A program made the position numbers and the translations under genes. 64,000 nucleotides of DNA from the NCBI RefSeq assembly GCF_003967015.1, contig NZ_AP017560.1, forward strand, positions 62,001-126,000, written 5' to 3'. The notes below the pieces were generated by a model. It worked only from the letters and a program-made list of their open reading frames with translations, was not told the DNA's origin and did not search any database. The DNA comes from Pseudanabaena sp. ABRG5-3 (GTDB taxonomy: Bacteria > Cyanobacteriota > Cyanobacteriia > Pseudanabaenales > Pseudanabaenaceae). Shown here piece after piece: positions 1-64,000 of the stretch (the first letter of the stretch is position 1; the number at the start of each line of letters is the position of its first letter).

Positions 1-789
1 TTTGAGTTTTTCGACTTGTTTGAGGGTAAGTCCTGTAAATTGGGCAACTAATTCTACGGAAATATTGGAAAGCAACATATTTGTGGCAATTTGATTAGCA
101 GTTTCAGCCTTACCTTCAGCCTTACCTTCAGCCTTACCTTCAGCCTTGCCTTCAGCCTTGCCTTGCAATAAAATTTCTTGATAAATTACTGATTCTTTCA
201 TGATTTCGCTCCTCAAAAGTCTTTGGATGATTTCTTTATTCAGGGCTATGCCTGATATTATAGCGGTCGAGGCAGCTACGTTGCTTTGTACTTCTTTATC
301 TTGGATATCTTCGATTTGTTTGGCGACCTGTCTTAGCGTTTCTTCGGGATCGTTGGTTTGAGATAATGTCGCAAAAGGAAATAGTCCTTGATATTGCTGA
401 AATATTCCTGTGGGCTGTTCCCATAGCCTAATTACGCTAAATTCATGATTTAATTTGCCAATCCTAAATGTCGTTTCATGGACTAGTGGTGATTGACTAG
501 CATTGAGATAGATAACGACCTGATGAATTTGTCTATCGGGAAATTTACGATATAGCCTGAGCCGATAATCTGCCATGCGAAAGGGAATATTTTTATTTGG
601 CTCGGTCTGAAATTCAATGTGCAGGATTACCTTGGTTGATTCGAGGAATATCACTGAGTCAGCACGGATTGGCTCAACCGATAGTTCGGATGGTTCGATT
701 TTGGTTAAAGCGATCGCTTCTCCTAATATCCAACAGGCGAAGTCTACGGAGAAGCTTTCTGCTAAAAACTTACAAATGTTATCAATCAT
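1..789 (-). CDS. Rpn-family recombination-promoting nuclease / putative transposase, C-terminus beyond window edge
   Basis: An open frame of 263 codons runs from an ATG whose complement ends at 789 to the left edge without a stop, so the gene is cut by the window. The N-terminal half (DxVIFLESTK...LHIEFQTEPN, then FRMADYRLRLY) matches the PD-(D/E)XK-type Rpn/DUF4351 proteins common in cyanobacteria, with the acidic residue and the HIEFQ strand expected for the nuclease core. Around residues 210-230 a KAEG tetrapeptide is repeated about five times; in DNA this is a 12-bp repeat at about 104-165, a slippage-prone linker often seen in this family. The family is thought to be a DNA endonuclease linked to recombination or mobile DNA; substrate unknown. 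It reads in the same direction as the NADAR gene upstream, with a 24-bp palindrome between them. Confidence 0.75.
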   Translation of the reverse strand, partial: MIDNICKFLAESFSVDFACWILGEAIALTKIEPSELSVEPIRADSVIFLESTKVILHIEFQTEPNKNIPFRMADYRLRLYRKFPDRQIHQVVIYLNASQSPLVHETTFRIGKLNHEFSVIRLWEQPTGIFQQYQGLFPFATLSQTNDPEETLRQVAKQIEDIQDKEVQSNVAASTAIISGIALNKEIIQRLLRSEIMKESVIYQEILLQGKAEGKAEGKAEGKAEGKAETANQIATNMLLSNISVELVAQFTGLTLKQVEKLK

Positions 790-813
790 GGCAGGATTTT
801 ATAGCAAAAAAGA

Positions 814-885
814 GTTAGCTAGTACAAACCAAAACCCAAGAAGTGAGTGGCGGCGCTTTGTGCCGCCACTCACTTCTTGGGTTTT
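814..885. repeat. 72-bp palindromic repeat, copy 1
   Basis: A 17-bp leader (gttagctagtacaaacc, 814-830) is followed by a perfect 24-bp inverted repeat (831-854 with 862-885, 7-nt loop). The arm starts AAAACCCAAGAAG and ends in GGCGGC. A second copy with the same leader lies at 1363-1434, on the other side of the NADAR gene. It could act as a terminator, but the recurrence points to a mobile repeat. Confidence 0.9.
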
Positions 886-890
886 ATGTC

Positions 891-1349
891 CTAAGCAAAA
901 CTTTCTTTGCTATAGCAGCTTAAGATTTGAACACGGACTTCTTGCAAAATTTTGCCTAACATATTTTTGCCAGAGCCATCGGCCCCACAACCCCAATAAT
1001 AATCACCTGCGGCGTTTTCCACAATTTCCTGATCGCCTGTGGAAATCAAAAGAGCTTTGAGTTGAGGATGGGTTTGAAATTTCTTGAGAACAGCTCTCCG
1101 CATTACATCATCTTTAACTTCTTCCCAATCTTCTCGGAGTGGGACTGCACGACTTCTCCCTAAATTAGCGGCAGTTTTGGGATCAGGAGCTAAACGAATT
1201 TTTTCTTGATAGACTTTGTCTAAAAACTTTTGCGCTTGAAAATAATGTTCAGTAGTACGCCACCATTGTCCATCTAGCGCGACACCAAAGGGAGCAAAAT
1301 TAGAGAACTCTGCGTAGGCTTGATTTTGGCTATAGAAATAGATTGTCAT
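891..1349 (-). CDS. NADAR family protein (YbiA/DUF1768-like N-glycosidase)
   Basis: This 152-residue protein has the whole NADAR domain: N-terminal FSNFAPFGV, the WRTTEHYFQAQKF segment, a middle LGR block and a C-terminal YYWGCGADGSGKNMLGKIL segment, all typical of YbiA. Members are N-glycosidases. E. coli YbiA acts on harmful early riboflavin intermediates, and other members remove ADP-ribose from modified guanine or act in phage-related NAD metabolism. Sequence alone does not say which substrate applies here; the lone domain and its length favour the YbiA type. ATG start at 1349. The gene sits between two direct copies of a 72-bp palindromic repeat, so it may be a transferable cargo gene. 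Confidence 0.88.
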   Translation of the reverse strand: MTIYFYSQNQAYAEFSNFAPFGVALDGQWWRTTEHYFQAQKFLDKVYQEKIRLAPDPKTAANLGRSRAVPLREDWEEVKDDVMRRAVLKKFQTHPQLKALLISTGDQEIVENAAGDYYWGCGADGSGKNMLGKILQEVRVQILSCYSKESFA

Positions 1350-1362
1350 ATAGTAAAAAAAA

Positions 1363-1434
1363 GTTAGCTAGTACAAACCAAAACCCAAGAAGCGAGTGGC
1401 GGCGCAAAGCGCCGCCACTCGCTTCTTGGGTTTT
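1363..1434. repeat. 72-bp palindromic repeat, copy 2
   Basis: Same leader and arms as the copy at 814-885, in the same orientation, with a perfect 26-bp inverted repeat (1380-1405 with 1409-1434) and a 3-nt loop. The few differences between copies sit at matched positions in the two arms, so both keep full self-complementarity. This indicates selection for, or a replication mechanism based on, the hairpin. Confidence 0.9.
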
Positions 1435-1473
1435 GCGATCAAAATTGTGGAGCATAGTTCATTGTTATGGCAT

Positions 1474-2598
1474 TTAAAAATTTGGAATATGTCGAACCTT
1501 GCAGGGCAAACTCACTGTAAAACAACTTCCTTCCTCTAATTTACTATGTACTTCAACCTTACCACCATGTAGTTCAACGATTCTCTTGGTAAATGCGAGT
1601 CCTAACCCTATACCATTATTTTGGCGGTTGTAACTCTTGTCAAATTGATTGAAGGGTTGAAATAATTTATCTATTTCTTGTGGTTCAATGCCTATACCTG
1701 TATCTATTACAGAAATCTGAATAGTAGTTGTTTGCTCAGGTAGTATATAGTCTAAATTATGCTTAACTATTAAATTGATAAGCCCATCGTTGGGAGTGAA
1801 CTTGACGGCATTTTGAAGTAAATTGACCAATACTTGGAACATCCGTCTTTCATCGATCATTAAGTAGGGAAGGTCTTCAGCAATATTTACTTCGATTTGA
1901 ATTGATTTTTGACATGCTTCCGCTTGGATCTGCTCTATTGCTGAGTGACAGATTGGTGTAATTGGTGCTAGATCACTTTGTAATGTAAGCTTTCCTGCTT
2001 CCAACATTGATAGATCGAGAATTCGATTAATCGTTTTGAGTAAATGATTGCCACTGCTGTTAATGGCTTGTAAAGCTTCTATTTGCTCTGAATTAACTGT
2101 ACCGAGCATCTCTTGCTTTAAGCAATCTGAGAATCCTAAAATTGCATTGAGGGGGTTGCGTAGTTCCTCTCTAATAATTGAGAGAAACTTTTCTTTGAGA
2201 ACTGATTCTTGATCCTCTTTTTGTCTAGCGCTATGGGTTGTTAAAGCAATCGTAATAGTCGAAAGAAGCTGCTCACTACGGAATGGTTTGACTACATATC
2301 CCATAGGATTGGTTAATTGAGCACGCTTTAGAGTTTCTGTATCTGAAAAAGCTGAGAGATATACAAGGGGAATATCACAGAAGGATTGAATAAATTTAGC
2401 AACATCTATGCCATCTATTTCTCCTTTAATCCGAATATCAAGTAAGACTAAATCAGGAGAAAATTCTAAGATCTTTTTAATTGCAGTCTCGCCATCCGAA
2501 GCGATCGCACAGATTATATAGCCTTCATCTTGAAGTATTTGAGCAATATCTCGTGCGACTAATCTTTCATCTTCAACTATTACTACTCTGATACTCAA
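1474..2598 (-). CDS. Response regulator-histidine kinase fusion with altered H-box
   Basis: The 374-residue protein has an N-terminal receiver domain (about 4-120; acidic patch VEDE, phospho-acceptor Asp in LLDIRIKG, conserved Lys in VVKPF). A dimerisation helix follows (about 135-205), then a HATPase domain (N-box LVNLLQNAVKF, G-box DTGIGIEP, GLGLAFTKRIVELHGG). In the H-box, where the family reads SHELR, this protein reads REELR, so the phospho-accepting histidine is replaced by glutamate. The ATPase motifs look intact. It may therefore not autophosphorylate in the usual way and could act as an ATP-dependent regulator or partner of another kinase. The start is a TTG at 2598 preceded by AGAGG; no in-frame ATG lies near. 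The next gene upstream is the giant cyanobacteriochrome kinase, about 350 bp away in the same direction. Confidence 0.85.
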   Translation of the reverse strand: MSIRVVIVEDERLVARDIAQILQDEGYIICAIASDGETAIKKILEFSPDLVLLDIRIKGEIDGIDVAKFIQSFCDIPLVYLSAFSDTETLKRAQLTNPMGYVVKPFRSEQLLSTITIALTTHSARQKEDQESVLKEKFLSIIREELRNPLNAILGFSDCLKQEMLGTVNSEQIEALQAINSSGNHLLKTINRILDLSMLEAGKLTLQSDLAPITPICHSAIEQIQAEACQKSIQIEVNIAEDLPYLMIDERRMFQVLVNLLQNAVKFTPNDGLINLIVKHNLDYILPEQTTTIQISVIDTGIGIEPQEIDKLFQPFNQFDKSYNRQNNGIGLGLAFTKRIVELHGGKVEVHSKLEEGSCFTVSLPCKVRHIPNF

Positions 2599-2630
2599 TA
2601 TTTTGACCTCTCTTAAACTGACATCTATAC

Positions 2631-2717
2631 ATAGTAGTCCTAAAGATTTGTGTGAATTACAATCTCTAGATTTGTTTCACACAATTATAATCTTAGTAAG
2701 GGATTAAGGACTGCTAT
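2631..2717. repeat. Small terminal-inverted-repeat element (ATAGYAGTCCTNAA ends), degenerate
   Basis: The left end (2631-2643, atagtagtcctaa) and right end (2704-2717, ttaaggactgctat) are nearly inverted copies of each other. They match the ends of the element at 11128-11220. It lies just upstream of the TTG-started kinase gene, in its presumed promoter region. Confidence 0.55.
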
Positions 2718-2839
2718 ATATTTAAGCAAAATACTCGAAAGATCTTGCTTAAGTGAATGTATGTTTGTATTACTAAATTTTAATGATGATTATAGCTTAG
2801 TATAAGGTTTGTTTTAGCAAATCTCTTGTCCTAAACTAA

Positions 2840-2895
2840 AGCCATTATACCAAAATACAACATGGCTAAGACACTTTGTATTTTGGTATAATGGC
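2840..2895. repeat. 20-bp perfect inverted repeat
   Basis: gccattataccaaaatacaa (2840-2859) is the exact reverse complement of 2876-2895, with a 16-nt spacer. It lies about 55 bp past the stop of the 1682-residue kinase, so it could form a weak A/T-rich terminator hairpin for it. A palindromic mobile repeat is equally possible. Confidence 0.7.
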
Positions 2896-2951
2896 TAAGA
2901 TTAAAAAATTAACAATCTTTGATAATTTCCCAGCAAATCTTAAATGAAATC

Positions 2952-5900
2952 TTAAAGAACAGGGAAAATTACTTGGAACTTAGTTCCATGCTCACTGCTA
3001 TAAATCAGGTGTCCTTCCAGTTGCTCGGTTAGGCTATGCACTAGCTGCATTCCCAAGCTATCAGTGTTTTCTATATCAATTTCTTGAGGAATACCAATTC
3101 CATTGTCTGCAATAGTTAAACGGTATTTATTTTCAGTTTGTATTAATTGGATATTGATCTCACCCGACCCATACGGAAACGCATATTTCAAAGTGTTAGA
3201 TATTAGTTCATTAATGATAAGCCCTAGAGGGATAGACTGATCGAGTGGTAAGAAAATATTAATAACATCTAATTGGTATTGAATATTTGCTGAGGTATTG
3301 CCATAGCACTGAAATAGATTGGAGAGTAGGTCGGATATATAGTCATGAAAATCAATACTAGCTAGATCATCATTGCGATGTAATTGGGCATGAATTAATG
3401 CCATAGATTGAATCCGATTTTGGTAATCTTCAATCAAGATTTTAAGATCGGGCGTAGTTTTACGGAATTGCATTCTCAAGAGGCTAGACATCACTTGTAG
3501 ATTATTTTTGACTCGGTGATGTACTTCTTTGAGTAGTACTTTCTTCTGGTGTAATTCGTTAGCTAACTGGATATATAGTGTTTCTTTATCTGCTAGTTCT
3601 TCCTGCACTTGTTGATATAAGTTTGCCTGTTGAATAGCGATCGCTAATTGATTACTAATTTGCTGGATGAGGATGATTTCCTCTGTTTCCCAATTGCGCG
3701 GCGATGAACATTGATGAATACAAATGAGTCCCCAGAGTGATAAACCGTTGAGCAATGGTACAACTAAATTTGCTCTAATCTGAAATGCCGCTAAAATATC
3801 AATATGACATTGCGAAAGTTCAGCATTGTAAATATCTCCTACAGCTTGATAGCCTCCATGTCTGTAAGACTCAGAATATCTCTTGCCAAAACAATCATCG
3901 TGACAGGGAATTTTGATTACTGAAGAAAACCCAGCAACTACAGATTCAGCAACAAATTCACCATCATTAAAATTAGAGGCAGGGTCAAATTTGAAGATGC
4001 CAACACGATCTGATTGCAGAAATTGGCGAATTTCTAGGGTGGCAGTCTCAAAAATAGTATGCAGATCAAGGGATTGACGAATCCTTTGGGTAATCTCACG
4101 TAGTAAGGATTCTCTATCTGCTTGTTGGCGAATGAGATTCTCGGCATGTTGCCGATCGCGCAGTTCCAGTTGCAGTTGTTGATAGAGGCTTGCCTGTTGA
4201 ATGGCGATCGCTAATTGGTTGCTAATTTGCTGGACGAGGGCAATTTCATTGCTTTCCCATTTTCGAGGTGATGAACATTGATGAATACATAATAGCCCCC
4301 AGAGGCTATTGCCACTTAGCAAAGGTACTACTAAGTTTGCCCGCACTTGGAATGCTACCAAAGTATTAATGTAGCATTCCAAAAGTCCTGACTCATAAAT
4401 ATCATCCGTTGCATAAAATTTTCCGTGGGTAGGCAGTTCGGTTAATTCGGGAGAAAAACAGTGATCATGGACTTTGACTGCTACGATGGAGCTAAAACCC
4501 TCTACTACAGATTCAGATACAAACTTGCCATCGTGAAAATCAGATTCGTGATCAAATTTGAAGATACCAACACGATCTGCTTGTAAAAATTGTCGAATCT
4601 CTGAAGTGGCTGTCTCAAAAATAGTATGCAGATCAAGGGATTGACGAATACGCTGCATAATCTCACGCAGTAAAGCCTCTCTATCTACCTGTTGGCGAAT
4701 GAGATTCTCCGCATGGCGGCGATCACGTAGTTCCAGTTGCAGTTGTTGATAGAGGCTTGCCTGTTGAATGGCGATCGCAAATTGGCTAGATAACTGCTGC
4801 ATCAGATCTATTTCCCAATCTTGCCAATGACGTGGGCGGTCGCATTGATGAGCAATCAGCAATCCCCAAAGTTTTTCGTCTTGAATGATTGGGACGACCA
4901 GCTTGGCTCTTACTCTGATTCCTTTGAGAAATTCTACTAGGCATGGTAACACTGGCTCAATCTCAAGATCGCTGAGCGCATAAACCCGTCCTTGTAGATA
5001 TTGTGCTTGGATCTCATTGGGAAAAACTTCTTCACTATAGGTGTTATTTAGGATTGATTGACAGCCAGAACATACAGATTCAGCAATAGCTGCCCCTGTT
5101 CCATCGGCAAATACTTGATAAACCAATACTCTACTTGAGTTTAAGACCTGATGTATTTCCGCAACAGTTGTATTTAGGATTTCTTCAAGGTTAAGGGAAG
5201 CCCGAATGCGCTGCGTAATTGAAGAAATTAGCTTTTGCTGCTCTGTCTGCTGAATTACTTGAAACTCAGCAGTTTTACGATTAGTTATTTCTAGGACAAT
5301 GCCATGACGTACTACATCGCCATTCTGGCGTTTAAAGATATGTATATCTGTCTCATGCACTTTTTCTAGGAAAGCACTAATCTGTAACCATTTAACCTTA
5401 CCTGAAGGAGTGATAATGCGCCATTCATGACTAAAAGGCAATAAATTCTCGGCACTACGATTTAAGGCTTTGAGAAAACTTTCTTGATCTTCAGGATGAG
5501 TGCGATCGTAAATAAATTGAGGGTTATTGAGAGCTTCCTCCACCGTAATTTCATAGATTCTTTCAACGCCAGAGCTTACATACTCGAAATATCTTGATCC
5601 ATCGGGACGTTGAATAGCTGTATAGATAATTCCAGGTAAAGTTTCGGCGATCCTTTCAAATCTTCTCTCACTTTCACGCAGAGCTTCTTCAGCAATTTTG
5701 CGATCGGTTATTTCTAAAACAATGCCATGCCGAGCAATATCTCCACGTTGGCGGTTTAATAGCGCGACATCAATTTCTTCTATCTTTTCGGGTAAAGATC
5801 TAACCTGTAACCATTTAATCTTACCTGAAGGAGTAATAATGCGCCATTCATAATTAAATGGGGTCATCGTTGCAACACTATGATTAGCCGCAGCAACAAA

Positions 5901-8000
5901 ACCTGCTCGATCATCGGGATGGTGTCGATCATCAAGCCATTTCGGATCTTCTAATATTTGCTCAACTGTTAGTTCACTGATTTTCTCGACTCCCGAACTA
6001 ATGTATTCAAAATAATGGAAACCATCTACACGTTGAATCATCGTATAAATCATCCCAGGCAGAGTTGCAGCAATGCGCTCAAATCTTCTCTCACTGATGC
6101 GTAGTGCTTCTTCTGCACGCTTCTGTTCGCTAATATCTCGAACTAAAAGCAAAACCTCGTCGTTAGCATAGGGGACAATTCTTACTTCCTCAACTTGAGT
6201 TTTTCCATCAATGAGAAGAATCTGTTCATATATTTGAATAGAATTAGTATCTAATGCTTTGCAAATATATTCAATGCGTTGTTGTGCTAGCTCATGGGAT
6301 AGAATTTGTGAGATGTTGATTCCTACCAAATCATTACTATTACCAAAGACATGGAAATTGGGACTGGCAAGAAATTCCAAATAAATTCCTTCGCGATTAA
6401 TTCGCATGAGTAAGTCTGGAAGCGCACTGATTAAAGCCCGTTGATGGGCTTCGCTTCTTTGTAAAGCTTCTTCATAGCATTTGCGATCAGTGATGTCTTG
6501 AGCGCTGCCAATTACCAACAAGATATTACCTTGCTCATCTCGACTAAATACAGCATCACGGCTATGCAGCCAACGCCATTCTCCATTAGCATGTTGCATA
6601 CGGTAGTCCATATCGATGATTGTGCCATCTTCCGCAACATGGAGTCGCGCTAAATTAATCGATACTTGACCAATGTCATCGGGATGAATCAGTCTTTGAA
6701 AAAGATCTGCCCCCATGTCCTGAACGTCTTGGGTCGTGTATCCAAGTATGGAATAAATCTCTCGGTTCGCGTAGATGTTTCGCCGCTCTTGTACGTTGTA
6801 TAGATAAAGAATGTTTGGGGATGCCTCTGCGATTTGCTGAATAAATTTTTGACTTTCTCGAAGCTCAGCCTCAACTTTTTGGCGATCGCTGAGTTCTTGT
6901 TGTAGTTGTTGATAGAGTACTTGCTCTCGGTGCAACTGCTGCTGTAAATTGACCTCACTTTGATTGCGCTCAATGGCAATACTAGCTGCATAGATATAGT
7001 TCTTAATTACCTTGATTTCTTCTATCGATGGTTGTAGTAATTCTCGATAATATAGAATGCAAAAACCAACAATTTTTTGTTTGCTACGAGCAAGAATTGG
7101 ATAAATCCATAGGCTCTTAAACCCATAAGATAATGCTAGATTTTTATATTCTTGTAAATATGAAAGTGTAATTTCGCTTATATTTATACTATTCCCTTCA
7201 GACTTGTTACTAAAAATAGGTGTGATTTTCTCCAGAGAAATACCATTGATCACAGGGCTGAAATCTATTGGCAAATTAGGTTCAGCAATACATTTGAGGT
7301 TACCTTGATTATCAATTACTAAAATAGAACATAAAGCATCATTGGTCTGTAAATCAATTAATTGCGAAAGTAGATTAAATGTTTCTGCAAGGGGATCGCC
7401 CATTGCAATGCAGCCTAGGCAACGATTTTGGATTTCCAGTAATGATTCTGAAAGATTATATTTACTGCATTCTCTCTTTATATCTTGTTCAAAAAATGAT
7501 TGCTGTTTTTGGGGTTGTTTCGTCTCTGGTGCAGAAAAACTATGGGCAAATATAAATTTTTGGAGCTTTCTCTCTGTAGCGTCGAGGGTGTAGTTTAACT
7601 CCGTTTGAGCGATCGCATTTCTAATCGCAGCAAAAATTAATTCCTTAGAGAGTGTTTCTTTAACTAGATAATCTTGATACTTTTGGGCGATCGCAGCTAC
7701 TAATTCTTCTTGATCTGCACTTAATAAAATAACGACGGGGATTTGTGTGGCACTTAGTTTTTCTAGGAAATTTACTCCATCAAGATGAGGAAGATCCCAG
7801 TCTAATAGGACACAATCTGGAGCTTGGTTGAGACAAATCTGTAAAGCTTCTAAATATGATGTAATAGGCTGAATTTGATAGCAACTTTGCCGATATTCAA
7901 CATCACTGTCAGTGGGTAACAAATTTTGATGAACAAGATCGTCATAGCTATCTGTAATGATTAAAACTTTACGTTTATTAGTAGCTGTGGATTTGTTCAT
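2952..8000 (-). CDS. Giant hybrid sensor kinase with two complete DXCF-type cyanobacteriochrome GAF domains
   Basis: 1682 residues. Order: receiver (about 8-125, Asp in LLDWDLP), GAF (185-345), four PAS/PAC units (about 385-905), three GAF domains (about 910-1455), HisKA_2/HWE-type phospho-acceptor (EVHHRVKNNLQ at about 1492-1502) and HATPase (to 1680). The last two of these GAFs carry the DXCF motif (DHCF, Cys1181; DDCF, Cys1370). Each also has the canonical bilin cysteine exactly 28 residues later (Cys1209 in ECY; Cys1398 in QCH). This is the two-cysteine layout of DXCF cyanobacteriochromes such as PixJ. The first of the three keeps a cysteine at the canonical site (Cys1020) but has EEVF in place of DXCF. 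The protein is probably a soluble photoreceptor using a heme-oxygenase-derived bilin. ATG at 8000. It carries its own N-terminal receiver, so it may be an intermediate in a relay. Confidence 0.85.
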   Translation of the reverse strand: MNKSTATNKRKVLIITDSYDDLVHQNLLPTDSDVEYRQSCYQIQPITSYLEALQICLNQAPDCVLLDWDLPHLDGVNFLEKLSATQIPVVILLSADQEELVAAIAQKYQDYLVKETLSKELIFAAIRNAIAQTELNYTLDATERKLQKFIFAHSFSAPETKQPQKQQSFFEQDIKRECSKYNLSESLLEIQNRCLGCIAMGDPLAETFNLLSQLIDLQTNDALCSILVIDNQGNLKCIAEPNLPIDFSPVINGISLEKITPIFSNKSEGNSINISEITLSYLQEYKNLALSYGFKSLWIYPILARSKQKIVGFCILYYRELLQPSIEEIKVIKNYIYAASIAIERNQSEVNLQQQLHREQVLYQQLQQELSDRQKVEAELRESQKFIQQIAEASPNILYLYNVQERRNIYANREIYSILGYTTQDVQDMGADLFQRLIHPDDIGQVSINLARLHVAEDGTIIDMDYRMQHANGEWRWLHSRDAVFSRDEQGNILLVIGSAQDITDRKCYEEALQRSEAHQRALISALPDLLMRINREGIYLEFLASPNFHVFGNSNDLVGINISQILSHELAQQRIEYICKALDTNSIQIYEQILLIDGKTQVEEVRIVPYANDEVLLLVRDISEQKRAEEALRISERRFERIAATLPGMIYTMIQRVDGFHYFEYISSGVEKISELTVEQILEDPKWLDDRHHPDDRAGFVAAANHSVATMTPFNYEWRIITPSGKIKWLQVRSLPEKIEEIDVALLNRQRGDIARHGIVLEITDRKIAEEALRESERRFERIAETLPGIIYTAIQRPDGSRYFEYVSSGVERIYEITVEEALNNPQFIYDRTHPEDQESFLKALNRSAENLLPFSHEWRIITPSGKVKWLQISAFLEKVHETDIHIFKRQNGDVVRHGIVLEITNRKTAEFQVIQQTEQQKLISSITQRIRASLNLEEILNTTVAEIHQVLNSSRVLVYQVFADGTGAAIAESVCSGCQSILNNTYSEEVFPNEIQAQYLQGRVYALSDLEIEPVLPCLVEFLKGIRVRAKLVVPIIQDEKLWGLLIAHQCDRPRHWQDWEIDLMQQLSSQFAIAIQQASLYQQLQLELRDRRHAENLIRQQVDREALLREIMQRIRQSLDLHTIFETATSEIRQFLQADRVGIFKFDHESDFHDGKFVSESVVEGFSSIVAVKVHDHCFSPELTELPTHGKFYATDDIYESGLLECYINTLVAFQVRANLVVPLLSGNSLWGLLCIHQCSSPRKWESNEIALVQQISNQLAIAIQQASLYQQLQLELRDRQHAENLIRQQADRESLLREITQRIRQSLDLHTIFETATLEIRQFLQSDRVGIFKFDPASNFNDGEFVAESVVAGFSSVIKIPCHDDCFGKRYSESYRHGGYQAVGDIYNAELSQCHIDILAAFQIRANLVVPLLNGLSLWGLICIHQCSSPRNWETEEIILIQQISNQLAIAIQQANLYQQVQEELADKETLYIQLANELHQKKVLLKEVHHRVKNNLQVMSSLLRMQFRKTTPDLKILIEDYQNRIQSMALIHAQLHRNDDLASIDFHDYISDLLSNLFQCYGNTSANIQYQLDVINIFLPLDQSIPLGLIINELISNTLKYAFPYGSGEINIQLIQTENKYRLTIADNGIGIPQEIDIENTDSLGMQLVHSLTEQLEGHLIYSSEHGTKFQVIFPVL

Positions 8001-8175
8001 CTAATTGATTGCAATTTTAGTGAAATATCTGTGGAATATGCAAAGTAATATAGCGCTATTTAAAATATTATTTCTGAGAAAATGGCGATAAAATAAAGTT
8101 TTTAAACAGAAAATTTATAGTTTTTTTGTGTTGAAAACACCTAAGTAGCATATCTCATCCCTTTGTAGGATGGTG

Positions 8176-8198
8176 ATATATGGGTATAAGACCTAGAC
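8176..8198. promoter_or_regulatory. Sequence shared with the heme oxygenase upstream region
   Basis: GGTATAAGACCTAG, preceded by TATATG, lies about 60 bp upstream of the small gene at 8257. A near copy (TATATA-GGTATAAGGTCTAG) lies at about 56269-56288, just upstream of the heme oxygenase gene. It could be a shared promoter or operator. With only two copies this is an inference. Confidence 0.3.
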
Positions 8199-8256
8199 TT
8201 TTTTTGAAAGATTAGGATTGCAAAAGCAGTGTTAAACAACCGATGGAGGTCATGTT

Positions 8257-8538
8257 ATGAATACACAAGAAGCGACCATCGAAGTATTACAAAATCGCAT
8301 TAAGTACCTAGAAGCTCACCTCCATATGGCTGTACAGATTTTAGGTGAAATGGAACGAGATATATGGGACTATTCTCAAGATGTAGATAGGGATCAGCAG
8401 GAGCAGTTTATTGATGTGGTTCCTACGGGTGAGGTGAAGCTACCCACGTTCCTCAATTCACGCACATGGGGACATCCTCATCCTGATACAGCAAATTTAC
8501 GAGAATCACGCGATCGCTTAGTAGCTAATGCTTCCTAA
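8257..8538 (+). CDS. Small hypothetical protein (93 aa) with N-terminal coiled coil
   Basis: I do not recognise the family. The first 45 residues are helical with heptad-like leucine and isoleucine spacing (EVLQNRIKYLEAHLHMAVQIL), consistent with a short coiled coil. The rest is polar and Asp-rich and ends in an extended tail (NSRTWGHPHPD...). There is no signal peptide or membrane segment. A strong Shine-Dalgarno sequence, GGAGGT at 8245-8250, sits six bases before the ATG and fixes the start; an out-of-frame ATG at 8252 is not used. It diverges from the giant cyanobacteriochrome kinase and stands alone on the plus strand. The good ribosome site supports a real gene. Confidence 0.65.
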   Translation: MNTQEATIEVLQNRIKYLEAHLHMAVQILGEMERDIWDYSQDVDRDQQEQFIDVVPTGEVKLPTFLNSRTWGHPHPDTANLRESRDRLVANAS

Positions 8539-8592
8539 ATAAACATGAGTTCGATATAGCCATTTGCGCCATGATTTGTACAGTGCAAATGG

Positions 8593-8635
8593 CGGCAAAT
8601 GGTAAGAATCGACTAGAGATTCTTACCATTTGCCG
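8593..8635. repeat. 18-bp perfect inverted repeat
   Basis: 8593-8610 pairs with 8618-8635 around a 7-nt loop. It lies after the plus-strand gene ending at 8538 and could terminate it. The 5' flank (TGAGTTCGATATAGC) resembles the flank of the palindrome at 11361-11401, so it is probably one of the recurring palindromic repeats. Confidence 0.75.
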
Positions 8636-8642
8636 AAATAAA

Positions 8643-8671
8643 AAAGAAGGCTTGCTATGCAAGCCTTCTTT
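8643..8671. terminator. Hairpin terminator after glgB
   Basis: A 13-bp perfect stem (8643-8655 with 8659-8671) with a 3-nt loop lies 40 bp past the glgB stop. On the minus strand it is GC-containing and followed by T residues. It reads as a bidirectional terminator between converging genes. Confidence 0.75.
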
Positions 8672-8711
8672 AGGTTGATGTAAACCTTGCTGGGCAAGGC
8701 TTGTGAAAAAA

Positions 8712-10970
8712 TTAAACTTCGCCGATGTATTTTAAGACAACTACGCCTAACGGTGGAGCAGTCACATCAACGGAATAGGGCTTGCCGTGAGTGCCGTAGT
8801 CATCCGCATACTTACCACCCATGTTGCCAATGCCGCTACCACCATAGATTGGGGCATCACTGTTGAGAACCTCTTTGTAGAAGCCTTTTTCGGGAACGCC
8901 GACGCGATAATTGTGGTGGGGAACGGGGGTGAAGTTACAGACGACCAGTACAAATTCACCATCTACACCTTTCCGTAGGAAAGAAATAACGGAATTTTGG
9001 GTGTCGTTGCATTCGATCCATTCAAAACCAGATTCTGAGAAGTCTTGGGTATAGAGCTCAGGTAGCGATCGCAAAAGTTTGTTGAGATCCCCAACATATC
9101 GCTGGAGGGTCTTGTGGCTAGGATATTGCAGCAAATGCCATTCCAGATCGCCCCAGACGTTCCATTCTGCCCATTGACCGAATTCCATACCCATAAACAT
9201 GGTTTTCTTACCGGGGTGGGTAAACATATAGCCATAGAGACAGCGCAGGTTGGCAAACTTTTGCCATTCATCTCCGGGCATCTTGCCGATCATCGGACTC
9301 TTGCCATGCACGACTTCATCATGGGAGAGCGCCAGCATGAAATTCTCGCTGAAGGCATACCAAATGCTGAAGGTGACATAGTTGTTGTTATGTCCACGGA
9401 AATAGGGGTCAAGCTTGAAGTAATCGAGCATGTCGTGCATCCAGCCCATATTCCACTTCAGGTTAAAGCCTAAGCCTCCTGAATAGGCGGGCCATGTCAC
9501 CATCGGCCAGGAGGTGGATTCTTCGGCGATCGATAAGGCTCCGGGGTAATAGGTGAAGAGAATGCTGTGTAAATGGCGGAATAGCTCGATCGCCTCTAAA
9601 CTTTCGCGACCGCCATATTCATTGGCAAGCCATTCGCCAGATTTACGGTTGTAGTCGCGGTAGATCATCGAAGCTACTGCATCGACACGAATCCCATCAA
9701 TGTGATATTTATCGAACCAGAACAGCACATTGGCGATCAAGAAGTTTTTGACTTCACTGCGCTTGTAGTTAAAGATTTTGGTTCCCCATTCCTTATGCTC
9801 ACCAATGCGGACATCCTCAGGCTCATAGAGGAATGTACCGTCAAAGAAGGACAATCCATGACCATCTTTGGGGAAATGGGCAGGAACCCAGTCCACAATG
9901 ATGCCGATGTCATTTTGGTGGCACTTGTCGATGAAATACATCAAGTCTTGAGGTGTGCCATAGCGTGAAGTCGCGGCATAGTAACCTGTGACCTGATAGC
10001 CCCATGACCCATCAAAGGGATGCTCCGCGATCGGCATCATTTCGATATGGGTATAGCCCATTTCCTTGACATAGGGGATCAAGTCTTCGGCGAGCTCGCG
10101 ATAGGTGAGAAATCTTGCCCCTGGTTTGAGGTCGGCGGCGGATACGGAGGGGTAACCACTGGCGGGAGGATTGGCAGTGGCAGCGTGCATCCATGAACCG
10201 AGATGCAGTTCATAAACAGAAATGGGCTTTTTGAGTGGATCTTCGGTGCGGCGAGTTTCGAGCCACTTCTGATCGTTCCATTCGTAGGTATTGAGATCGG
10301 TGACGATGGAGGCAGTTTTGGGGCGAATTTCTTGGAAGAAGCCGTAGGGATCGGACTTTTCGTAGATATGTCCTGCGGGGCTTTTAATTTCGTATTTGTA
10401 AACTGTGCCAACCTTGAGTTCGGGGATAAACAGGTCCCAAATGCCTGTATTGCCTTTACGCATTTGGTGTTTGCGTCCATCCCAGCTATTGAAGTCACCA
10501 ATGACGGAGACATTACGTGCATTGGGAGCCCAGACGGAAAAATAAACGCCATCTATACCATCAATGGTGGTGGGGTGAGCGCCCATTTTTTCGTAAATCT
10601 GGTAATGGGTTCCTTCACCAAATAAGTAGCTGTCAAACTCCGTTAGTAATGGTGATTTGAAGTAGTAGGGATCATGAATGAGGCGATCGCTATTGCCAGA
10701 TTTAACTTTAAACTGATAACTAAAGAGGTGGGGCGCATCAGTAATTACACATTCAAAAAAGTGGGGATGATGCACTGAATGCATCGGGTATTCCTTGTGC
10801 TGATCGGGCGTAACTACGGATACCGTCTCTGCGTCGGGTAGATACGCTCTAACCACCCATACCGACTTACCATCTTGCTCAATTTCATGGGGACCAAGGA
10901 CTGTAAAGGGGTCGTGGTGTTGATTCCACACAATGCGATCGATTTGCTCGGTGGGGAGGGTTGGGGTCAT
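8712..10970 (-). CDS. glgB: 1,4-alpha-glucan branching enzyme
   Basis: At 752 residues it has the full GH13 branching enzyme layout: an N-terminal beta-sandwich, a CBM48 domain (about 115-205, YFSVWAPNARNVSVIGDFN), the TIM-barrel catalytic domain and an all-beta C-terminal domain. Catalytic residues are visible: the nucleophile Asp430 in IRVDAVAS, the acid/base Glu in AEESTSWP and the transition-state Asp in LSHDEVVHGK. It transfers cut alpha-1,4 chains to alpha-1,6 branch points in cytoplasmic glycogen. ATG at 10970; length is usual for cyanobacterial GlgB. It stands alone, flanked by repeat-rich intergenic DNA upstream and a terminator hairpin downstream. Confidence 0.97.
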   Translation of the reverse strand: MTPTLPTEQIDRIVWNQHHDPFTVLGPHEIEQDGKSVWVVRAYLPDAETVSVVTPDQHKEYPMHSVHHPHFFECVITDAPHLFSYQFKVKSGNSDRLIHDPYYFKSPLLTEFDSYLFGEGTHYQIYEKMGAHPTTIDGIDGVYFSVWAPNARNVSVIGDFNSWDGRKHQMRKGNTGIWDLFIPELKVGTVYKYEIKSPAGHIYEKSDPYGFFQEIRPKTASIVTDLNTYEWNDQKWLETRRTEDPLKKPISVYELHLGSWMHAATANPPASGYPSVSAADLKPGARFLTYRELAEDLIPYVKEMGYTHIEMMPIAEHPFDGSWGYQVTGYYAATSRYGTPQDLMYFIDKCHQNDIGIIVDWVPAHFPKDGHGLSFFDGTFLYEPEDVRIGEHKEWGTKIFNYKRSEVKNFLIANVLFWFDKYHIDGIRVDAVASMIYRDYNRKSGEWLANEYGGRESLEAIELFRHLHSILFTYYPGALSIAEESTSWPMVTWPAYSGGLGFNLKWNMGWMHDMLDYFKLDPYFRGHNNNYVTFSIWYAFSENFMLALSHDEVVHGKSPMIGKMPGDEWQKFANLRCLYGYMFTHPGKKTMFMGMEFGQWAEWNVWGDLEWHLLQYPSHKTLQRYVGDLNKLLRSLPELYTQDFSESGFEWIECNDTQNSVISFLRKGVDGEFVLVVCNFTPVPHHNYRVGVPEKGFYKEVLNSDAPIYGGSGIGNMGGKYADDYGTHGKPYSVDVTAPPLGVVVLKYIGEV

Positions 10971-11127
10971 ATCTCTTTAAATAAACACACATAATTAAAT
11001 TACTGCATATTACTCACCAAATTACAGTGTGTAACCTAAACTAAAGACAGATGTATAATTTCTTTTATTTATTAGATATATAATATATAGCTGTTTTTAT
11101 ATAAATTGAAGATATTTAATGCCCCAA

Positions 11128-11220
11128 ATATAGCAATCCTAAATGGTTTGTGGAAGCGCACCCCAAAGGGGCGCGCTTCCACAAACCCAAAAATCTACAA
11201 ATGATTTAGGACTGCTATAT
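11128..11220. repeat. 93-bp MITE-like element
   Basis: Terminal inverted repeats of 17 bp (11128-11144 and 11204-11220; ATATAGCARTCCTAAAT, one mismatch) enclose a second inverted repeat (14 bp, 11146-11159 with 11173-11186) and an innermost CCCC/GGGG hairpin. It has no coding capacity. Ends like these recur at 2631-2717. It is part of the 650-bp gap upstream of glgB, which otherwise holds only the two palindromes below. Confidence 0.7.
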
Positions 11221-11360
11221 TGAGATGTGATAATTCACGATACGCTTCACATTTTGAGTTTTGATTTGTCGCTATCTGTAAAACGAGCTTTGAGCCTGAA
11301 ACATCTTAATAAAATGTGAGTTCTATATAGCTGTTTAATCTATGTAAAAAATTGTGAAAT

Positions 11361-11401
11361 GGTGGAAAATAAGAATTGCCAAACAATTCTTATTTTCCAC
11401 C
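11361..11401. repeat. 18-bp perfect inverted repeat
   Basis: 11361-11378 pairs with 11384-11401 around a 5-nt loop. The upstream flank has the TGAGTTCTATATAGC motif also seen before the palindrome at 8593. Palindromic intergenic repeat of unknown function. Confidence 0.7.
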
Positions 11402-11426
11402 ACCAGTTATGGATAAACCTAAAAAA

Positions 11427-11467
11427 CAGAAGAGAGTTGCGGTGCTTTGCACCGCAACTCTCTTCTG
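11427..11467. repeat. 19-bp perfect inverted repeat, AGAAGAGAGTTGCGG family
   Basis: 11427-11445 pairs with 11449-11467 around a TTT loop. The arm (cagaagagagttgcggtgc) closely matches the palindrome at 27115-27149, showing a dispersed family. Confidence 0.8.
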
Positions 11468-11619
11468 CATTTTGGGTCTTAACTTTATAGACTTAGAACT
11501 AGGGCTAAAATGATGCTATGGATATGATAGGGGGGTGTTTATTAATTCTTTATACATTTATGTAAATAAACCTATCAAACCTGATTCTTTAGATAATTTG
11601 TAATTTGAAAAGTCTCACT

Positions 11620-14600
11620 ATGTCGTTTAACTTGTCTATCACTAGCTTAGGAGAAATTTTAGATCGCATTACTACGCTCTCTTTGCGAATACATTCTGCT
11701 GCTAGTTTAGAGGAGATGTTAAACGTTACTGTCGAGCAAACAAGAGAGTTGTTAGATTGCGATCGCGTATTGATCTATCAGTTCCTACCCAATGGAGATG
11801 GGGCAATTACGGCTGAGTCTGTGGGGGTAAAAGTGAAATCAGTTCTAGGGGAATTGATTTACGATCCTTGTTTTTCTCAAAAATGGCAGGGGCTTTATCT
11901 AGAAGGAAGGTTTAGTGTGATTGAAGATACACAGACTAAGCCAATGGAATCTTGTTATGCCAATTTGCTCGAGAGGATGCAGGTCAGGGCAAATCTAGTC
12001 ATGCCGATTTTGATTGGACAAAAAACATCAAAATATCTATTTGGGTTGCTGCTTGTGCATCAGTGCGATCGCCCCCGCCAGTGGCAAAATCAAGAGATTA
12101 GCCTACTACAAAATATTGCTACACAACTGGGAATTGCCCTACGAAATAAGACCCAAAGGAAGAAAATAGAAGCAAACATTATCGCAAGTACGAAACGTTG
12201 GCAATATGCTATGGATAGTAGTGGTGATGGCATTTGGGATTGGAATTTCCAGACTAATGAGATTTTCTTCTCCCACCGATGGAAAAATATGTTGGGATTT
12301 GCAGATCATGAAATTAGCAATAAATTAGAGGAATGGAAGAATCGTGTTCATCCTGATGATCTTGATCAAGTCTATATAGATATTGAGAAGCATTTGCGTG
12401 GCGAAACTCCACAATATGTGAATGAACATCGACTGAAATGTAAGGACGGGAGCTATAAATGGATTTTGGATCGAGGTTTGGTTTTTAGTTATGATGCCGA
12501 TGGAAAACCCTTACGATTTATTGGTACGCATGTTGATATTAGCGATCGCAAAAAAGTAGAATCAGCACTACAAGAAGCTGAAGCTAGGCAGAGAGCTATT
12601 CTCGAATCTATGCCTGACTTGATTTTGCGAGTGGATCGTGATGGATCATGTTTAGATTGTATGATGCCTACGAACTCGGAACCTAATCAGTTTGTGCCAA
12701 TTGCTAAGCATTTATCTGAAGTCTTACCTCCCGATCTATTAACAATTCAACTGCAAGCAATTGAACGAGCGATCGCTACTAAAGAGTTGCAAATATCCAA
12801 TCATCAACTTTTGAAATTTGGGAAACTTGCCTATGAGGAAGTACGGGTCGCAGTGATTAATGAGAATGAAGCTTTGGTCATCGTTCGCGATATAACCTCT
12901 CAGGTAGAGATATCAAGAAGATTGAAGCAGATCTCGCACAATGTGCCTGGGGTGATTTATCAGTATCGCCTCAGACCTGATGGTACTGCCCATTTCCCCT
13001 ATGCTAGCCAAGGTATTCGCGATATTTACGATCTTTCTCCTGAAGAAGTGATTCAAGATGCTTCTTCTGTTTTTGATCGTCTCCATCCAGATGATATAGA
13101 GCATGTGGGACAGACAATCATAGATTCTGCCCAAAATCTGACCGTGTGGCAATGTGAATATCGAGTATGTTTTGACGATGGTCGGATCATTTGGGTTGAA
13201 GGTCAGGCAACCCCACAACGAGAACCTGATGGCAGTACTCTCTGGCATGGTTACATTACGGAATGTACGCGGCGTAAACAATCAGAAATTGATTTGCAGC
13301 AGAGTGCTACAAAATTGGGAGAAGCCTATGCTGAGCAAAATGCTCTATTTGCGGCGATGTCTGATTTGGTGTTCATCCGCAATTCTGAAGGCAAGTGTCT
13401 TAAAATCGTAACTCATGATATCCATAATTTGTTAGGTACTCCTGAGGAAGTGCTGAGTCGATCAATTACGGAGGAACTTCCTCAACCAGCAGCTAGCATT
13501 ATCCTGCTAGCAATTCGAGAAGCTCTAGTTACTAAGAAAATCGTAAGTTGTGATTATTTTTTAGAGCTGCATGGCAAAGTTGCTTGGTTTTCATCAAATA
13601 TTTCACCTATTGCTCACGATAAAATTATTCAGATTGCCAGAGATATTACCGAGCGCAAGCAAGCCGAGATTGCCCTTGCACAGGCAAAGGAAACTGCGGA
13701 AGCTGCCACTAGAGCTAAGAGTGAGTTTCTGGCGAATATGAGCCACGAAATTAGAACGCCTATGAATGGTGTCATTGGCATGACAGATTTGCTCATATCT
13801 ACATCACTCAATAATGAACAGTTGGACTATGTGCAAACGATTCGAGATAGTGGCAATATTCTTCTCTCCATTATTAATGACATCCTTGATTTTTCTAAAA
13901 TTGAAGCAGGAAAATTAGAGCTTGAAAAACGTCCTTTTGTTTTAGTGGATGCGATCAAATCTATCGGTCAGATCTTGAGTAAGCAATTTGCTAATCAAGA
14001 AACTACATTAAAATATGCGATCGCTGCTGACGTTCCTCATTCGATTATTGGTGATGTTTCGAGATTAAGTCAAATCTTGATTAACTTAATAGGGAATGCC
14101 ATCAAGTTTACGAAAAAGGGAGAAGTCACCTTAACCGTTAATTATCTGCGACCTTCACAATTACAATTTACAATTCAGGATACAGGTATTGGCATATCTA
14201 GCGATCGCCTTAACAGACTGTTTCAAGCCTTTGCACAGGCGGATACCTCGATCAATCGTCGCTATGGTGGTACAGGGTTGGGTTTGGTAATTTGCAAATC
14301 TCTAGTGAAGTTGATGGGTGGTACTATTTGGGTAGAGAGTAAAGGTGTCATTGGTGGCGAACCGCCTGTGGTCTGGCAAACAAGATCTGCTACTACTCAA
14401 GGTTCTACTTTCTACTTCACCATCACTCTGCTATCGACTGCCAAGGCGATCGCGACTACAGATATGCCTGTGAATATGGGGAATGAGAGTTTGATGGCTG
14501 AGCAATTTCCTCTCAAGATTTTAGTTGTAGAAGATAATCCTGTAAATCAAAAAATTGCTATGCTCATGATTTTAAAACAGTTTGGTTATCATGTTGATGT

Positions 14601-14904
14601 TGCTAACAACGGTATAGAATCTGTCAATAAGGTCTCTCAAGGGGCTTATGATCTGGTGTTTATGGATGTACAGATGCCTGAGATGGATGGATTAACGGCG
14701 ACTAGGTTAATTCGGGCTAATCTCTCCATTTCAGTACAACCCTATATTGTGGCGATGACTGGAAATGCTATGCCAGAGGATCGCCAAGCTTGTTTTGATG
14801 CGGGGATGAATGATTACATCAGTAAACCAGTGAGAAGTAACGAAATTGCCCGAATGTTTGCTCAATATAGAGAATTTGCTGTAAATCGCGACTCTATCAA
14901 ATAA
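11620..14904 (+). CDS. Hybrid histidine kinase with N-terminal DXCF cyanobacteriochrome GAF
   Basis: 1094 residues from the ATG at 11620; an in-frame TTG at 11605 would add five residues. Order: GAF (about 10-175), four PAS/PAC units (190-680), HisKA (SHEIRTP, His709), HATPase (to about 905, GGTGLGLVICKSL) and a C-terminal receiver (about 955-1080, Asp1016 in FMDVQMP). The GAF has DPCF (Cys84) and the canonical cysteine in SCY (Cys112), 28 residues apart as in DXCF cyanobacteriochromes, then QVRANLVMPIL. It therefore probably binds a bilin through two cysteines and drives an internal phosphorelay from His709 to Asp1016. No output domain is attached, so a separate phosphotransfer protein or regulator is needed. 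It ends one base before the convergent TPR-CHAT gene. Confidence 0.85.
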   Translation: MSFNLSITSLGEILDRITTLSLRIHSAASLEEMLNVTVEQTRELLDCDRVLIYQFLPNGDGAITAESVGVKVKSVLGELIYDPCFSQKWQGLYLEGRFSVIEDTQTKPMESCYANLLERMQVRANLVMPILIGQKTSKYLFGLLLVHQCDRPRQWQNQEISLLQNIATQLGIALRNKTQRKKIEANIIASTKRWQYAMDSSGDGIWDWNFQTNEIFFSHRWKNMLGFADHEISNKLEEWKNRVHPDDLDQVYIDIEKHLRGETPQYVNEHRLKCKDGSYKWILDRGLVFSYDADGKPLRFIGTHVDISDRKKVESALQEAEARQRAILESMPDLILRVDRDGSCLDCMMPTNSEPNQFVPIAKHLSEVLPPDLLTIQLQAIERAIATKELQISNHQLLKFGKLAYEEVRVAVINENEALVIVRDITSQVEISRRLKQISHNVPGVIYQYRLRPDGTAHFPYASQGIRDIYDLSPEEVIQDASSVFDRLHPDDIEHVGQTIIDSAQNLTVWQCEYRVCFDDGRIIWVEGQATPQREPDGSTLWHGYITECTRRKQSEIDLQQSATKLGEAYAEQNALFAAMSDLVFIRNSEGKCLKIVTHDIHNLLGTPEEVLSRSITEELPQPAASIILLAIREALVTKKIVSCDYFLELHGKVAWFSSNISPIAHDKIIQIARDITERKQAEIALAQAKETAEAATRAKSEFLANMSHEIRTPMNGVIGMTDLLISTSLNNEQLDYVQTIRDSGNILLSIINDILDFSKIEAGKLELEKRPFVLVDAIKSIGQILSKQFANQETTLKYAIAADVPHSIIGDVSRLSQILINLIGNAIKFTKKGEVTLTVNYLRPSQLQFTIQDTGIGISSDRLNRLFQAFAQADTSINRRYGGTGLGLVICKSLVKLMGGTIWVESKGVIGGEPPVVWQTRSATTQGSTFYFTITLLSTAKAIATTDMPVNMGNESLMAEQFPLKILVVEDNPVNQKIAMLMILKQFGYHVDVANNGIESVNKVSQGAYDLVFMDVQMPEMDGLTATRLIRANLSISVQPYIVAMTGNAMPEDRQACFDAGMNDYISKPVRSNEIARMFAQYREFAVNRDSIK

Positions 14905-14905
14905 T

Positions 14906-17900
14906 TTACAAACCATTCCCGATCGCAAAGAAAGCAGACCAGTATTTGGGATGGTTAAATTTATCTGATTTAATTAAGCTAACTTGCGCCCTATGGAGCG
15001 CCTCAGTGGTCGAGACATCGCCTTTTTTGAGTTCCTTATAAAAGACTTCCATTAAAGCCTGTGTACCTGCATCATCAACAGACCAAAGTGAGGCGATCGC
15101 CTGTTTTGCCCCTGCTTTCTGCACTTGATAACCAAATCCTAAAATTTCCACGCCACTACCAAGTTTACCTACACCAGTCTGGCAAGCACTGAGTACAATC
15201 AATTCCACATTAGGAATTTGCCAATCAGTAATTTCACTCAAACGGATTTTATCACCATTACCAAAGATGATAAATGAATCGTCGGGTTCACCAGTATTAA
15301 ACTCGGCATGGGTAGCAAAGTGGAGAATATTATGGTTTTTGAATTTAGCTTCAGTGCTTTGACGGCTAAAGTTATTTTCTAGCAATGTTACTGCATTGGG
15401 GAATGAACTGGCGATCGCTTGTACTTCCTTAATCGTGGCAGGTAAACCCGCCTGTCCCAACTTTCTTTCACCAGCTTTACCGCCAAAGGCTCCCGCGAGA
15501 ATACTCGGCTGCAATTTGGGCTTAGGGGAAAAGTCAGACAGAGTATAGGCAACTAAGTTATTAATTCGATACTTCTCGCTAAGCCACTGTTTACCATCAG
15601 AGAGGGCCGCAAGGGGAACATAGCGAAGAACACCATCGGGAGCATAGAAAATAGTTTGAGCTTGGGCTTGAGCTAGTTCCGATTCAATCGGTTTAATCAG
15701 CAAATTGTAAAGAGCAATGGCTGATACTTGATAATCCTCTGAACCACCATCAATCAGTGTTGCTTTAAACTCACTTACCAAAGCTTCAAGTTTTTCTTTA
15801 GTAATATTAACAGTACGGCTAATCGGCAATGTGTTTGGTGAAAAGAGAATCACCTCAAGCCGATTATCCAAGATCAAAGGATAAATGAGAACAGTATTTT
15901 TAGGGATTTGCTTGAGATAATCAGGAACTTTGTTGATTTCTGATTGAGGAAGTTGTTGGAGCTGATTGGCAAGTTGGCTATTGATTTCTTTGCTATTGTC
16001 AAAGCTAATCGCTGATAGTTTATCGCTAATCGCCTTCTCTGGTGCTAATAGCCTTACTCCCTGCGCCGAGCGATCGCTACCTTTAATATTTTTAAGATAA
16101 TCTTCTAATTCTTGGACTTTCAGCAAATCGAGAATCTGTAAGGCTTCCATGATGCGTCCTTGTTTTAGAAGTAGATCCGCAAGGCGACGGTAAGTAACCT
16201 CAACCGTATTTAAGTAGGATTTTTGTTCTTCTTTGGTAAGTCCGCGAATATCTTTACGAATTGATTCGCGGACATTGATTGACTGTTTGTAAAAAAGAAT
16301 TGCTAATTCCGTTTGATTGAGGTTAGAAAATGTATAGCCTAGATTACTCAGCGATATACCTTCCTTATTGCGATCGCCAGTTTGTTTAAAAAGACCTAGA
16401 GCCTGTTGATAGAATTCGGCAGCTTTAGAAAACTGATTGAGGCTAATATAAGAATTACCTAGGTTGCCAAGGGATATCCCTTCACCATCACGATTACCAT
16501 TGCTGCGATTAATTGCCAAGGACTGCTGATATAGCTCGATCGCTTTGGGGACTTGTCCTAAACTACGATAGATATTACCGAGATTATTGGACGCGGTAGC
16601 TTCGCCCTGTGTATAGCTAAGTTGCTTAGATATGGCTAGGGAGCGTTGATGAAAGTCGATCGCTTTTGGATAATCACCCAAATTACTATAGGAAACGCCG
16701 ACATTGTTTAGCGATTTGCCAAGCCCTTCACGATCGCCTATTTTTTCAAAGAGCGCGATCGATTGCAAGTTGAACTCGATGGACTTCTTGTAATTACCAA
16801 GGTACTCATAGGTGCTAGCCAAGTTACCGAGTATCTTCGCCTCACCTTGCTGATCACCCTCTTGCTTTTTCAGATCTAAGGCTTGTTGATAAAACTCAAT
16901 TGCTTTTTGATATTGACCGAGACTGTTGTAACCATTACCAATACCAATCAACGAATTTCCTTCACCGTTTAGATCTTTAACCTGCTGTGCAAGTACTAAG
17001 GAACGTTGGTAAAAATCAACTGCTTGTCGATAATTGCCTACGATCATATAAGCAGTTCCCAAATCGTTGAGCAAGTTTTTTTCGCTATTGCGATCGCCCA
17101 GTTTGCGAACAACGGCTAAAGCCTTTGTATAGGAATCAATTGATTGCTGATACTGTCCCAAACTACGGTAAACATCGCCCAGATCGCTAAGAGCATAGCT
17201 TTCACCTTGCGGATTACCAAGTTGCCGAAATAGGGCTAGCGACTGCTGATACAAATCAAGCGCTTTTTGGTACTGTCCAAGATTTCTATAGGTACTGCCT
17301 AAATCACCAAACGCACCACTTTCACCATCGCGATCGCCAATTTGTTGAAATATTGCTAAAGCTTGCTGATAGAAATCGGCTGCTTTTTGATATTGTTTGA
17401 GATTTCTATAGGCACTTGCTAAATTATTAAGTGAAGTTCCTTCAGCCTTGCGATCGCCAATTTGCTGTCTAATCACTAAAGACTTCTGAAAGAAATCAAT
17501 TGCTTTTTCGTATTGTCTAAGGCTGTTATATGCCGCACCAATGTTGCTAAGGGAAGTCCCTTCACCTTTGCGATCGCCAATTTGCTGTTTGATCACTAAG
17601 GACTGCTGATAGAAGTCAATCGCTTTTTGATACTGTCTCTGTCGGAAATGACTTAACCCGATATTATTGAGCATTACTGACTCGGCACTGCGATCTCTAA
17701 GCTCTCGATAAATTTGGAGTGCTTGTTCGTAAGCTTGCAAGGCTTCTGCATAACGGTTGGTGCGAAATAGTTGACTCCCTTGAGTTGCCAGTCGATCTGC
17801 GTCCATTTGGCGAGATTGGGTAGATTGCGCTTGAGCTAAATCAGTCAATACCATCGGCACAGGCAAACCCAACGCCAAAGTCAAAATTGCCGCACTACAA

Positions 17901-17911
17901 ATCTTCTTCAT
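14906..17911 (-). CDS. Exported TPR-CHAT protein (caspase-like)
   Basis: 1001 residues. A signal peptide (about 1-29, KKICSAAILTLALGLPVPMV ending in AQA) leads into about 13 tetratricopeptide units of 40 residues (about 35-560). Their DNA repeats every 120 bp, with HIP1 octamers at equivalent places. After a linker comes a CHAT domain (about 690-1001) with the catalytic pair His868 (HFATHAEF) and Cys910 (LSACQTG). CHAT is a caspase/separase-fold cysteine protease. Cyanobacterial TPR-CHAT proteins are widespread, but their targets are mostly unknown; those shown to act as proteases are usually cytoplasmic, unlike this apparently exported one. The gene follows a trypsin-like protease gene by 26 bp on the same strand, implying one transcript. 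The convergent upstream kinase ends one base away. Confidence 0.88.
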   Translation of the reverse strand: MKKICSAAILTLALGLPVPMVLTDLAQAQSTQSRQMDADRLATQGSQLFRTNRYAEALQAYEQALQIYRELRDRSAESVMLNNIGLSHFRQRQYQKAIDFYQQSLVIKQQIGDRKGEGTSLSNIGAAYNSLRQYEKAIDFFQKSLVIRQQIGDRKAEGTSLNNLASAYRNLKQYQKAADFYQQALAIFQQIGDRDGESGAFGDLGSTYRNLGQYQKALDLYQQSLALFRQLGNPQGESYALSDLGDVYRSLGQYQQSIDSYTKALAVVRKLGDRNSEKNLLNDLGTAYMIVGNYRQAVDFYQRSLVLAQQVKDLNGEGNSLIGIGNGYNSLGQYQKAIEFYQQALDLKKQEGDQQGEAKILGNLASTYEYLGNYKKSIEFNLQSIALFEKIGDREGLGKSLNNVGVSYSNLGDYPKAIDFHQRSLAISKQLSYTQGEATASNNLGNIYRSLGQVPKAIELYQQSLAINRSNGNRDGEGISLGNLGNSYISLNQFSKAAEFYQQALGLFKQTGDRNKEGISLSNLGYTFSNLNQTELAILFYKQSINVRESIRKDIRGLTKEEQKSYLNTVEVTYRRLADLLLKQGRIMEALQILDLLKVQELEDYLKNIKGSDRSAQGVRLLAPEKAISDKLSAISFDNSKEINSQLANQLQQLPQSEINKVPDYLKQIPKNTVLIYPLILDNRLEVILFSPNTLPISRTVNITKEKLEALVSEFKATLIDGGSEDYQVSAIALYNLLIKPIESELAQAQAQTIFYAPDGVLRYVPLAALSDGKQWLSEKYRINNLVAYTLSDFSPKPKLQPSILAGAFGGKAGERKLGQAGLPATIKEVQAIASSFPNAVTLLENNFSRQSTEAKFKNHNILHFATHAEFNTGEPDDSFIIFGNGDKIRLSEITDWQIPNVELIVLSACQTGVGKLGSGVEILGFGYQVQKAGAKQAIASLWSVDDAGTQALMEVFYKELKKGDVSTTEALHRAQVSLIKSDKFNHPKYWSAFFAIGNGL

Positions 17912-17937
17912 AAAATAAACCTCTAACTCAACTTTTA

Positions 17938-18885
17938 CTAACGATTTCCCTTACTCAAAGCGGCCTCAATCCGACTGATGCGGACTGCATAGTTCTCAAT
18001 GCCACGACCACGGCGATCTTTGCGTCCTGCGGCATGAAGTCCCACAATATGATAAGCACCATCGATTTTACTAATCAGAGCTGAACCCGAAGCCCCAGAA
18101 TTAGTATCGCAATCATGAACGAGCATTCCATCGGTTTCTCCTAAGATACTGCATTGCCAATGCACACCTGCGGTGTTGCCCTTACCCGTGGTTAGATTGC
18201 GGTAGATCTTGGGATCAGGATAGTCACCTGAATAACCTGCCACAGATATTTTATTCTTGGCATTCTTTAAAACGGCTAAAGGAACCGATCGCCATTTGAG
18301 AAAGCCATACTTATTACCTAAAGGCTTATCCAATTCTAAAATTGCCCAATCATCTTCGCTTTCAAGGGCTGGATTTTTGGTTCCCGTGAAAATATTTTTG
18401 ACGATCGCAACATCAGCCCTTGTGCGTAAACGACCATTGATCAAGTTGGGTAAAAAGAAAATCCTGCCAAAAAATTTATTTTTTTCATAGACACAATGGG
18501 CGTTGGTTAGTACCAGCGATTTACTGATCAAGGTTCCTGTGCAGGAATACTCTTTGCCCAATTCACCAATCATCACAATTTTGCCTACCGTAGACCAAGG
18601 ATATTCACGGCTGAGCATAGGCAAGCGCTGATCTGTACCAATTACCGCCCGATCTTGTCCGATGGGGGACTCCACCTCCTGTAATTTGTTGGGAATAAAT
18701 CCATCGAGATTTGTCCCTATCTCCTTGAGGTCATTAATCTGGGTGGGCGCGATCGCCTCCTTGGGTAACAAATCTGAAAGGGGCTGTGCAACAACAGGAG
18801 CATAGGCTAGCCAGTTTAATAACCCAGCCATCACCATTCCCAATACCAATCCGACTCCAACTTTCCACTTCCTGACTGTCATCAC
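17938..18885 (-). CDS. Secreted trypsin-like serine protease
   Basis: 315 residues with a hydrophobic N-terminal segment (about 8-30, VGLVLGMVMAGLLNWLAYAP) that is a signal peptide or anchor. A pro-region follows, then an S1-type protease domain. The triad is complete: His130 in LTNAHC, Asp179 in DDWAILEL and Ser266 in GASGS. The domain resembles V8/glutamyl endopeptidase-like S1B proteases. The region before about residue 95 may be removed on activation. It is the first gene of a likely two-gene transcript with the TPR-CHAT protein, so a zymogen-activating cascade between two exported proteases is possible (inference). ATG at 18885. Confidence 0.88.
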   Translation of the reverse strand: MMTVRKWKVGVGLVLGMVMAGLLNWLAYAPVVAQPLSDLLPKEAIAPTQINDLKEIGTNLDGFIPNKLQEVESPIGQDRAVIGTDQRLPMLSREYPWSTVGKIVMIGELGKEYSCTGTLISKSLVLTNAHCVYEKNKFFGRIFFLPNLINGRLRTRADVAIVKNIFTGTKNPALESEDDWAILELDKPLGNKYGFLKWRSVPLAVLKNAKNKISVAGYSGDYPDPKIYRNLTTGKGNTAGVHWQCSILGETDGMLVHDCDTNSGASGSALISKIDGAYHIVGLHAAGRKDRRGRGIENYAVRISRIEAALSKGNR

Positions 18886-19010
18886 TTTAAGCTCTGTTTC
18901 TTTTCAGTTAGTTATTGCTTAGTTTAAGCTAAGACTGAAAAAAACAAATTTAGGTTGCAAATTTTGCAACCATCACAAACATGCAATCTGATATGGCTAC
19001 AGCTATACTT

Positions 19011-21245
19011 TCAAACCGATAAAAGCGCCCCTAAAAAGTTGCTTTCGTCAGTAATCGTTCCTGAGATATCAGCATTTCGTAAATCTGCCCCACGCAAATC
19101 TGCCCCACGCAAGTCTGCCCATTTTAAATCTGCATGTTGCAAATTTGCCCCACGCAGATCTGCCCCACGCAGATTGGCATGTTGGAGATTTGCCTGACTG
19201 CAATTGCTGCCATTGAGAGCCGCACCACTAAAATCTACCTGCGACAATTCGGCTTCAACAAGATAAGCACCGCGCAAGTTCAAACCTGCAAAGTTACGCT
19301 GTCCAATTTGATATTGATTGATCAAGGTATTAGCAAGGTTTGGAACAGGGGGCGAGGCAAAATTTGCGATCGCCTCGGTTCCTGATGCCACTATTGCAGA
19401 TGTTGTCGATGGCTCAAAATGCAATCCATTCGATAAAATGTGAGAGAGGTGATCGCCTAATTCTTCAATAATCCGTAATACCCCAATAATCTTGCCCTCA
19501 GCATCATGGACGAGGACAGTGGACATACTAATGCTGATCCAACTACCATCACGGATCTCAATATCCATTTTCACCCGATCTAAGGGTTTACCAGCCAAGG
19601 TATCAAGGATCGCGGCTTGTAATCCCATCACCTGAGAGTCAGAATTACTTTGAAAAGGATAACCTAAAGTAGCGATCGTATTTAATGAAAAGAGCTTTTC
19701 AGCCGCCGCATTACATAACAATATTTTCCCCTCAGGACTCACAATATCGATCGCCACAGGCACGGCCTTAATTACCGCTCTCAATAGTTCATTAGTACGT
19801 TGCAAGCTCGATTCCGCTTCACCTCTTTCACTAATATCAATACATACGCCATCCGCCAGCACATCCCCTGAGTCTGTACGATAATAGCGTGTGATATTTT
19901 GCACCCACTTTACTTCACCAGAGAGCGTAATAATCCGAAATTCATGGCGGAAGGTCGCTAGTTTATCAAAACCTGCCTGAATCAGAGCTTTAAATTGATC
20001 GAAGTCTTCAGGATGGATAAAATCGAGCAGTTGATAGGGATTAGAAATTGCATATCGAGGTGCAATGCCAATCAGATCGATTAAGCCATCATTAATAAAT
20101 GGAATCACAATAGTTCCATCAGGTTTCATCGCTAGACGATAGATAGTTGCAGGCATACTCGAAGCGATCGCATCTAATCGCAGATTACTTTCTTGCAATG
20201 CCGACTCTGTACGCTTTCGTTCTGTAATATCACGGGAGTTAATTACTAATCCCTGCACATTTGCATCCTGCAAAAGATTACAGCAAACTGACTCTAGATA
20301 AACCCAATCACCATTAATATGCTGATAGCGCATCACAATTGGTGTAGATACAGATAGAGAATCAACCGATTGGGCTAAAAAATCTTGAAAAATTGGCAGG
20401 TCTTCAGGATGGATGAATTTGATGAATTTCTTGTCCATCACATCTTCAGGTGTATATCCTAAGGTTTTAAAGATAGCAGGACTACAGTAGTGAATTGTTG
20501 TATCAATATCAAGAATATTCACGATATCTGAAGAATGCTGCATCATGGCTCGCAGTTTTGCTTCATTACGGGCAAGATTGCGAGAAATACGCCGTTGTTC
20601 TTCTCTCTCTACCCGAACTTGGCGATCCATCAGGTTGAGTTTGGCATTCATTTCTGCAACCCGAATCTCTAGACGCTGATGTGATTGCTGCATCTTTTCC
20701 GATTCTTGTTTGCGTTGGGTCATGTCTTGAATCCACCAACGCATTCCAATCACTTTGCCATCGAGAGAGCGAATGCTAATAATCGTAAAGCTGGCATCAA
20801 AGGGCTGACCTGTCGGAAACTGCATCCGAAAGTCCAAGCTTTTAATATTTTGTCCTCTTTGCAACTGTCCAATCAGGCGTTGGAATTGCTCTTTATAGGA
20901 AGGATAAACGAAGTTTTCTAAGTTTTTGCCAATCGGTTGCGAACCAAACATCAGGGTTGCCGCACGGTTAGCGGCTGTAATATCACCATTAGCATCGGTG
21001 ACAAAATAGCCGTCAGGGGCAAAGTCAAAGAGTTCACGGTAGCGCTCTAATTCTCCTGCAAGCGATCGATAGGAATTTTCTAGTTCTGTTAAGCTAGATT
21101 GCAGAACGTTAACGACATTGTTAAAAGAAAGATTTTTTTCCTCAATTTCGATAGAAGATGTTGCGGGTAATGCTGCAATATTCTCTAGCTCATGCAGTTG
21201 CTGAATCGAGGTTGCAAGCAATTCGAGACCAAGGTGCATTCCCAT
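19011..21245 (-). CDS. Multi-PAS sensor protein ending in pentapeptide repeats, without kinase domain
   Basis: 744 residues. After a helical N-terminus come PAS1 (about 65-175), a coiled coil (180-225) and three more PAS/PAC units (about 230-590, each PAC ending in DITERK-like text or its equivalent). The C-terminus (about 645-735) is a run of A(D/N)LxG pentapeptides (LRGADLRGANLQHADL), which fold as a right-handed quadrilateral beta-helix. There is no HisKA, HATPase, GGDEF or other enzyme domain. The helix may be the output surface for protein binding. The DNA for the repeats (about 19075-19190) is itself a near-perfect 15-bp repeat. ATG at 21245; a second ATG two codons on is also possible. 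It stands alone between the protease and helicase genes. Confidence 0.85.
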   Translation of the reverse strand: MGMHLGLELLATSIQQLHELENIAALPATSSIEIEEKNLSFNNVVNVLQSSLTELENSYRSLAGELERYRELFDFAPDGYFVTDANGDITAANRAATLMFGSQPIGKNLENFVYPSYKEQFQRLIGQLQRGQNIKSLDFRMQFPTGQPFDASFTIISIRSLDGKVIGMRWWIQDMTQRKQESEKMQQSHQRLEIRVAEMNAKLNLMDRQVRVEREEQRRISRNLARNEAKLRAMMQHSSDIVNILDIDTTIHYCSPAIFKTLGYTPEDVMDKKFIKFIHPEDLPIFQDFLAQSVDSLSVSTPIVMRYQHINGDWVYLESVCCNLLQDANVQGLVINSRDITERKRTESALQESNLRLDAIASSMPATIYRLAMKPDGTIVIPFINDGLIDLIGIAPRYAISNPYQLLDFIHPEDFDQFKALIQAGFDKLATFRHEFRIITLSGEVKWVQNITRYYRTDSGDVLADGVCIDISERGEAESSLQRTNELLRAVIKAVPVAIDIVSPEGKILLCNAAAEKLFSLNTIATLGYPFQSNSDSQVMGLQAAILDTLAGKPLDRVKMDIEIRDGSWISISMSTVLVHDAEGKIIGVLRIIEELGDHLSHILSNGLHFEPSTTSAIVASGTEAIANFASPPVPNLANTLINQYQIGQRNFAGLNLRGAYLVEAELSQVDFSGAALNGSNCSQANLQHANLRGADLRGANLQHADLKWADLRGADLRGADLRNADISGTITDESNFLGALLSV

Positions 21246-21437
21246 ATACGATCCATCTTTTAATCAGTCTTCTAAGACTTATAGTATAGCAATATCGAAT
21301 CTCAAGATTAGAAGGAATCTTTGCCCAGAGCCTTACAAAACTTTGTGATGAAGCCAACCCCCAACTTTGATTAGAAGTGCCACCAAGCGACATTTCCTCC
21401 AAGAACTGATGTTGATTAAGAATTTTTACCTATCAAT

Positions 21438-21466
21438 GTATGGATGATGCCAAACACCATCCATAC
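21438..21466. terminator. Possible terminator after the DEAD-box helicase gene
   Basis: A 9-bp stem (gtatggatg, 21438-21446, with 21458-21466) lies 16 bp past the helicase stop on the minus strand and is followed there by A/T-rich sequence. Confidence 0.5.
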
Positions 21467-21481
21467 TCAACCTGTTGATGA

Positions 21482-22918
21482 CTAACGATTGCGATTATGG
21501 TGAGAATCTATATGCTCGGATCTGTTGGCTTGAACGGGCTTGGCAACAATTCTACTAGATTGTTTCTTCTGTGGTTGATTAGGTGATTTGCTTGGTGCGG
21601 ATGACGTTGACTTGGCGATCGCACTATCCCTTTGTCCACGTCGAGGCTGGTGTTTCTGTTGTCGTCCCATAATGATTGGTTCAGGCTTAGCACGAGGGTC
21701 AGGATCAAAGCCATCAATGATTTCTTGGGGCAGCGATCGCTTAATGAGCTTCTCGATGTCTGCCAGAAACTTACGCTCATCGACACAAACCAATGAGATC
21801 GCCTCCCCTGATAAGCCAGCACGTCCTGTACGACCGATGCGGTGTACATAGTCCTCTGGCACATTGGGCAACTCATAGTTAACCACATGGGGAAGTTCGC
21901 TAATATCTAAGCCCCGTGCAGCGATATCCGTGGCGACTAATACTTGTAAACTACCATCCTTAAATTTACCAAGGGCGCGAGTCCGAGCCGCTTGACTCTT
22001 ATTGCCATGAATTGCCATCGCCACAATGTCATCTTGGTGCAATTGCTTCACAAGGCGATCGGCTCCATGCTTCGTGCGCGTAAATACTAAGACCTGATAC
22101 CAGTTATTGGTTTTGATCAGATGGGTGAGTAACTCACGCTTGCGATCGCGATCGACAGGGAAAATTCGCTGTGTCACTAAATCAGCAGTAGCATTCTGAC
22201 TAGCAACTTCGACGAGAACAGGTTGATTGAGTAAGGTACTGGCAAAGGCTTTAATCTCATTGGAGAAAGTTGCCGAAAATAGAAGATTTTGGCGTTGTTT
22301 TGGTAATAGTGCCAAAATTCGCTTGATATCACGAATAAAGCCCATGTCCAACATGCGATCAGCTTCATCTAATACCAAGATTTCGACCTTGGACAAGTCT
22401 AATCGTCCTTGCTGCACATGATCCAAGAGACGACCGGGGGTTGCAACTAAAATCTCCACCCCACCTCTTAGGCGATTAATTTGAGGATTAATATTCACAC
22501 CACCATAGATCACCATCGAGGTGAGGGGCAGATGTCTGCCATAGGTCTGGACACTTTCTTCGACTTGGGCGGCGAGTTCACGGGTAGGCGTGAGGATTAG
22601 AGCGCGGATCGGAATTTTGCCAGTCGGCGATCGCTTGACGACTTTGTTAGACAGTAAATGCAAAATTGGCAGCGTAAATCCTGCGGTTTTGCCCGTACCC
22701 GTTTGAGCGCCCGCTAGTAAATCTTGCCCTGAGAGAACAACGGGGATCGCTTGTGACTGAATTGGTGTGGGCTGGGTATAGCCGCGTGCAGCGACAGCAC
22801 GGACAATTTGCTCAGATAAACCTAGAGCCGAGAAACCTTTGGCTGATGCGGTTGGGTCAGAAGATTTATGGGGTACAGAAGATTTCTTGACAGGAAAGGT
22901 AATTGCAGAAGAAGACAT
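21482..22918 (-). CDS. DEAD-box ATP-dependent RNA helicase, RhlE-like
   Basis: 478 residues with all superfamily 2 motifs: the Q motif ([13 protein letters not shown]), motif I ([10 protein letters not shown]), Ia (PTRELAAQV), Ib (TPGRLLD), II (DEAD), III (SAT), V ([10 protein letters not shown]) and VI ([10 protein letters not shown]). The core ends at about residue 385. A basic, Gln- and Ser-rich tail follows, typical of RhlE-type helicases and of RNA tethering. It unwinds RNA in the cytoplasm, in ribosome assembly, mRNA turnover or cold adaptation. The cyanobacterial homologue CrhR is redox and cold regulated, but orthology cannot be settled here. The 300 bp upstream of the ATG hold no gene and may be a long 5' leader. 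Confidence 0.93.
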
Positions 22919-23226
22919 AGAACTCCAAATTTTTGATTCGGTCTGTCGCTGTTAGCGTTGCCATTTGTAGTCATACCAATTCCTAGAGGTGTTGCGACAT
23001 TTCTAAGAATCTAAAACCTTACAGAAAAATTAATCAGGGGGATTTTAAAGCTTCAACAGGAATGCTCCCATTGTTGAAAATTGGTGTCAGACGGATCAGA
23101 GACAGAAATATATAACGTGTCAGCAGTATCAATAATTGGGAGCCGATACTGTAGATTTAGATTTTAGCAGAGGTTTGGGGTTTATAGTGACTTTGCCGCA
23201 TCATCTGCCACAATTTGACGTTCAGG

Positions 23227-23366
23227 AACTGATGTTACGTGGAAGTTTCTAAAGTAGGGACGGGTTTTGCCTATAGATCTTGCTTTAGTCCAGCATTATC
23301 AACTAAACCCGCCCCTACTGTACACACGATTACCTTACAGAGTGATGGTTCCACGTAACATCAGTT
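23227..23366. mobile_element. 140-bp MITE with 18-bp perfect terminal inverted repeats
   Basis: The ends AACTGATGTTACGTGGAA (23227-23244) and its exact complement (23349-23366) are flanked on both sides by AGG, consistent with a 3-bp target duplication. Inside lies an imperfect inverted repeat (about 23254-23268 with 23305-23319). It has no coding capacity. A lone copy of the end occurs at about 58694-58711. It occupies the gap between the helicase leader and the hybrid kinase terminator. Confidence 0.8.
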
Positions 23367-23374
23367 AGGAAAAT

Positions 23375-23429
23375 AAAGAAGCAATTTTTTGTGGCACGGC
23401 TTCACCGTGCTACAAAAAATTGCTTCTTT
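23375..23429. terminator. Long hairpin terminator at the hybrid kinase stop
   Basis: 25-bp arms (23375-23399 with 23405-23429, one mismatch) overlap the TAA of the kinase at 23428-23430. An A-rich upper strand gives a T tract on the minus transcript. Probably a working terminator derived from a palindromic repeat. Confidence 0.75.
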
Positions 23430-25419
23430 AGGCGATCGCATGAGTCTGCGTAATTTTGAGGAGAGCCGTAGTGAGTTCCTCAATGCGAATTGGCTTACTA
23501 ATGTAATCATTCATCCCTGCTTCTAAACAGTCTTCCCGCGCCTCACCCACAGCATGGGCAGTCATCGCAACAATCCAAGGTTGAGGATTGTAATTCAGAC
23601 GAATGATTTTTGTCGTCGCAATTCCATCCATCTCAGGCATTTGGATATCCATAAAAATCACATCATAAACCTTTTGATTGAGCTGCTCTAAGACCTCCAA
23701 TCCATTGCTAGCGATGTCAATGTTGTAACCAATCTTTTTGAACATAAAGAGAGCCAATTTTTGATTTACTTGGTTGTCCTCCGCCACTAAGATCTTTAAA
23801 GTTGATTTCTCAGCAGTAGCGATCGCTAATTTTGCCTTTTGGTATGGAGAATCAAATGGTGATGGTAATTCCGCAGCATCCATGAAAATCGTGAAGTAGA
23901 AGGCAGAACCCTGACCTAGATTTCCATTTGATACCCAATTTAAAGGCGGATTGCCCCCAATATTACCGAGACTCTCCACCCAGATTGTTCCTTCCATTAA
24001 TTCCACTAAGCGTTTGCAAATCGCCAAACCAAGCCCAGTACCACCATATTTACGACTAATCGAAGCATCGGCTTGGGTGAAGGGTTGAAATAGTTTAGTT
24101 AAGAGATTATGCTCGATCCCAATCCCTGTGTCCGTAATCGCAAATGTCAGTTCTTGTTTGCCCTGCGAATCTTTTTGACTGCTGACGGCGATCGCAATGT
24201 TCCCTTGCTGCGTAAATTTAATCGCATTGCCAACTAGATTAAGAAAGATTTGGCGCAGACGTGCATTATCTCCCATCAAAGTATTAGGAACATTTTCACT
24301 GATTTGATAGCTGAGGGTAATCCCTTTACTCTGAGCCTGTGCATTGAGCAGATTACATACGGACTTTAGGTTATCTTCTAATGTAAAAGCTCGTTCTTCT
24401 AGCTCTAGCATACCTGCTTCAATCTTAGAGAGATCGAGGATGTCATTAATTAGTGTCAACAGAGCATCACTACTATATTGAATGGTCTGCACTAAATCCT
24501 TTTGTTCCTCTGTCAAAGTCGTCATCGACAGCAACTGGGTCATCCCCATCACCCCATTCATCGGAGTCCGAATTTCATGACTCATATTCGCAAGAAACTC
24601 ACTCTTGGCTTTGGTGGCGGCTTCAGCATCTTCTTTTGCCTGAGCTAAAACAATCTCAGCAGCCTTGCGATCGGTAATATCGCGAATCAAACCCACCCTG
24701 ATCCGTTTCTCTCCGTCTTGAATAAAGGATTCTGATAGTAAGGCAGGGAATGAACCACCGTTTGCCCTTTGTATCAAAATCTCCGCTTCGATCGCACAGT
24801 TCTTTCCTCTACATGGATCGCTTATATTGACCTTTAGGTCTGGTTGTTTCAAGATCTGCATAGTTTGTCCTATGAGATCTTTATCCTCAAGGTTACAAAT
24901 TTGTTTAAGAGAGTCATTAATAAACAGTAATTTTCCATCTAGGTCAGCTATATAAATGCTGTCTTTCGCACTTTGCATCGCATGATTAAGAATTCGCAAC
25001 TGCTCCTCTGATCGCTTACGAGCAATTACTTTAGATACAGTCGCAGGTAAAATTTTGAGGTACTTGAGTTCGGGGTCTTTAATCAAATAGTCATAAGCGC
25101 CTTCATTCATTAACTTGGCGGCAGTTTCTTCATCACCAGTCCCCGTAGCGATGATAAACGGGCAGTTTTTTGCCTTAAGTAGATCAAATAGTTCTAGTGA
25201 TATTCCATCCTTTAAGGAATGATCGAGGATGGTAATATCAAAGGAATGTTCCGCTAAAATACTCTTGGCTTCGGAGAGAGAACGTGCTGCTACATAGTCA
25301 TAGGGCAATCCCTCTTGCTTGACAATTCGTGCAAAAGCGAGGCGATCAATCTGATCATCCTCAACGAGGAGCACCCTGATCAGTGGAGATAGTGAGTCAT
25401 TACAATCTGGGATCAGCAT
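23428..25419 (-). CDS. Hybrid histidine kinase (REC-PAS-HisKA-HATPase-REC)
   Basis: 663 residues: receiver (about 13-130, Asp in ILDHSLKDG), PAS (about 145-250), HisKA ([18 protein letters not shown]), HATPase ([31 protein letters not shown]) and a second receiver (about 540-655, Asp in [13 protein letters not shown] loop). There is no membrane segment. It is last in a same-strand run 29592 to 23428 and lies about 100 bp after a stand-alone response regulator. The first receiver could accept phosphate from a partner kinase and the last could pass it on. ATG at 25419. Confidence 0.9.
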
Positions 25420-25516
25420 TTTTACCTTGTCTTATGACATAGATAGAGGTATCCATTTGTGGTAATCATGGTGAGGCAGTACAAAATACCACCTAACCCT
25501 AAAATTCTATTTAGCG

Positions 25517-25939
25517 CTATACAATTGAGAGCGGAGACTCGCTCAAACTCCAGTATTGATATATTACCTTCAGATGTTCGACAAAATCAGGGTAGCTTAA
25601 TGGTTTGACAATATATCCTGCTACACCTAAGACAAAACTTGCTAAGCGATCTTGTTCTTCTTGAGAAGTTGTGAAGACGACAACGGGGATAATCCGCCAA
25701 TGGGGATCATTTTTAATAATTTGGAGAAATTCAATACCATTCATCCGTGGCATATTCAAATCTAGAAAAATGAGCGCTGGTTTAGGTTCTTTGGGGTCGC
25801 GTAAAAACTCTAGGGCAGCTTCACCATCATGTCTCACATGGAGTGGGTTATGGACATGAATTTCTTTTAACCCACGTTTGAGGGTCATGATATCAATGAG
25901 ATCGTCTTCTACTAACAAAATTGGGTCACAACTTCTCAT
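25517..25939 (-). CDS. Single-domain response regulator, Rcp1-like
   Basis: 140 residues, all receiver: acidic pair VEDD near the N-terminus, phospho-acceptor Asp in LIFLDLNMPRMNG, the TTS loop and KPL. It has no DNA-binding domain. The extra loop around RDPKEPKPA and the aromatic C-terminal helix (KVIYQYW) resemble Rcp1-type regulators that pair with phytochrome-like kinases. It is 18 bp after the REC-kinase at 25958 in the same direction, so it is a probable cognate partner. ATG at 25939. Confidence 0.9.
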   Translation of the reverse strand: MRSCDPILLVEDDLIDIMTLKRGLKEIHVHNPLHVRHDGEAALEFLRDPKEPKPALIFLDLNMPRMNGIEFLQIIKNDPHWRIIPVVVFTTSQEEQDRLASFVLGVAGYIVKPLSYPDFVEHLKVIYQYWSLSESPLSIV

Positions 25940-25957
25940 TGTTTTTAGCCTTAATCC

Positions 25958-27067
25958 TTAGTATGTATCAAGCAATCTGGGTATTGTGAAGAAGAACGTG
26001 CTACCTTTACCATACTCTGAAGCTACCCAAATTTTACCACCATAAATTTCGATGATCTTTTTGACGATCGCTAAACCAACACCTGTACTTTCGGCTGAGT
26101 CACGGGTGGTCAGCGTTTGAAAAATTTGGAAAATCTTATCAAAATGTCTTGATTCAATGCCAAGCCCCGTATCGCTAATATAAAATTCCCAGCAGCCCTG
26201 TCTTTCAGTATGACCAAGCCGAATTTTTCCCTCTGGCTTACCCATATACTTGACAGCATTACTCAGTAAATTTTGAAATACCTGTTGCATTTGCGTCTTG
26301 CCTGCGAACACCATTGGCAACTCTGTTTCGATCGCAATCTCTATACCAACGGGCAGAGCAATCATATCAATCACCTCCATGAGCAAATCTTGGAGATTGA
26401 CGACACTTTTCTCTTCTTGTACCCTGCCTACACGGGAATATTGCAAAATGCCATCGATCAGGTCACTCATCCGTCGCACCCTTCCACCTAATAGCTGCAA
26501 CATCTCATGTCCCTCTGAGTCAAGGCGATCGCCATAGTCCTGTTCTAGCCAAGTGGCGATGGAAGCAATCCCCCGTAGGGGAGCCTTGAGATCATGGGAG
26601 ACAATGTAGGCAAAGTCTTTGAGTTCTTGATTAGCCGTGGCAAGCTCAGACATTAGTTCGAGTTGGCGATTTTCAAACTGTTTGCGGTCAATCGCATGGA
26701 GAATTGCTCGCTCCAATAAAATTGTGCTGAGCATATGTCCTTTTTCGAGATAGTCCGATGCGCCACTTTTCATCGCCTGCTGATCAATCTCGTGATCACC
26801 AAGTCCTGTGAGCAATACAATCGGCTTATTACATCCGATTTTAATTGCTTCCTGCAACAGTTCTAGACCATTTTCTTTCCCAAGACGATAATCGAGCAGA
26901 TAGACATCATGTTGATTTTTACTAATCTCTTGCAGTCCTAATTGAAAGTTATCCACCCAGTCAAGTTGGAAGTCAAATTGTGTTGCCTCACTCAAAAAAT
27001 CACGAGTAACAACATAGTCATCCTCGTCATCATCTACTAGTAAAACTTTGCACTTTGCTCTCACCAT
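25958..27067 (-). CDS. Response regulator-histidine kinase fusion
   Basis: 369 residues: receiver (about 7-125; VDDDEDD, Asp in LLDYRLGKENG), a short coiled coil, HisKA of the phytochrome-kinase type (LKDFAYIVSHDLKAPLRGI) and HATPase (LLSNAVKYM, DTGLGIESRHF, GVGLAIVKKIIEIYGG). The H-box is intact. It is cytoplasmic. It is followed by a single-domain regulator 18 bp on and preceded by the HK-RR pair at 27204-29592. The receiver-kinase order suits a relay in which the regulator input gates a soluble kinase. ATG at 27067. Confidence 0.9.
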   Translation of the reverse strand: MVRAKCKVLLVDDDEDDYVVTRDFLSEATQFDFQLDWVDNFQLGLQEISKNQHDVYLLDYRLGKENGLELLQEAIKIGCNKPIVLLTGLGDHEIDQQAMKSGASDYLEKGHMLSTILLERAILHAIDRKQFENRQLELMSELATANQELKDFAYIVSHDLKAPLRGIASIATWLEQDYGDRLDSEGHEMLQLLGGRVRRMSDLIDGILQYSRVGRVQEEKSVVNLQDLLMEVIDMIALPVGIEIAIETELPMVFAGKTQMQQVFQNLLSNAVKYMGKPEGKIRLGHTERQGCWEFYISDTGLGIESRHFDKIFQIFQTLTTRDSAESTGVGLAIVKKIIEIYGGKIWVASEYGKGSTFFFTIPRLLDTY

Positions 27068-27114
27068 AGTTTTTTAGATAGCTATAGCCAAATAAGCTAA
27101 GACATAAAACCCAG

Positions 27115-27149
27115 AAGAGAGTTGCGGCGCTTCTCACCGCAACTCTCTT
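27115..27149. repeat. Palindrome of the AAAACCCAGAAGAGAGTTGCGG family
   Basis: A 13-bp perfect core stem (27115-27127 with 27137-27149) is extended imperfectly on both sides. The element runs from about 27102 (gacataaaaccca) to about 27170 (ttttgtccta), so its tips resemble those of the palindromes at 831 and 38555. It lies between two two-component genes of the same run. Confidence 0.75.
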
Positions 27150-27203
27150 TTCGGTTTTGGTTTTGTCCTAACATAACTGGTTACTACTATATCTTTGCTA
27201 TTT

Positions 27204-27656
27204 CTAGTTTTTATCGGGCAGTTCCACAATCTCAAACCAATATTTCCCAAGTGCTTTAATAATTTGCACCATAGACTCAAAGATCACGGGCTTGGCAATA
27301 AAGGAACTGACACCAAGATCGTAAGTGCGGAGAATGTCCTCCTCGGCCTTTGATGTGGTCAGCACCACCACAGGAATCTGTCTTAGTGCGGGATCGGACT
27401 TAATTTCTTTTAATGCTTCCCTGCCATCTTTGCGGGGCATATTCAAATCCAACAAAATTAAACTGGGACGTGGGGCAGCTTTGGGATCGCTATATTGCCC
27501 ACGATGCAGTAAATAATCCATCAGCTCTTCCCCATCACAAACAAAATGGAGGTCGTTTGCAAGGCGATTTTCTTCTAGGGCATCTTGCATCAGCATCCGA
27601 TCATCTTCATCGTCTTCAGCAACCAAAATTGTGACTGCTTTGCCTTTTTTAGTCAT
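27204..27656 (-). CDS. Single-domain response regulator, Rcp1-like
   Basis: 150 residues, receiver only: AEDDEDD, phospho-acceptor Asp in LILLDLNMPRKDG, TTSKAEED and KPV. The C-terminal GKYWFEIVELP is a hallmark of Rcp1-family regulators that serve phytochrome-like kinases. The start overlaps the 3' end of the membrane kinase at 27649 by 8 bp, indicating translational coupling and a cognate pair. No DNA-binding domain, so output is by protein contact or onward phosphotransfer. ATG at 27656. Confidence 0.92.
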   Translation of the reverse strand: MTKKGKAVTILVAEDDEDDRMLMQDALEENRLANDLHFVCDGEELMDYLLHRGQYSDPKAAPRPSLILLDLNMPRKDGREALKEIKSDPALRQIPVVVLTTSKAEEDILRTYDLGVSSFIAKPVIFESMVQIIKALGKYWFEIVELPDKN

Positions 27657-29592
27657 AATCTTCTATTGTGGCTTGTTTGAGGGGTAGGGTAATGATAAAG
27701 GTTGCGCCTTGGTCGATTTGGCTTTCGACTGCGATCATACCACCATGCCGTTCGACGATTTTTCGACAAATTGCCAGACCAATTCCTGTACCTTCATAGG
27801 CATTACGTCCATGCAGGCGTTGAAACATCTGAAAAATGCGATCGCTATATTTTTGGTCAAGTCCGATGCCATTATCAATAACACGGATCTCGTAAGCATC
27901 CCTATCGTCTTGGTGAATTGGGCTGACACGAATCTGGATAATTGGGGCAACATTTTCCTTCCGAAACTTGATCGCATTACTGATTAGATTTTGCAGTAGT
28001 TGTCGCATTTGACTTGGCTCCGCCTCAATCACGGGCAATGGATCAAAATCTACGGTTGTTCCTGTTTGCTCGATTCTTACTTCTAGATCGGAAAGTACGC
28101 CTTCGAGGATCTCGTTGAGGTTAATCGCCACAAAGGACTGTGCCTTAGTCGTCACCCGTGAAAAGGCTAATAGATCATTGATCAATACTTGCGCTCGGTT
28201 GGCAGCATTGAGCATTCGCGCTAAATAATCTTTGCCTTTGTCGTTGAGGATATCTCCATTAGTGGTTTTGAGCCGATCGCCAAAGGCTTGAATTTTGCGG
28301 AGTGGTTCCTGCAAATCATGGGAGGCAACATAGGCAAAGTCCTGCAACTCTCGGTTATTTAGCTCTAAGCGCTCGGTCAATAATCGCATTTCCTGCTCTG
28401 CACGTTTGCGATCGCTAATGTCTTGGCTAATTGCCAAAAACTGATAGGGTAAACCTTGCAGATTGAGCAATGGTACGATTGTGGTATCGATCCAATATAG
28501 TGAACCATCTTTGGTGCGGTTGCGGATATCGGAGCGCCAATCTTGACCACTGGTAATGGTTTGCCACATCTCGGTAAAAAACTCTGGGGGGTGATATCCC
28601 GAATTGAGAAGGCGATGATTTTTACCGATTAACTCTTCACGGCTATATTTAGTAACTTCACAGAATTTATCATTTACATAGGTGATTTCACCTCTAATGT
28701 CGGTGATAGCAACAATCGCGCTGCGATCGAGGGCATATTTCATGTCCTGCAAATTGAGCAATACGGCATCGAGGTAGCGACTTTTTTCTCGTAACTCAAG
28801 CTCTACAACCTCTAGCTCCATTTGTTTATAAGCTCTGAGTTGCCCAAATACCGCCGCAAAGTTATTGCCCAAAAAACCGATTTCATCGCTGGGTAAAGCT
28901 GGTAGAGCAAAGTCTTCGGTTTGAGTACTTTGGACGATCGCTTCGTTGAGATTGGCTAAAGGACGCAATACTAATTGTTGGATCAACCAAAAAAGAAAGA
29001 GTAAAATTATACCCGTACCAATTGCCATCGTCAGTGTAGAAGATAGAAAACTCTGTCTCGTATCCTGCTCCATTTGATTGAGATCCATAATGGCGATCGC
29101 CACACCACGCTTTCCCTTCTTCCCAAATAGCAAACTACTAAAGGGTAAAATCTCCACCACGACAGGTTTACCCTGCAAGGTGGTGCGCAGATGTAATTCT
29201 TTACCCAGTTGTGAGGATTGATTGACATCCGCCGCGATGGATGGGCGCATCTCAGCATAACGAGTACTCATGCTAAAGGGCTGGCTATGGGCGATTAAAA
29301 TCCCATCAGGATCAACAATAGATACTTCAAGCACCGTGGGCAGAGTGGCATAGTTTTGGACAATCCGCCCTAATAAAATTGTTTCCTTAATTTCAATTAA
29401 TCCCTCAGAGGCAAATTCTAGTCCTCGTGTAATCGATTCGGCACGTTGTTGCACCTGTTTCTCCAAATCTTGCCGCAGAGATGAGTAAGTTACCCACAAT
29501 GTCCCTAACCCAATTGTGACTAGAGACAAGCCAAAACCAATCAACAGTTTTTGTGCTAAATTTCGTTTAATGAGGGACGGCAGCTTTTTCAC
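27649..29592 (-). CDS. Membrane sensor histidine kinase with periplasmic loop, HAMP and PAS
   Basis: 647 residues. Transmembrane helix 1 (about 13-33), a periplasmic sensor loop (about 34-180), helix 2 (about 183-205, TMAIGTGIILLFLFWLIQQL), a HAMP-like linker, a PAS/PAC unit (about 285-400), HisKA (LQDFAYVASHDLQEPLRKI) and HATPase (LISNAIKFR, DNGIGLDQ, GTGIGLAICRKIVERHGG). The kinase core is of the phytochrome-like type. The start is a GTG at 29592 with no nearby ATG. It overlaps its likely regulator (27204-27656). The ligand is unknown. Confidence 0.9.
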   Translation of the reverse strand: MKKLPSLIKRNLAQKLLIGFGLSLVTIGLGTLWVTYSSLRQDLEKQVQQRAESITRGLEFASEGLIEIKETILLGRIVQNYATLPTVLEVSIVDPDGILIAHSQPFSMSTRYAEMRPSIAADVNQSSQLGKELHLRTTLQGKPVVVEILPFSSLLFGKKGKRGVAIAIMDLNQMEQDTRQSFLSSTLTMAIGTGIILLFLFWLIQQLVLRPLANLNEAIVQSTQTEDFALPALPSDEIGFLGNNFAAVFGQLRAYKQMELEVVELELREKSRYLDAVLLNLQDMKYALDRSAIVAITDIRGEITYVNDKFCEVTKYSREELIGKNHRLLNSGYHPPEFFTEMWQTITSGQDWRSDIRNRTKDGSLYWIDTTIVPLLNLQGLPYQFLAISQDISDRKRAEQEMRLLTERLELNNRELQDFAYVASHDLQEPLRKIQAFGDRLKTTNGDILNDKGKDYLARMLNAANRAQVLINDLLAFSRVTTKAQSFVAINLNEILEGVLSDLEVRIEQTGTTVDFDPLPVIEAEPSQMRQLLQNLISNAIKFRKENVAPIIQIRVSPIHQDDRDAYEIRVIDNGIGLDQKYSDRIFQMFQRLHGRNAYEGTGIGLAICRKIVERHGGMIAVESQIDQGATFIITLPLKQATIEDYD

Positions 29593-29711
29593 GATTTTTC
29601 GATGATGTTTGGTTAGATTTCCAAGGGAGCGATCGCTGTAGTCAGTGGTATATCATTAATTGCCACAAACATAACAGCAGTTTGTAATTTACTTACGCAA
29701 AACTACAGACT

Positions 29712-30599
29712 TTAAAGAGCAGTTGTCTCATGAAAATAGTTGTAATCTAGATAGCGATGTCCATCCTTGCCCATGTGAATTACATCCACAAAACGGCGAT
29801 CGCATAAAATTTGTGAGGCTGAATACATATGCCGCGCATGAATCGTTCCCTCAATCGTTTCATCAACACCCGTCAGCGAAACCAGAACTTGAGCATTTAA
29901 TCGCAACATTGTTTCCTGATCCATACTGTACAGAGGACTAGTTTGGTCAATGGTATGCATTACTGTCCATGAGAGCAAAAATACAGGGGAATGATCGCGA
30001 ACTAATTTTAGTTCATGTAAGCGCCGCATCATTTGCCCCTCTGCCGTGATTTCATCAATCATCAAATAAACTCTTAACCTCGCTTCTAGAATGTTATTAC
30101 GTCGTTCATTGGCAGTGCGGAACATGAGTGTGGGAATGCCATTGTAGTTATGAATAGTTACCACATGACTAAACATCACACGGGAAGAGGATTTGGCAAA
30201 TCGCGTAAAGGCAATTCCCGTAATCACAGCAAATAACATTAAGCTGGCGATCGATTCTAGGGTGACAATGAGATTGGCATAAAGAGTTTGAGGATTCATC
30301 ACTCCATACCCAATGGAAGCAAGGGTTTGCACACTAAAGAAAAAAGCCTCCGAAAAATTTACTTCTTTCATACCAGCGATCGCATTTCCATCTAGTAAAT
30401 AGAGGACGGCAAATACAGCATTAAGAAAGATATCAAATCCGACCACGATCGCTAAAAAGCCAACCCAAGGAACCGTTAACAAAAGATGATAGGGATCGCG
30501 CAAATAGGATGACCAATTATTACCACCAACAACTTGGAGAACGCCATCACGTTGTTCTAATTTGAGTAAAGGTCGATGCAGCTTACGTTTGCTTCCCAT
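29712..30599 (-). CDS. Inward-rectifier potassium channel (KirBac type)
   Basis: 295 residues. An N-terminal slide helix region, transmembrane helix 1 (about 45-70), a pore helix and selectivity filter (TLASIGYG, about 92-99), helix 2 (about 107-130) and a cytoplasmic immunoglobulin-like domain (about 145-290) match prokaryotic Kir channels. The filter SIGYG differs from the usual TIGYG by Ser for Thr, which some KirBac members share. It conducts K+ through the cytoplasmic membrane; bacterial Kir channels respond to lipids and pH. ATG at 30599. Convergent and divergent neighbours give no functional hint. Confidence 0.92.
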   Translation of the reverse strand: MGSKRKLHRPLLKLEQRDGVLQVVGGNNWSSYLRDPYHLLLTVPWVGFLAIVVGFDIFLNAVFAVLYLLDGNAIAGMKEVNFSEAFFFSVQTLASIGYGVMNPQTLYANLIVTLESIASLMLFAVITGIAFTRFAKSSSRVMFSHVVTIHNYNGIPTLMFRTANERRNNILEARLRVYLMIDEITAEGQMMRRLHELKLVRDHSPVFLLSWTVMHTIDQTSPLYSMDQETMLRLNAQVLVSLTGVDETIEGTIHARHMYSASQILCDRRFVDVIHMGKDGHRYLDYNYFHETTAL

Positions 30600-30686
30600 A
30601 TTCTGAATTACCTCCAGAGGCTAAGTAGAACTCACACAACCATGTTAAAGCTAACAATGAGAAGTGGCGCAATGTACTTCATCCCC

Positions 30687-30739
30687 AAACCTATATTGTT
30701 GTGCCGCCCACTACACGGGCGGCACAACAATATGGGTTT
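30687..30739. repeat. 23-bp inverted repeat
   Basis: 30687-30709 pairs with 30717-30739 with one mismatch around a 7-nt loop; the tips are AAACC/GGGTTT. It sits in the 450-bp gap between the KirBac and SelO genes, which also holds the next two palindromes and a possible 32-codon gene. Confidence 0.8.
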
Positions 30740-30780
30740 GGTTGATAGCTATGCTGAGCTAAGTAGCTGGGCGCAATTAA

Positions 30781-30845
30781 ATATAAAACCCCAAAAAACT
30801 GTGGCGCAAGCACAGCTTGCGCCACAGTTTTTTGGGGTTTTATAT
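30781..30845. repeat. 30-bp perfect inverted repeat
   Basis: 30781-30810 and 30816-30845 are exact reverse complements around a 5-nt loop; tips ATATAAAACCCC. It is among the longest perfect palindromes in the window and lies just after the small ORF at 30852-30950 (minus strand). Confidence 0.9.
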
Positions 30846-30851
30846 TTTGAT

Positions 30852-30950
30852 TTATTTTGCCTGTTGTAATAGTTTCAATTGCTGCTGGACTTGTATTTTC
30901 AACTCTTGAGCTTTCAAATAAACTGTAGTTCCACTGTTAAGAATCCCCAT
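30852..30950 (-). CDS. Possible 32-residue small protein
   Basis: A short frame from an ATG at 30950 to a TAA at 30852, preceded by AGGAAA eight bases upstream. The product starts MGILNSGTTVYLKAQELK and continues as an amphipathic Gln-rich helix (QVQQQLKLLQQAK). I do not recognise it. The good ribosome site, the organised helical product and the palindrome immediately downstream favour a genuine small gene over chance, but there is no comparative evidence here. Confidence 0.45.
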   Translation of the reverse strand: MGILNSGTTVYLKAQELKIQVQQQLKLLQQAK

Positions 30951-31007
30951 GAGTATTTCCTAATATGGACATGATTATTATAAGCATAGCGATCGCTATG
31001 CAAGTTA

Positions 31008-31058
31008 AAAATCAAAAAAGAGTTGTGACACAAAACGTCGCAACTCTTTTTTGATTTT
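31008..31058. terminator. Hairpin after selO
   Basis: 18-bp perfect arms (31008-31025 with 31041-31058), extended by four more pairs with one mismatch, end 10 bp past the SelO stop. The A/T-rich base yields a run of T residues on either transcript. Likely terminator, possibly of repeat origin. Confidence 0.7.
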
Positions 31059-31067
31059 GCGGGTTCA

Positions 31068-32495
31068 CTAAATTTTTAATTGAGCGATCGCATCGTAAAA
31101 GGGTTGCCAATCATCATCAACGGTAATCCGTTCCCAAACCTCCTCAATTTTGGGACGTAGGAAAATGATTGTAGGATTTGCTTGCTGGAGTTGCTTGGCG
31201 ATATTTTCTAATTCTGCGATCGGTTGACGAATCAGTAGTTGATGGTAAACCTCTCGCCATTTCCCTAATAAGGGCAACTGCGCCTCGGTAAGTTCCCAAT
31301 CATGATCAGCAAAAATATTACCTGCATCTTCGCGCCAATTGGGCTGAAAAGATTGACGGAGCTTGACGAAGAACTGGTTATAACCGATCGCTTGCACACT
31401 TGACAATAGTTCCAAGGTTGCGCCGATTAAGTCCTCAGTTTCAGGTTCAGATAGACTGGCAAAGCCCAATCGCTTCAGCATCATTTCGCAATAGGCATCC
31501 CGATAAAAGTCTTTGAATTTCTGCAAGGAGGATTGCATATCATCTTTGTCCATCACCATACTGAGGGGATCTTGCAGCTTTTCTAGGTTCCAATAGCAAG
31601 CGGCAGGTTGATTGGCATAGCTATAGCGTCCTGCATAGTCAAAATATGCTGCCGTAAAACGCGGATCGTAGGTGGGAATAAAGGCAAAAGGTCCATAATC
31701 AAAACTTTCCCCTGTAATCGACATATTATCGGTATTGAGAACTGCATGGCAAAATCCTACTGCCATCCATTGAGCGCAAAGCTTGGCAACTCGTTCCACT
31801 AGTTCCAAATAAAAGATACTATCTTGATTCTCTTTGCCCCAGATATGAGGGTAGTAAACCTGCAAAACATGGTCGAGTAGTTTCCGCGCAAGATCATCGC
31901 GTCCAATCCAGCGCAATCGCTCGAATGTACCGAAGCGAATATGCGATCGCGAAAAGCGCACCATTACCGATGATCGAGTGGGCGAAGGTTCATCACCACG
32001 ATAGAGTTCTTCGCCAGTCTCAACGAGGCTAAGGCATCGGGAAGTTTTGACACCCATCCGATGGAGGGCTTCTGAGGCAATGATCTCGCGCACGCCACCC
32101 TTGAGGGTCAGCCGACCATCCGCAGTACGGGAATAGGGAGTACGACCTGATCCTTTAGTTCCAAAATCATAGAGTTCACCATCAAGACCACGCACCTGTC
32201 CATAGATAAATCCCCGTCCATCGCCGAGTTGGGGGTTATATTCGCCAAATTGATAGCCGTGATAGCGCAGGGCTAAGAATGGACGCACAGCACGAAAATG
32301 TCCAAAGGCTTCGATAAAGTCATCATCGCTTACCTGTGAGGTTTCAAGCCCTAGAGTTGGTAAAATATCATCATTACGCCACCTCAATTTATGAAGTGGA
32401 AATTCGGCAGCAGTAACGACATCGTGATAGTCTGCTAGGGATTCGATCGCAGGTTCGTAGTTGAGATTAAGGAAAGGGTTACTAGGGTGACTCAT
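31068..32495 (-). CDS. selO: Protein adenylyltransferase SelO family (YdiU/UPF0061)
   Basis: 475 residues, usual for the family. The pseudokinase-fold core is clear: the glycine-rich stretch [17 protein letters not shown], a Lys-containing [19 protein letters not shown] block, [13 protein letters not shown], and the metal-binding [12 protein letters not shown]. SelO proteins bind ATP in flipped orientation and attach AMP to Ser, Thr or Tyr of target proteins; in bacteria they are tied to oxidative stress. The C-terminal selenocysteine found in many eukaryotic members is absent, as usual in bacteria. The ATG (32493-32495) overlaps the GTG of the divergent pseudouridine synthase gene (32487), so each promoter must lie inside the other gene. 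Confidence 0.95.
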
Positions 32496-34193
32496 ATCGA
32501 GGAAATAAGCGGAGAAATATTAGATGCTTCTGCCATAATACTTGGTTCAGAGGGCGATCAGGTAAGCTATTGGTATGAAGGAATTTGTCCCTATAGCGGT
32601 AAATTATTGCGTTTACCAAGAACTTGGCAAGCGGAGGCGATCGCTAAAAGGCTGATGCAGGAACTTAGTAGCATTTATCCCGAAAATGCAGAAGGAAAAA
32701 TGTATGGAGTATTAATAGCAGAATTATCAAGGGGTGAAAGATTAATTTTAAAGGCTTTTTCGGGGTTATTAAATGGCAAAAGCCATCTCGAAGGATGGGT
32801 TCCTCCCATTGCAGGTCGAGAGAAAGTTGCCCTTGAAGAATCCATGACTTTAAGCAAATTAGCGGCAATTAAACGGGAATTAATCGAATTAAGTGAAATT
32901 CCTGAACGTCGGGAATATGAGCAAAAATCTCAGGAATATGCCACCCAGTTGCAAGCTTTGCGTGATCGCCATCAAGTTTCTAAACAAGAACGACAAGTTA
33001 AGCGATCGCAATTACTAGCATCCTTAACAGGAAAAGATTTGGAAATTGCACTCAAGGATTTGGATAGGGAAAGTCAAAGGGAAAAAATAGCAAGACGTGA
33101 TTTTAGACGCGAGCGCGATCAGGTTCTGTTGCCCTTAAAAGCAATTATTGTTGCGGCTGACAGCAAAATGCAAATTCTCAAACAACAACGCCGCGAGTTA
33201 TCACGCACTTTGCAAACCCAAATGCACAAGGCCTATGTGTTAACTAATTTCGCAGGAGAAACGCGATCGCTACGGGAATTAATTACGGAAGGAGCAATGC
33301 CCACAGGAATGGGAGATTGTTGCGCTCCCAAGTTACTACACTATGCCGCAACCCATGAACTGATACCTCTAGCGATGGCAGAGTTTTGGTGGGGAAATCC
33401 TTCACCCGATGGTTATAAAATTCAAGGCGAGTTTTATGGTGCTTGTGTAGAGCGCTGTCAGCCATTAATGGGATTTTTATTGTCAGGAAGAAAATCCACC
33501 TCGGCTCCCCTTTTTAAGGAAAGAGAAAATCAAGTCCCCCTTTTTAAGAGGGATTTAGGGGAATCTCTTCCAATTATCTATGACGATGAGTACCTAATAG
33601 CGATCGCGAAACCGCCAGAACTTCTCTCTATCCCCGGACGGTATCTAGATACTCAAGACAGCGTGCTAAGCCGATTACGTCAATCCTTCGGTGCAGATGT
33701 TCCCATTTATCCAGTACATCGCCTTGATCGCCAAACTTCAGGTATTTTATTATTTGCCCGTGATTTGGAAGCTCTTCGCAGTTTGAGTAAACAATTTCAA
33801 AAGCGCGAAATCCACAAAATTTATGAAGCATTGCTATCAGGCAAGATTGAGCGTGAGCAGGGGATAATTGATTTACCTCTGTGGGGTAATCCCGAAAATC
33901 GCCCCTATCAACAGGTAGACTGGCCGAGGGGTAAGCCTAGCGTGACCAAGTTTCGCTTGCTAGGGCAGGTCGGGAATTATTCACGGATAGAATTTATTCC
34001 TTTAACAGGGCGAACTCATCAATTGCGAGTTCACTCTGCCGATCCTCAAGGTTTAGGAATACCGATTTTAGGCGATCGCCTGTACGGTTGTCTTGCTGCA
34101 ACAAGTCGCCTACATCTCCATGCGCGGGAGTTAACGTTCAAACATCCGCGATCGCAAGAGTATATCCACTTGCACATACCTGTTCCCTTTTAA
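32487..34193 (+). CDS. RluA-family pseudouridine synthase with long N-terminal extension
   Basis: 568 residues. The C-terminal third (about 365-568) is an RluA-type catalytic domain with Asp414 in [10 protein letters not shown], the KIYEALLSG strand and the RTHQLRVHS motif. It isomerises uridine in rRNA or tRNA. The first 365 residues include a charged coiled coil (about 125-250) and a region with [16 protein letters not shown], found in a subset of larger RluA-like proteins. It may bind substrate or metal. A GTG at 32487 is the only suitable start; the next in-frame Met is about 55 residues in. Its first 9 bp overlap the 5' end of selO on the other strand. Residues about 330-360 contain an inserted near-repeat ([19 protein letters not shown]) that looks like a captured small DNA repeat. 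Confidence 0.88.
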
Positions 34194-34275
34194 GCAGATA
34201 GCAGCTTGCGAACTCCATCTCTACAAATTAAAATACTGTGCCAGTGGGAGAGAAAAATCGCACACCAGCATCATG

Positions 34276-34387
34276 GACAAGAACAAGACTCCAGCTATGG
34301 CGGGGCTATATCATCGACAGATTTCTATGTTGGAGTTGCTATCATTACGGGGCTTTACTTCTCTCACGCCTTAACTGACCAGTGCCT
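34276..34387 (+). repeat. About 110-bp sequence homologous to 47654-47766
   Basis: From aacaagactccagctatgg onward this sequence matches the reverse complement of 47654-47766 at roughly 80 percent by eye, with a 2-base indel. Neither copy keeps the same open frame throughout, so it is a degenerate repeat or gene relic rather than a gene. It lies in the 320-bp gap between the pseudouridine synthase and acnB. Confidence 0.65.
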
Positions 34388-34406
34388 AAAATTCTCATTT
34401 TATATT

Positions 34407-34504
34407 AGGGCATCTCCATTAAGTTTTTGTTAGAAAAATAAGACTCAAGATAATTATATCTCGTAGATTGTTTATCTTGAGTCTGCACTAATTAGAGATG
34501 CCCT
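34407..34504. mobile_element. 98-bp MITE-like element
   Basis: The ends AGGGCATCTC (34407-34416) and GAGATGCCCT (34495-34504) are perfect 10-bp inverted repeats. Inside is a second inverted repeat (gactcaagataa, about 34442-34453, with ttatcttgagtc, about 34471-34482). It has no coding capacity. It ends 14 bp before the acnB stop and may also serve as its terminator. Confidence 0.7.
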
Positions 34505-34517
34505 CATGAGTATTAAG

Positions 34518-37112
34518 TTATGCCACAGGTATACCCAAGATATCCTCAATGCGAGGCATTTGGTCTAAGGGAATTACCCGACCTTGATCTTCAAAATTGC
34601 TAATCTGGTCGAAGTTGAGATAGCGATAGAGGTCACTGGCAAAAGGATCGATTTTCTTAGTGACGATCGCTTGATATTCTTCCACTGTTGGAATCTTACC
34701 TAGCAAGGCGCAGACTGCTGCGAGTTCGGCGGAACCGAGATAGACTTGAGCATCCTTGCCCATGCGATTATTGAAGTTGCGGGTGGAAGTGGAGAAGACC
34801 GTCGCGCCATCGGCTACCCTTGCCTGATTACCCATGCAGAGAGAGCAACCAGGGACTTCGGTTCTGGCTCCAGCCACACCAAAGGTGCTGTAGATTCCTT
34901 CCTCTTTGAGTTGGAACTCGTCCATGCGGGTGGGTGGTGCGACCCAGAGACGCGCTTTCACGGCGGCTTCCTTTTCGAGAACCTTGGCGGCAGCGCGGTA
35001 ATGTCCGATATTGGTCATGCAGGAACCGATAAAGACTTCATCCACGCGATCGCCTGCCACTTCGGAGAGCAACTTCACATTGTCAGGATCGTTAGGTGCA
35101 GCCACAATTGGCTCCTTGATTTCATTGAGATCGATCTCGATGATTTCCGCATATTCGGCATCAGGATCGGCTTCCATGAGGACGGGATTAGCCAGCCATT
35201 CTTCCATTTTGGCGATACGGCGTAGGAGCGTCTTGGCATCGCTGTAGCCACGAGCGATCATGTTCTTCATGAGGGCAACGTTCGATCGCAAATATTCGGC
35301 AACGGTCTCTGTGCTGAGCTTGATCGTGCTGCCAGAGCAGGAACGCTCGGCAGTAGCGTCGGTAAGTTCAAAGGCTTGTTCCACTTTCAGATCGGGCAAA
35401 CCTTCGATTTCCATAATCCGACCTGCGAATACATTCTTTTTGTTCTTCTTCTCAACGGTGAGCAATCCGCGTTGAATGGCAACGTAGGGAATCGCATTCA
35501 CAATATCGCGCAGCGTTACCCCCGGTTGCAATTCACCTTTAAAGCGCACCAAAACCGATTCAGGCATATCGAGGGGCATGATGCCCAAGGCGGCAGCGAA
35601 GGCGACGAGTCCAGAACCTGCGGGGAAGGAAATGCCCAAGGGGAAACGGGTGTGAGAATCGCCACCCGTGCCGACGGTATCGGGTAGGAGCATTCTATTT
35701 AACCAAGAATGGATAATGCCATCATTGGGACGGAGGGCAACGCCGCCACGATTGGAGAAGAAGTCGGGAAGTTCCTTATGGGTTTTGATGTCGGTGGGTT
35801 TGGGATAGGCGGCGGTATGGCAGAAACTCTGCATCACTAAGTCGGCGCTAAATCCTAAGCAAGCGAGTTCCTGCAACTCATCGCGGGTCATGGGTCCCGT
35901 TGTATCTTGGGAACCAACGGTGGTCATCAAAGGTTCGCAGGAAGTGTAGGGACGCACACCAGCGACACCGCAAGCTTTACCGACCATCTTTTGGGCGAGG
36001 GTGTAGCCTTTGCCTGTATCGGCGGGAGTGGCGGGAAGAATGAACACATCGCTGGCGGGAAGTCCCAAAGCCTGACGGGTTCTGGCGGTGAGGCTGCGAC
36101 CGATTAAGAGAGGGATTCTACCACCTGCGCGAACTTCATCGGCGATTGTGTCAGGGGTGAGATTGAAGGTGGAAACAGTTTCTCCTGCGGCGTTAATGAT
36201 TTTGCCTTCGCGAGTGTGAATCGTAATCACATCACCAGTTTCCAATTTGGTGACATCACATTGAATCGGTAATGCTCCTGCATCTTCGGCAGTATTAAAG
36301 AAAATAGGTGCGATCGTACTTCCTAAAATTACGCCACCCGATCGCTTGTTAGGGATGAAGGGAATATCGTTACCGATGTGCCACAACACCGAGTTAATCG
36401 CCGATTTACGGGAGGAACCTGTTCCCACGACATCACCGACAAAGGCGACGGGATGCCCTTTTTGCTTGAGTTCGGCAATGGTTCTCAAGCCATCGGGAAT
36501 GCGTGACTCCAACATACAGAGCGCATGGAGGGGAATGTCGGGACGCGAAAAGGCTTGAGAAGCAGGAGAGAAGTCATCGGTATTGATTTCGCCTGTGACT
36601 TTAAATACGGTCACGGTCACAGTTTCAGGCAAGGCGGGGCGACTGGTAAACCATTCCGCCGCCGCCCATGAATCGATGACGGATTTAGCTCTGACGTTAG
36701 TTTTTGATAATTCTAAAACTTGATTAAAGGCATCAAATACGAGCAAGGTCTTCTTGAGAGCCGTCGCCGCCAAGTCGCCTAAATCATCATTAGTTAACAA
36801 ATCGATCAAGGTCTGCACGTTATAGCCACCGACCATCGTGCCGAGCAGTTCCACCGCGTAGGCTGGGCTAACTAGGGGGGATGTGCTTTCACCCTTAGCG
36901 ATCGCGGTTAGCCATCCTGCTTTCACATAGGCAGCTTGATCGACCCCGGGGGGAATGCGATCGCGTAGTAACGCTAATAAAAATTCCTCTTCACCTGCGG
37001 GGGGATTTTGCAATAGCTCACACAGGGCTGAGGCTTGCTGAGCATTGAGGGGCAAAGGGGGAATTCCTTGGGCTGCACGTTCGGCAACATGGTCACGGTA
37101 GGCTGATAACAT
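34518..37112 (-). CDS. acnB: Aconitate hydratase B
   Basis: 864 residues, the length expected of AcnB. It has the N-terminal HEAT-like domain (about 1-160), then the swivel domain (about 165-380), then the catalytic domains, the order that separates AcnB from AcnA. Cluster-ligand cysteines are visible in IGSCMTN and [11 protein letters not shown]. It isomerises citrate to isocitrate with a labile 4Fe-4S cluster and may also act on 2-methylisocitrate; it feeds 2-oxoglutarate for nitrogen assimilation in cyanobacteria. ATG at 37112. A palindrome (37146-37180) sits just upstream. Monocistronic. Confidence 0.97.
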
Positions 37113-37145
37113 AGGTTGTTATTTTTAATTCTTTGGCAAGTTTTT

Positions 37146-37180
37146 ACAATCGTGAGCGTGCGAAGCACGTTCACGATTGT
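37146..37180. repeat. 16-bp inverted repeat
   Basis: acaatcgtgagcgtgc (37146-37161) pairs with 37165-37180 with one mismatch and a 3-nt loop. It lies between the HAS-barrel gene stop (37248) and the acnB start (37112), both on the minus strand. Possible terminator of the upstream gene. Confidence 0.65.
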
Positions 37181-37247
37181 TTTGATATTATCGATCCTAA
37201 TCAACTTTTGTGCGTAAATTATGTCAGCTAGGATGCGATTTTCGCTT

Positions 37248-37883
37248 TTAGGGATGAACCTGACCTAAAATTGCGCCGAGGCGATCGTAATCATCTTTGA
37301 GCAAAATACTGAGCTTTCGTCCTGCTTGGACTAGCCAATTGCGATCGCATTTACGCACCTGATAGACATTGCGTAAGACTGCGGCGATTAGCTCATCAAC
37401 AGGAGCATTGGTCATTTGGACTAGAGTTCTTAAAAAATTTAACTCTTCCGTGAAGTTCTCAATTTCCTCTTCTTCGCAAGCATAAACGGCTTGATGGATT
37501 TGTGGCGGTTGCGAGGGAAGATGCTGATAGACATTGCCGACAGCACTAAAACCGAGCAGTACGACTTTGATTTCGGAACGGAGCATAGCAAAAATTTGAG
37601 GTTGCTGTTCGCGTAACTCTTGGAGGCTCAGACCTAAAGCCACTGCTCGATGTACAGAATCAATCGGTGCAGTCGTTGCATGATAAACCACCCCATAGGC
37701 GACGATATCGCTATTTTCATCCTGTTGTGATTTCACCCAACTGCCGAAAGCAGGCATCACAGGAAAATCTAGATTATCAGGTTCGAGGCACTGAGCGAGA
37801 AATTCTGTGGTGGAAGTTGCCACAACCTCAGCAAGATGTTTAGGATGGCGATCGCGACTAGACTGCGGCAAAGGTAAAAGCAT
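37248..37883 (-). CDS. HAS-barrel domain protein (HerA-like N-terminal barrel)
   Basis: I place this 211-residue protein with the cyanobacterial HAS-barrel proteins on the pattern of the start (RDRHPKHLAEVVATSTTEF), the FGSWVKSQ turn and the strand-rich VAYGVVYHATT segment. The C-terminal half is helical. The HAS barrel is the N-terminal domain of HerA-type ATPases and ATP synthase subunits; stand-alone copies have no known function. I choose the ATG at 37883, which has GAGGG five bases before it, over the TTG at 37895. The upstream YbjN-like gene ends at 37892, so the two are probably cotranscribed. Confidence 0.6.
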   Translation of the reverse strand: MLLPLPQSSRDRHPKHLAEVVATSTTEFLAQCLEPDNLDFPVMPAFGSWVKSQQDENSDIVAYGVVYHATTAPIDSVHRAVALGLSLQELREQQPQIFAMLRSEIKVVLLGFSAVGNVYQHLPSQPPQIHQAVYACEEEEIENFTEELNFLRTLVQMTNAPVDELIAAVLRNVYQVRKCDRNWLVQAGRKLSILLKDDYDRLGAILGQVHP

Positions 37884-37891
37884 GACATCCC

Positions 37892-38341
37892 TCAAATATC
37901 AAATAGAGAATCGGCTGCCCTTCTCCCACCCCAGCGCTTCACAATCAGATCGTCATAGCGATCGGCACTTTCTAATACTTCGGTCAGCGCCAGTTGAAAC
38001 TCATTTTGTTGACAAGATGCACCGAGCAAAGTCACATGAAATCTCACATCTCCATCCTCTGGCATACTAAAGCCACCAAAACGAAATACATCATTTTGGT
38101 TGAGCAAATAGAGCATCAGATCATCACTCACTTCCACTTCCGTTGCGACATATGCCCAAATATAAATAATCGATTCGGTTTCATATAAAGGTCGAATTTC
38201 TACCAGAACCGTTGCGGAGCCAACCTGTAAGCTAAAGATGGGATTGTGGGCGACGGGATAGGATATGCGATCGCAAAGCTCTGGCAGCCAATCAGCTACT
38301 TTTTGATAACAGGCTTTTTGTGCCTCTGTTTGAAAATTCAC
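37892..38341 (-). CDS. YbjN domain protein (type III secretion chaperone-like fold)
   Basis: 149 residues with the YbjN pattern: an N-terminal helix, then strands in VGSATVLVEIRPL and IIYIWAYVATEVEVSDDLMLYLLNQN, then FGGFSMPEDGDVRFHVTLLG and a C-terminal helix with ADRYDDLI. The function of cyanobacterial members is not established. GTG start at 38341. It is followed directly by the HAS-barrel gene. A clear paralogue lies upstream at 38767-39210, so a duplication has been separated by palindromic repeats. Confidence 0.75.
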   Translation of the reverse strand: MNFQTEAQKACYQKVADWLPELCDRISYPVAHNPIFSLQVGSATVLVEIRPLYETESIIYIWAYVATEVEVSDDLMLYLLNQNDVFRFGGFSMPEDGDVRFHVTLLGASCQQNEFQLALTEVLESADRYDDLIVKRWGGRRAADSLFDI

Positions 38342-38407
38342 GCTTCAAATTTACCATTGATCAAAACCACTAAAAGTTTAACCCAATCTCAGCAGTTTTC
38401 AAGCCTT

Positions 38408-38440
38408 GAGAGGTATACTCCCTTTGTGAGCATACCTCTC
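38408..38440. repeat. Short inverted repeat
   Basis: gagaggtat (38408-38416) pairs with 38432-38440. First of four palindromes in the 425-bp gap between the YbjN paralogues. Confidence 0.45.
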
Positions 38441-38468
38441 TTACAGCGCAAAGCGCTGACTTTAAACC

Positions 38469-38519
38469 CAGAGAAATTTTTGAAAGCGTGGCTTCGCTGC
38501 ACTTTCAAAAATTTCTCTG
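38469..38519. repeat. 18-bp perfect inverted repeat
   Basis: 38469-38486 pairs exactly with 38502-38519; the loop contains a smaller hairpin. Recurrent palindromic repeat; a terminator role for the upstream YbjN gene is possible. Confidence 0.7.
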
Positions 38520-38554
38520 TACTATAGCTACAGTCACTTGTCTGAGGACAGATC

Positions 38555-38609
38555 AAAACTCAAGAATTGATTGGCGGCGCTCCGCGCCGCCAATCAATTC
38601 TTGGGTTTT
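38555..38609. repeat. 26-bp inverted repeat, AAAACCCAAGAA-GGCGGCGC family
   Basis: 38555-38580 pairs with 38584-38609 with one mismatch. The tips and the GGCGGC/GCCGCC core match the palindromes flanking the NADAR gene, and the same TGTCCTA motif follows the right arm (compare 887-893). Confidence 0.85.
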
Positions 38610-38681
38610 ATGTCCTAGTACACTTGGTGATAGCTATACTTTAAGCCTCAACAGGCTGTAATAATTATTTATGATTAAATA

Positions 38682-38757
38682 TCGCGCTTTTCAAGCAAGC
38701 GAGGTACAGAGGATTATGTCCCCACCGAAGGCGGGGACATAATCCTGATTGGTATAC
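38682..38757. repeat. Palindromic element with CGCTTTTCAAGCAA end
   Basis: A 14-bp perfect stem (38710-38723 with 38733-38746, core TTATGTCCCC) is preceded by CGCTTTTCAAGCAA. The element at 60425-60495 has the same core palindrome and the same end in inverted orientation, so these are two copies of one mobile repeat. Confidence 0.65.
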
Positions 38758-38766
38758 GCTATATGA

Positions 38767-39210
38767 TTAAAGGCTGCGATCTAAGGAGCGCTCACCACCC
38801 CAAGTTGCGACGATCGCATCATCATATTGATCGGCAGTTTCTAGGACTGAAGATACTAGAGTTTGCAATTCTTGGCGATCGCAGGTCGAGCCAACTAAAG
38901 TTGTGTGAAAGCGAATATCCCCGTCATCATCAATACTAAATACCCCAAACTGAAGTTCCGAATTTTTTTTAAGTAAAAAGCGCATTAAGTCCTGTGTAAT
39001 CTCCGCCCCCGTAACTACATATGACCAAGTGGAAATAATTGCTTCAGAACTCCCCCAAGGTAAAACCTCAACGGTCGCTGTTGCGGAACCCAGTGGCAAA
39101 ACGAATACAGGCATATCGTATGGAGGTGAATAAACATTGTCGTACAAGTCCTTTAACCAAGGCTGAATCTTTTCATAGCAAGCTTTTTGTACGGGTGTCT
39201 CAAATTTCAT
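38767..39210 (-). CDS. YbjN domain protein, paralogue
   Basis: 147 residues, clearly related to the protein at 37892-38341: shared ACYEKIQPWLKDLYD start, LGSATATVEV strand, WSYVVTGAEITQDLMRFLL, IDDDGDIRFHTTLVG and TADQYDDAIV. The start is the ATG at 39210, six bases after a full GGAGGT; an upstream TTG at 39231 lies before that site. Function unknown. The two paralogues are in the same direction with about 425 bp of palindrome-rich DNA between them. Confidence 0.75.
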   Translation of the reverse strand: MKFETPVQKACYEKIQPWLKDLYDNVYSPPYDMPVFVLPLGSATATVEVLPWGSSEAIISTWSYVVTGAEITQDLMRFLLKKNSELQFGVFSIDDDGDIRFHTTLVGSTCDRQELQTLVSSVLETADQYDDAIVATWGGERSLDRSL

Positions 39211-39453
39211 TTTATTACCTCCATCCTTCAACCGTTCAATTTAAATCCCATCTATATATTTGAGCTTTTCACCTTGTTTAGGTCAGTTTAAGCCGCCCAA
39301 AAAGGAAATAGCCAAGATTTCTTATGCTAGTAATTTGTTACGCATAAATTTATATTTTTTATCTTTACTTAAAGATTGTGTTATTAAAAAGGAATCGATG
39401 CAGTATTCTGTGTTACGCGATCGCATGTTTGAGTCGTGCGAAGCACGACAATC

Positions 39454-40782
39454 TTATCGAGAACTATTCGGGTCAAAACTTGAGCCATCAAAAAAGACTT
39501 CTACTCCCCTTGAAGTGGATATGGGAATATTCGTGTCAGGAACGCCGATCGCTTTCGCCGCATTTTTCCATAAATCCTCACGATTAACCGCATCAATAGT
39601 TTCTTTGATCTCAAAATTATCGGGTAATAATTGCCACCTTCTATATTCGTTTAAGAACCATAGATCATGACTCTTATAGGGATAAGAAACGGAGACACCA
39701 TCATTTGACCAATACTTAATAGCTAGTGGATTAGGAGAGTTCTTGGAGTTATTTATTCTTAGTATTTCCTTCGTCTGCTGTGGGCTATTTTTAAAAAGCT
39801 GAGAGAACATTTTCAGAGGTTCCGTAATGAGATTAGCTCCATTACTAAAGCTTAATGCTATTAATGTATTTAGTTCTCTCTCATTTGCAGGATTATCACA
39901 CCAGATCTGAGCTTCCATAATTCCTTGAAGCAAGGCTTGCGTGGCAATGGGATATTTATCCACCCAATCGGCACGCATTGCCAAGCATTCCCCCGGATGA
40001 TTGCGCCAAATCTCACCAGTAGCGATCGCAGGATAGGTCAAATTTGCTTCTAGGAGTTTCAACATATGCCAGCTATCGAGGCAAAGCAAATCCGCTCTAT
40101 TGCGCTTAACCTGATTACTCATCTCGACAAAGGGAATGGCAAGCACATCAATATTGAGTTTCGGAACAATGTTCATGGCTGAGAGCCAATAACGTAACCA
40201 GAGATCGTAATTAGTCCCGATTTCAGCGATCGCGCAATTCATCGGACTGCCAAATAACTTCGCTACATCTTGCCAAGGCGAAAATGGAGCGCGTTGTATT
40301 TGAATGCCAAAGGGTTTGAGTCTTTTAGAAACAACGATATATCCGCCATGGGTATGCAGGCGCATCAGCATATACATGGCAGTTTTGCGCTTGTTAGGAT
40401 TAATTCCCTCATTCATCATCTCAGGCAAAGGACTATAGAAATGTCCACCATCAATCCCATCGCTATTTGTTCCTAGTTCTGTCCCAATTTCGGTGTGATC
40501 GCTAATTTCTGCCCATGACTGAAAGGGAACAAATTCCACATCGGTCATACCATACTTGGCAAATAGCTTCTTATGTTTTGCCACTAGCAAAGGTGCAACT
40601 TCAAACGAAGGAATTATGCCTAGACGTACCGATTGAATTTCAGGATTATTGGAAATATTGTTGTGTGGAGTCGGCTGTAATAAATCATTTGCCAAGGGTT
40701 TAGGCGTACAGTTACTCAGCAAGACTGTACTTGCGGCGATTCCAAAGGTGGCAATAAATTTACGTCTGGAAAGTGGATTCAT
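39454..40782 (-). CDS. NrtA/CmpA-family ABC transporter substrate-binding lipoprotein, orphan
   Basis: 442 residues from the ATG at 40782; an upstream TTG-type start would run through a terminator hairpin and is unlikely. The N-terminus has a twin-arginine stretch (SRRKFIATFG) followed by a lipobox ending in SNC (Cys25), so it is probably a lipid-anchored periplasmic protein. The body has the type 2 periplasmic-binding fold of nitrate/bicarbonate/sulfonate binders (GIIPSFEVAPLLVAKHKKLF, and NSDGIDGGHFYSPLPEMM). No permease or ATPase gene is adjacent, so its transporter must be elsewhere or it acts as a sensor. Ligand not predictable. It lies after wecB on the same strand, separated by a terminator hairpin. 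Confidence 0.8.
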   Translation of the reverse strand: MNPLSRRKFIATFGIAASTVLLSNCTPKPLANDLLQPTPHNNISNNPEIQSVRLGIIPSFEVAPLLVAKHKKLFAKYGMTDVEFVPFQSWAEISDHTEIGTELGTNSDGIDGGHFYSPLPEMMNEGINPNKRKTAMYMLMRLHTHGGYIVVSKRLKPFGIQIQRAPFSPWQDVAKLFGSPMNCAIAEIGTNYDLWLRYWLSAMNIVPKLNIDVLAIPFVEMSNQVKRNRADLLCLDSWHMLKLLEANLTYPAIATGEIWRNHPGECLAMRADWVDKYPIATQALLQGIMEAQIWCDNPANERELNTLIALSFSNGANLITEPLKMFSQLFKNSPQQTKEILRINNSKNSPNPLAIKYWSNDGVSVSYPYKSHDLWFLNEYRRWQLLPDNFEIKETIDAVNREDLWKNAAKAIGVPDTNIPISTSRGVEVFFDGSSFDPNSSR

Positions 40783-40800
40783 AGAACTAAATCCATAACT

Positions 40801-40845
40801 AAATATTTTCCAAAAGATGGTTTTGCAATCTTTTGGAAAATATTT
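40801..40845. terminator. Terminator hairpin after wecB
   Basis: An 18-bp perfect stem (40801-40818 with 40828-40845) begins 4 bp past the wecB stop and ends in A/T-rich arms giving U residues. Its position argues for a real terminator. Confidence 0.75.
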
Positions 40846-40848
40846 CAA

Positions 40849-41958
40849 TTAAGCTAAAAACTCATGAACTATATCTAGGATACGCTGACTCGATTTGCCA
40901 TCGCCAAAGGGATTAGCAATATTTGCCATCTGTTCATAGGCAGTGCGATCGCCTAGTAAGGTAGAAGCTGCTGCCACGATATCATCGGTTTCCGTACCTA
41001 CCAGCTTACTTGTCCCTGCATCAACTGCCTCTGGTCGCTCAGTCGTAGTCCGCAAGACCAAAACAGGTTTGCCAAGGCTAGGAGCCTCCTCTTGCAAGCC
41101 GCCTGAATCACTCATGATCAAGTAGCATCGTTGCATTGCCCCGACCAATTGCTCATAATCCAATGGCTCCACTAAGAAAATGCGGGGATGATTGCCTAGC
41201 TTGGCGATTAACGGCTCCCGTACCACAGGATTCATATGCATAGGTAGAACTAAAGCCACATCAGGAAATTCTGTCAAAATCTGTAACCATGCTTGAATGA
41301 TTTTCTCTAAGGGCTGCCCCCAATTTTCGCGACGATGGACAGTAGCGAGAATCACCCGATGGGATGACCAGTCTAGCCCTTTGATCTCACACTTTGGCGA
41401 TCGCCCTGAAACGTACAGCAACGCATCAATAACTGTATTGCCCGTATGATGAATTCCTTCTTTGACTCCTGACGTTTGGAGATTTGTCACAGAAGCCGTC
41501 GTAGGTGCAAAATGCAGTTGAGCTATCTGAGAAACTAGGCGACGATTGGCTTCTTCAGGAAATGGATTAAAGAGATTATCGGTGCGGAGTCCCGCTTCCA
41601 CATGCCCAATGGGGATTTGTTGATAAAAAGCCGCCAATGCCGCCGCAAAAGCAGTGGTCGTATCACCTTGGACTAAGACAATATTGGGCTGAATCTCTTT
41701 ATATAAATTCTCTAAGCCAATTAAGCTATTGCAAGTAATCTCAGTGAGGGTTTGCTTCGGGCGCATGATTCCCAAATCATAGTCTGCCTTGAGGTCAAAC
41801 AATTGCATTACCTGTTCCACCATTTCCCGATGCTGCCCAGTTAACACAACTGAAGTCTGGAATTGAGGGTTATTTCTAAATAAATGGATGACAGGTGCAA
41901 GCTTAATTGCTTCTGGACGAGTGCCCAAAGTGACGCAGACATGAAATTGAGTTGGCAA
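40849..41958 (-). CDS. wecB: UDP-N-acetylglucosamine 2-epimerase (non-hydrolysing)
   Basis: 369 residues matching WecB: GTRPEAIKLAPVI near the start, TGQHREM, VQGDTTTAFAAALAAF, HVEAGLRTDN, PFPEEANRRL, the HRRENWG motif and DSGGLQEEAPSLGKPVLVLR. It interconverts UDP-GlcNAc and UDP-ManNAc for cell-surface polysaccharides. The start is a TTG at 41958 with GGGAG upstream; no nearby in-frame ATG exists. It is 11 bp after the hypothetical gene at 41970, so the two are likely cotranscribed. Confidence 0.95.
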   Translation of the reverse strand: MPTQFHVCVTLGTRPEAIKLAPVIHLFRNNPQFQTSVVLTGQHREMVEQVMQLFDLKADYDLGIMRPKQTLTEITCNSLIGLENLYKEIQPNIVLVQGDTTTAFAAALAAFYQQIPIGHVEAGLRTDNLFNPFPEEANRRLVSQIAQLHFAPTTASVTNLQTSGVKEGIHHTGNTVIDALLYVSGRSPKCEIKGLDWSSHRVILATVHRRENWGQPLEKIIQAWLQILTEFPDVALVLPMHMNPVVREPLIAKLGNHPRIFLVEPLDYEQLVGAMQRCYLIMSDSGGLQEEAPSLGKPVLVLRTTTERPEAVDAGTSKLVGTETDDIVAAASTLLGDRTAYEQMANIANPFGDGKSSQRILDIVHEFLA

Positions 41959-41969
41959 AATAATCTCCC

Positions 41970-42821
41970 TTATAACAAAACGATTTGAGTCGTAACAGAG
42001 GCAGCTTTCGGTGCTTTGCTACTACCAAAGACAGCATGAATGCCGCGCAATGTCAGAATTATAATTCCGCAAACCACCAGATATTGCACAAATTGAATTG
42101 TAAAGTTGGAAGTTGTGAGTAAAGCTTGCCAAGATAAACTGTTAAAGGAGAATGCTGTCTCAGACTGAAAATCACTAATACCTTCCTTATTTGGAATTGC
42201 AGGAATATCAGACAGAATGAGAAAGTCTGAATCTTGCGAAGAATTAGAAGTTGTCAACTCTGAGATTTGAGCCTGCATTGGTGTGAGATTTGGTAAATCT
42301 GTAGGGTAACTATCGCCAAACATTTCATCTAAATCAGTGGTTGATGCGACTGATCTATTGTCATCTTCAGCGCGATAGCGAGATGAGTCATTGCGCTCGT
42401 CGTTAGGCATAGGCTTGACGGGGAATACGGGTAGAGGAGGTATTCTAGGTCTTTCTGGGGATTGATTAACTCCGCCATTTTCACTAATGTTTAGGTCTTC
42501 GCGTTCAACCAAAGAAATTTCCTCTGTCCATGCAGGCTCCTCAAAGCCAGTTTGCTGCCAAGAAACAGTAATACTGGAAATGGACTGCACTTCGAGGGTC
42601 AGGAACCATTTTTTCAGCATTCCCACTAATACTTGACGCTTGGGGATACGCACTTCATCATCTAGCGATCGCAAGTCCGACTCGATTAAAACTTCAAGGC
42701 GATCGCCATCACGTTCAACATTGGCGAGCATTCCCTGCGACTTGAGCAAACGGTTCATTAATGAAGCGATCGCATTAACATTGCCTTGTTTAGCTTGCTC
42801 GATGAGTGGATTTTGTGCCAT
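41970..42821 (-). CDS. Hypothetical protein with C-terminal membrane anchor
   Basis: 283 residues. The first 110 residues form a small alpha/beta domain (NVNAIASLMNRLLKSQGM..., DRLEVLIESD, KWFLTLEVQSISSITVSWQQ) that I recognise as recurrent in cyanobacteria but cannot name. A low-complexity acidic and Pro-rich linker follows (about 115-230). A single transmembrane helix comes near the end (about 247-268, LVVCGIIILTLRGIHAVF). The globular domain is likely cytoplasmic. It is probably in one transcript with wecB. ATG at 42821. Similar N-terminal domains occur in other cyanobacterial proteins of unknown role. Confidence 0.6.
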   Translation of the reverse strand: MAQNPLIEQAKQGNVNAIASLMNRLLKSQGMLANVERDGDRLEVLIESDLRSLDDEVRIPKRQVLVGMLKKWFLTLEVQSISSITVSWQQTGFEEPAWTEEISLVEREDLNISENGGVNQSPERPRIPPLPVFPVKPMPNDERNDSSRYRAEDDNRSVASTTDLDEMFGDSYPTDLPNLTPMQAQISELTTSNSSQDSDFLILSDIPAIPNKEGISDFQSETAFSFNSLSWQALLTTSNFTIQFVQYLVVCGIIILTLRGIHAVFGSSKAPKAASVTTQIVLL

Positions 42822-42892
42822 GGCAGCAACCTCAGATGCTTACTCAGTGAATTGCTTTTTAACTACGCCAAATGTATCAGAAAATCGCTTCT

Positions 42893-43729
42893 TTATTTTC
42901 TTGCTTGGTTGCGCCAACTTTTCAACGCCATGCCGATGAATATCGCTAACAAGCCATACGTTGGTGAAAATTCAAAAGGTACAGGTGTCGTGTCCAAGGT
43001 TACAGAGCCAAGCGTGAAAGTGCCTGATTCTTGTCCTGTGTTATCACCGAAGAAGATGAAGCTATTTGTGGTGTAGGGGTTAAAAGTACCTAGAGGAGGA
43101 TTACTCGTTAAGGGGTCAAAACTGTAGTTTTGCAAAGAACCATTAATAATCGAGTTTCCACCGCTAGTTAACGAGTAGTTATTGTTAAAAACTGTAAGCT
43201 GGTAGGTATTTGTAGAAGTGGTCGTAAAGTTTGCTGCTTGTGCTTCAGTTGTAAAATTAGCAGACTGGGCGAAAATTTCCGTAGGTCTAAACCCAATCTC
43301 TACTCCCTTATTCCCATTGCCACTTATAGCGATCACACTAAAAGCTGCGCGGGGATTAGAACTAGATGTATTGGTAGTTGCCGAGTCGAGACTAACTGTA
43401 AAAGTAATTGAATAACCAGTAGCTTGATTAAGGGTTGTACTCGTAAACCCAGTATTAAAGTAACTACTGGTTAGTGGATTGTAATTGCTATATCCCGAAT
43501 ATTCGGCAAAGTTTGCGGCAGTATTTAACGTTACTCCCCCGCCAACAACTTGGGTTTCACTAGCGATCGTCGGTAGTCCAGAGCTTTGAATTGCCGCAGG
43601 TTTTAAGGAACCCTGTGATGCAGGATTAGAGCCATTGGCATTATATAGAGTAAAAACTGCGGCGTTTGCGCTGATTGCACCAGCAAAAAAAATAATATTA
43701 GGGATGGCTAATGACCATAAAGTTTTCAT
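42893..43729 (-). CDS. Exported surface protein with PFE-CTERM sorting signal
   Basis: 278 residues. A signal peptide (about 1-24, ends ANA) is followed by a Ser/Thr/Asn-rich beta-strand domain that looks like a choice-of-anchor or lectin-like sandwich. The C-terminus VPFEFSPTYGLLAIFIGMAL then SWRNQARK is the cyanobacterial variant of PEP-CTERM: a short motif, a hydrophobic helix and a basic tail. Such proteins are recognised by an exosortase and anchored or released at the cell surface. No exosortase gene is in the window. Function beyond surface display is unknown. Confidence 0.75.
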   Translation of the reverse strand: MKTLWSLAIPNIIFFAGAISANAAVFTLYNANGSNPASQGSLKPAAIQSSGLPTIASETQVVGGGVTLNTAANFAEYSGYSNYNPLTSSYFNTGFTSTTLNQATGYSITFTVSLDSATTNTSSSNPRAAFSVIAISGNGNKGVEIGFRPTEIFAQSANFTTEAQAANFTTTSTNTYQLTVFNNNYSLTSGGNSIINGSLQNYSFDPLTSNPPLGTFNPYTTNSFIFFGDNTGQESGTFTLGSVTLDTTPVPFEFSPTYGLLAIFIGMALKSWRNQARK

Positions 43730-43783
43730 ATATCCACGCCTATTTAATATGCCTATTTTAATTTGATGGGATTAACTCAAAAC

Positions 43784-43814
43784 AAAAAAGAGGGGTGCAA
43801 AGCACCCCTCTTTT

Positions 43815-43816
<2 letters not shown>
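43784..43816. terminator. Terminator hairpin after por
   Basis: A 15-bp perfect stem (43784-43798 with 43802-43816) has A6/T6 at the base and overlaps the POR stop codon. Typical intrinsic terminator. Confidence 0.85.
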
Positions 43817-44804
<988 letters not shown>

Positions 44805-44890
44805 TTAGAATTTTACAGTGATTTGGGATAACGTGAAACTCAAGAATTTTTACTAAAAGTCGCACTTGCTAATGCTTTTAGTCCAAACCA

Positions 44891-44916
44891 TAAAGGACTG
44901 CACATGCAGTCCTTTA
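44891..44916. terminator. Terminator hairpin after the S4-domain gene
   Basis: A 12-bp stem (taaaggactgca, 44891-44902, with 44905-44916) lies directly past the stop at 44918. Confidence 0.7.
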
Positions 44917-44917
44917 T

Positions 44918-45694
44918 CTAAACCGATCGCGTCATTTGTACCCGATAACGCTCTTTCTTGGTAATCATAATTTCGCCGATGGTAACTCGTCCTTTGCCGC
45001 GAATTGCGATCAGATCGCCTGTTTTCACTTGATAGCTAGGTTGCGAGATCGTTTTCCAGTTGACGCGCACATCTTCACTGTTAATCAAGTCCACCATTTT
45101 GCTGCGAGACATACCAAAACCAAAAGATGCGATCGCATCAAGCCTCAAGGATGCCTCAGTGGAAGTGAGTTCTTTGGTTACAGGAATGCGAATTTTTAAC
45201 TCTTCCCAAGCGATCGCATTGACTTTAACGGGAACTGTCCGCACCTGATTGAAATGCAGTTGCAAGTATTCCACTAGTTCAGGAACAACGATCGCCTGTG
45301 CGCCTTTTTCGCCTAAGACATTAATATCACCTACTTTTTGGCGCTCTAGTCCCGTACCGAGCAAAGCTCCCAAAAAATCGCGATGACTTGCCGTATCAAA
45401 CAGGAAATTTCCTGAAATTGAGATTGGCGTGAGGCTGACTTGCGATGGATCGAGGGGTAACTCACTGCGGGCGATCGCTAATCTTTGGCGTTCGGCTTGC
45501 TCATAGCCACCCCATGCCAAGCAATGGATTTCGGTCATCTTGCCGAATACTTGTAAAGCTTCGGTAATTTCGGGTGGTGATAGGAAATCACTACATACAA
45601 CTTCCCATGTTTGAACTGCGCGATCACCCAAATCTAGTAAGCGGCTAAGGGTGTCGCGATTTTCAACATGATTTAATAGGTCACGGGGTAGCAT
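44918..45694 (-). CDS. Photosystem II S4-domain protein (YlmH-like RNA-binding protein)
   Basis: 258 residues. It has an N-terminal YlmH-like domain and a C-terminal S4 domain (about 180-245: LRLDAIASFGFGMSRSKMVDLI and VRVNWKTISQPSYQVKTGDLIAIRGKGR). The family is conserved in cyanobacteria and plastids as photosystem II S4 domain protein; YlmH itself is linked to cell division and ribosome rescue in Gram-positives. It probably binds structured RNA or ribosomes. Its ATG overlaps the stop of the PRC-barrel gene by one base (TAATG arrangement), so the two are translationally coupled. Confidence 0.88.
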   Translation of the reverse strand: MLPRDLLNHVENRDTLSRLLDLGDRAVQTWEVVCSDFLSPPEITEALQVFGKMTEIHCLAWGGYEQAERQRLAIARSELPLDPSQVSLTPISISGNFLFDTASHRDFLGALLGTGLERQKVGDINVLGEKGAQAIVVPELVEYLQLHFNQVRTVPVKVNAIAWEELKIRIPVTKELTSTEASLRLDAIASFGFGMSRSKMVDLINSEDVRVNWKTISQPSYQVKTGDLIAIRGKGRVTIGEIMITKKERYRVQMTRSV

Positions 45695-46692
45695 TAAATT
45701 TCGTCAAATTCCTCTTCGGGAATACGTTGTTTGGACTTGTCAGGAATTTTGGTTTCGCCCCAAGCATCGCGGATCTGCTGTTGGGTTTCATTACGAAAAT
45801 CAGGCTTTGAGGTGGTGGGGTAATCATCCTCAAAATCATCGTAATCATCATCGTAATTATCGATGGGCTTTGGTGGTGTTATTGGGCGAGCTGGTGGCTC
45901 AGGACGGATTTCAGCTCTGGCTTGGCGACGTTGCTGCTGTGGTGGATTTACGGGAATGCGCTCCTCCGCCCAATTGTCGCCATCATCCCATGATTGTTCT
46001 TGGCGATAGACGGGGCGTTGTTGCTGTGGTGGTGGTGAATAGGTGCTTCTGGCTCCCGATGACAGCGCATTATCGCGAATGGTGGTGGTAGGTGGCAGAT
46101 AATCATCCTCGAAATCATCTTCCCAAGGGGCTTTGCCCAAACCAAGACGCTCTAATAAGCCTTTGCTCAGTTGGGTCATCCGATCTTCCATACCCTCAGT
46201 CACGATGATGCGATCGCGCCCAACGGCGATAATTTCATTCACATCAATTTCGTAAGTACTAATTAAGCTGGCAGGAATAATCGGATTCCCGACCGAAGCC
46301 ACAATCAAGAACATGAGATCCCCTGTTTCGGGATCAAATTTAAAATCGCGTACCTTTCCAAGCAATTCCCCAGACTCAGTTACCACTTCGTTATTAATTA
46401 AAGTGGTATAACGCTCAGTAATTAAAATATCTTCGAGAACCGACTCGTCATCAACCAAAATCGCATCTGGTCCCAACAAATCAATATTGTCAAGGGACAT
46501 AAAAAATGTATCGCCAATACCAATCGGTGTGCCGGGGACAAAGCGTTCTGCGACTGTCACCCCTGTAACGCGACGCTGATCAACATCTAGCCAGATTTGC
46601 GTTACGATGCCAAGCCGAATGGCTGATCGCTTGCTAAAGACCTGCAAACCCAAAACGGCGGCACGTTGACGAAGATTTTCCGATTGCATCAT
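45694..46692 (-). CDS. PRC-barrel domain protein
   Basis: 332 residues. Two PRC-barrel units (about 12-75, GLQVFSKRSAIRLGIVTQIW, and about 95-165, NNEVVTESGELLGKVRDFKFD) are followed by a long disordered acidic tail rich in Pro, Gln and Asp (about 190-332). PRC barrels occur in photosynthetic reaction-centre H subunits and in RimM; this two-barrel form with a tail is common in cyanobacteria with no fixed role. The gene is coupled to the S4-domain gene by a one-base overlap. ATG at 46692; a second ATG follows at once. Confidence 0.85.
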   Translation of the reverse strand: MMQSENLRQRAAVLGLQVFSKRSAIRLGIVTQIWLDVDQRRVTGVTVAERFVPGTPIGIGDTFFMSLDNIDLLGPDAILVDDESVLEDILITERYTTLINNEVVTESGELLGKVRDFKFDPETGDLMFLIVASVGNPIIPASLISTYEIDVNEIIAVGRDRIIVTEGMEDRMTQLSKGLLERLGLGKAPWEDDFEDDYLPPTTTIRDNALSSGARSTYSPPPQQQRPVYRQEQSWDDGDNWAEERIPVNPPQQQRRQARAEIRPEPPARPITPPKPIDNYDDDYDDFEDDYPTTSKPDFRNETQQQIRDAWGETKIPDKSKQRIPEEEFDEI

Positions 46693-46912
46693 GGCGGTGA
46701 CGTGGCTCTATATGATTCCTTACAAGTGGGGATGCCCTACAAGTGGGGCAATAACTATAAACAGGAGAGTAAATACCTAGCCCTGATTCTAGCAGACTAG
46801 ATCCCTGTCGGTATCCTCACGTTTGTTGATCAATACTTATTGTAAGGATGACAAGCGGCTTAAGCTCATTGTTATAGACTTTTATTTCTCACGACTCATT
46901 TAGGATTTTGAT

Positions 46913-47623
46913 ATGCGCCGCACTTGTTTGCTTTACCAAAGCGATCGCCCCATTCCGTACTTGACTGCTTGGCAATGGCAAAAAGAATTTGTGGAGGAGC
47001 GCAAACAAACAAGACGTGAGGGTAAGGATTTGCCCGATGTGTTATTGCTAGTAGAACATCCTGCTGTGTATACATTGGGGCAAGGTTCAAGTTTGGAATT
47101 TCTCAAATTTGATCCCGATGATCCCGATATCGAATGCCATCGCATTGAGCGAGGTGGTGAAGTTACGCACCATGCGATCGGTCAATTAGTTGCCTATCCC
47201 ATTCTCAATCTTGATCACCATCAACGCGATCTCCATTGGTACTTGCGACAACTAGAAGAGGTGATTATTCAAGTTTTAGCTAGTTATGGAGTTGCTTCGC
47301 AACGCATTCAAGGTTTAACGGGTGTATGGATTGATCATGCTGGTCAATCACAAAAAATCGCGCAAGTCGGTATCAAAGTTAGTCAATGGGTTACGATGCA
47401 CGGATTTGCTTTAAATATTTGTATGGATCTATCAGGGTTTGATCGCATTGTTCCCTGTGGCATTAGCGATTGCCAAGTATGTAATCTCAATCAATTTGCG
47501 CCTAATGTGGATTTTGTAGAGGTAAAAAAGGCGATCGCGCAAACCTTTGCGGAAATTTTTAATTTGGAAATGCAGTTGCAAGCGATCACCCCAAAAATAC
47601 AATTGTCTATTTCTAAGCTGTGA
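46913..47623 (+). CDS. lipB: Octanoyl-[acyl-carrier-protein] transferase
   Basis: 236 residues with LipB motifs: [34 protein letters not shown], the lysine in [15 protein letters not shown] and the catalytic Cys in IVPCGISD. It moves octanoate from ACP to lipoyl domains, the first step of protein lipoylation. ATG at 46913. It is the last housekeeping gene before the accessory island. It diverges from the PRC gene across 220 bp that hold no other gene. Confidence 0.95.
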
Positions 47624-47653
47624 TAGATCACCAGATAGTTTTGACGGGATACT

Positions 47654-47766
47654 GTGCGAGGTACTGTTTGGTTAAATCGTGAGGGAGTAAAAGCCGCGCA
47701 ATGATAGTAACTCCAGAATGGAAAGCGGTCGATGATATAGCCCCCATAGCTGGAGTCTTGTTTTTA
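47654..47766 (-). repeat. About 110-bp sequence homologous to 34276-34387
   Basis: On the minus strand this matches the repeat before acnB, from aacaagactccagctatgg through about 100 bp. It sits right after lipB at the left border of the accessory island and is fused to a gene fragment. Either a degenerate mobile repeat or the end of a decayed gene. Confidence 0.65.
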
Positions 47767-47792
47767 CCTAAGCCGACATATGGAGTCGCATC

Positions 47793-48020
47793 CAATGGAA
47801 AAAATCCCTCGCTGACACAGCGATCGATGGCGTAATTCCTAAAGGCGAACTCGCATCGGAAAAAGTCGTCCTCCAAAAAGTAGGAGAAGCCCTGCCAACA
47901 TGGATCGATCACTCCGAAAGTGGCGACATCTATAAAATCAACCGTGAAGAATTGCGTGTCCCCTGCCCTTACCCGATGCGATCGCGCAATCACCCAAAAG
48001 CCTCACTGATCGTAGATTAA
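47793..48020 (+). pseudogene. Gene fragment, C-terminal part only
   Basis: A stop-free frame encodes KKSLADTAIDGVIPKG, then LASEKVVLQKVGEALPTWID, HSESGDIYKINREELRVP and a short tail to a TAA at 48018-48020. Its composition and pattern look like true protein rather than chance. It has no start codon, and its upstream half is replaced by the repeat at 47654-47766. I cannot name the family. It is probably the residue of a gene lost when the island formed. Confidence 0.4.
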
Positions 48021-48052
48021 AATAGGGGTGATAATGCTTTAGCATTAAATCT

Positions 48053-48388
48053 ATGCTTACAACTATTAAGAACAAGCAATTATTTGTTTTGTTGAATGAG
48101 CTAAAGTCTGGGCTGGTAGAACTCTATGGAGATAGATTATTTTCAGTGATTCTTTTTGGTTCTCATGCAAGAGGAGAGGCTACTTCTGAATCAGATATTG
48201 ATGTGATGGTAATTTTGGCAGATCCTGTTAACGCAGTTGCAGAGAGAGCGAGAATGTCTAGTCTTTTTTTGTATTTCTTGAGGGAATATGATGAATTAGT
48301 CTCAATTATCCCGATATCAAAATCTCGATTTTTAGCAGGTGAAATTTCTTTTCTGAGAGTGGTTAAGCGTGAAGGCATTGAGATATGA
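48053..48388 (+). CDS. MNT-type nucleotidyltransferase (antitoxin of a HEPN/MNT pair)
   Basis: 111 residues of the minimal nucleotidyltransferase fold with the catalytic motif GSHARGEATSESDIDVMV (GSx10DxD). In HEPN/MNT modules this protein neutralises the HEPN partner; characterised MntA antitoxins AMPylate a tyrosine of the HEPN toxin. The gene overlaps the HEPN gene by 4 bp (ATGA), the usual order and coupling. ATG at 48053. Confidence 0.88.
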   Translation: MLTTIKNKQLFVLLNELKSGLVELYGDRLFSVILFGSHARGEATSESDIDVMVILADPVNAVAERARMSSLFLYFLREYDELVSIIPISKSRFLAGEISFLRVVKREGIEI

Positions 48389-48756
48389 ATGAATTAGCAA
48401 AATTCTTGCTATTGTCCAATGATGATCTGGAAACTGCTCAATTGCTCTGCAATTGTGGACGTTATCGTTCTGCTATATCCCGTGCTTATTATGCAATGTT
48501 TTATATGACTCAATATTTACTTCTCTCTCAAGGATTGGATACTTCTACTTATAAAGGAGTTCTCAAGATGCTTAGTCTACATTTTGTGAAAACAGGGAAG
48601 ATACCTCCAAGCGTTGCAGACCTATTGAGAGAGGCTTACGATGCGAGACAAGCTTGTGATTACGAATCTGATATGACTGAGGATGAGGAAATGGCTAAAA
48701 ATGTGATCGCCAACGCTCAAACTTTTATTTCTGAAGTTAGAATGCTGCTTTCTTAG
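48385..48756 (+). CDS. HEPN domain protein (toxin of a HEPN/MNT pair)
   Basis: 123 residues, four helices, with the HEPN signature SRAYYAMFYMTQYLLL and the C-terminal EAYDARQACDYE block. A canonical RX4-6H ribonuclease motif is not visible, as in many HEPN partners of MNT proteins. It may act through the conserved Tyr/Asp residues or be catalytically weak. It is the second gene of a coupled pair. Toxin activity is inferred from the arrangement. Confidence 0.85.
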   Translation: MNELAKFLLLSNDDLETAQLLCNCGRYRSAISRAYYAMFYMTQYLLLSQGLDTSTYKGVLKMLSLHFVKTGKIPPSVADLLREAYDARQACDYESDMTEDEEMAKNVIANAQTFISEVRMLLS

Positions 48757-48868
48757 GGTTAACAATCACTTATTTCCCACATCAAACAATGATCGCCCTT
48801 CACTGAGCCTCAATGTAATTGTTTAGATGTTAAGATCGAAAATATCGCTAATTTAGCAAGAGATCGAT

Positions 48869-49518
48869 ATGGTTACACTTGCCGCAAAAAATTTAAATTT
48901 TGAAGATGTACAACATCTATTAGGCTTCCATGAGTCTGGAGAGATGGGTGTTTTTTCTGATTATTTGGATTTGGAATCTATTTCTGATTTTGAGCAAACA
49001 GAACTAATCGATATTTGCACTAATTTTCGGCGGTATCTATTGTCAGGTAGAGTTTCCGAAGGACAAATTAAGTTTCTTGCTCTTGCGCCTCTGATGAATT
49101 TGACAGGTTACTATAAGCAGGTTACTATAAGCAAGAGATCGAGTTACTTTTAGAAGAAAATATTCAGCGTATTGATATTCTCGAAGCGGATACTAGCATT
49201 ACTGGTAGATATGATATTTTGGCGGTTAAAAAGTCTGGAGTCCAAAATTTAACTAAACTTTGGGTGCTGATAGTTGAAGCAAAGAGAGCAGAAATTGAAC
49301 CTTTTACAGGGATTCCACAATTATTAACCTATGCCCATGAGTCTTTGCGTTCTCAGTCTTCGGTTTGGGGGTTAGCAACAAATGGTTTACATTTTCAGTT
49401 TATTCGCATCTGTGCAGGAGAATCACCGATCTATCAGTTATTCCCTTCTTTATCGTTGATCGAGTCTGAGCCTTCTATACAGATTCTTAAAGTTCTTAAA
49501 GCTATTTGTAAATCATAA
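48869..49518 (+). pseudogene. Restriction-type nuclease subunit gene broken by a 14-bp duplication
   Basis: Two frames belong to one protein. The first (48869-49153) begins MVTLAAKNLNFEDVQHLLGF and runs normally up to LTGYYK. The second (from about 49130) continues EIELLLEENIQRIDILEADT and then a nuclease core (ITGRYDIL, WVLIVEAKR) resembling the N-terminal domain of type I restriction R subunits. The break is an exact tandem copy of ggttactataagca at 49106-49119 and 49120-49133. Removing one copy restores an uninterrupted frame of 211 codons. Either the gene is inactivated, it is phase variable, or the assembly has an error. Complete proteins of this size are common in cyanobacteria as restriction endonuclease subunit R-like. 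Confidence 0.85.
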
Positions 49519-49534
49519 GAGTTGCATGGTGAGA

Positions 49535-49590
49535 TCGCACCCTCATCACCCACAAACCCGATCGCCTAAATCTCAACACCAAACAGCAAT
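49535..49590 (+). repeat. Single unit of the GATCGCCCCTCA...CCCGATCGCC repeat
   Basis: One unit with the pattern CGATCGCCCCTCAACACCC then CCCGATCGCCTATT, in the orientation of the array at 50079. It lies between the broken restriction gene and the YoeB relic. A shorter piece occurs at about 48777-48805. Confidence 0.7.
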
Positions 49591-49592
49591 TA

Positions 49593-49850
49593 TTAGTAGT
49601 GAAAGCGGCAGGCGAGAATTCTAATTTTATCGTCTAGAACTTCATAAACTAGACGATGTTCTTGATCGATACGGCGTGACCAGCAACCAGATAGATCGTG
49701 TTTTAAAGCTTCGGGTTGTCCTGTTCCTTCAAATGGACTACGTTGGACTTCACGAATCAGTTTGATGATTTTTAAAGCTTTTTTACGATCGCTTTCAATC
49801 TACCAAGCTAAGTCTTCAAAAGCATCTGCATCAAATTCCAAGTTTTTCAC
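49593..49850 (-). pseudogene. YoeB/Txe-family toxin gene with premature stop
   Basis: From a GTG at 49850 the frame reads NLEFDADAFEDLAW, then a TAG at 49800-49802 (codon 17). It continues in the same frame with IESDRKKALKIIKLIREVQR, SPFEGTGQPEALKHDLSGCW and SRRIDQEHRLVYEV to a TAA at 49593. This is the full length (85 codons) and pattern of YoeB, whose usual text is AWWIE; TGG has become TAG. The ribosome-dependent mRNA interferase is thus probably lost. The antitoxin upstream overlaps by 20 bp and is intact, a common end state of a toxin-antitoxin module. Confidence 0.88.
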
Positions 49851-50037
49851 AGGCTGCTTCCAAAGAGATTCCATCTTGACGTTTTCTAGCTTTAAGCAGT
49901 CTTTCTTTCATGGCTGAACTACTGAGTAAATAGGCGGTTTCTCTTTCTGCCATTATTTCTTGCCAAAAGGCAATGGGGACAACTACGGAGACTGTTTGCC
50001 CTTCTGAATCACAGATGTATTGTAATGCGTTAGTCAT
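49831..50037 (-). CDS. Antitoxin paired with the broken YoeB-like toxin
   Basis: 68 residues from the ATG at 50037. The N-terminal half is beta-rich (LQYICDSEGQTVSVVVPIAF) and the C-terminal half helical (SAMKERLLKARKRQDGISLEAACEKLGI), consistent with a YefM/Phd-type or RelB-type antitoxin that wraps its toxin with the C-terminal helix. The 3' end overlaps the toxin start. With the toxin truncated it may now be an orphan antitoxin. Confidence 0.75.
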   Translation of the reverse strand: MTNALQYICDSEGQTVSVVVPIAFWQEIMAERETAYLLSSSAMKERLLKARKRQDGISLEAACEKLGI

Positions 50038-50078
50038 AGCAGTCAATATAACTTGCTGGATTAATCATAATTATAACT

Positions 50079-50298
50079 GATCGCCCCTCAACACCATAAA
50101 CCCGATCGCCTATTCCCTCAAATCAAACAGCGATCGCCCCTCAACACCATAAACCCGATCGCCTATTCCCTCAAATCAAACAGCGATCGCCCCTCAACAC
50201 CCACAAAACCCGATCGCCTATTTCTCAAATCAACCAGCGATCGCCCCTCATCACCCACAAAACCTGATCACCTATTCCTCAAATCAAACAGCGATCAC
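50079..50298 (+). repeat. Tandem array of four 53-54-bp HIP1-containing units
   Basis: Units begin with GATCGCCCCTCA at 50079, 50132, 50185 and 50239, with a partial fifth at 50293. Each carries two CGATCG sites 25 and 28 bp apart. The plus strand is almost free of G outside those sites. The first two units are identical. It fills the gap between the YoeB module and the PIN module. The units are not separated by unique spacers, so it is not a CRISPR array. Confidence 0.9.
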
Positions 50299-50305
50299 TT
50301 TCCCC

Positions 50306-50743
50306 TTAAAAAGAATTTGGCTCAAGTTTAAATCCTAAGCCAATTTGAGTGAAATGAGCATCTTCAGTAAGGATGCGCTGGATATTTAACTCTTGCATAA
50401 CTAACGCTGATGTTAAGTCAGTGAAAGAAATTTGTGGCTTGTCAAGATATTTCAAACGTAACAGTTGAGTTTGACTGAAGCGAAATTCATCAATTTGGAT
50501 TAACTGAAATTGCTCTGTGGAGAATGCTTCAGATAGTTGGAGCATTGCTTGCTTGGCTTGGGAGGAATTGAGACGTTTGAAGAATAGTGTGAATGTCTCA
50601 TCTAGAACAAATGTGGAAGTGTAAATGAGTGTTCTATCTGCAATTAAGGTGCGATATAAACTAGCAACTTCGTTATGTCTGCGTTCTCCTGCGTCGTTTA
50701 GAGTCAACCAGCCCCATGTATCGATAAATATGGCGTTACTCAT
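50306..50743 (-). CDS. PIN-domain ribonuclease toxin
   Basis: 145 residues from the ATG at 50743. It has PIN-fold acidic residues: AIFIDTWGWL at the start, YTSTFVLDETFTLF, and the C-terminal ISFTDLTSALVMQELNIQRILTEDAHF. This is the VapC-like sequence of metal-dependent ribonucleases that cut tRNA or other RNA. The start overlaps the 3' end of the upstream small gene at 50736 by 8 bp, the usual coupling of antitoxin and toxin. Confidence 0.85.
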   Translation of the reverse strand: MSNAIFIDTWGWLTLNDAGERRHNEVASLYRTLIADRTLIYTSTFVLDETFTLFFKRLNSSQAKQAMLQLSEAFSTEQFQLIQIDEFRFSQTQLLRLKYLDKPQISFTDLTSALVMQELNIQRILTEDAHFTQIGLGFKLEPNSF

Positions 50744-50954
50744 AGAGGTCTTGGTCAATCTGTTGGGCGAGATTACCGTGATTGATGGCTCCGACAAAGT
50801 TGGCTAGGGGGTCGAAGGTCGTAGAATTTTGGTTAGAGATTTTTTTAGGTTGTAGGGATTGAATAAATTGCAAGACGATTTGGATCTGCTGTTCACTGAG
50901 CTTGCCGATCGCTTCTAGGACTTGTTGGTTTGAATTTGTGGAGTACATAATCAA
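50736..50954 (-). CDS. Antitoxin of the PIN-domain pair
   Basis: 72 residues. The N-terminal half has the helical SNQQVLEAIGKLSEQQIQIVLQFIQSL pattern seen in DUF2281/VapB-like antitoxins. The C-terminus is polar and acidic, fit for wrapping a PIN partner. It precedes and overlaps the PIN gene. ATG at 50954 (another at 50948). Assignment rests on size and position. Confidence 0.7.
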   Translation of the reverse strand: MIMYSTNSNQQVLEAIGKLSEQQIQIVLQFIQSLQPKKISNQNSTTFDPLANFVGAINHGNLAQQIDQDLYE

Positions 50955-51007
50955 TTAATGTATCTGCTATTGTCAGTTTAGCAAATTTTTATTTGCCAAC
51001 GAAGTGA

Positions 51008-51066
51008 TATCGCCCCACACCACCCAAAACCCGATCGCCTATTCCCCACATCAAACAGCGATCGCC
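51008..51066 (+). repeat. Single unit of the HIP1-containing repeat
   Basis: About one unit (ATCGCCCCACACCACCC then CCCGATCGCCTATTCC) ending at the stop of the ParE-like gene. Same orientation as the array at 50079. Confidence 0.75.
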
Positions 51067-51072
51067 CCTTCA

Positions 51073-51360
51073 CTAGAACTGATTTTCAATATCTCTAGAC
51101 TGATGCAGAATACGAACAATTTCAATGTAAGTTTCCATTCTTTTGTAGAAGATAATGTATGGATTAACTGGAAAACTACGCAGTTCTTTAGCAAGCTCTT
51201 TTCTGCTTCTGCCCATCTCTGGGAACTGTGCAAGCATAGGAAACTTGTCAAGGACTTTTGCGAGTAATAAATCGGCTGCTAGGGAATCGTTTTGAGCAAG
51301 ATATACCCACATATCCTCAAGGTCACGATCTGCTTGTCGAGATATCTTAAATCGATTCAT
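51073..51360 (-). CDS. RelE/ParE-superfamily toxin
   Basis: 95 residues with the ParE pattern: RQADRDLEDMWVYLAQND, KFPMLAQFPEMGRSRKELAKELRSFPVNPYIIFYK and ETYIEIVRILHQSRD. ParE toxins act on DNA gyrase and RelE toxins on ribosome-bound mRNA; the sequence is nearer ParE. It overlaps the Phd-type antitoxin by 14 bp. Both genes are apparently intact. ATG at 51360. Confidence 0.9.
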   Translation of the reverse strand: MNRFKISRQADRDLEDMWVYLAQNDSLAADLLLAKVLDKFPMLAQFPEMGRSRKELAKELRSFPVNPYIIFYKRMETYIEIVRILHQSRDIENQF

Positions 51361-51700
51361 TTTTATGAGCTAAGCGTTTTTGACCACGTTTTTTAATGTT
51401 TTCTAACAGATTGGGTAATGTGTCCGAATCGTATTCGGTGTAGTCACCATTTTTGAGTTGTGCAATTCCGAGGTTAATGTCTTGTTGTAGTGTTGCGAGT
51501 TTCAGTGCGCGAAGTTCGGCTTCGGCTTGCTCTGCCCGATCGCATATTGCTTGAAAGGCATGAGCATCTTGGACAACGACTTCAGCTTTACCGTTAACGG
51601 TTAGAACCATAGGCGATTGTGTTGATTTAATGCGTTCAATAAATTCTTTGGCGTTGCGCTTGAAGTCGCTCAGGGAGTGGATATTTTTTAGCTCGATCAT
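51347..51700 (-). CDS. Phd/YefM-family antitoxin
   Basis: 117 residues from the ATG at 51700. The N-terminal Phd fold is clear (IHSLSDFKRNAKEFIERIKS, PMVLTVNGKAEVVVQDAHAF), followed by a helical C-terminal extension that probably binds the ParE-like toxin. Such antitoxins repress their own promoter, which would lie within about 100 bp upstream. Confidence 0.9.
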   Translation of the reverse strand: MIELKNIHSLSDFKRNAKEFIERIKSTQSPMVLTVNGKAEVVVQDAHAFQAICDRAEQAEAELRALKLATLQQDINLGIAQLKNGDYTEYDSDTLPNLLENIKKRGQKRLAHKNESI

Positions 51701-51789
51701 AGTTGTCAAAGCACTTAATTCGGATCTAATTTAATGATAGCTGATCTTTCTTAGTGATCGCAATTTCTATGATTCTTTATAAATATCTA

Positions 51790-51868
51790 TCGCCGATTCC
51801 CCAACAAGCAGCGATCGCCCCTCATCACACACAAACCCGATCGCCTATTCCCACAACACAAAACAGCG
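51790..51868 (+). repeat. One and a half units of the HIP1-containing repeat
   Basis: CAGCGATCGCCCCTCATC followed by CCCGATCGCCTATTCCC and a partial next unit. Located between the Phd/ParE pair and the DUF4926/DUF6883 pair, same orientation as the others. Confidence 0.75.
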
Positions 51869-51875
51869 ACTAAGT

Positions 51876-52118
51876 TTAAGAAAGAACTAATTCTGGTTCG
51901 TTAATAAGGCGTAATAATTTTACTGGTTCGATTGTTTCCATTGCGAAGGTGTTGCCTTGCTTATCGGTAAAGTCGATTAGAAAGGCTTTACGATCAAATG
52001 ACATTAAGACTGTTCCCATTTGTCCTCGGCGGAGCAAGATTTGCTGATGGGTGACTTTGTGCGTGGCGATCGCATCTTCAGTTAATGCAACAAGATCGTA
52101 TTCTTGGATTTCGTTCAT
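51876..52118 (-). CDS. DUF4926 domain protein
   Basis: 80 residues, a small beta-barrel: EYDLVALTEDAIATHKVTHQQILLRRGQMGTVLMSF and then FLIDFTDKQGNTFAMETIEP, typical of DUF4926. These are often encoded next to DUF6883 proteins, as here (8 bp spacing), and the pair may be a toxin-antitoxin or toxin-immunity unit. No experimental role is known to me. ATG at 52118. Confidence 0.7.
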   Translation of the reverse strand: MNEIQEYDLVALTEDAIATHKVTHQQILLRRGQMGTVLMSFDRKAFLIDFTDKQGNTFAMETIEPVKLLRLINEPELVLS

Positions 52119-52126
52119 AGTGCTTT

Positions 52127-52459
52127 TTAATCAATAGGGTAAGTATTAGTTAGGCGTGGAAAGTCTTCTGTAATTTTGATAATCCAACAACTTAGAACTA
52201 GGGATTCACCAATATCGGTACAAAGTGAAAATGCAAGATCGTAATGAGTGCCATATTGATCGATTTTAAAAAGTTCGGCTTCACCTTCAATAGCTGCTTC
52301 TTGTAGAGCTTGTTCTAAAATTTCTTTGTTGGCGATGGTAATCCCAAGACGCTTTTCAAAAAGTAGGGCTTTATGTTTACCTTTTTGGTGTTCATAGTTC
52401 AGACAATATCTTTCGAGTTTGTCTCCTAGTTCGGCTTTGTCACCGTTTGGTAGTTTCAT
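52127..52459 (-). CDS. DUF6883 domain protein
   Basis: 110 residues. The pattern LPNGDKAELGDKLERYCLN then HQKGKHKALLFEKRLGI fits DUF6883, a small domain found alone or at the C-terminus of toxin-like proteins. Conserved His and Lys residues (HQKGKHK) could be catalytic. It precedes the DUF4926 gene in a likely operon. ATG at 52459. Confidence 0.7.
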   Translation of the reverse strand: MKLPNGDKAELGDKLERYCLNYEHQKGKHKALLFEKRLGITIANKEILEQALQEAAIEGEAELFKIDQYGTHYDLAFSLCTDIGESLVLSCWIIKITEDFPRLTNTYPID

Positions 52460-52512
52460 AGGCTGAATCTCTGGATATATCTAATTTTAATACTTGTCAG
52501 GCTATTTGGACA

Positions 52513-52795
52513 GATCGTCCCTTCATCACCCACAAAACCCGATCGCCTATTTCCCCATCAACCAGCGATCGCCCCTCACCAACCATAAAACCTGATCGCC
52601 TATTCCCTCACAACCAAACAGCGATCGCACCCTCAACACCCACAAACCCCGATCGCCTATTCCCCCACCAAACAGCGATCGCCCTTTTCACCACCCACAA
52701 ACCCCGATCGCCTATTTCCTCAAATCAAACAGCGATCGCACCCTCACCACCCATAAACCCGATCGCATAAATCTCCACATCAAGCAGCGATCGCC
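52513..52795 (+). repeat. Tandem array of five 54-56-bp HIP1-containing units
   Basis: Units begin at 52513, 52567, 52623, 52677 and 52733, with a partial at 52789. The sequence is more varied than in the 50079 array. Same orientation. The array fills the gap between the DUF6883 gene and the plus-strand gene at 52866. Confidence 0.9.
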
Positions 52796-52865
52796 TATCT
52801 CTACAGCATCTATCTATCACAGTGCGATAAACTAGGTCACAACTTAGAACAGGACAATAATATTT

Positions 52866-53264
52866 ATGTCGAGTAGAAAAAAAGAAATATTAGATTTATT
52901 GAGCAAAGCTTTACTTCAGAAAGGACAGATGGATCATGATTTGTACAAATTTGAGTTAGAGGAACATCTTCAAGAATGGTATGCAGGGTTAAAGGCTGAT
53001 CGCGAAAATTTTGTGTTGGTAGTGACGGAAAATTCGGGATCGGTAGCTATGGTATTAGTTTCTAAGGATAAGACTGTCTATGTGAATGAAGATGGGAGAG
53101 AGAAATTATCTACTATTTGGAAGTTGAACTATGAGAACAATGTGAAGCTTTTACTCCCTGCAATGGCTGATGATATAGATAGTGGCTTTTTCTCTGTAAC
53201 TGGAATTACTGTGGTTGATAAATCTAAGCGTAGATGGACAAAAGCTAAAGGGTTTGCTCGATAG
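52866..53264 (+). CDS. Hypothetical protein (132 aa)
   Basis: I do not recognise this protein. It has a helical N-terminus (RKKEILDLLSKALLQKGQMD), a strand-rich centre (ENFVLVVTENSGSVAMVLVSKDKTVYVNEDG) and a basic tail (KSKRRWTKAKGFAR). No signal peptide or membrane segment. It lies alone between two repeat arrays in the island. ATG at 52866 with no strong ribosome site. Size and location would fit an island cargo or defence-related gene, but nothing proves that. Confidence 0.55.
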   Translation: MSSRKKEILDLLSKALLQKGQMDHDLYKFELEEHLQEWYAGLKADRENFVLVVTENSGSVAMVLVSKDKTVYVNEDGREKLSTIWKLNYENNVKLLLPAMADDIDSGFFSVTGITVVDKSKRRWTKAKGFAR

Positions 53265-53316
53265 CTTGATAGGAGATCTCAAATGACAAATCGTATATTC
53301 CTCAACATCAAACAAC

Positions 53317-53525
53317 GATCGCCCCCTCACCAACCATAAAACCCGATCGCCTATTCCCTCAAAACCAAACAGCGCTCCCCCCTCATCACCCAAAACCCGA
53401 TCGCCTATTTCCCAATCAAACAGCGATCGACCCTTCATCACCCACAAAACCCGATCGCCTAAATCTCAAAATCAAACAGCGATCGCCACACATCACCCAC
53501 AAAACCTGATCGCCAAATTTTAAAA
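53317..53525 (+). repeat. Tandem array of four 52-56-bp HIP1-containing units
   Basis: Units begin at 53317, 53373 (here degenerate, GCGCTCCCC), 53425 and 53481. Same orientation as the other arrays. It precedes the HEPN-like gene at 53602. Confidence 0.88.
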
Positions 53526-53601
53526 CAGATTGTTATTTCAACTGAGCTTTAGTAGGGCTAAACTAGATCAATCAGTCTAAAATATTCATAGAGAAAATAT
53601 T

Positions 53602-54165
53602 ATGGCTAAGTTAATTGAACAGGAATATCAATTTACTGTAAAAGCTTTATACCGACAAGAGGAAAGCTTTGAGAAACTAGTAAAAGAAATGCAGAATTTT
53701 AAACCACCATCTTTAACTCAAGAGCAAATGGAGAAAAAAAGTCTATACAAAGAACAGTTATATTCAATTAATAATGTTAAGGAAGGTGAGCATCGTGAAG
53801 ATCTTGATAAGGACGTAGCTCTTCAGTTTGATACTAATTTTTTAGTTTCCCATAGGTATGAAGAAGATTTTAATTATTACTGCACTATACTTCCTCTATT
53901 GAGTTGTGCAGTTATTGAGTCTTATATAAATTTGTATATCACTATAAAAACTAATGAAACAAATACTTACGAACTCTTTTGTGATATTGAAAAAATTGAT
54001 CTCTATAAAAAATGGGCTATTGTTCCTAGGCTATTTGTCAGCAGCTATGAATTTAATAAAGGAATGCCTACTGGACAGAGCCTAGGTGAAATTATTGGGA
54101 TAAGGAACAGAATAGTTCATTACAGCCTATTGAGGGAAAGAGTAGTACAAGATAAGATAGGATAG
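53602..54165 (+). CDS. HEPN-like protein truncated by IS630 insertion
   Basis: 187 residues, mostly helical. Near the end is GIRNRIVHY, an RNxxxH motif (Arg168 to His173) of the kind found in HEPN ribonucleases, so a toxin or defence RNase is plausible. The last seven codons come from an inserted element: at 54143 the frame enters the IS630 left end. If the element (with one TA) is removed, the frame continues for about 13 more codons to a TAA at 55170-55172, giving a 194-residue protein. The motif is upstream of the insertion, so activity may persist. ATG at 53602. Confidence 0.6.
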   Translation: MAKLIEQEYQFTVKALYRQEESFEKLVKEMQNFKPPSLTQEQMEKKSLYKEQLYSINNVKEGEHREDLDKDVALQFDTNFLVSHRYEEDFNYYCTILPLLSCAVIESYINLYITIKTNETNTYELFCDIEKIDLYKKWAIVPRLFVSSYEFNKGMPTGQSLGEIIGIRNRIVHYSLLRERVVQDKIG

Positions 54166-55128
54166 CAGAACAAAAAAGAGAGTAAAAAATGGCACCTTAC
54201 TCACTAGATCTTAGGCAAAAGATCGTAGCAACCTACGAAGCAGGAAATACATCGATTCGTGAAGTAGCTAAGCAATTTCAAGTCGCGACAAAAACAGTGC
54301 AAACACTGCTGAATCAATACCGAGAGACAGGAGAACTAAACCACAAACCATTAGGGAGTCAAATCAAAAGTCCGCTCGAAGCCCATCGAGAGAAAATCCT
54401 CAAAATTGCGACAGAGCATCCAGATTGGACACTATGGCAGTACTGTGAGGAAGTAGCAGAACAAACAGGAGTATCAGTGACCACGGGCAGTATGTGCCGA
54501 TTTTTCCAGAGGCATAACATCACGCTAAAAAAAAGACCTATCGCCATGAAAAGGTAAAAAGTGAGGCAGTACAACAGCAAAGATGTGAATTTTGGGAAGC
54601 ATTGCAGGGGGTAAAAGCTGAAGATCTTATTTGTATTGATGAAACGGGAGTATGGCAGGGAATGGAACGCTCTGTGGCAAGAAGTGAGTGTGGCAAGAGA
54701 GTATTCAGTCATCGTCCCTTTTACAAAGGTCAGAAATACACAGTCATTGGGGCTATTTCGGTCGATGGTATTGTTTGCCTGAAAAAGATTCAGGGTTCAA
54801 TGAAAGGGGAAGATTTTCTCACCTTTATCCAAGATGACCTAGTACCTAAATTACGTCCTGAACATAGGATAATCATGGATAACCTCAACTGCCATAAAGT
54901 TGAGGGGGTCGCAAAAGCAATTACAGAGACAGGCGCTAAGATTTTGTACTTACCCACCTATTCTCCTGATTTTAATCCAATTGAGATGATGTGGTCGGTT
55001 CTCAAATATTTTATTAGATTGCTTAGACCTCAGTCTCAAAAACTACTTCAGCATTTAATCAACGTTTTCCCTTACTTGTTAGAAAAAGATTTCTTCAAAA
55101 ATTGGTTTACTAAGTGTTGTTACTGTAC
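54145..55128 (+). mobile_element. IS630-family insertion sequence, about 984 bp
   Basis: Bounded by TA on both sides (54143-54144 and 55129-55130), the IS630/Tc1 target. The termini match as inverted repeats over AGTAGTACA/TGTACTACT, which includes the TA, so the exact edge could shift by 3 bp. It encodes one transposase in two frames. It interrupts the 3' end of the HEPN-like gene at 53602. Confidence 0.8.
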
Positions 55129-55135
55129 TACTTAA
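54189..55135 (+). CDS. IS630 transposase, made by -1 frameshift
   Basis: The first frame (54189-54557) carries the N-terminal helix-turn-helix (SLDLRQKIVATYEAGNTSIR, EVAKQFQVATKTV). The second carries the DDE catalytic core: Asp in ICIDETGVW, Asp in IIMDNLNCHK and Glu in YSPDFNPIEMMW. They are joined by a run of eight A at 54527-54534. A -1 slip there reads KKKTYRHEKVKSEAVQ and enters the second frame with no stop, as in other IS630 members. The stop (55133-55135) lies five bases past the inferred element edge. Probably a functional or recently functional transposase. Confidence 0.85.
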
Positions 55136-55139
55136 TCCC

Positions 55140-55439
55140 TCAACGGACTGTAACTACAGGTTTTTCTTCTAATAAAATATTTGTTATGGAATCGTAGATT
55201 GATACTATTTTGAGAGTTCCAGTTATCGCGAACAAGTCTACATTTTTTGTAAATTCTGGATTAAAATCAACATCTCTAGCGAAAATTTCCAGTTCAATAA
55301 AATCAAAATAGGATTGATCTTTATGGCTTTCATCCAAAAGCCTCATAGTCATTATATAAATTGGTATTCCGTCATTGTGAGTTTGGGTAAGTGTCTGCTC
55401 ATCGATAAAACCAATTAGATTAATTAAATTAATAGACAT
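55140..55439 (-). CDS. Hypothetical protein, possibly OB-fold
   Basis: 99 residues. The order of strands (INLIGFIDEQTLTQ, PIYIMTMRLLDES, YFDFIELEIFARD, VDLFAITGTLKIVS) recalls single-stranded DNA-binding proteins, but key aromatic residues are not obvious. I treat SSB-like as a guess. Its 3' end converges with, and would have overlapped, the original 3' end of the HEPN-like gene before IS630 inserted. ATG at 55439. Confidence 0.5.
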   Translation of the reverse strand: MSINLINLIGFIDEQTLTQTHNDGIPIYIMTMRLLDESHKDQSYFDFIELEIFARDVDFNPEFTKNVDLFAITGTLKIVSIYDSITNILLEEKPVVTVR

Positions 55440-55558
55440 TTAACCTATTCTCTCTTATTTTTTTCGTTACCTTTTTGTTTTAGCATGACCGAAAATATCT
55501 CTAATTCTACAAGAATGTGATTTAATCCGCAGGTTACATGGTTTGCTTTTGAAAACCA

Positions 55559-55819
55559 TCAATTACGATAAACTTCACGACGATGACCAACTGAGACAAC
55601 CACAACAACCAAAACCTTATCAACAATTCGATAGAGAACGCGATAATTCCCTACCCTGACCCGATAAATATCCTTTTCTCCTGATAGCTTCTTAACTCCG
55701 ATAGGTCTTGGCTCATTGGCTAATGATTGAATCGAGATCGATATATCCTGACGAACCTCAACCGATAAAGCTTTTATTTGTCGCGCCGCTTTTGGCAATA
55801 TTTGTACCTCATAGGACAT
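55559..55819 (-). CDS. RelE-family toxin
   Basis: 86 residues with the RelE pattern: VQILPKAARQIKALSVEVRQ, PRPIGVKKLSGEKDIYRVRVGNYRVLYRIVDKVLVVVVVSVGHRREVYR. It would cleave mRNA at the ribosome. It lies immediately after the gene at 55820 (adjacent codons), giving a two-gene module. ATG at 55819. Seemingly intact. Confidence 0.92.
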   Translation of the reverse strand: MSYEVQILPKAARQIKALSVEVRQDISISIQSLANEPRPIGVKKLSGEKDIYRVRVGNYRVLYRIVDKVLVVVVVSVGHRREVYRN

Positions 55820-56128
55820 CTAAACTAACTCTCCCACCACCGAATCCCAAGGAATTGGTTGCTCTCCTAACCTTTCTGACTCAGCGATCGCCTCTAGAGC
55901 ATCTTGCAAATCCAAACGATCTTCTAGATCGGATTCTTCTAAAAAATCAACCAACTCTCTAGGCGTAGTATCCAGAATCTTTGCAAGCGTGAAAATTGAG
56001 ATCTGCGGCGTATCGTTGAAATAGAGCAAACTATGCAAATGGTCTCGCTTTAACCAAGCCAAAAAACGATCAGGTGTAGTTCCCAAAACATCTGCTGAAG
56101 TTTCTAAATCAATCGTCAACTTTGCCAT
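55820..56128 (-). CDS. Antitoxin partner of the RelE-family toxin
   Basis: 102 residues from the ATG at 56128. It has two helix-rich halves: SADVLGTTPDRFLAWLKRDH and ISIFTLAKILDTTPRELVDF look like helix-turn-helix units, followed by an acidic helix (EDRLDLQDALEAIAESERLGEQ) suited to bind RelE. It does not match the classic RelB fold. Directly upstream of the toxin gene with no gap. Confidence 0.75.
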   Translation of the reverse strand: MAKLTIDLETSADVLGTTPDRFLAWLKRDHLHSLLYFNDTPQISIFTLAKILDTTPRELVDFLEESDLEDRLDLQDALEAIAESERLGEQPIPWDSVVGELV

Positions 56129-56257
56129 AATTTTACTCAATAGCTAAAAAGCGAGGAGCGTAAGTGCCATGTAAGTTTAATTTTACTCTAAACTCTTGGT
56201 GCGATCGCTATACTCAAAATCTCAATCAGCCCCCTAGCTTATACTTAACATAACTTT

Positions 56258-56292
56258 GCTTGACATTATATATAGGTATAAGGTCTAGGATG
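56258..56292 (+). promoter_or_regulatory. Putative promoter/operator of the heme oxygenase cluster
   Basis: TTGACA at about 56260 is followed by an A/T-rich tract and TATAAGGTCTAGGAT, about 35 bp before the heme oxygenase ATG. Spacing to a -10 box is not ideal. The GGTATAAGGTCTAG stretch is nearly repeated at 8182-8195. In Synechocystis the similar operon is activated at low oxygen by the MarR-type regulator ChlR; a site for such a regulator would be expected here. Confidence 0.35.
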
Positions 56293-56321
56293 ATGCCATT
56301 AAAATTCGTGAGTAACTGTCG

Positions 56322-57053
56322 ATGAGTCACCTAGCTAACCGTCTGCGCGAAGGTACACAGAAATCACATACTGCCGCAGAGAACACAGCATTTATGAAAT
56401 GCTTTCTCAAGGGAATTGTGGAGACCGTTCCTTTTAGGAAACTATTGGCAAACCTTTATCTTGTGTATAGCACCCTCGAAGAGGAATTTCGTCGGCATCA
56501 GCAACATCCTATTGTTGGCAAATTATATTTCCAAGAACTCAATCGCCAACAAAATTTAGAACAGGATTTAGCCTTCTATTATGGTGAAAATTGGCGTTCA
56601 GAACTTGTGCCTTTAAAAGCAGGACAAGTTTATGTCGATCGCCTCAAGGAAATTTCTAATACCGATCCTGCATTGCTGATTGCCCATTCCTATACCCGTT
56701 ATATGGGCGATTTATCTGGTGGTCAAGCCCTGAAACATATCGTGCGATCAGCTCTCGACTTACCCGATGAGCGTGGGACAACTTTTTACGAATTTGACCA
56801 ATTGCCAACAGTAGAAGCCAAGAAGGACTTTAAAGATAGATATCGTCAAGCTTTAGATTCCCTTGAAGTGGATGAGGAAACGGTTGAGAGAATTGTGGAA
56901 GAGGCAAATTATGCTTTTACCCTCAATCGGAATGTGGTTGATGAGTTAGAGGCAGATGTGAGAGCGGTCATTGATCCCCATGTATTCGAGCTACTCACCA
57001 AACAGGATCGTGTTGGTAGCACCGAACGTCGCGGACATCCTGTCACAGTATAG
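56322..57053 (+). CDS. ho: Biliverdin-producing heme oxygenase
   Basis: 243 residues. The proximal heme ligand is His16 in QKSHTAAENT, and the distal helix carries YTRYMGDLSGGQAL with the two glycines that kink over heme. It opens heme to biliverdin, CO and iron using ferredoxin, the first step towards phycocyanobilin for phycobilisomes and cyanobacteriochromes. The next genes are hemN, hemerythrin and acsF. This order recalls the low-oxygen set (ho2) of Synechocystis rather than the housekeeping ho1, but a second copy elsewhere cannot be checked. ATG at 56322. Confidence 0.95.
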   Translation: MSHLANRLREGTQKSHTAAENTAFMKCFLKGIVETVPFRKLLANLYLVYSTLEEEFRRHQQHPIVGKLYFQELNRQQNLEQDLAFYYGENWRSELVPLKAGQVYVDRLKEISNTDPALLIAHSYTRYMGDLSGGQALKHIVRSALDLPDERGTTFYEFDQLPTVEAKKDFKDRYRQALDSLEVDEETVERIVEEANYAFTLNRNVVDELEADVRAVIDPHVFELLTKQDRVGSTERRGHPVTV

Positions 57054-57090
57054 CGAGTTTTCATAGTGCCAAAGGCACTATGAAAACTCG
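57054..57090. terminator. Hairpin between heme oxygenase and hemN
   Basis: A 17-bp perfect stem (57054-57070 with 57074-57090) starts directly after the heme oxygenase stop. It may reduce read-through to hemN or protect the mRNA end; it may also be a palindromic repeat. Confidence 0.7.
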
Positions 57091-57167
57091 TAGGAATTTG
57101 CGGCTCGTCATTTAGGGACTTGCAACATGACTCCAGACAATATTTTTAATAAAGTTTATAAGATTTG

Positions 57168-58568
57168 ATGAATACATTAGAGCAAACAGTTAAATTCGAT
57201 ATTAATCTCTTACATAAGTACAACCAGCCCGTACCAAGATATACAAGTTATCCTCCCGCAACAGAACTCCATGAAAATTTTGAGCCAATCGACTTTCGTG
57301 GAGCGATCTCTGCGGGAAACTTGCAGAAGACACCATTATCACTCTATGCCCATATTCCTTTTTGTGATGCCCCCTGTTATTTTTGCGGCTGCAACACTGT
57401 AATTAGCACTCGCAAAGAAATTGCGGAACCCTATCTAGGATATTTGATTCGCCATATTGAGCAGGTTGCGGCAACGGTAGATCGCGATCGCCTCGTCCAA
57501 CAGATGCACTGGGGCGGCGGTACTCCCAATTATTTCTCCTTCGATCAAGTGGAGCGTTTGTGGCATTCTTTCCAAAAGTATTTTACCTTTGAGCAAGATG
57601 CCGAAATATCCATTGAAGTAAATCCGCGATCGCTAACTAAGGAATATCTACAGGGCTTAAGAGATCTCGGTTTTAACCGCATTAGCTTTGGTATTCAGGA
57701 TTTTAATCCCCAAGTTCAAGAAGCAGTCAATCGGATTCAGCCTGAAGACATGCTCTTTGATGGAATGCGCTGGATGCGTGAGGTTGGATTTGAAGGCGTG
57801 AATGTGGATCTGATCTATGGATTGCCCTATCAAAACCTAGAAACATTCCGTGAAACCCTCGATAAAACCATTGCTCTCAATCCCGATCGCATTGCCGTAT
57901 TTAACTTTGCCTATGTGCCTTGGCTAAAGCCCTTACAAAAGAAGAAGATTGATCCTGCGACTTTACCTTCCCCTGAAGAGAAGTTGCAAATCATGGAAAT
58001 GACGATCGCAACATTGACTAAGCATGGCTATGTGTTCATCGGTATGGATCACTTCGCTAAGCCCAATGATGAATTAGCGATCGCCCAGCGTCAAGGAAAA
58101 CTACACCGCAATTTTCAGGGATACACCACCAAACCTGAATCTGACCTCTTGGGCTTTGGCATGACTTCCATCAGTATGTTGCAAAATGTCTATACCCAAA
58201 ATCATAAGGGTTTACAGGACTTTTACAAGGCGATCGATGCAGGGGAGTTACCTATTGAGCGTGGGGTTAAGCTGAATGCTGATGACATTTTGCGTCGTTC
58301 CATCATTATGGAATTGATGTGTCAATTTGAACTCTCTCAGAGTGAAATTGAATCTAAATATCATCTAACCTGCGATCGCGATTTTGGTAAATACTTTGCC
58401 GATGAACGCTTAAAATTGCGCCAATTAGAGGCTGATGGCTTGATTGAGTTGAGACAAGACCACATTGAGGTCAAGCCTGCGGGAAGGTTGCTCATCCGTA
58501 ATATTGCCTCGGTCTTTGATAGCTATCTCGCCAAAAATGAGACAGGCAGATTCTCGAAATCTATTTAA
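57168..58568 (+). CDS. hemN: Oxygen-independent coproporphyrinogen III oxidase
   Basis: 466 residues. It begins PVPRYTSYPPATELHENF, the HemN signature, and has the radical-SAM cluster cysteines Cys66, Cys70 and Cys73 plus Cys75 in CDAPCYFCGC. GGGTPNYF, EVNPRSLT and the C-terminal HemN domain (RGVKLNADDILRRSIIMELMC) follow. It decarboxylates coproporphyrinogen III to protoporphyrinogen IX without oxygen, replacing HemF at low oxygen. Start at the ATG 57168; the TTG at 57165 is adjacent. The last codons form one arm of a 24-bp palindrome. Confidence 0.96.
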   Translation: MNTLEQTVKFDINLLHKYNQPVPRYTSYPPATELHENFEPIDFRGAISAGNLQKTPLSLYAHIPFCDAPCYFCGCNTVISTRKEIAEPYLGYLIRHIEQVAATVDRDRLVQQMHWGGGTPNYFSFDQVERLWHSFQKYFTFEQDAEISIEVNPRSLTKEYLQGLRDLGFNRISFGIQDFNPQVQEAVNRIQPEDMLFDGMRWMREVGFEGVNVDLIYGLPYQNLETFRETLDKTIALNPDRIAVFNFAYVPWLKPLQKKKIDPATLPSPEEKLQIMEMTIATLTKHGYVFIGMDHFAKPNDELAIAQRQGKLHRNFQGYTTKPESDLLGFGMTSISMLQNVYTQNHKGLQDFYKAIDAGELPIERGVKLNADDILRRSIIMELMCQFELSQSEIESKYHLTCDRDFGKYFADERLKLRQLEADGLIELRQDHIEVKPAGRLLIRNIASVFDSYLAKNETGRFSKSI

Positions 58569-58597
58569 CATCAGTTAAATAGATTTCGAGAATCTGC
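58546..58597. repeat. 24-bp perfect palindrome overlapping the hemN stop
   Basis: 58546-58569 pairs exactly with 58574-58597, loop of 4 nt. The left arm encodes the last seven residues and stop of HemN. As the arm is coding, the repeat may have arisen by inverted duplication of the gene end or by repeat insertion that supplied a new stop. Likely also works as a terminator. Confidence 0.8.
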
Positions 58598-58712
58598 CAA
58601 CCCCCTCTCCCTTCATGGGAGAGGGGGAGTAAAACTAATTTCCTGTTCCCCTCTCCCAAAAGGGGAGAGGGGCTAGGGGTGAGGGTCTTGAAAGCTTCCA
58701 CGTAACACCAGT
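58598..58712. repeat. Intergenic CCCCTCTCCC/GGGAGAGGGG hairpins and a solo MITE end
   Basis: Two adjacent inverted repeats (about 58602-58629, ccccctctccc with gggagaggggg, and about 58650-58672) are followed by ctaggggtgaggg, a composition common in cyanobacterial spacers. Next, CTTCCACGTAACACCAGT (58694-58711) matches the end of the 140-bp MITE at 23227-23366 with one difference. Confidence 0.6.
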
Positions 58713-58758
58713 GATTTAGTGCAAAGCGCTAAACCGATAGTATCTATTATTAATTTCT

Positions 58759-59175
58759 ATGACACTGACTTTGACGAGACCGATCGCTTATTGGCATTCA
58801 GAATATGAAACTGGCAACTTACAGGTAGATCAAGAACATCAAGAACTTTTTGAAACCGTGAATGCATTGCATGATGCCGTGGTGACAAAGCAAGACTTTG
58901 ACACCATGTATGAAATCTTGAATCGCTTAGCTAGTCACACAGTTGAGCATTTTCAGACTGAAGAAGCCTTAATGTTGTCCGTAAATTATCCTGACTATGA
59001 GCGACATAAACAGACCCATGATCATCTCGTCAATAAGGTGTCTCATCTCTTAAAGAAATTTCGCGATCGCGATGCTGCCATTACTACCGATATCACCCAA
59101 TTCCTAACTGAATGGCTGACTCACCACATTAAGGGTGAAGACCAGAAGATGATTCAATTTTTCCAAAATAAATAG
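58759..59175 (+). CDS. Bacteriohemerythrin
   Basis: 138 residues, one hemerythrin domain. The diiron ligands are in place: His in YWHSEY, the H...E pair in HTVEHFQTEE, His in HKQTHDHL, and HHIKGEDQ near the C-terminus (HxxxD-type end). It reversibly binds O2 at a non-heme diiron site and probably delivers or buffers oxygen for oxygen-requiring enzymes, or senses it. It sits between hemN and acsF. AcsF needs O2, so supply of O2 under low oxygen is an attractive role (inference). ATG at 58759. Confidence 0.93.
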   Translation: MTLTLTRPIAYWHSEYETGNLQVDQEHQELFETVNALHDAVVTKQDFDTMYEILNRLASHTVEHFQTEEALMLSVNYPDYERHKQTHDHLVNKVSHLLKKFRDRDAAITTDITQFLTEWLTHHIKGEDQKMIQFFQNK

Positions 59176-59288
59176 CTCTTTCCAGTCTCCCTTACAAAAG
59201 CATATTCTCTTCTTCCCCCTTTACAAGGGGGATTGATGGGGATCAAAAATCTCTAATTTTATAAAAAATTCTACAACTAATTACTACT

Positions 59289-60365
59289 ATGGTTTCTATT
59301 CAATCTAGACCCGAACCCGAACTACTCCGCGATGGCATTAAAATTCCTGTTAAAGAAACTCTATTAACACCAAGGTTCTATACCACCGACTATGATGCCG
59401 TTGCCCAAATGGATACTTCTTCGCAACAAGCGGAACTCGAAGCGGTGGTCGAAGAACTGCGTACGGACTACAATCGCAATCACTTCAAGCGTGATAAAGA
59501 GTTTGAACAGTCTTGGGAGCATATTGATGAGGAAACTCGCGCCGCCTTCATTGACTTTTTAGAGCGTTCTTGTACCTCCGAATTTTCAGGCTTTCTGCTG
59601 TTTAAAGAGTTATCCCGTCAACTCAAAGATCGTAACCCTCTCCTATCTGAAGCCTTTAACCTGATGGCTAGGGATGAAGCACGTCATGCAGGATTCTTGA
59701 ATAAAGCAATGAAGGATTTTCATCTATCGCTGGATTTGGTCAATATGACGAAAAAGCGCAGCTATACCTTCTTCAAACCAGAATGGGTAATTTACTCAGT
59801 TTACCTCTCTGAGAAGATTGGTTACTGGCGCTATATTCTCGTGCATTATCATATGCAGAAGCATCCTGAAAATCGCTTCTATCCTCTTTTCAAATACTTT
59901 GAAAGCTGGTGTCAAGATGAAAATCGTCATGGCGATTTCTTTAAAGTACTATTGCGATCGCAGCCCGATCTATGGGGCACTTGGCAAGCCAAACTCTGGG
60001 CGCGGTTCTTCCTATTGACCGTATTTGCCACCCACACAATCACGGTATTTGAACGGGCTGATTTCTATAAATCCATTGGTTTGGATGCCCGCCAATACAA
60101 TAAGGAAGTGGTGATCAATACTAACAAAACCTCGATCAGTGCCTTCCCTGCGGTGTTAGATACCAGCCACCCCGACTTTTTCCCCAGATTAGAGAAATGT
60201 GCGGACTACAATTTTAAACTGATGGCGATTAATGATAGCGATCGCCCCCAATTTGTGAAGACTTTACAAAAATGGCCCCTATTCCTCGCTATTTTCTGGC
60301 AATTGTTGCTGGTCTATCTACTCAAGCCCATTGATGCTGAAGCTCAACGTGGCACAGTTCATTAA
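59289..60365 (+). CDS. acsF: Magnesium-protoporphyrin IX monomethyl ester oxidative cyclase (aerobic, diiron)
   Basis: 358 residues. It has the AcsF motifs: ILTPRFYTTDYDAVAQMD-like start, ELRTDYNRNHF, FLERSCTSEFSGFLLFKEL, the diiron pairs MARDEARHAGFLN and CQDENRHGDFFK, and the C-terminal membrane-associated tail. It builds the isocyclic ring of chlorophyll with O2. In cyanobacteria with two copies, the one beside ho and hemN (ChlAII) is used at low oxygen; this context matches that copy. ATG at 59289; 113 bp after hemerythrin. Confidence 0.97.
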   Translation: MVSIQSRPEPELLRDGIKIPVKETLLTPRFYTTDYDAVAQMDTSSQQAELEAVVEELRTDYNRNHFKRDKEFEQSWEHIDEETRAAFIDFLERSCTSEFSGFLLFKELSRQLKDRNPLLSEAFNLMARDEARHAGFLNKAMKDFHLSLDLVNMTKKRSYTFFKPEWVIYSVYLSEKIGYWRYILVHYHMQKHPENRFYPLFKYFESWCQDENRHGDFFKVLLRSQPDLWGTWQAKLWARFFLLTVFATHTITVFERADFYKSIGLDARQYNKEVVINTNKTSISAFPAVLDTSHPDFFPRLEKCADYNFKLMAINDSDRPQFVKTLQKWPLFLAIFWQLLLVYLLKPIDAEAQRGTVH

Positions 60366-60424
60366 AAATTAGCCTAAACTTAATTTCCACAGATAATGAT
60401 GATGCAAAGCGTCATCATTTCTAG

Positions 60425-60495
60425 TACAGGGTTATGTCCCCGTCTTCGGCGGAGACATAACCCTGTACCGCTATTGCTTGAAAAGCGCTATAAAA
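60425..60495. repeat. Palindromic element related to 38682-38757
   Basis: A 14-bp perfect stem (60425-60438 with 60454-60467, core TTATGTC) is followed by TTGCTTGAAAAGCGC, the inverted copy of the CGCTTTTCAAGCAA end at 38682. Two copies of one repeat in opposite orientation. Confidence 0.65.
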
Positions 60496-60555
60496 TTGGC
60501 AGATTTAGAAGTGGAAGAGATAGAATAGAACTTATGTTTACCATGTCTTAACCTG

Positions 60556-61662
60556 ATGTCAGACACACTTACGGTGGAAGCATTACCGATTTTGGCGATC
60601 GCACCAGCCCAACTTTTACGGGGAAACGGGATTTTATCGCAACTCCCGAAATATTTGTCACGCTATGGGAATAAAGCTCTAGTCATTGCTGGGGAAAAGG
60701 CTCATCAAGTTACCGAGAGTCATCTCAAAAATACTGATCGCGAAATTATCCATGCACCAGCGATCGCAGATTGTAGTGATGAAAATTTAGCGATGCTGCG
60801 TCGCCTTGTACAGCAGGAAAATCCCCATGTAATTGTGGGTATTGGTGGTGGCAAAGTCCTTGATACGGCGAAATTAGTTGCCCATCAATGTCAGTTGCCC
60901 ATTGTCACTGTGCCGACTACTGGCGCAACTTGTGCCGCATGGACAGCCCTCAGCAATGTCTATGATGCTCATGGAGCCTTTGACTATGACGTGACCCTCG
61001 ATCGCTGTCCTGACATGATGTTTGTGGACTATGACGTAATTGCGACTGCTCCTAAGCGCACCCTCGTTTCAGGCATTGGCGATGCGATCGCCAAATGGTA
61101 TGAGTCTTCCGTCAGTAGTGGCAGTAGCGAAAAAACAATGGTGATCGCAGCCGTGCAAGAGGCAAGAATCCTGCGCGATATTTTGTTTCAAAAGTCGGCG
61201 GAGGCGATCGCTAATCCTAACAGTCAAGCGTGGCGCGAAGTTGTCGATGCATCGGTCTGTCTTGCGGGGGCGATCGGCGGGATCGGTGGTGCAAACTGTC
61301 GCACGGTAGCCGCCCATGCGATTCACAATGCCTTAACTCACCTGCATCAAACCCACGGCACATTACATGGTGAAAAAGTTGCCTATGGCATTTTGGTGCA
61401 ATTGCGCCTAGAGGAATTTCAAGGCAATCAACTCGCTGCCTCGTCGCGTCATCAATTGCTGAAGTTTTATCAAGAGATTGGCTTACCGACCACCCTTGCC
61501 GACTTAGGTTTAAGCCAAGTCACCCTCGCTGAATTAGAACATATTGCCGCGATCGCCTGTCAGCCCAATTCCGATATTCATCGCCTACCCTTCACCGTTT
61601 CCCCTAGTCAAGTTCTGGCGGCAATGGTTTCGACAACTAGTCCGATTACCGCCACCGTTTAA
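60556..61662 (+). CDS. Iron-type alcohol dehydrogenase / glycerol dehydrogenase-like protein
   Basis: 368 residues of the GldA-like group III dehydrogenases. It shows GIGGGKVLDTAKLVA for NAD binding, VPTTGATCAAWTALS, SGIGDAIAKWYES with the first metal-ligand Asp, and the histidine-rich HAIHNALTHLHQTHGTLHGEKVAYG with two metal-ligand His. The metal is zinc or iron. Substrate could be glycerol, a glycerol phosphate or a small aldehyde; the sequence does not decide. It follows acsF by 190 bp with a palindrome between and may be separate from the tetrapyrrole operon. ATG at 60556. Confidence 0.88.
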   Translation: MSDTLTVEALPILAIAPAQLLRGNGILSQLPKYLSRYGNKALVIAGEKAHQVTESHLKNTDREIIHAPAIADCSDENLAMLRRLVQQENPHVIVGIGGGKVLDTAKLVAHQCQLPIVTVPTTGATCAAWTALSNVYDAHGAFDYDVTLDRCPDMMFVDYDVIATAPKRTLVSGIGDAIAKWYESSVSSGSSEKTMVIAAVQEARILRDILFQKSAEAIANPNSQAWREVVDASVCLAGAIGGIGGANCRTVAAHAIHNALTHLHQTHGTLHGEKVAYGILVQLRLEEFQGNQLAASSRHQLLKFYQEIGLPTTLADLGLSQVTLAELEHIAAIACQPNSDIHRLPFTVSPSQVLAAMVSTTSPITATV

Positions 61663-61695
61663 ATAAAAAGCCTCGCGAAGCGAGGCTTTTTATTT
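61661..61695. terminator. Bidirectional terminator between the dehydrogenase and sufE
   Basis: A 16-bp perfect stem (61661-61676 with 61680-61695, loop GAA) with A/T-rich base serves the two converging genes. Confidence 0.88.
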
Positions 61696-61697
61696 GC

Positions 61698-62138
61698 TTA
61701 GCGAACGCTGGGTAATTCAATTTCGATCGCTTGTTGTTGCATTTTTTTGAAGACGTTATAAAAGCCATTGGCGCGAGATGGCGTAAGGCTAGCGACTAAA
61801 CCTGTGTCTTTAATAAAGTCGGGGGTGAGCAACTCAATTTCCTTTTGGGTTAAGCCGCCCATACAGACCGATAGCAAACCGACAAATCCTTTACTAATCA
61901 ACGCATCCGAGTCACCTGCAAATACGACTCGCTCGTTGGTATCTAGTTTCGCTACCACATATACCTGTGATACACAGCCCTGCACTTTGTTGTCAGGGGT
62001 TTTGAGAGTTTCGGGAAATGCTTCAAGTTTCTTCCCGTATAAAATCAATTGCTCATAACGTAGCTTCGGATCGGAGAGCCTCTGAAATCGCTGGACAATG
62101 CGATCGATGGCTTCAGGTAAATGGGTCGGGCTTGACAT
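61698..62138 (-). CDS. sufE: SufE-family sulfur acceptor protein
   Basis: 146 residues from the ATG at 62138 (MSSPTHLPEAIDRIV), which begins the known SufE length; the longer frame to 62255 has no matching sequence in the family. The active-site Cys is in KVQGCVSQVYV, with ISKGFVGLLSVCMGGLTQKEI following. It takes persulfide sulfur from the SufS desulfurase for iron-sulfur cluster assembly, needed by HemN and AcnB among others. Convergent with the dehydrogenase. Confidence 0.95.
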   Translation of the reverse strand: MSSPTHLPEAIDRIVQRFQRLSDPKLRYEQLILYGKKLEAFPETLKTPDNKVQGCVSQVYVVAKLDTNERVVFAGDSDALISKGFVGLLSVCMGGLTQKEIELLTPDFIKDTGLVASLTPSRANGFYNVFKKMQQQAIEIELPSVR

Positions 62139-62229
62139 TAGCTTTGGAAATATTTGGAAATGATTTTCAAGATTTAGACAGAAAATCTTAGAGCTATTCC
62201 AGTTTAAAGGATCTGATCGCATCTTGTGG

Positions 62230-62274
62230 GGCGATCCCCTAAAATCTATCGTCACAAGTTAGCAAGGCGATCGT
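62230..62274. repeat. 45-bp HIP1-ended repeat, copy 1
   Basis: GGCGATCCCCTAAAATCTATCG then CACAAGTTAGCAAGGCGATCG. Related copies lie at 63160-63204 and 63868-63909. They flank the HNH and MazEF genes. Confidence 0.55.
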
Positions 62275-62287
62275 AGTTGATGTAAAT

Positions 62288-62696
62288 CTAAGGGTAAAGT
62301 TTTTGCAATATTAAAGCTTGTCTGATCATTAAAAGCTTGGGTTCATTTAGCTTCAATAAAAATATTGTAGTTCTGCCAATAGTAGTTTTTCCTAAAATAT
62401 ATCCTTGATCGATTTGAAAATGTTCATTCCATTCGTGCAATCGAGGGTTAAATAGAACCGTAATTTGTTTGGTAATTGGATCGATACTGGTTAAATCTGA
62501 ACCTTTATATCGATTACATGGCAGGCAAGCCAGTACTAAATTTTCTTCGGTTGATAAGCCGCCATGCTTGTGCTGTGGCATGATCCACTTCATGGCTATA
62601 AATTGAGAAATCTTGATGGATTAGGCAATATTCACATTTCCCATCTGCACGATCGCTTACTAATTGTCTAAGCTGATTGGAAATATAGAATGTCAT
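62288..62696 (-). pseudogene. HNH endonuclease gene with frameshift
   Basis: The N-terminal part (from the ATG at 62696) reads RADGKCEYCLIHQDF then HEVDH. The C-terminal part, in another frame, reads PQHKHGGLSTEENLVLACLP and CNRYKGSDLTS. Together they are one HNH nuclease with the zinc cysteines (CEYC, CLPCN) and the catalytic HEVDH. The frames switch at about 62580-62600, where the usual text would be EVDHIIPQKHGG, so a one- or two-base indel has broken it. The partner gene upstream overlaps by 4 bp and is intact. Such pairs are common in cyanobacteria; the intact form may be a toxin or restriction-like nuclease. The frame may also reflect a sequencing error. Confidence 0.8.
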
Positions 62697-63109
62697 GCTG
62701 AATGCGAAATACTGGAATTTTTAGTTTGTATTGAGGCGTAGGATCGAATTTTTAGCATGGTCATTAAAACATCAAGCTGTTCGTAGAGATTAAGTTCAGC
62801 TATTTCAGAGGGGAGAAGATTTGAATCTCGATTCTTTTGTAGAAGTTCCTGTAGGCGAGTTTGCGATCGCTCGGAAACTTTGAAGTTAGCAATCTGTTCA
62901 GATGTGGGACGATTTACTAAAAAGTCAATAATTTCTAGATAGGTTGGGAAGTCTGTGGGTAAAGGATTGCTGGGTAATTCAAGGCTATCTATAGCTTCGT
63001 TGAGGAGTGAGGCATTAATTAGACGCGCAAAAATTTCTGAGATTTGATTTTGATATGGGGCTAGCTTTTGGGCTAATTCATCTGGAATGTCAATGGTTAG
63101 CTGTGCCAT
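62693..63109 (-). CDS. Hypothetical partner of the HNH endonuclease
   Basis: 138 residues from the ATG at 63109; the frame extends further upstream, but TIDIPDELAQKLAPYQNQIS is a clear N-terminus. That start resembles ribbon-helix-helix antitoxin-like proteins. The rest is helical (EIFARLINASLLNEAIDSLE, RSQTRLQELLQKNRDSNLLP). The gene overlaps the HNH gene by 4 bp (ATGA). In many cyanobacteria a protein of this kind precedes an HNH gene, suggesting a regulatory or antitoxin role (inference). Confidence 0.6.
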   Translation of the reverse strand: MAQLTIDIPDELAQKLAPYQNQISEIFARLINASLLNEAIDSLELPSNPLPTDFPTYLEIIDFLVNRPTSEQIANFKVSERSQTRLQELLQKNRDSNLLPSEIAELNLYEQLDVLMTMLKIRSYASIQTKNSSISHSA

Positions 63110-63159
63110 TTGTTTGTTTTGGGCTGCAATGGTTACATTATAGACAAATGTTTGAATAG

Positions 63160-63204
63160 GGCGATCGCCTATATCCATCATCACGAATTAGCAAGGCGAT
63201 CGCT
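63160..63204. repeat. 45-bp HIP1-ended repeat, copy 2
   Basis: GCGATCGCCTATATCCATC then TCACGAATTAGCAAGGCGATCG; best-preserved copy, between the HNH partner gene and mazE. Confidence 0.6.
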
Positions 63205-63272
63205 GCCAAGAAACCAAAGATCGTAAATTAAGCTAATGTAGATACAATATAGATACATTGACGGTGATTTTT

Positions 63273-63515
63273 ATGACTGCCGCGATCGCGAAGTGGGGTA
63301 ATAGTCTAGCTGTACGCATTCCTCAAGCTATAGCTGAACAGGTGCAAATTCAGGCTGGAAGCGAAATCAGTATTGATATTATTGATGGCAAGATTGTTTT
63401 GACTCCGCATCGGCGTAAGAAATACACTCTAGATGAATTACTGGATGGTATGGCTTCCGAGCATCTCCATGCAGAAGTTTCTACGGGTGTGTCTGTTGGG
63501 AATGAAGCATGGTAA
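63273..63515 (+). CDS. mazE: MazE-family antitoxin
   Basis: 80 residues from the ATG at 63273 (a TTG at 63258 is less likely). The AbrB-type swapped-hairpin N-terminus is clear: AAIAKWGNSLAVRIPQAIAE, IQAGSEISIDIIDGKIVLTP. The C-terminal tail (TLDELLDGMAS) binds MazF. It normally represses its own promoter. Overlaps mazF by 7 bp. Confidence 0.93.
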   Translation: MTAAIAKWGNSLAVRIPQAIAEQVQIQAGSEISIDIIDGKIVLTPHRRKKYTLDELLDGMASEHLHAEVSTGVSVGNEAW

Positions 63516-63844
63516 AGCCATATATTCCCGATCGTGGTGATATTGTTTGGCTAGATTTTGATCCACAGGCTGGGCATGAACAATCTGGGCATCGTCCTGC
63601 TTTTGTAATTTCGCCGATCGCCTATAATCAAAGATCAAACTTAGCTCTGCTTTGTCCGATTACTTCTAAAACTAAGGGATGGAAGTTTGAGGTTCTACTC
63701 ACGGATACTAAGACTAAGGGAGTGATTCTTGCTGATCAGATTAAGAGTTTAGATTGGCAAGCGAGAAAGATAGATTTTATTGAGAAGGCTTCTGTAAGTA
63801 TTATTAATGAAGTTATCGACAAGATTGAAGCGTTATTAACATAG
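63509..63844 (+). CDS. mazF: MazF-family endoribonuclease toxin
   Basis: 111 residues with the PemK/MazF fold: DRGDIVWLDFDPQAGHEQSG, RPAFVISPIAYNQ, LALLCPITSKTKGWKFEV and GVILADQIKSLDWQAR. It cleaves single-stranded mRNA at short motifs independent of the ribosome. Overlap with mazE and intact motifs indicate a working module. ATG at 63509. Confidence 0.95.
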   Translation: MVKPYIPDRGDIVWLDFDPQAGHEQSGHRPAFVISPIAYNQRSNLALLCPITSKTKGWKFEVLLTDTKTKGVILADQIKSLDWQARKIDFIEKASVSIINEVIDKIEALLT

Positions 63845-63867
63845 TGTTGAAGTTGGGATTAATCAAG

Positions 63868-63909
63868 GCGATCGCCTAAGTTCATCATTACGATTAAAGA
63901 GGCGATCAG
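63868..63909. repeat. 45-bp HIP1-ended repeat, copy 3 (degenerate)
   Basis: GGCGATCGCCTAAGTTCATC then ATTACGATTAAAGAGGCGATC; same plan as the copies at 62230 and 63160. Confidence 0.5.
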
Positions 63910-63923
63910 CCATTGACGGTTAA

Positions 63924-63992
63924 TACTTAACCCGCGCCCTCAAGCAAGGTATGATGCAAGAACTGCTGACGGGAAAGACACAATTAGTATGA
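63924..63992 (+). pseudogene. Relic of a type I restriction specificity subunit (hsdS) 3' end
   Basis: The frame YLTRALKQGMMQELLTGKTQ then LV and TGA is the typical C-terminus of HsdS proteins (KQGMMQELLTGKTRLV). It is preceded in frame by a TAA at 63921-63923, so the rest of the gene is missing. An ATG at 63989 overlaps its stop in the ATGA manner and opens into the right edge (MTMI), so the next gene of a former hsd operon may begin there. Confidence 0.7.
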
Positions 63993-64000
63993 CTATGATC

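What the first reader, a model, noticed from the sequence alone, without database searches (positions are those of the whole stretch)
2952..8000. Sensor kinase with two complete DXCF cyanobacteriochrome GAF domains in tandem
DHCF/ECY (Cys1181, Cys1209) and DDCF/QCH (Cys1370, Cys1398) each show the 28-residue spacing of two-cysteine DXCF cyanobacteriochromes, followed by FQ(V/I)RANLVVPLL. They are fused to a receiver, an extra GAF, four PAS units and a HisKA_2-type kinase. The combination of tandem DXCF sensors with an N-terminal receiver is unusual and may integrate violet/blue-green light with other signals.
Basis: partly seen in the sequence, partly recalled or inferred. Interest (0 to 1): 0.68.

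Follow-up and report, generated by a model that had tools for sequence, protein, structure and literature searches.

The report
Three-photosensor cyanobacterial histidine kinase with receiver

Summary
Window 2952-8000 (-) encodes a 1682-aa REC-GAF0-PASx4-GAF-A-GAF-B-GAF-C-HisKA_2-HATPase kinase. GAF-B and GAF-C carry DHCF/CY and DDCF/CH with 28-residue Cys spacing, as in TePixJ.

Three corrections. (1) GAF-A is a third, probably bilin-binding cyanobacteriochrome: its best solved relative by sequence is RcaE (E 4.8e-45) and it has Cys1020-Leu1021, Glu991 and Lys1033 in the RcaE pattern. (2) Adjacent two-Cys GAFs are common: 15 of 72 GAF stretches compared, a biased set. A receiver on a cyanobacteriochrome kinase has a solved precedent, PPHK (6oap). 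(3) What is uncommon is the set: RcaE-type followed by two DXCF domains occurs in 1 of 72 stretches, the window's own.

The best-matching locus in 9 other genomes of the genus never has the exact domain order, always has a REC-HK gene beside it (9 of 9, a likely phosphorelay partner), and shows sensor Cys and domains coming and going. GAF-B looks mosaic: its bilin segment diverges far more from GAF-C than its flanks do.

Best reading: a three-colour sensor with phospho-input feeding one kinase. Photochemistry and output are inferred. New variant of a known kind.

The parts
2952..8000 (-). 1682-aa multi-sensor histidine kinase gene
7596..7973 (-). N-terminal receiver (aa 10-135); aligns with the receiver of PPHK (6oap)
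   Evidence: Response_reg E 7.5e-13 on the isolated piece; i-Evalue 7.3e-9 to 6oap residues 6-132
6951..7445 (-). GAF0 (aa 186-350): GAF-like unit without a recognised bilin site
   Evidence: Pfam GAF E 0.15; hhalign to cyanobacteriochrome GAFs probability 21%, E 0.0011; conserved in 4 orthologs aligned
6465..6851 (-). PAS1 (aa 384-512)
6111..6464 (-). PAS2 (aa 513-630)
   Evidence: PAS_4 5e-06; limits
5685..6098 (-). PAS3 (aa 635-772), 61% identical to PAS4
5265..5684 (-). PAS4 (aa 773-912)
4743..5246 (-). GAF-A (aa 919-1086): RcaE/CcaS-like cyanobacteriochrome domain; Cys1020-Leu1021, Glu991, Lys1033
   Evidence: best PDB sequence match RcaE 8k9o E 4.8e-45; motif and spacing; model pLDDT 87, 48% identity to 8k9o
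4176..4691 (-). GAF-B (aa 1104-1275): two-Cys DXCF domain, Cys1181 and Cys1209
3609..4124 (-). GAF-C (aa 1293-1464): two-Cys DXCF domain, Cys1370 and Cys1398
4359..4520 (-). Bilin-pocket segment of GAF-B (aa 1161-1214) that diverges from GAF-C far more than its flanks
   Evidence: aa identity 24/54 against 124/146 in flanks, Fisher p 3.3e-8, borders chosen after a look
3303..3527 (-). HisKA_2 phosphoacceptor domain (aa 1492-1566), with His1494/His1495
   Evidence: (1.6e-27)
2958..3233 (-). HATPase_c (aa 1590-1681)
1474..2598 (-). Downstream REC-HisKA-HATPase gene, likely phosphorelay partner
   Evidence: Pfam; a matching gene, recognised by eye, lies beside the kinase in 9 of 9 other best-matching loci

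Best explanation
The protein is a multi-input histidine kinase. Shown by sequence: a receiver, four PAS units, one RcaE-type cyanobacteriochrome GAF (GAF-A), two two-Cys DXCF GAFs (GAF-B, GAF-C) and a HisKA_2 kinase. Inferred: each of the three GAFs covalently holds phycocyanobilin or phycoviolobilin. GAF-A switches between green and red by a change in bilin protonation. GAF-B and GAF-C switch from a blue-absorbing state, made by a second thioether from Cys1181/Cys1370, to a green, teal or yellow state, and are tuned differently from one another because their pocket segments differ. Also inferred: phosphorylation of the receiver by another kinase is a separate input, as in PPHK. The inputs act through helices that join the domains on the HisKA_2 domain, which passes phosphate to the receiver of the neighbouring REC-HK (1474-2598). 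The downstream output is not identified.
For: GAF-A to RcaE 4.8e-45, with the motif and spacing; Leu next to the Cys marks CcaS and RcaE (PMC9415938, passages). GAF-B/C Cys pairs and their clade. REC and GAF-C both align to the one PPHK chain, a structure also solved with BeF3-. Continuous helix between GAF-B and GAF-C in the pair model (residues 147-206; pTM 0.50, so the domain arrangement is uncertain). REC-HK neighbour in 9 of 9 other best-matching loci. Two separate proteins, RcaE (green/red) and DpxA (teal/yellow), jointly control one process in Fremyella (PMC4937213, passages).
Against: No spectra or binding data. In the tree GAF-A groups with RcaE only at SH-aLRT 82 in an unresolved fork, and the fold search ranks PPHK above RcaE for GAF-A. 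Orthologs have often lost the GAF-A Cys or the DXCF Cys, so individual modules may be dispensable or decaying. The kinase-to-partner transfer is inferred from gene order alone, with a gap of 353 bp between the genes.
Confidence: 0.66

Rival explanations
1. Only the two DXCF domains are photoactive; GAF-A is a structural relic that no longer switches.
For: In 8 orthologs with a GAF-A, 4 lack the Cys, 2 keep Cys-Leu but not the Glu, and only 2 keep Cys-Leu, Glu and Lys. One of the 4 without Cys, G004, is as near to the window's GAF-A in the tree as G025, which keeps the set (both 0.31).
Against: In the window protein, in G018 (91% identical GAF-A) and in G025 all three positions are intact. The loop before the Cys is two residues shorter than in RcaE, but the fold is predicted well (pLDDT 87).
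Confidence: 0.22
2. A chromatic-acclimation sensor of the RcaE kind that controls phycoerythrin.
For: RcaE-like GAF-A; RcaE and DpxA together tune phycoerythrin in Fremyella.
Against: No phycoerythrin subunit was recognised. Of 16 phycobilisome-family hits, 6 of the 8 strong ones were typed: two phycocyanin alpha and two beta subunits and one ApcB above their cut-offs, one ApcA-like below its cut-off. The other two strong hits and the weak ones were not typed. CcaR- or RcaC-like regulators were not searched for. Control of the two phycocyanin sets remains possible.
Confidence: 0.12
3. The sensor array is partly decaying; the receiver and PAS units are the working inputs.
For: Domain loss and Cys loss in relatives; a stop-bearing insertion in the G018 kinase.
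Against: The window gene is intact, and all five bilin-site Cys and the Glu, Leu and Lys of GAF-A are kept.
Confidence: 0.12

Closest known systems
PPHK, dual-sensor histidine kinase of Leptolyngbya sp. JSC-1 (PDB 6oap/6oaq/6ob8)
   Same: Receiver plus cyanobacteriochrome GAF on one chain; best PDB match of the whole protein (E 3.2e-57).
   Different: One GAF in the solved chain, without the DXCF second Cys (DQYF at that site in the alignment); no PAS array in that chain, no RcaE-type GAF. Its kinase type was not compared here.
RcaE (PDB 8k9o/7ckv), and CcaS
   Same: GAF-A: Cys-Leu, Glu and Lys in register with RcaE; 48% identity to 8k9o.
   Different: GAF-A has a loop two residues shorter, sits beside two DXCF GAFs and is in a HisKA_2 kinase. 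CcaS itself was not aligned here.
TePixJ (3vv4, 4glq) and other DXCF cyanobacteriochromes
   Same: DXCF and canonical Cys with 28-residue spacing.
   Different: GAF-B/C belong to a 31-row DHCF/CH clade in the tree that does not hold TePixJ; tandem; in a kinase, whereas the TePixJ chains are labelled chemotaxis proteins.
DpxA of Fremyella (teal/yellow)
   Same: A cyanobacteriochrome that acts together with a green/red one (PMC4937213).
   Different: A separate protein there; its sequence was not compared here.
Adjacent two-Cys GAFs in Calothrix sp. MO_167.B12 (a MAG) and Nostoc sp. FACHB-973
   Same: DHCF domains side by side.
   Different: No RcaE-type GAF found in those stretches.

Membership tests
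DXCF cyanobacteriochrome (GAF-B, GAF-C) | Canonical Cys and DXCF Cys, 28 residues apart | tested here: met
   TePixJ spacing
DXCF cyanobacteriochrome (GAF-B, GAF-C) | GAF domain inside the cyanobacteriochrome family | tested here: met
   PDB matches; tree
DXCF cyanobacteriochrome (GAF-B, GAF-C) | Covalent bilin, phycoviolobilin formation, blue-absorbing state | not testable with these tools
   needs expression and spectra
RcaE/CcaS green/red cyanobacteriochrome (GAF-A) | Leu directly after the bilin Cys | tested here: met
   Cys1020-Leu1021; the rule from PMC9415938 passages
RcaE/CcaS green/red cyanobacteriochrome (GAF-A) | Protochromic triad Glu217/Leu249/Lys261 of RcaE (residue numbers recalled) | tested here: met
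   Glu991, Leu1021, Lys1033 in register; RcaE spacing 32/44 agrees with the recalled numbers, GAF-A has 30/42
RcaE/CcaS green/red cyanobacteriochrome (GAF-A) | Clade with RcaE in a tree | tested here: inconclusive
   25-row fork with RcaE, SH-aLRT 82, inner order unresolved
RcaE/CcaS green/red cyanobacteriochrome (GAF-A) | Green/red photoconversion | not testable with these tools
   needs expression and spectra
PPHK-like dual-sensor kinase | Receiver and cyanobacteriochrome GAF on one kinase | tested here: met
PPHK-like dual-sensor kinase | Either light or receiver phosphorylation changes the output | not testable with these tools
   needs kinase assays

The most novel reading that the evidence does not exclude
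A single kinase works as a three-channel colour comparator: one protochromic green/red eye and two differently tuned two-Cys eyes, plus a phospho-input. The locus evolves colour vision by recombination between adjacent GAF cassettes, keeping the linkers and re-tuning only the bilin-pocket segment.
Probability: 0.25. Interest if true: 0.65.

Novelty: new variant of a known kind. Interest (0 to 1): 0.42.

Why it matters
How several light sensors in one chain are combined into one output is, to my knowledge, not settled. Here one locus gives a natural series, from one to three cyanobacteriochrome-type GAFs with Cys gained or lost, on related kinases and beside a matching partner gene. That makes signal integration, and how colour tuning evolves, directly testable by swapping or removing modules.

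Tried and rejected
Recent GAF-B/GAF-C duplication only in this strain: rejected. GAF-C pairs with the single DXCF domain of G018 (99/99), and holding B and C together is rejected (p_AU 0.000254; that group was named after one search had shown the tree).

A 100% identical 75-nt hit between the B and C stretches was my own overlap of the two query pieces; it is not a repeat and is not used.

Searches show it is PPHK and that 6uv8 is Anacy_2551g3. The tree itself is unaffected.

Phycoerythrin-type chromatic acclimation: made unlikely. GAF0 as another bilin domain: no support. Positive selection as the only cause of the GAF-B pocket divergence: less likely, because silent codon differences also rise there (12/24 against 17/74 in the 5' flank, Fisher p 0.019).

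Literature: 10 searches in an open-licence library; none of the listed titles or starts of abstracts described this protein. Hirose 2013 and Wiltbank 2016 are not held; Shin 2019 I saw only as a reference; none of the three was read.

Full report
WHAT IS THERE. The window lies in G000, a 5.66-Mb genome in 8 contigs. The ORF 2952-8000 (-) reads 1682 aa from ATG, with an in-frame TAG directly before it. Pfam gives a receiver, PAS, GAF (three stretches), HisKA_2 and HATPase_c. My domain limits: REC 10-135, GAF0 186-350, PAS1-4 384-912, GAF-A 919-1086, GAF-B 1104-1275, GAF-C 1293-1464, HisKA_2 1492-1566, HATPase 1590-1681. The spacing of 28 equals that of TePixJ as printed.

THE MISSED SENSOR. GAF-A's best solved relative by sequence is RcaE (8k9o, E 4.8e-45), ahead of PPHK (4.5e-40). 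It carries Cys1020-Leu1021. A Leu beside the Cys is the mark of CcaS and RcaE according to PMC9415938 (passages). Glu991 and Lys1033 align with the Glu and Lys of RcaE. The recalled triad numbers 217/249/261 agree with the RcaE spacing in the chain (32 and 44); GAF-A has 30 and 42 because of a two-residue shorter loop. The AlphaFold model of GAF-A has pLDDT 87. Its structural matches are PPHK in ranks 1-6 (42% identity) and RcaE in rank 8 (48%), so the fold search does not itself single out RcaE. In a 101-row tree GAF-A falls in a 25-row group with RcaE at SH-aLRT 82, unresolved inside.

THE TWO DXCF DOMAINS. GAF-B and GAF-C match cyanobacteriochrome structures at 1.8e-43 and 1.8e-45. They sit in a 31-row clade of DHCF/CH-type GAFs (98*) and, with the orthologs, in a 9-row clade of this locus (98*). 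The pair model (pLDDT 82, pTM 0.50) shows two GAF folds joined by a continuous helix, residues 147-206.

HOW UNUSUAL. One search typed the GAFs of 72 distinct stretches from the loci held (L001-L114, chosen by similarity to this protein, so biased, and including near-identical Nostoc strains). 'Two-Cys' there means a Cys in the third DXCF column and the canonical Cys; 'RcaE-type' means Cys-Leu with the Glu and the Lys. Adjacent two-Cys pairs occur in 15, the window's own included; RcaE-type then two-Cys in 2 (the window protein and G018); two-Cys then RcaE-type in 4; RcaE-type followed by two two-Cys GAFs in 1, the window protein. Named examples of adjacent pairs are in Calothrix sp. MO_167.B12 and Nostoc sp. 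FACHB-973. The N-terminal receiver has a solved precedent: the receiver and GAF-C both align to the PPHK chain (7.3e-9 and 1.6e-46). PPHK is described as a multidomain sensory histidine kinase of Leptolyngbya JSC-1 in PMC11480761 (passages). Rec-controlled kinases are called frequent in PMC13269768 (abstract and passages).

THE LOCUS IN RELATIVES. Of 26 genomes of the genus searched, 10 (the own one included) match the full protein at E <= 1e-100. The best-matching locus of each of the 9 others was fetched, with three further paralogous loci. None of the 9 has the window's order. A REC-HK gene resembling window 1474-2598 lies next to it in 9 of 9, and glgB in the fetched stretch in 6 of 9 (both recognised by eye from the printed N-termini). 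Sensor residues vary. Of 8 GAF-A orthologs 2 keep Cys-Leu, Glu and Lys (G018, G025), 2 keep Cys-Leu without the Glu (G019, G015), 4 lack the Cys (G004, G012, G001, G008). Of 8 DXCF-type domains at this locus 4 keep both Cys (G018, the first of G019, G023, G004), 3 have EDRF instead of DXCF (the second of G019, G012, G015), and 1 has lost both Cys (G025).

MOSAIC GAF-B. Between GAF-B and GAF-C, aa identity is 24/54 in the bilin segment (1161-1214) against 124/146 in the flanks (Fisher p 3.3e-8). Silent differences at codons for the same residue are 17/74 in the 5' flank, 12/24 in the segment and 19/48 in the 3' flank. GAF-C against G018 is even (19/76, 11/44, 10/56). A clade of B with C is rejected against the tree in which C pairs with G018 (p_AU 0.000254). 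At sites where B and C differ, the single G018 domain follows B in the stretch 1106-1125 (9 of 9) and C from 1156 onward (102 of 123, with 9 for B and 12 neither); 1086-1105 and 1126-1155 are mixed. This fits a B/C hybrid left by a deletion, or gene conversion of the flanks; the two were not separated. The segment borders were chosen after seeing the comparison, so the p-values are indicative. In G019 the two copies do not show this pattern (40/54 in the segment, 62/85 and 52/61 in the flanks).

MECHANISM. DXCF domains typically bind phycocyanobilin, turn it into phycoviolobilin and switch between blue- and green-absorbing states through the second Cys (PMC11284453, passages). RcaE switches green/red through bilin protonation (PMC8112840, passages). 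In Fremyella RcaE and the separate teal/yellow sensor DpxA together set phycoerythrin levels (PMC4937213, passages). The simplest reading is that this protein gathers such sensors in one kinase with a phospho-input, and passes phosphate to the neighbouring REC-HK. Every step after the domain identities is inference.

OUTPUT. Of 16 phycobilisome-family hits in the genome, 6 of the 8 strong ones were typed: two phycocyanin alpha and two beta subunits above cut-off, one ApcB above and one ApcA-like below cut-off. No phycoerythrin was seen among these, which speaks against a phycoerythrin role; the other ten hits were not typed.

Noticed in passing
window 11605-14904 (+), GAF at 11659-12174: A second cyanobacteriochrome-type kinase close by (GAF-PAS-HisKA-HATPase-receiver, TTG start as listed) with a two-Cys pair, Cys89 in DPCF and Cys117 in CY, spaced by 28; it has a long branch in the tree and no close partner.
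   Followed up: partly
G000 whole genome; L071-L094: The genome holds 24 hits to a cyanobacteriochrome GAF profile at E <= 1e-20, 4 of them in the window, and 63 Pfam GAF hits; five of the 24 lie at C1:142-160 kb, about 17-33 kb beyond the window's end.
   Followed up: partly
L001 (G000:C1:158 kb), L063, L067, L068: A different tandem, a DHCF/CH GAF followed by a Cys-Leu GAF with NEVW...CL and the Glu and Lys, occurs in 4 of 72 stretches, from three families's labels; the second domain forms a long-branched 100* clade of 6 rows. It was not compared with any characterised protein outside that tree.
   Followed up: partly
L029:9231-9416 (G018, Phormidium tenue FACHB-1050): The closest ortholog is interrupted between HisKA_2 and HATPase by an insertion of about 170 bp with 25-nt inverted ends (92%) and an 8-bp direct repeat GTTACTAA 172 nt apart, like a small transposable (MITE-like) element.
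   Followed up: partly
window 56322-60365 (+): Genes that look, by recall, like heme oxygenase, HemN-like oxidase and AcsF-type cyclase in a row, resembling a low-oxygen tetrapyrrole cluster; seen only in the ORF list, not tested.
   Followed up: no
window 5265-6098 (-): PAS3 and PAS4 are 61% identical. PAS4 was assigned in only 1 of the 9 other loci, G018, with G008 cut by its contig, so PAS units too seem to be gained or lost by duplication.
   Followed up: partly
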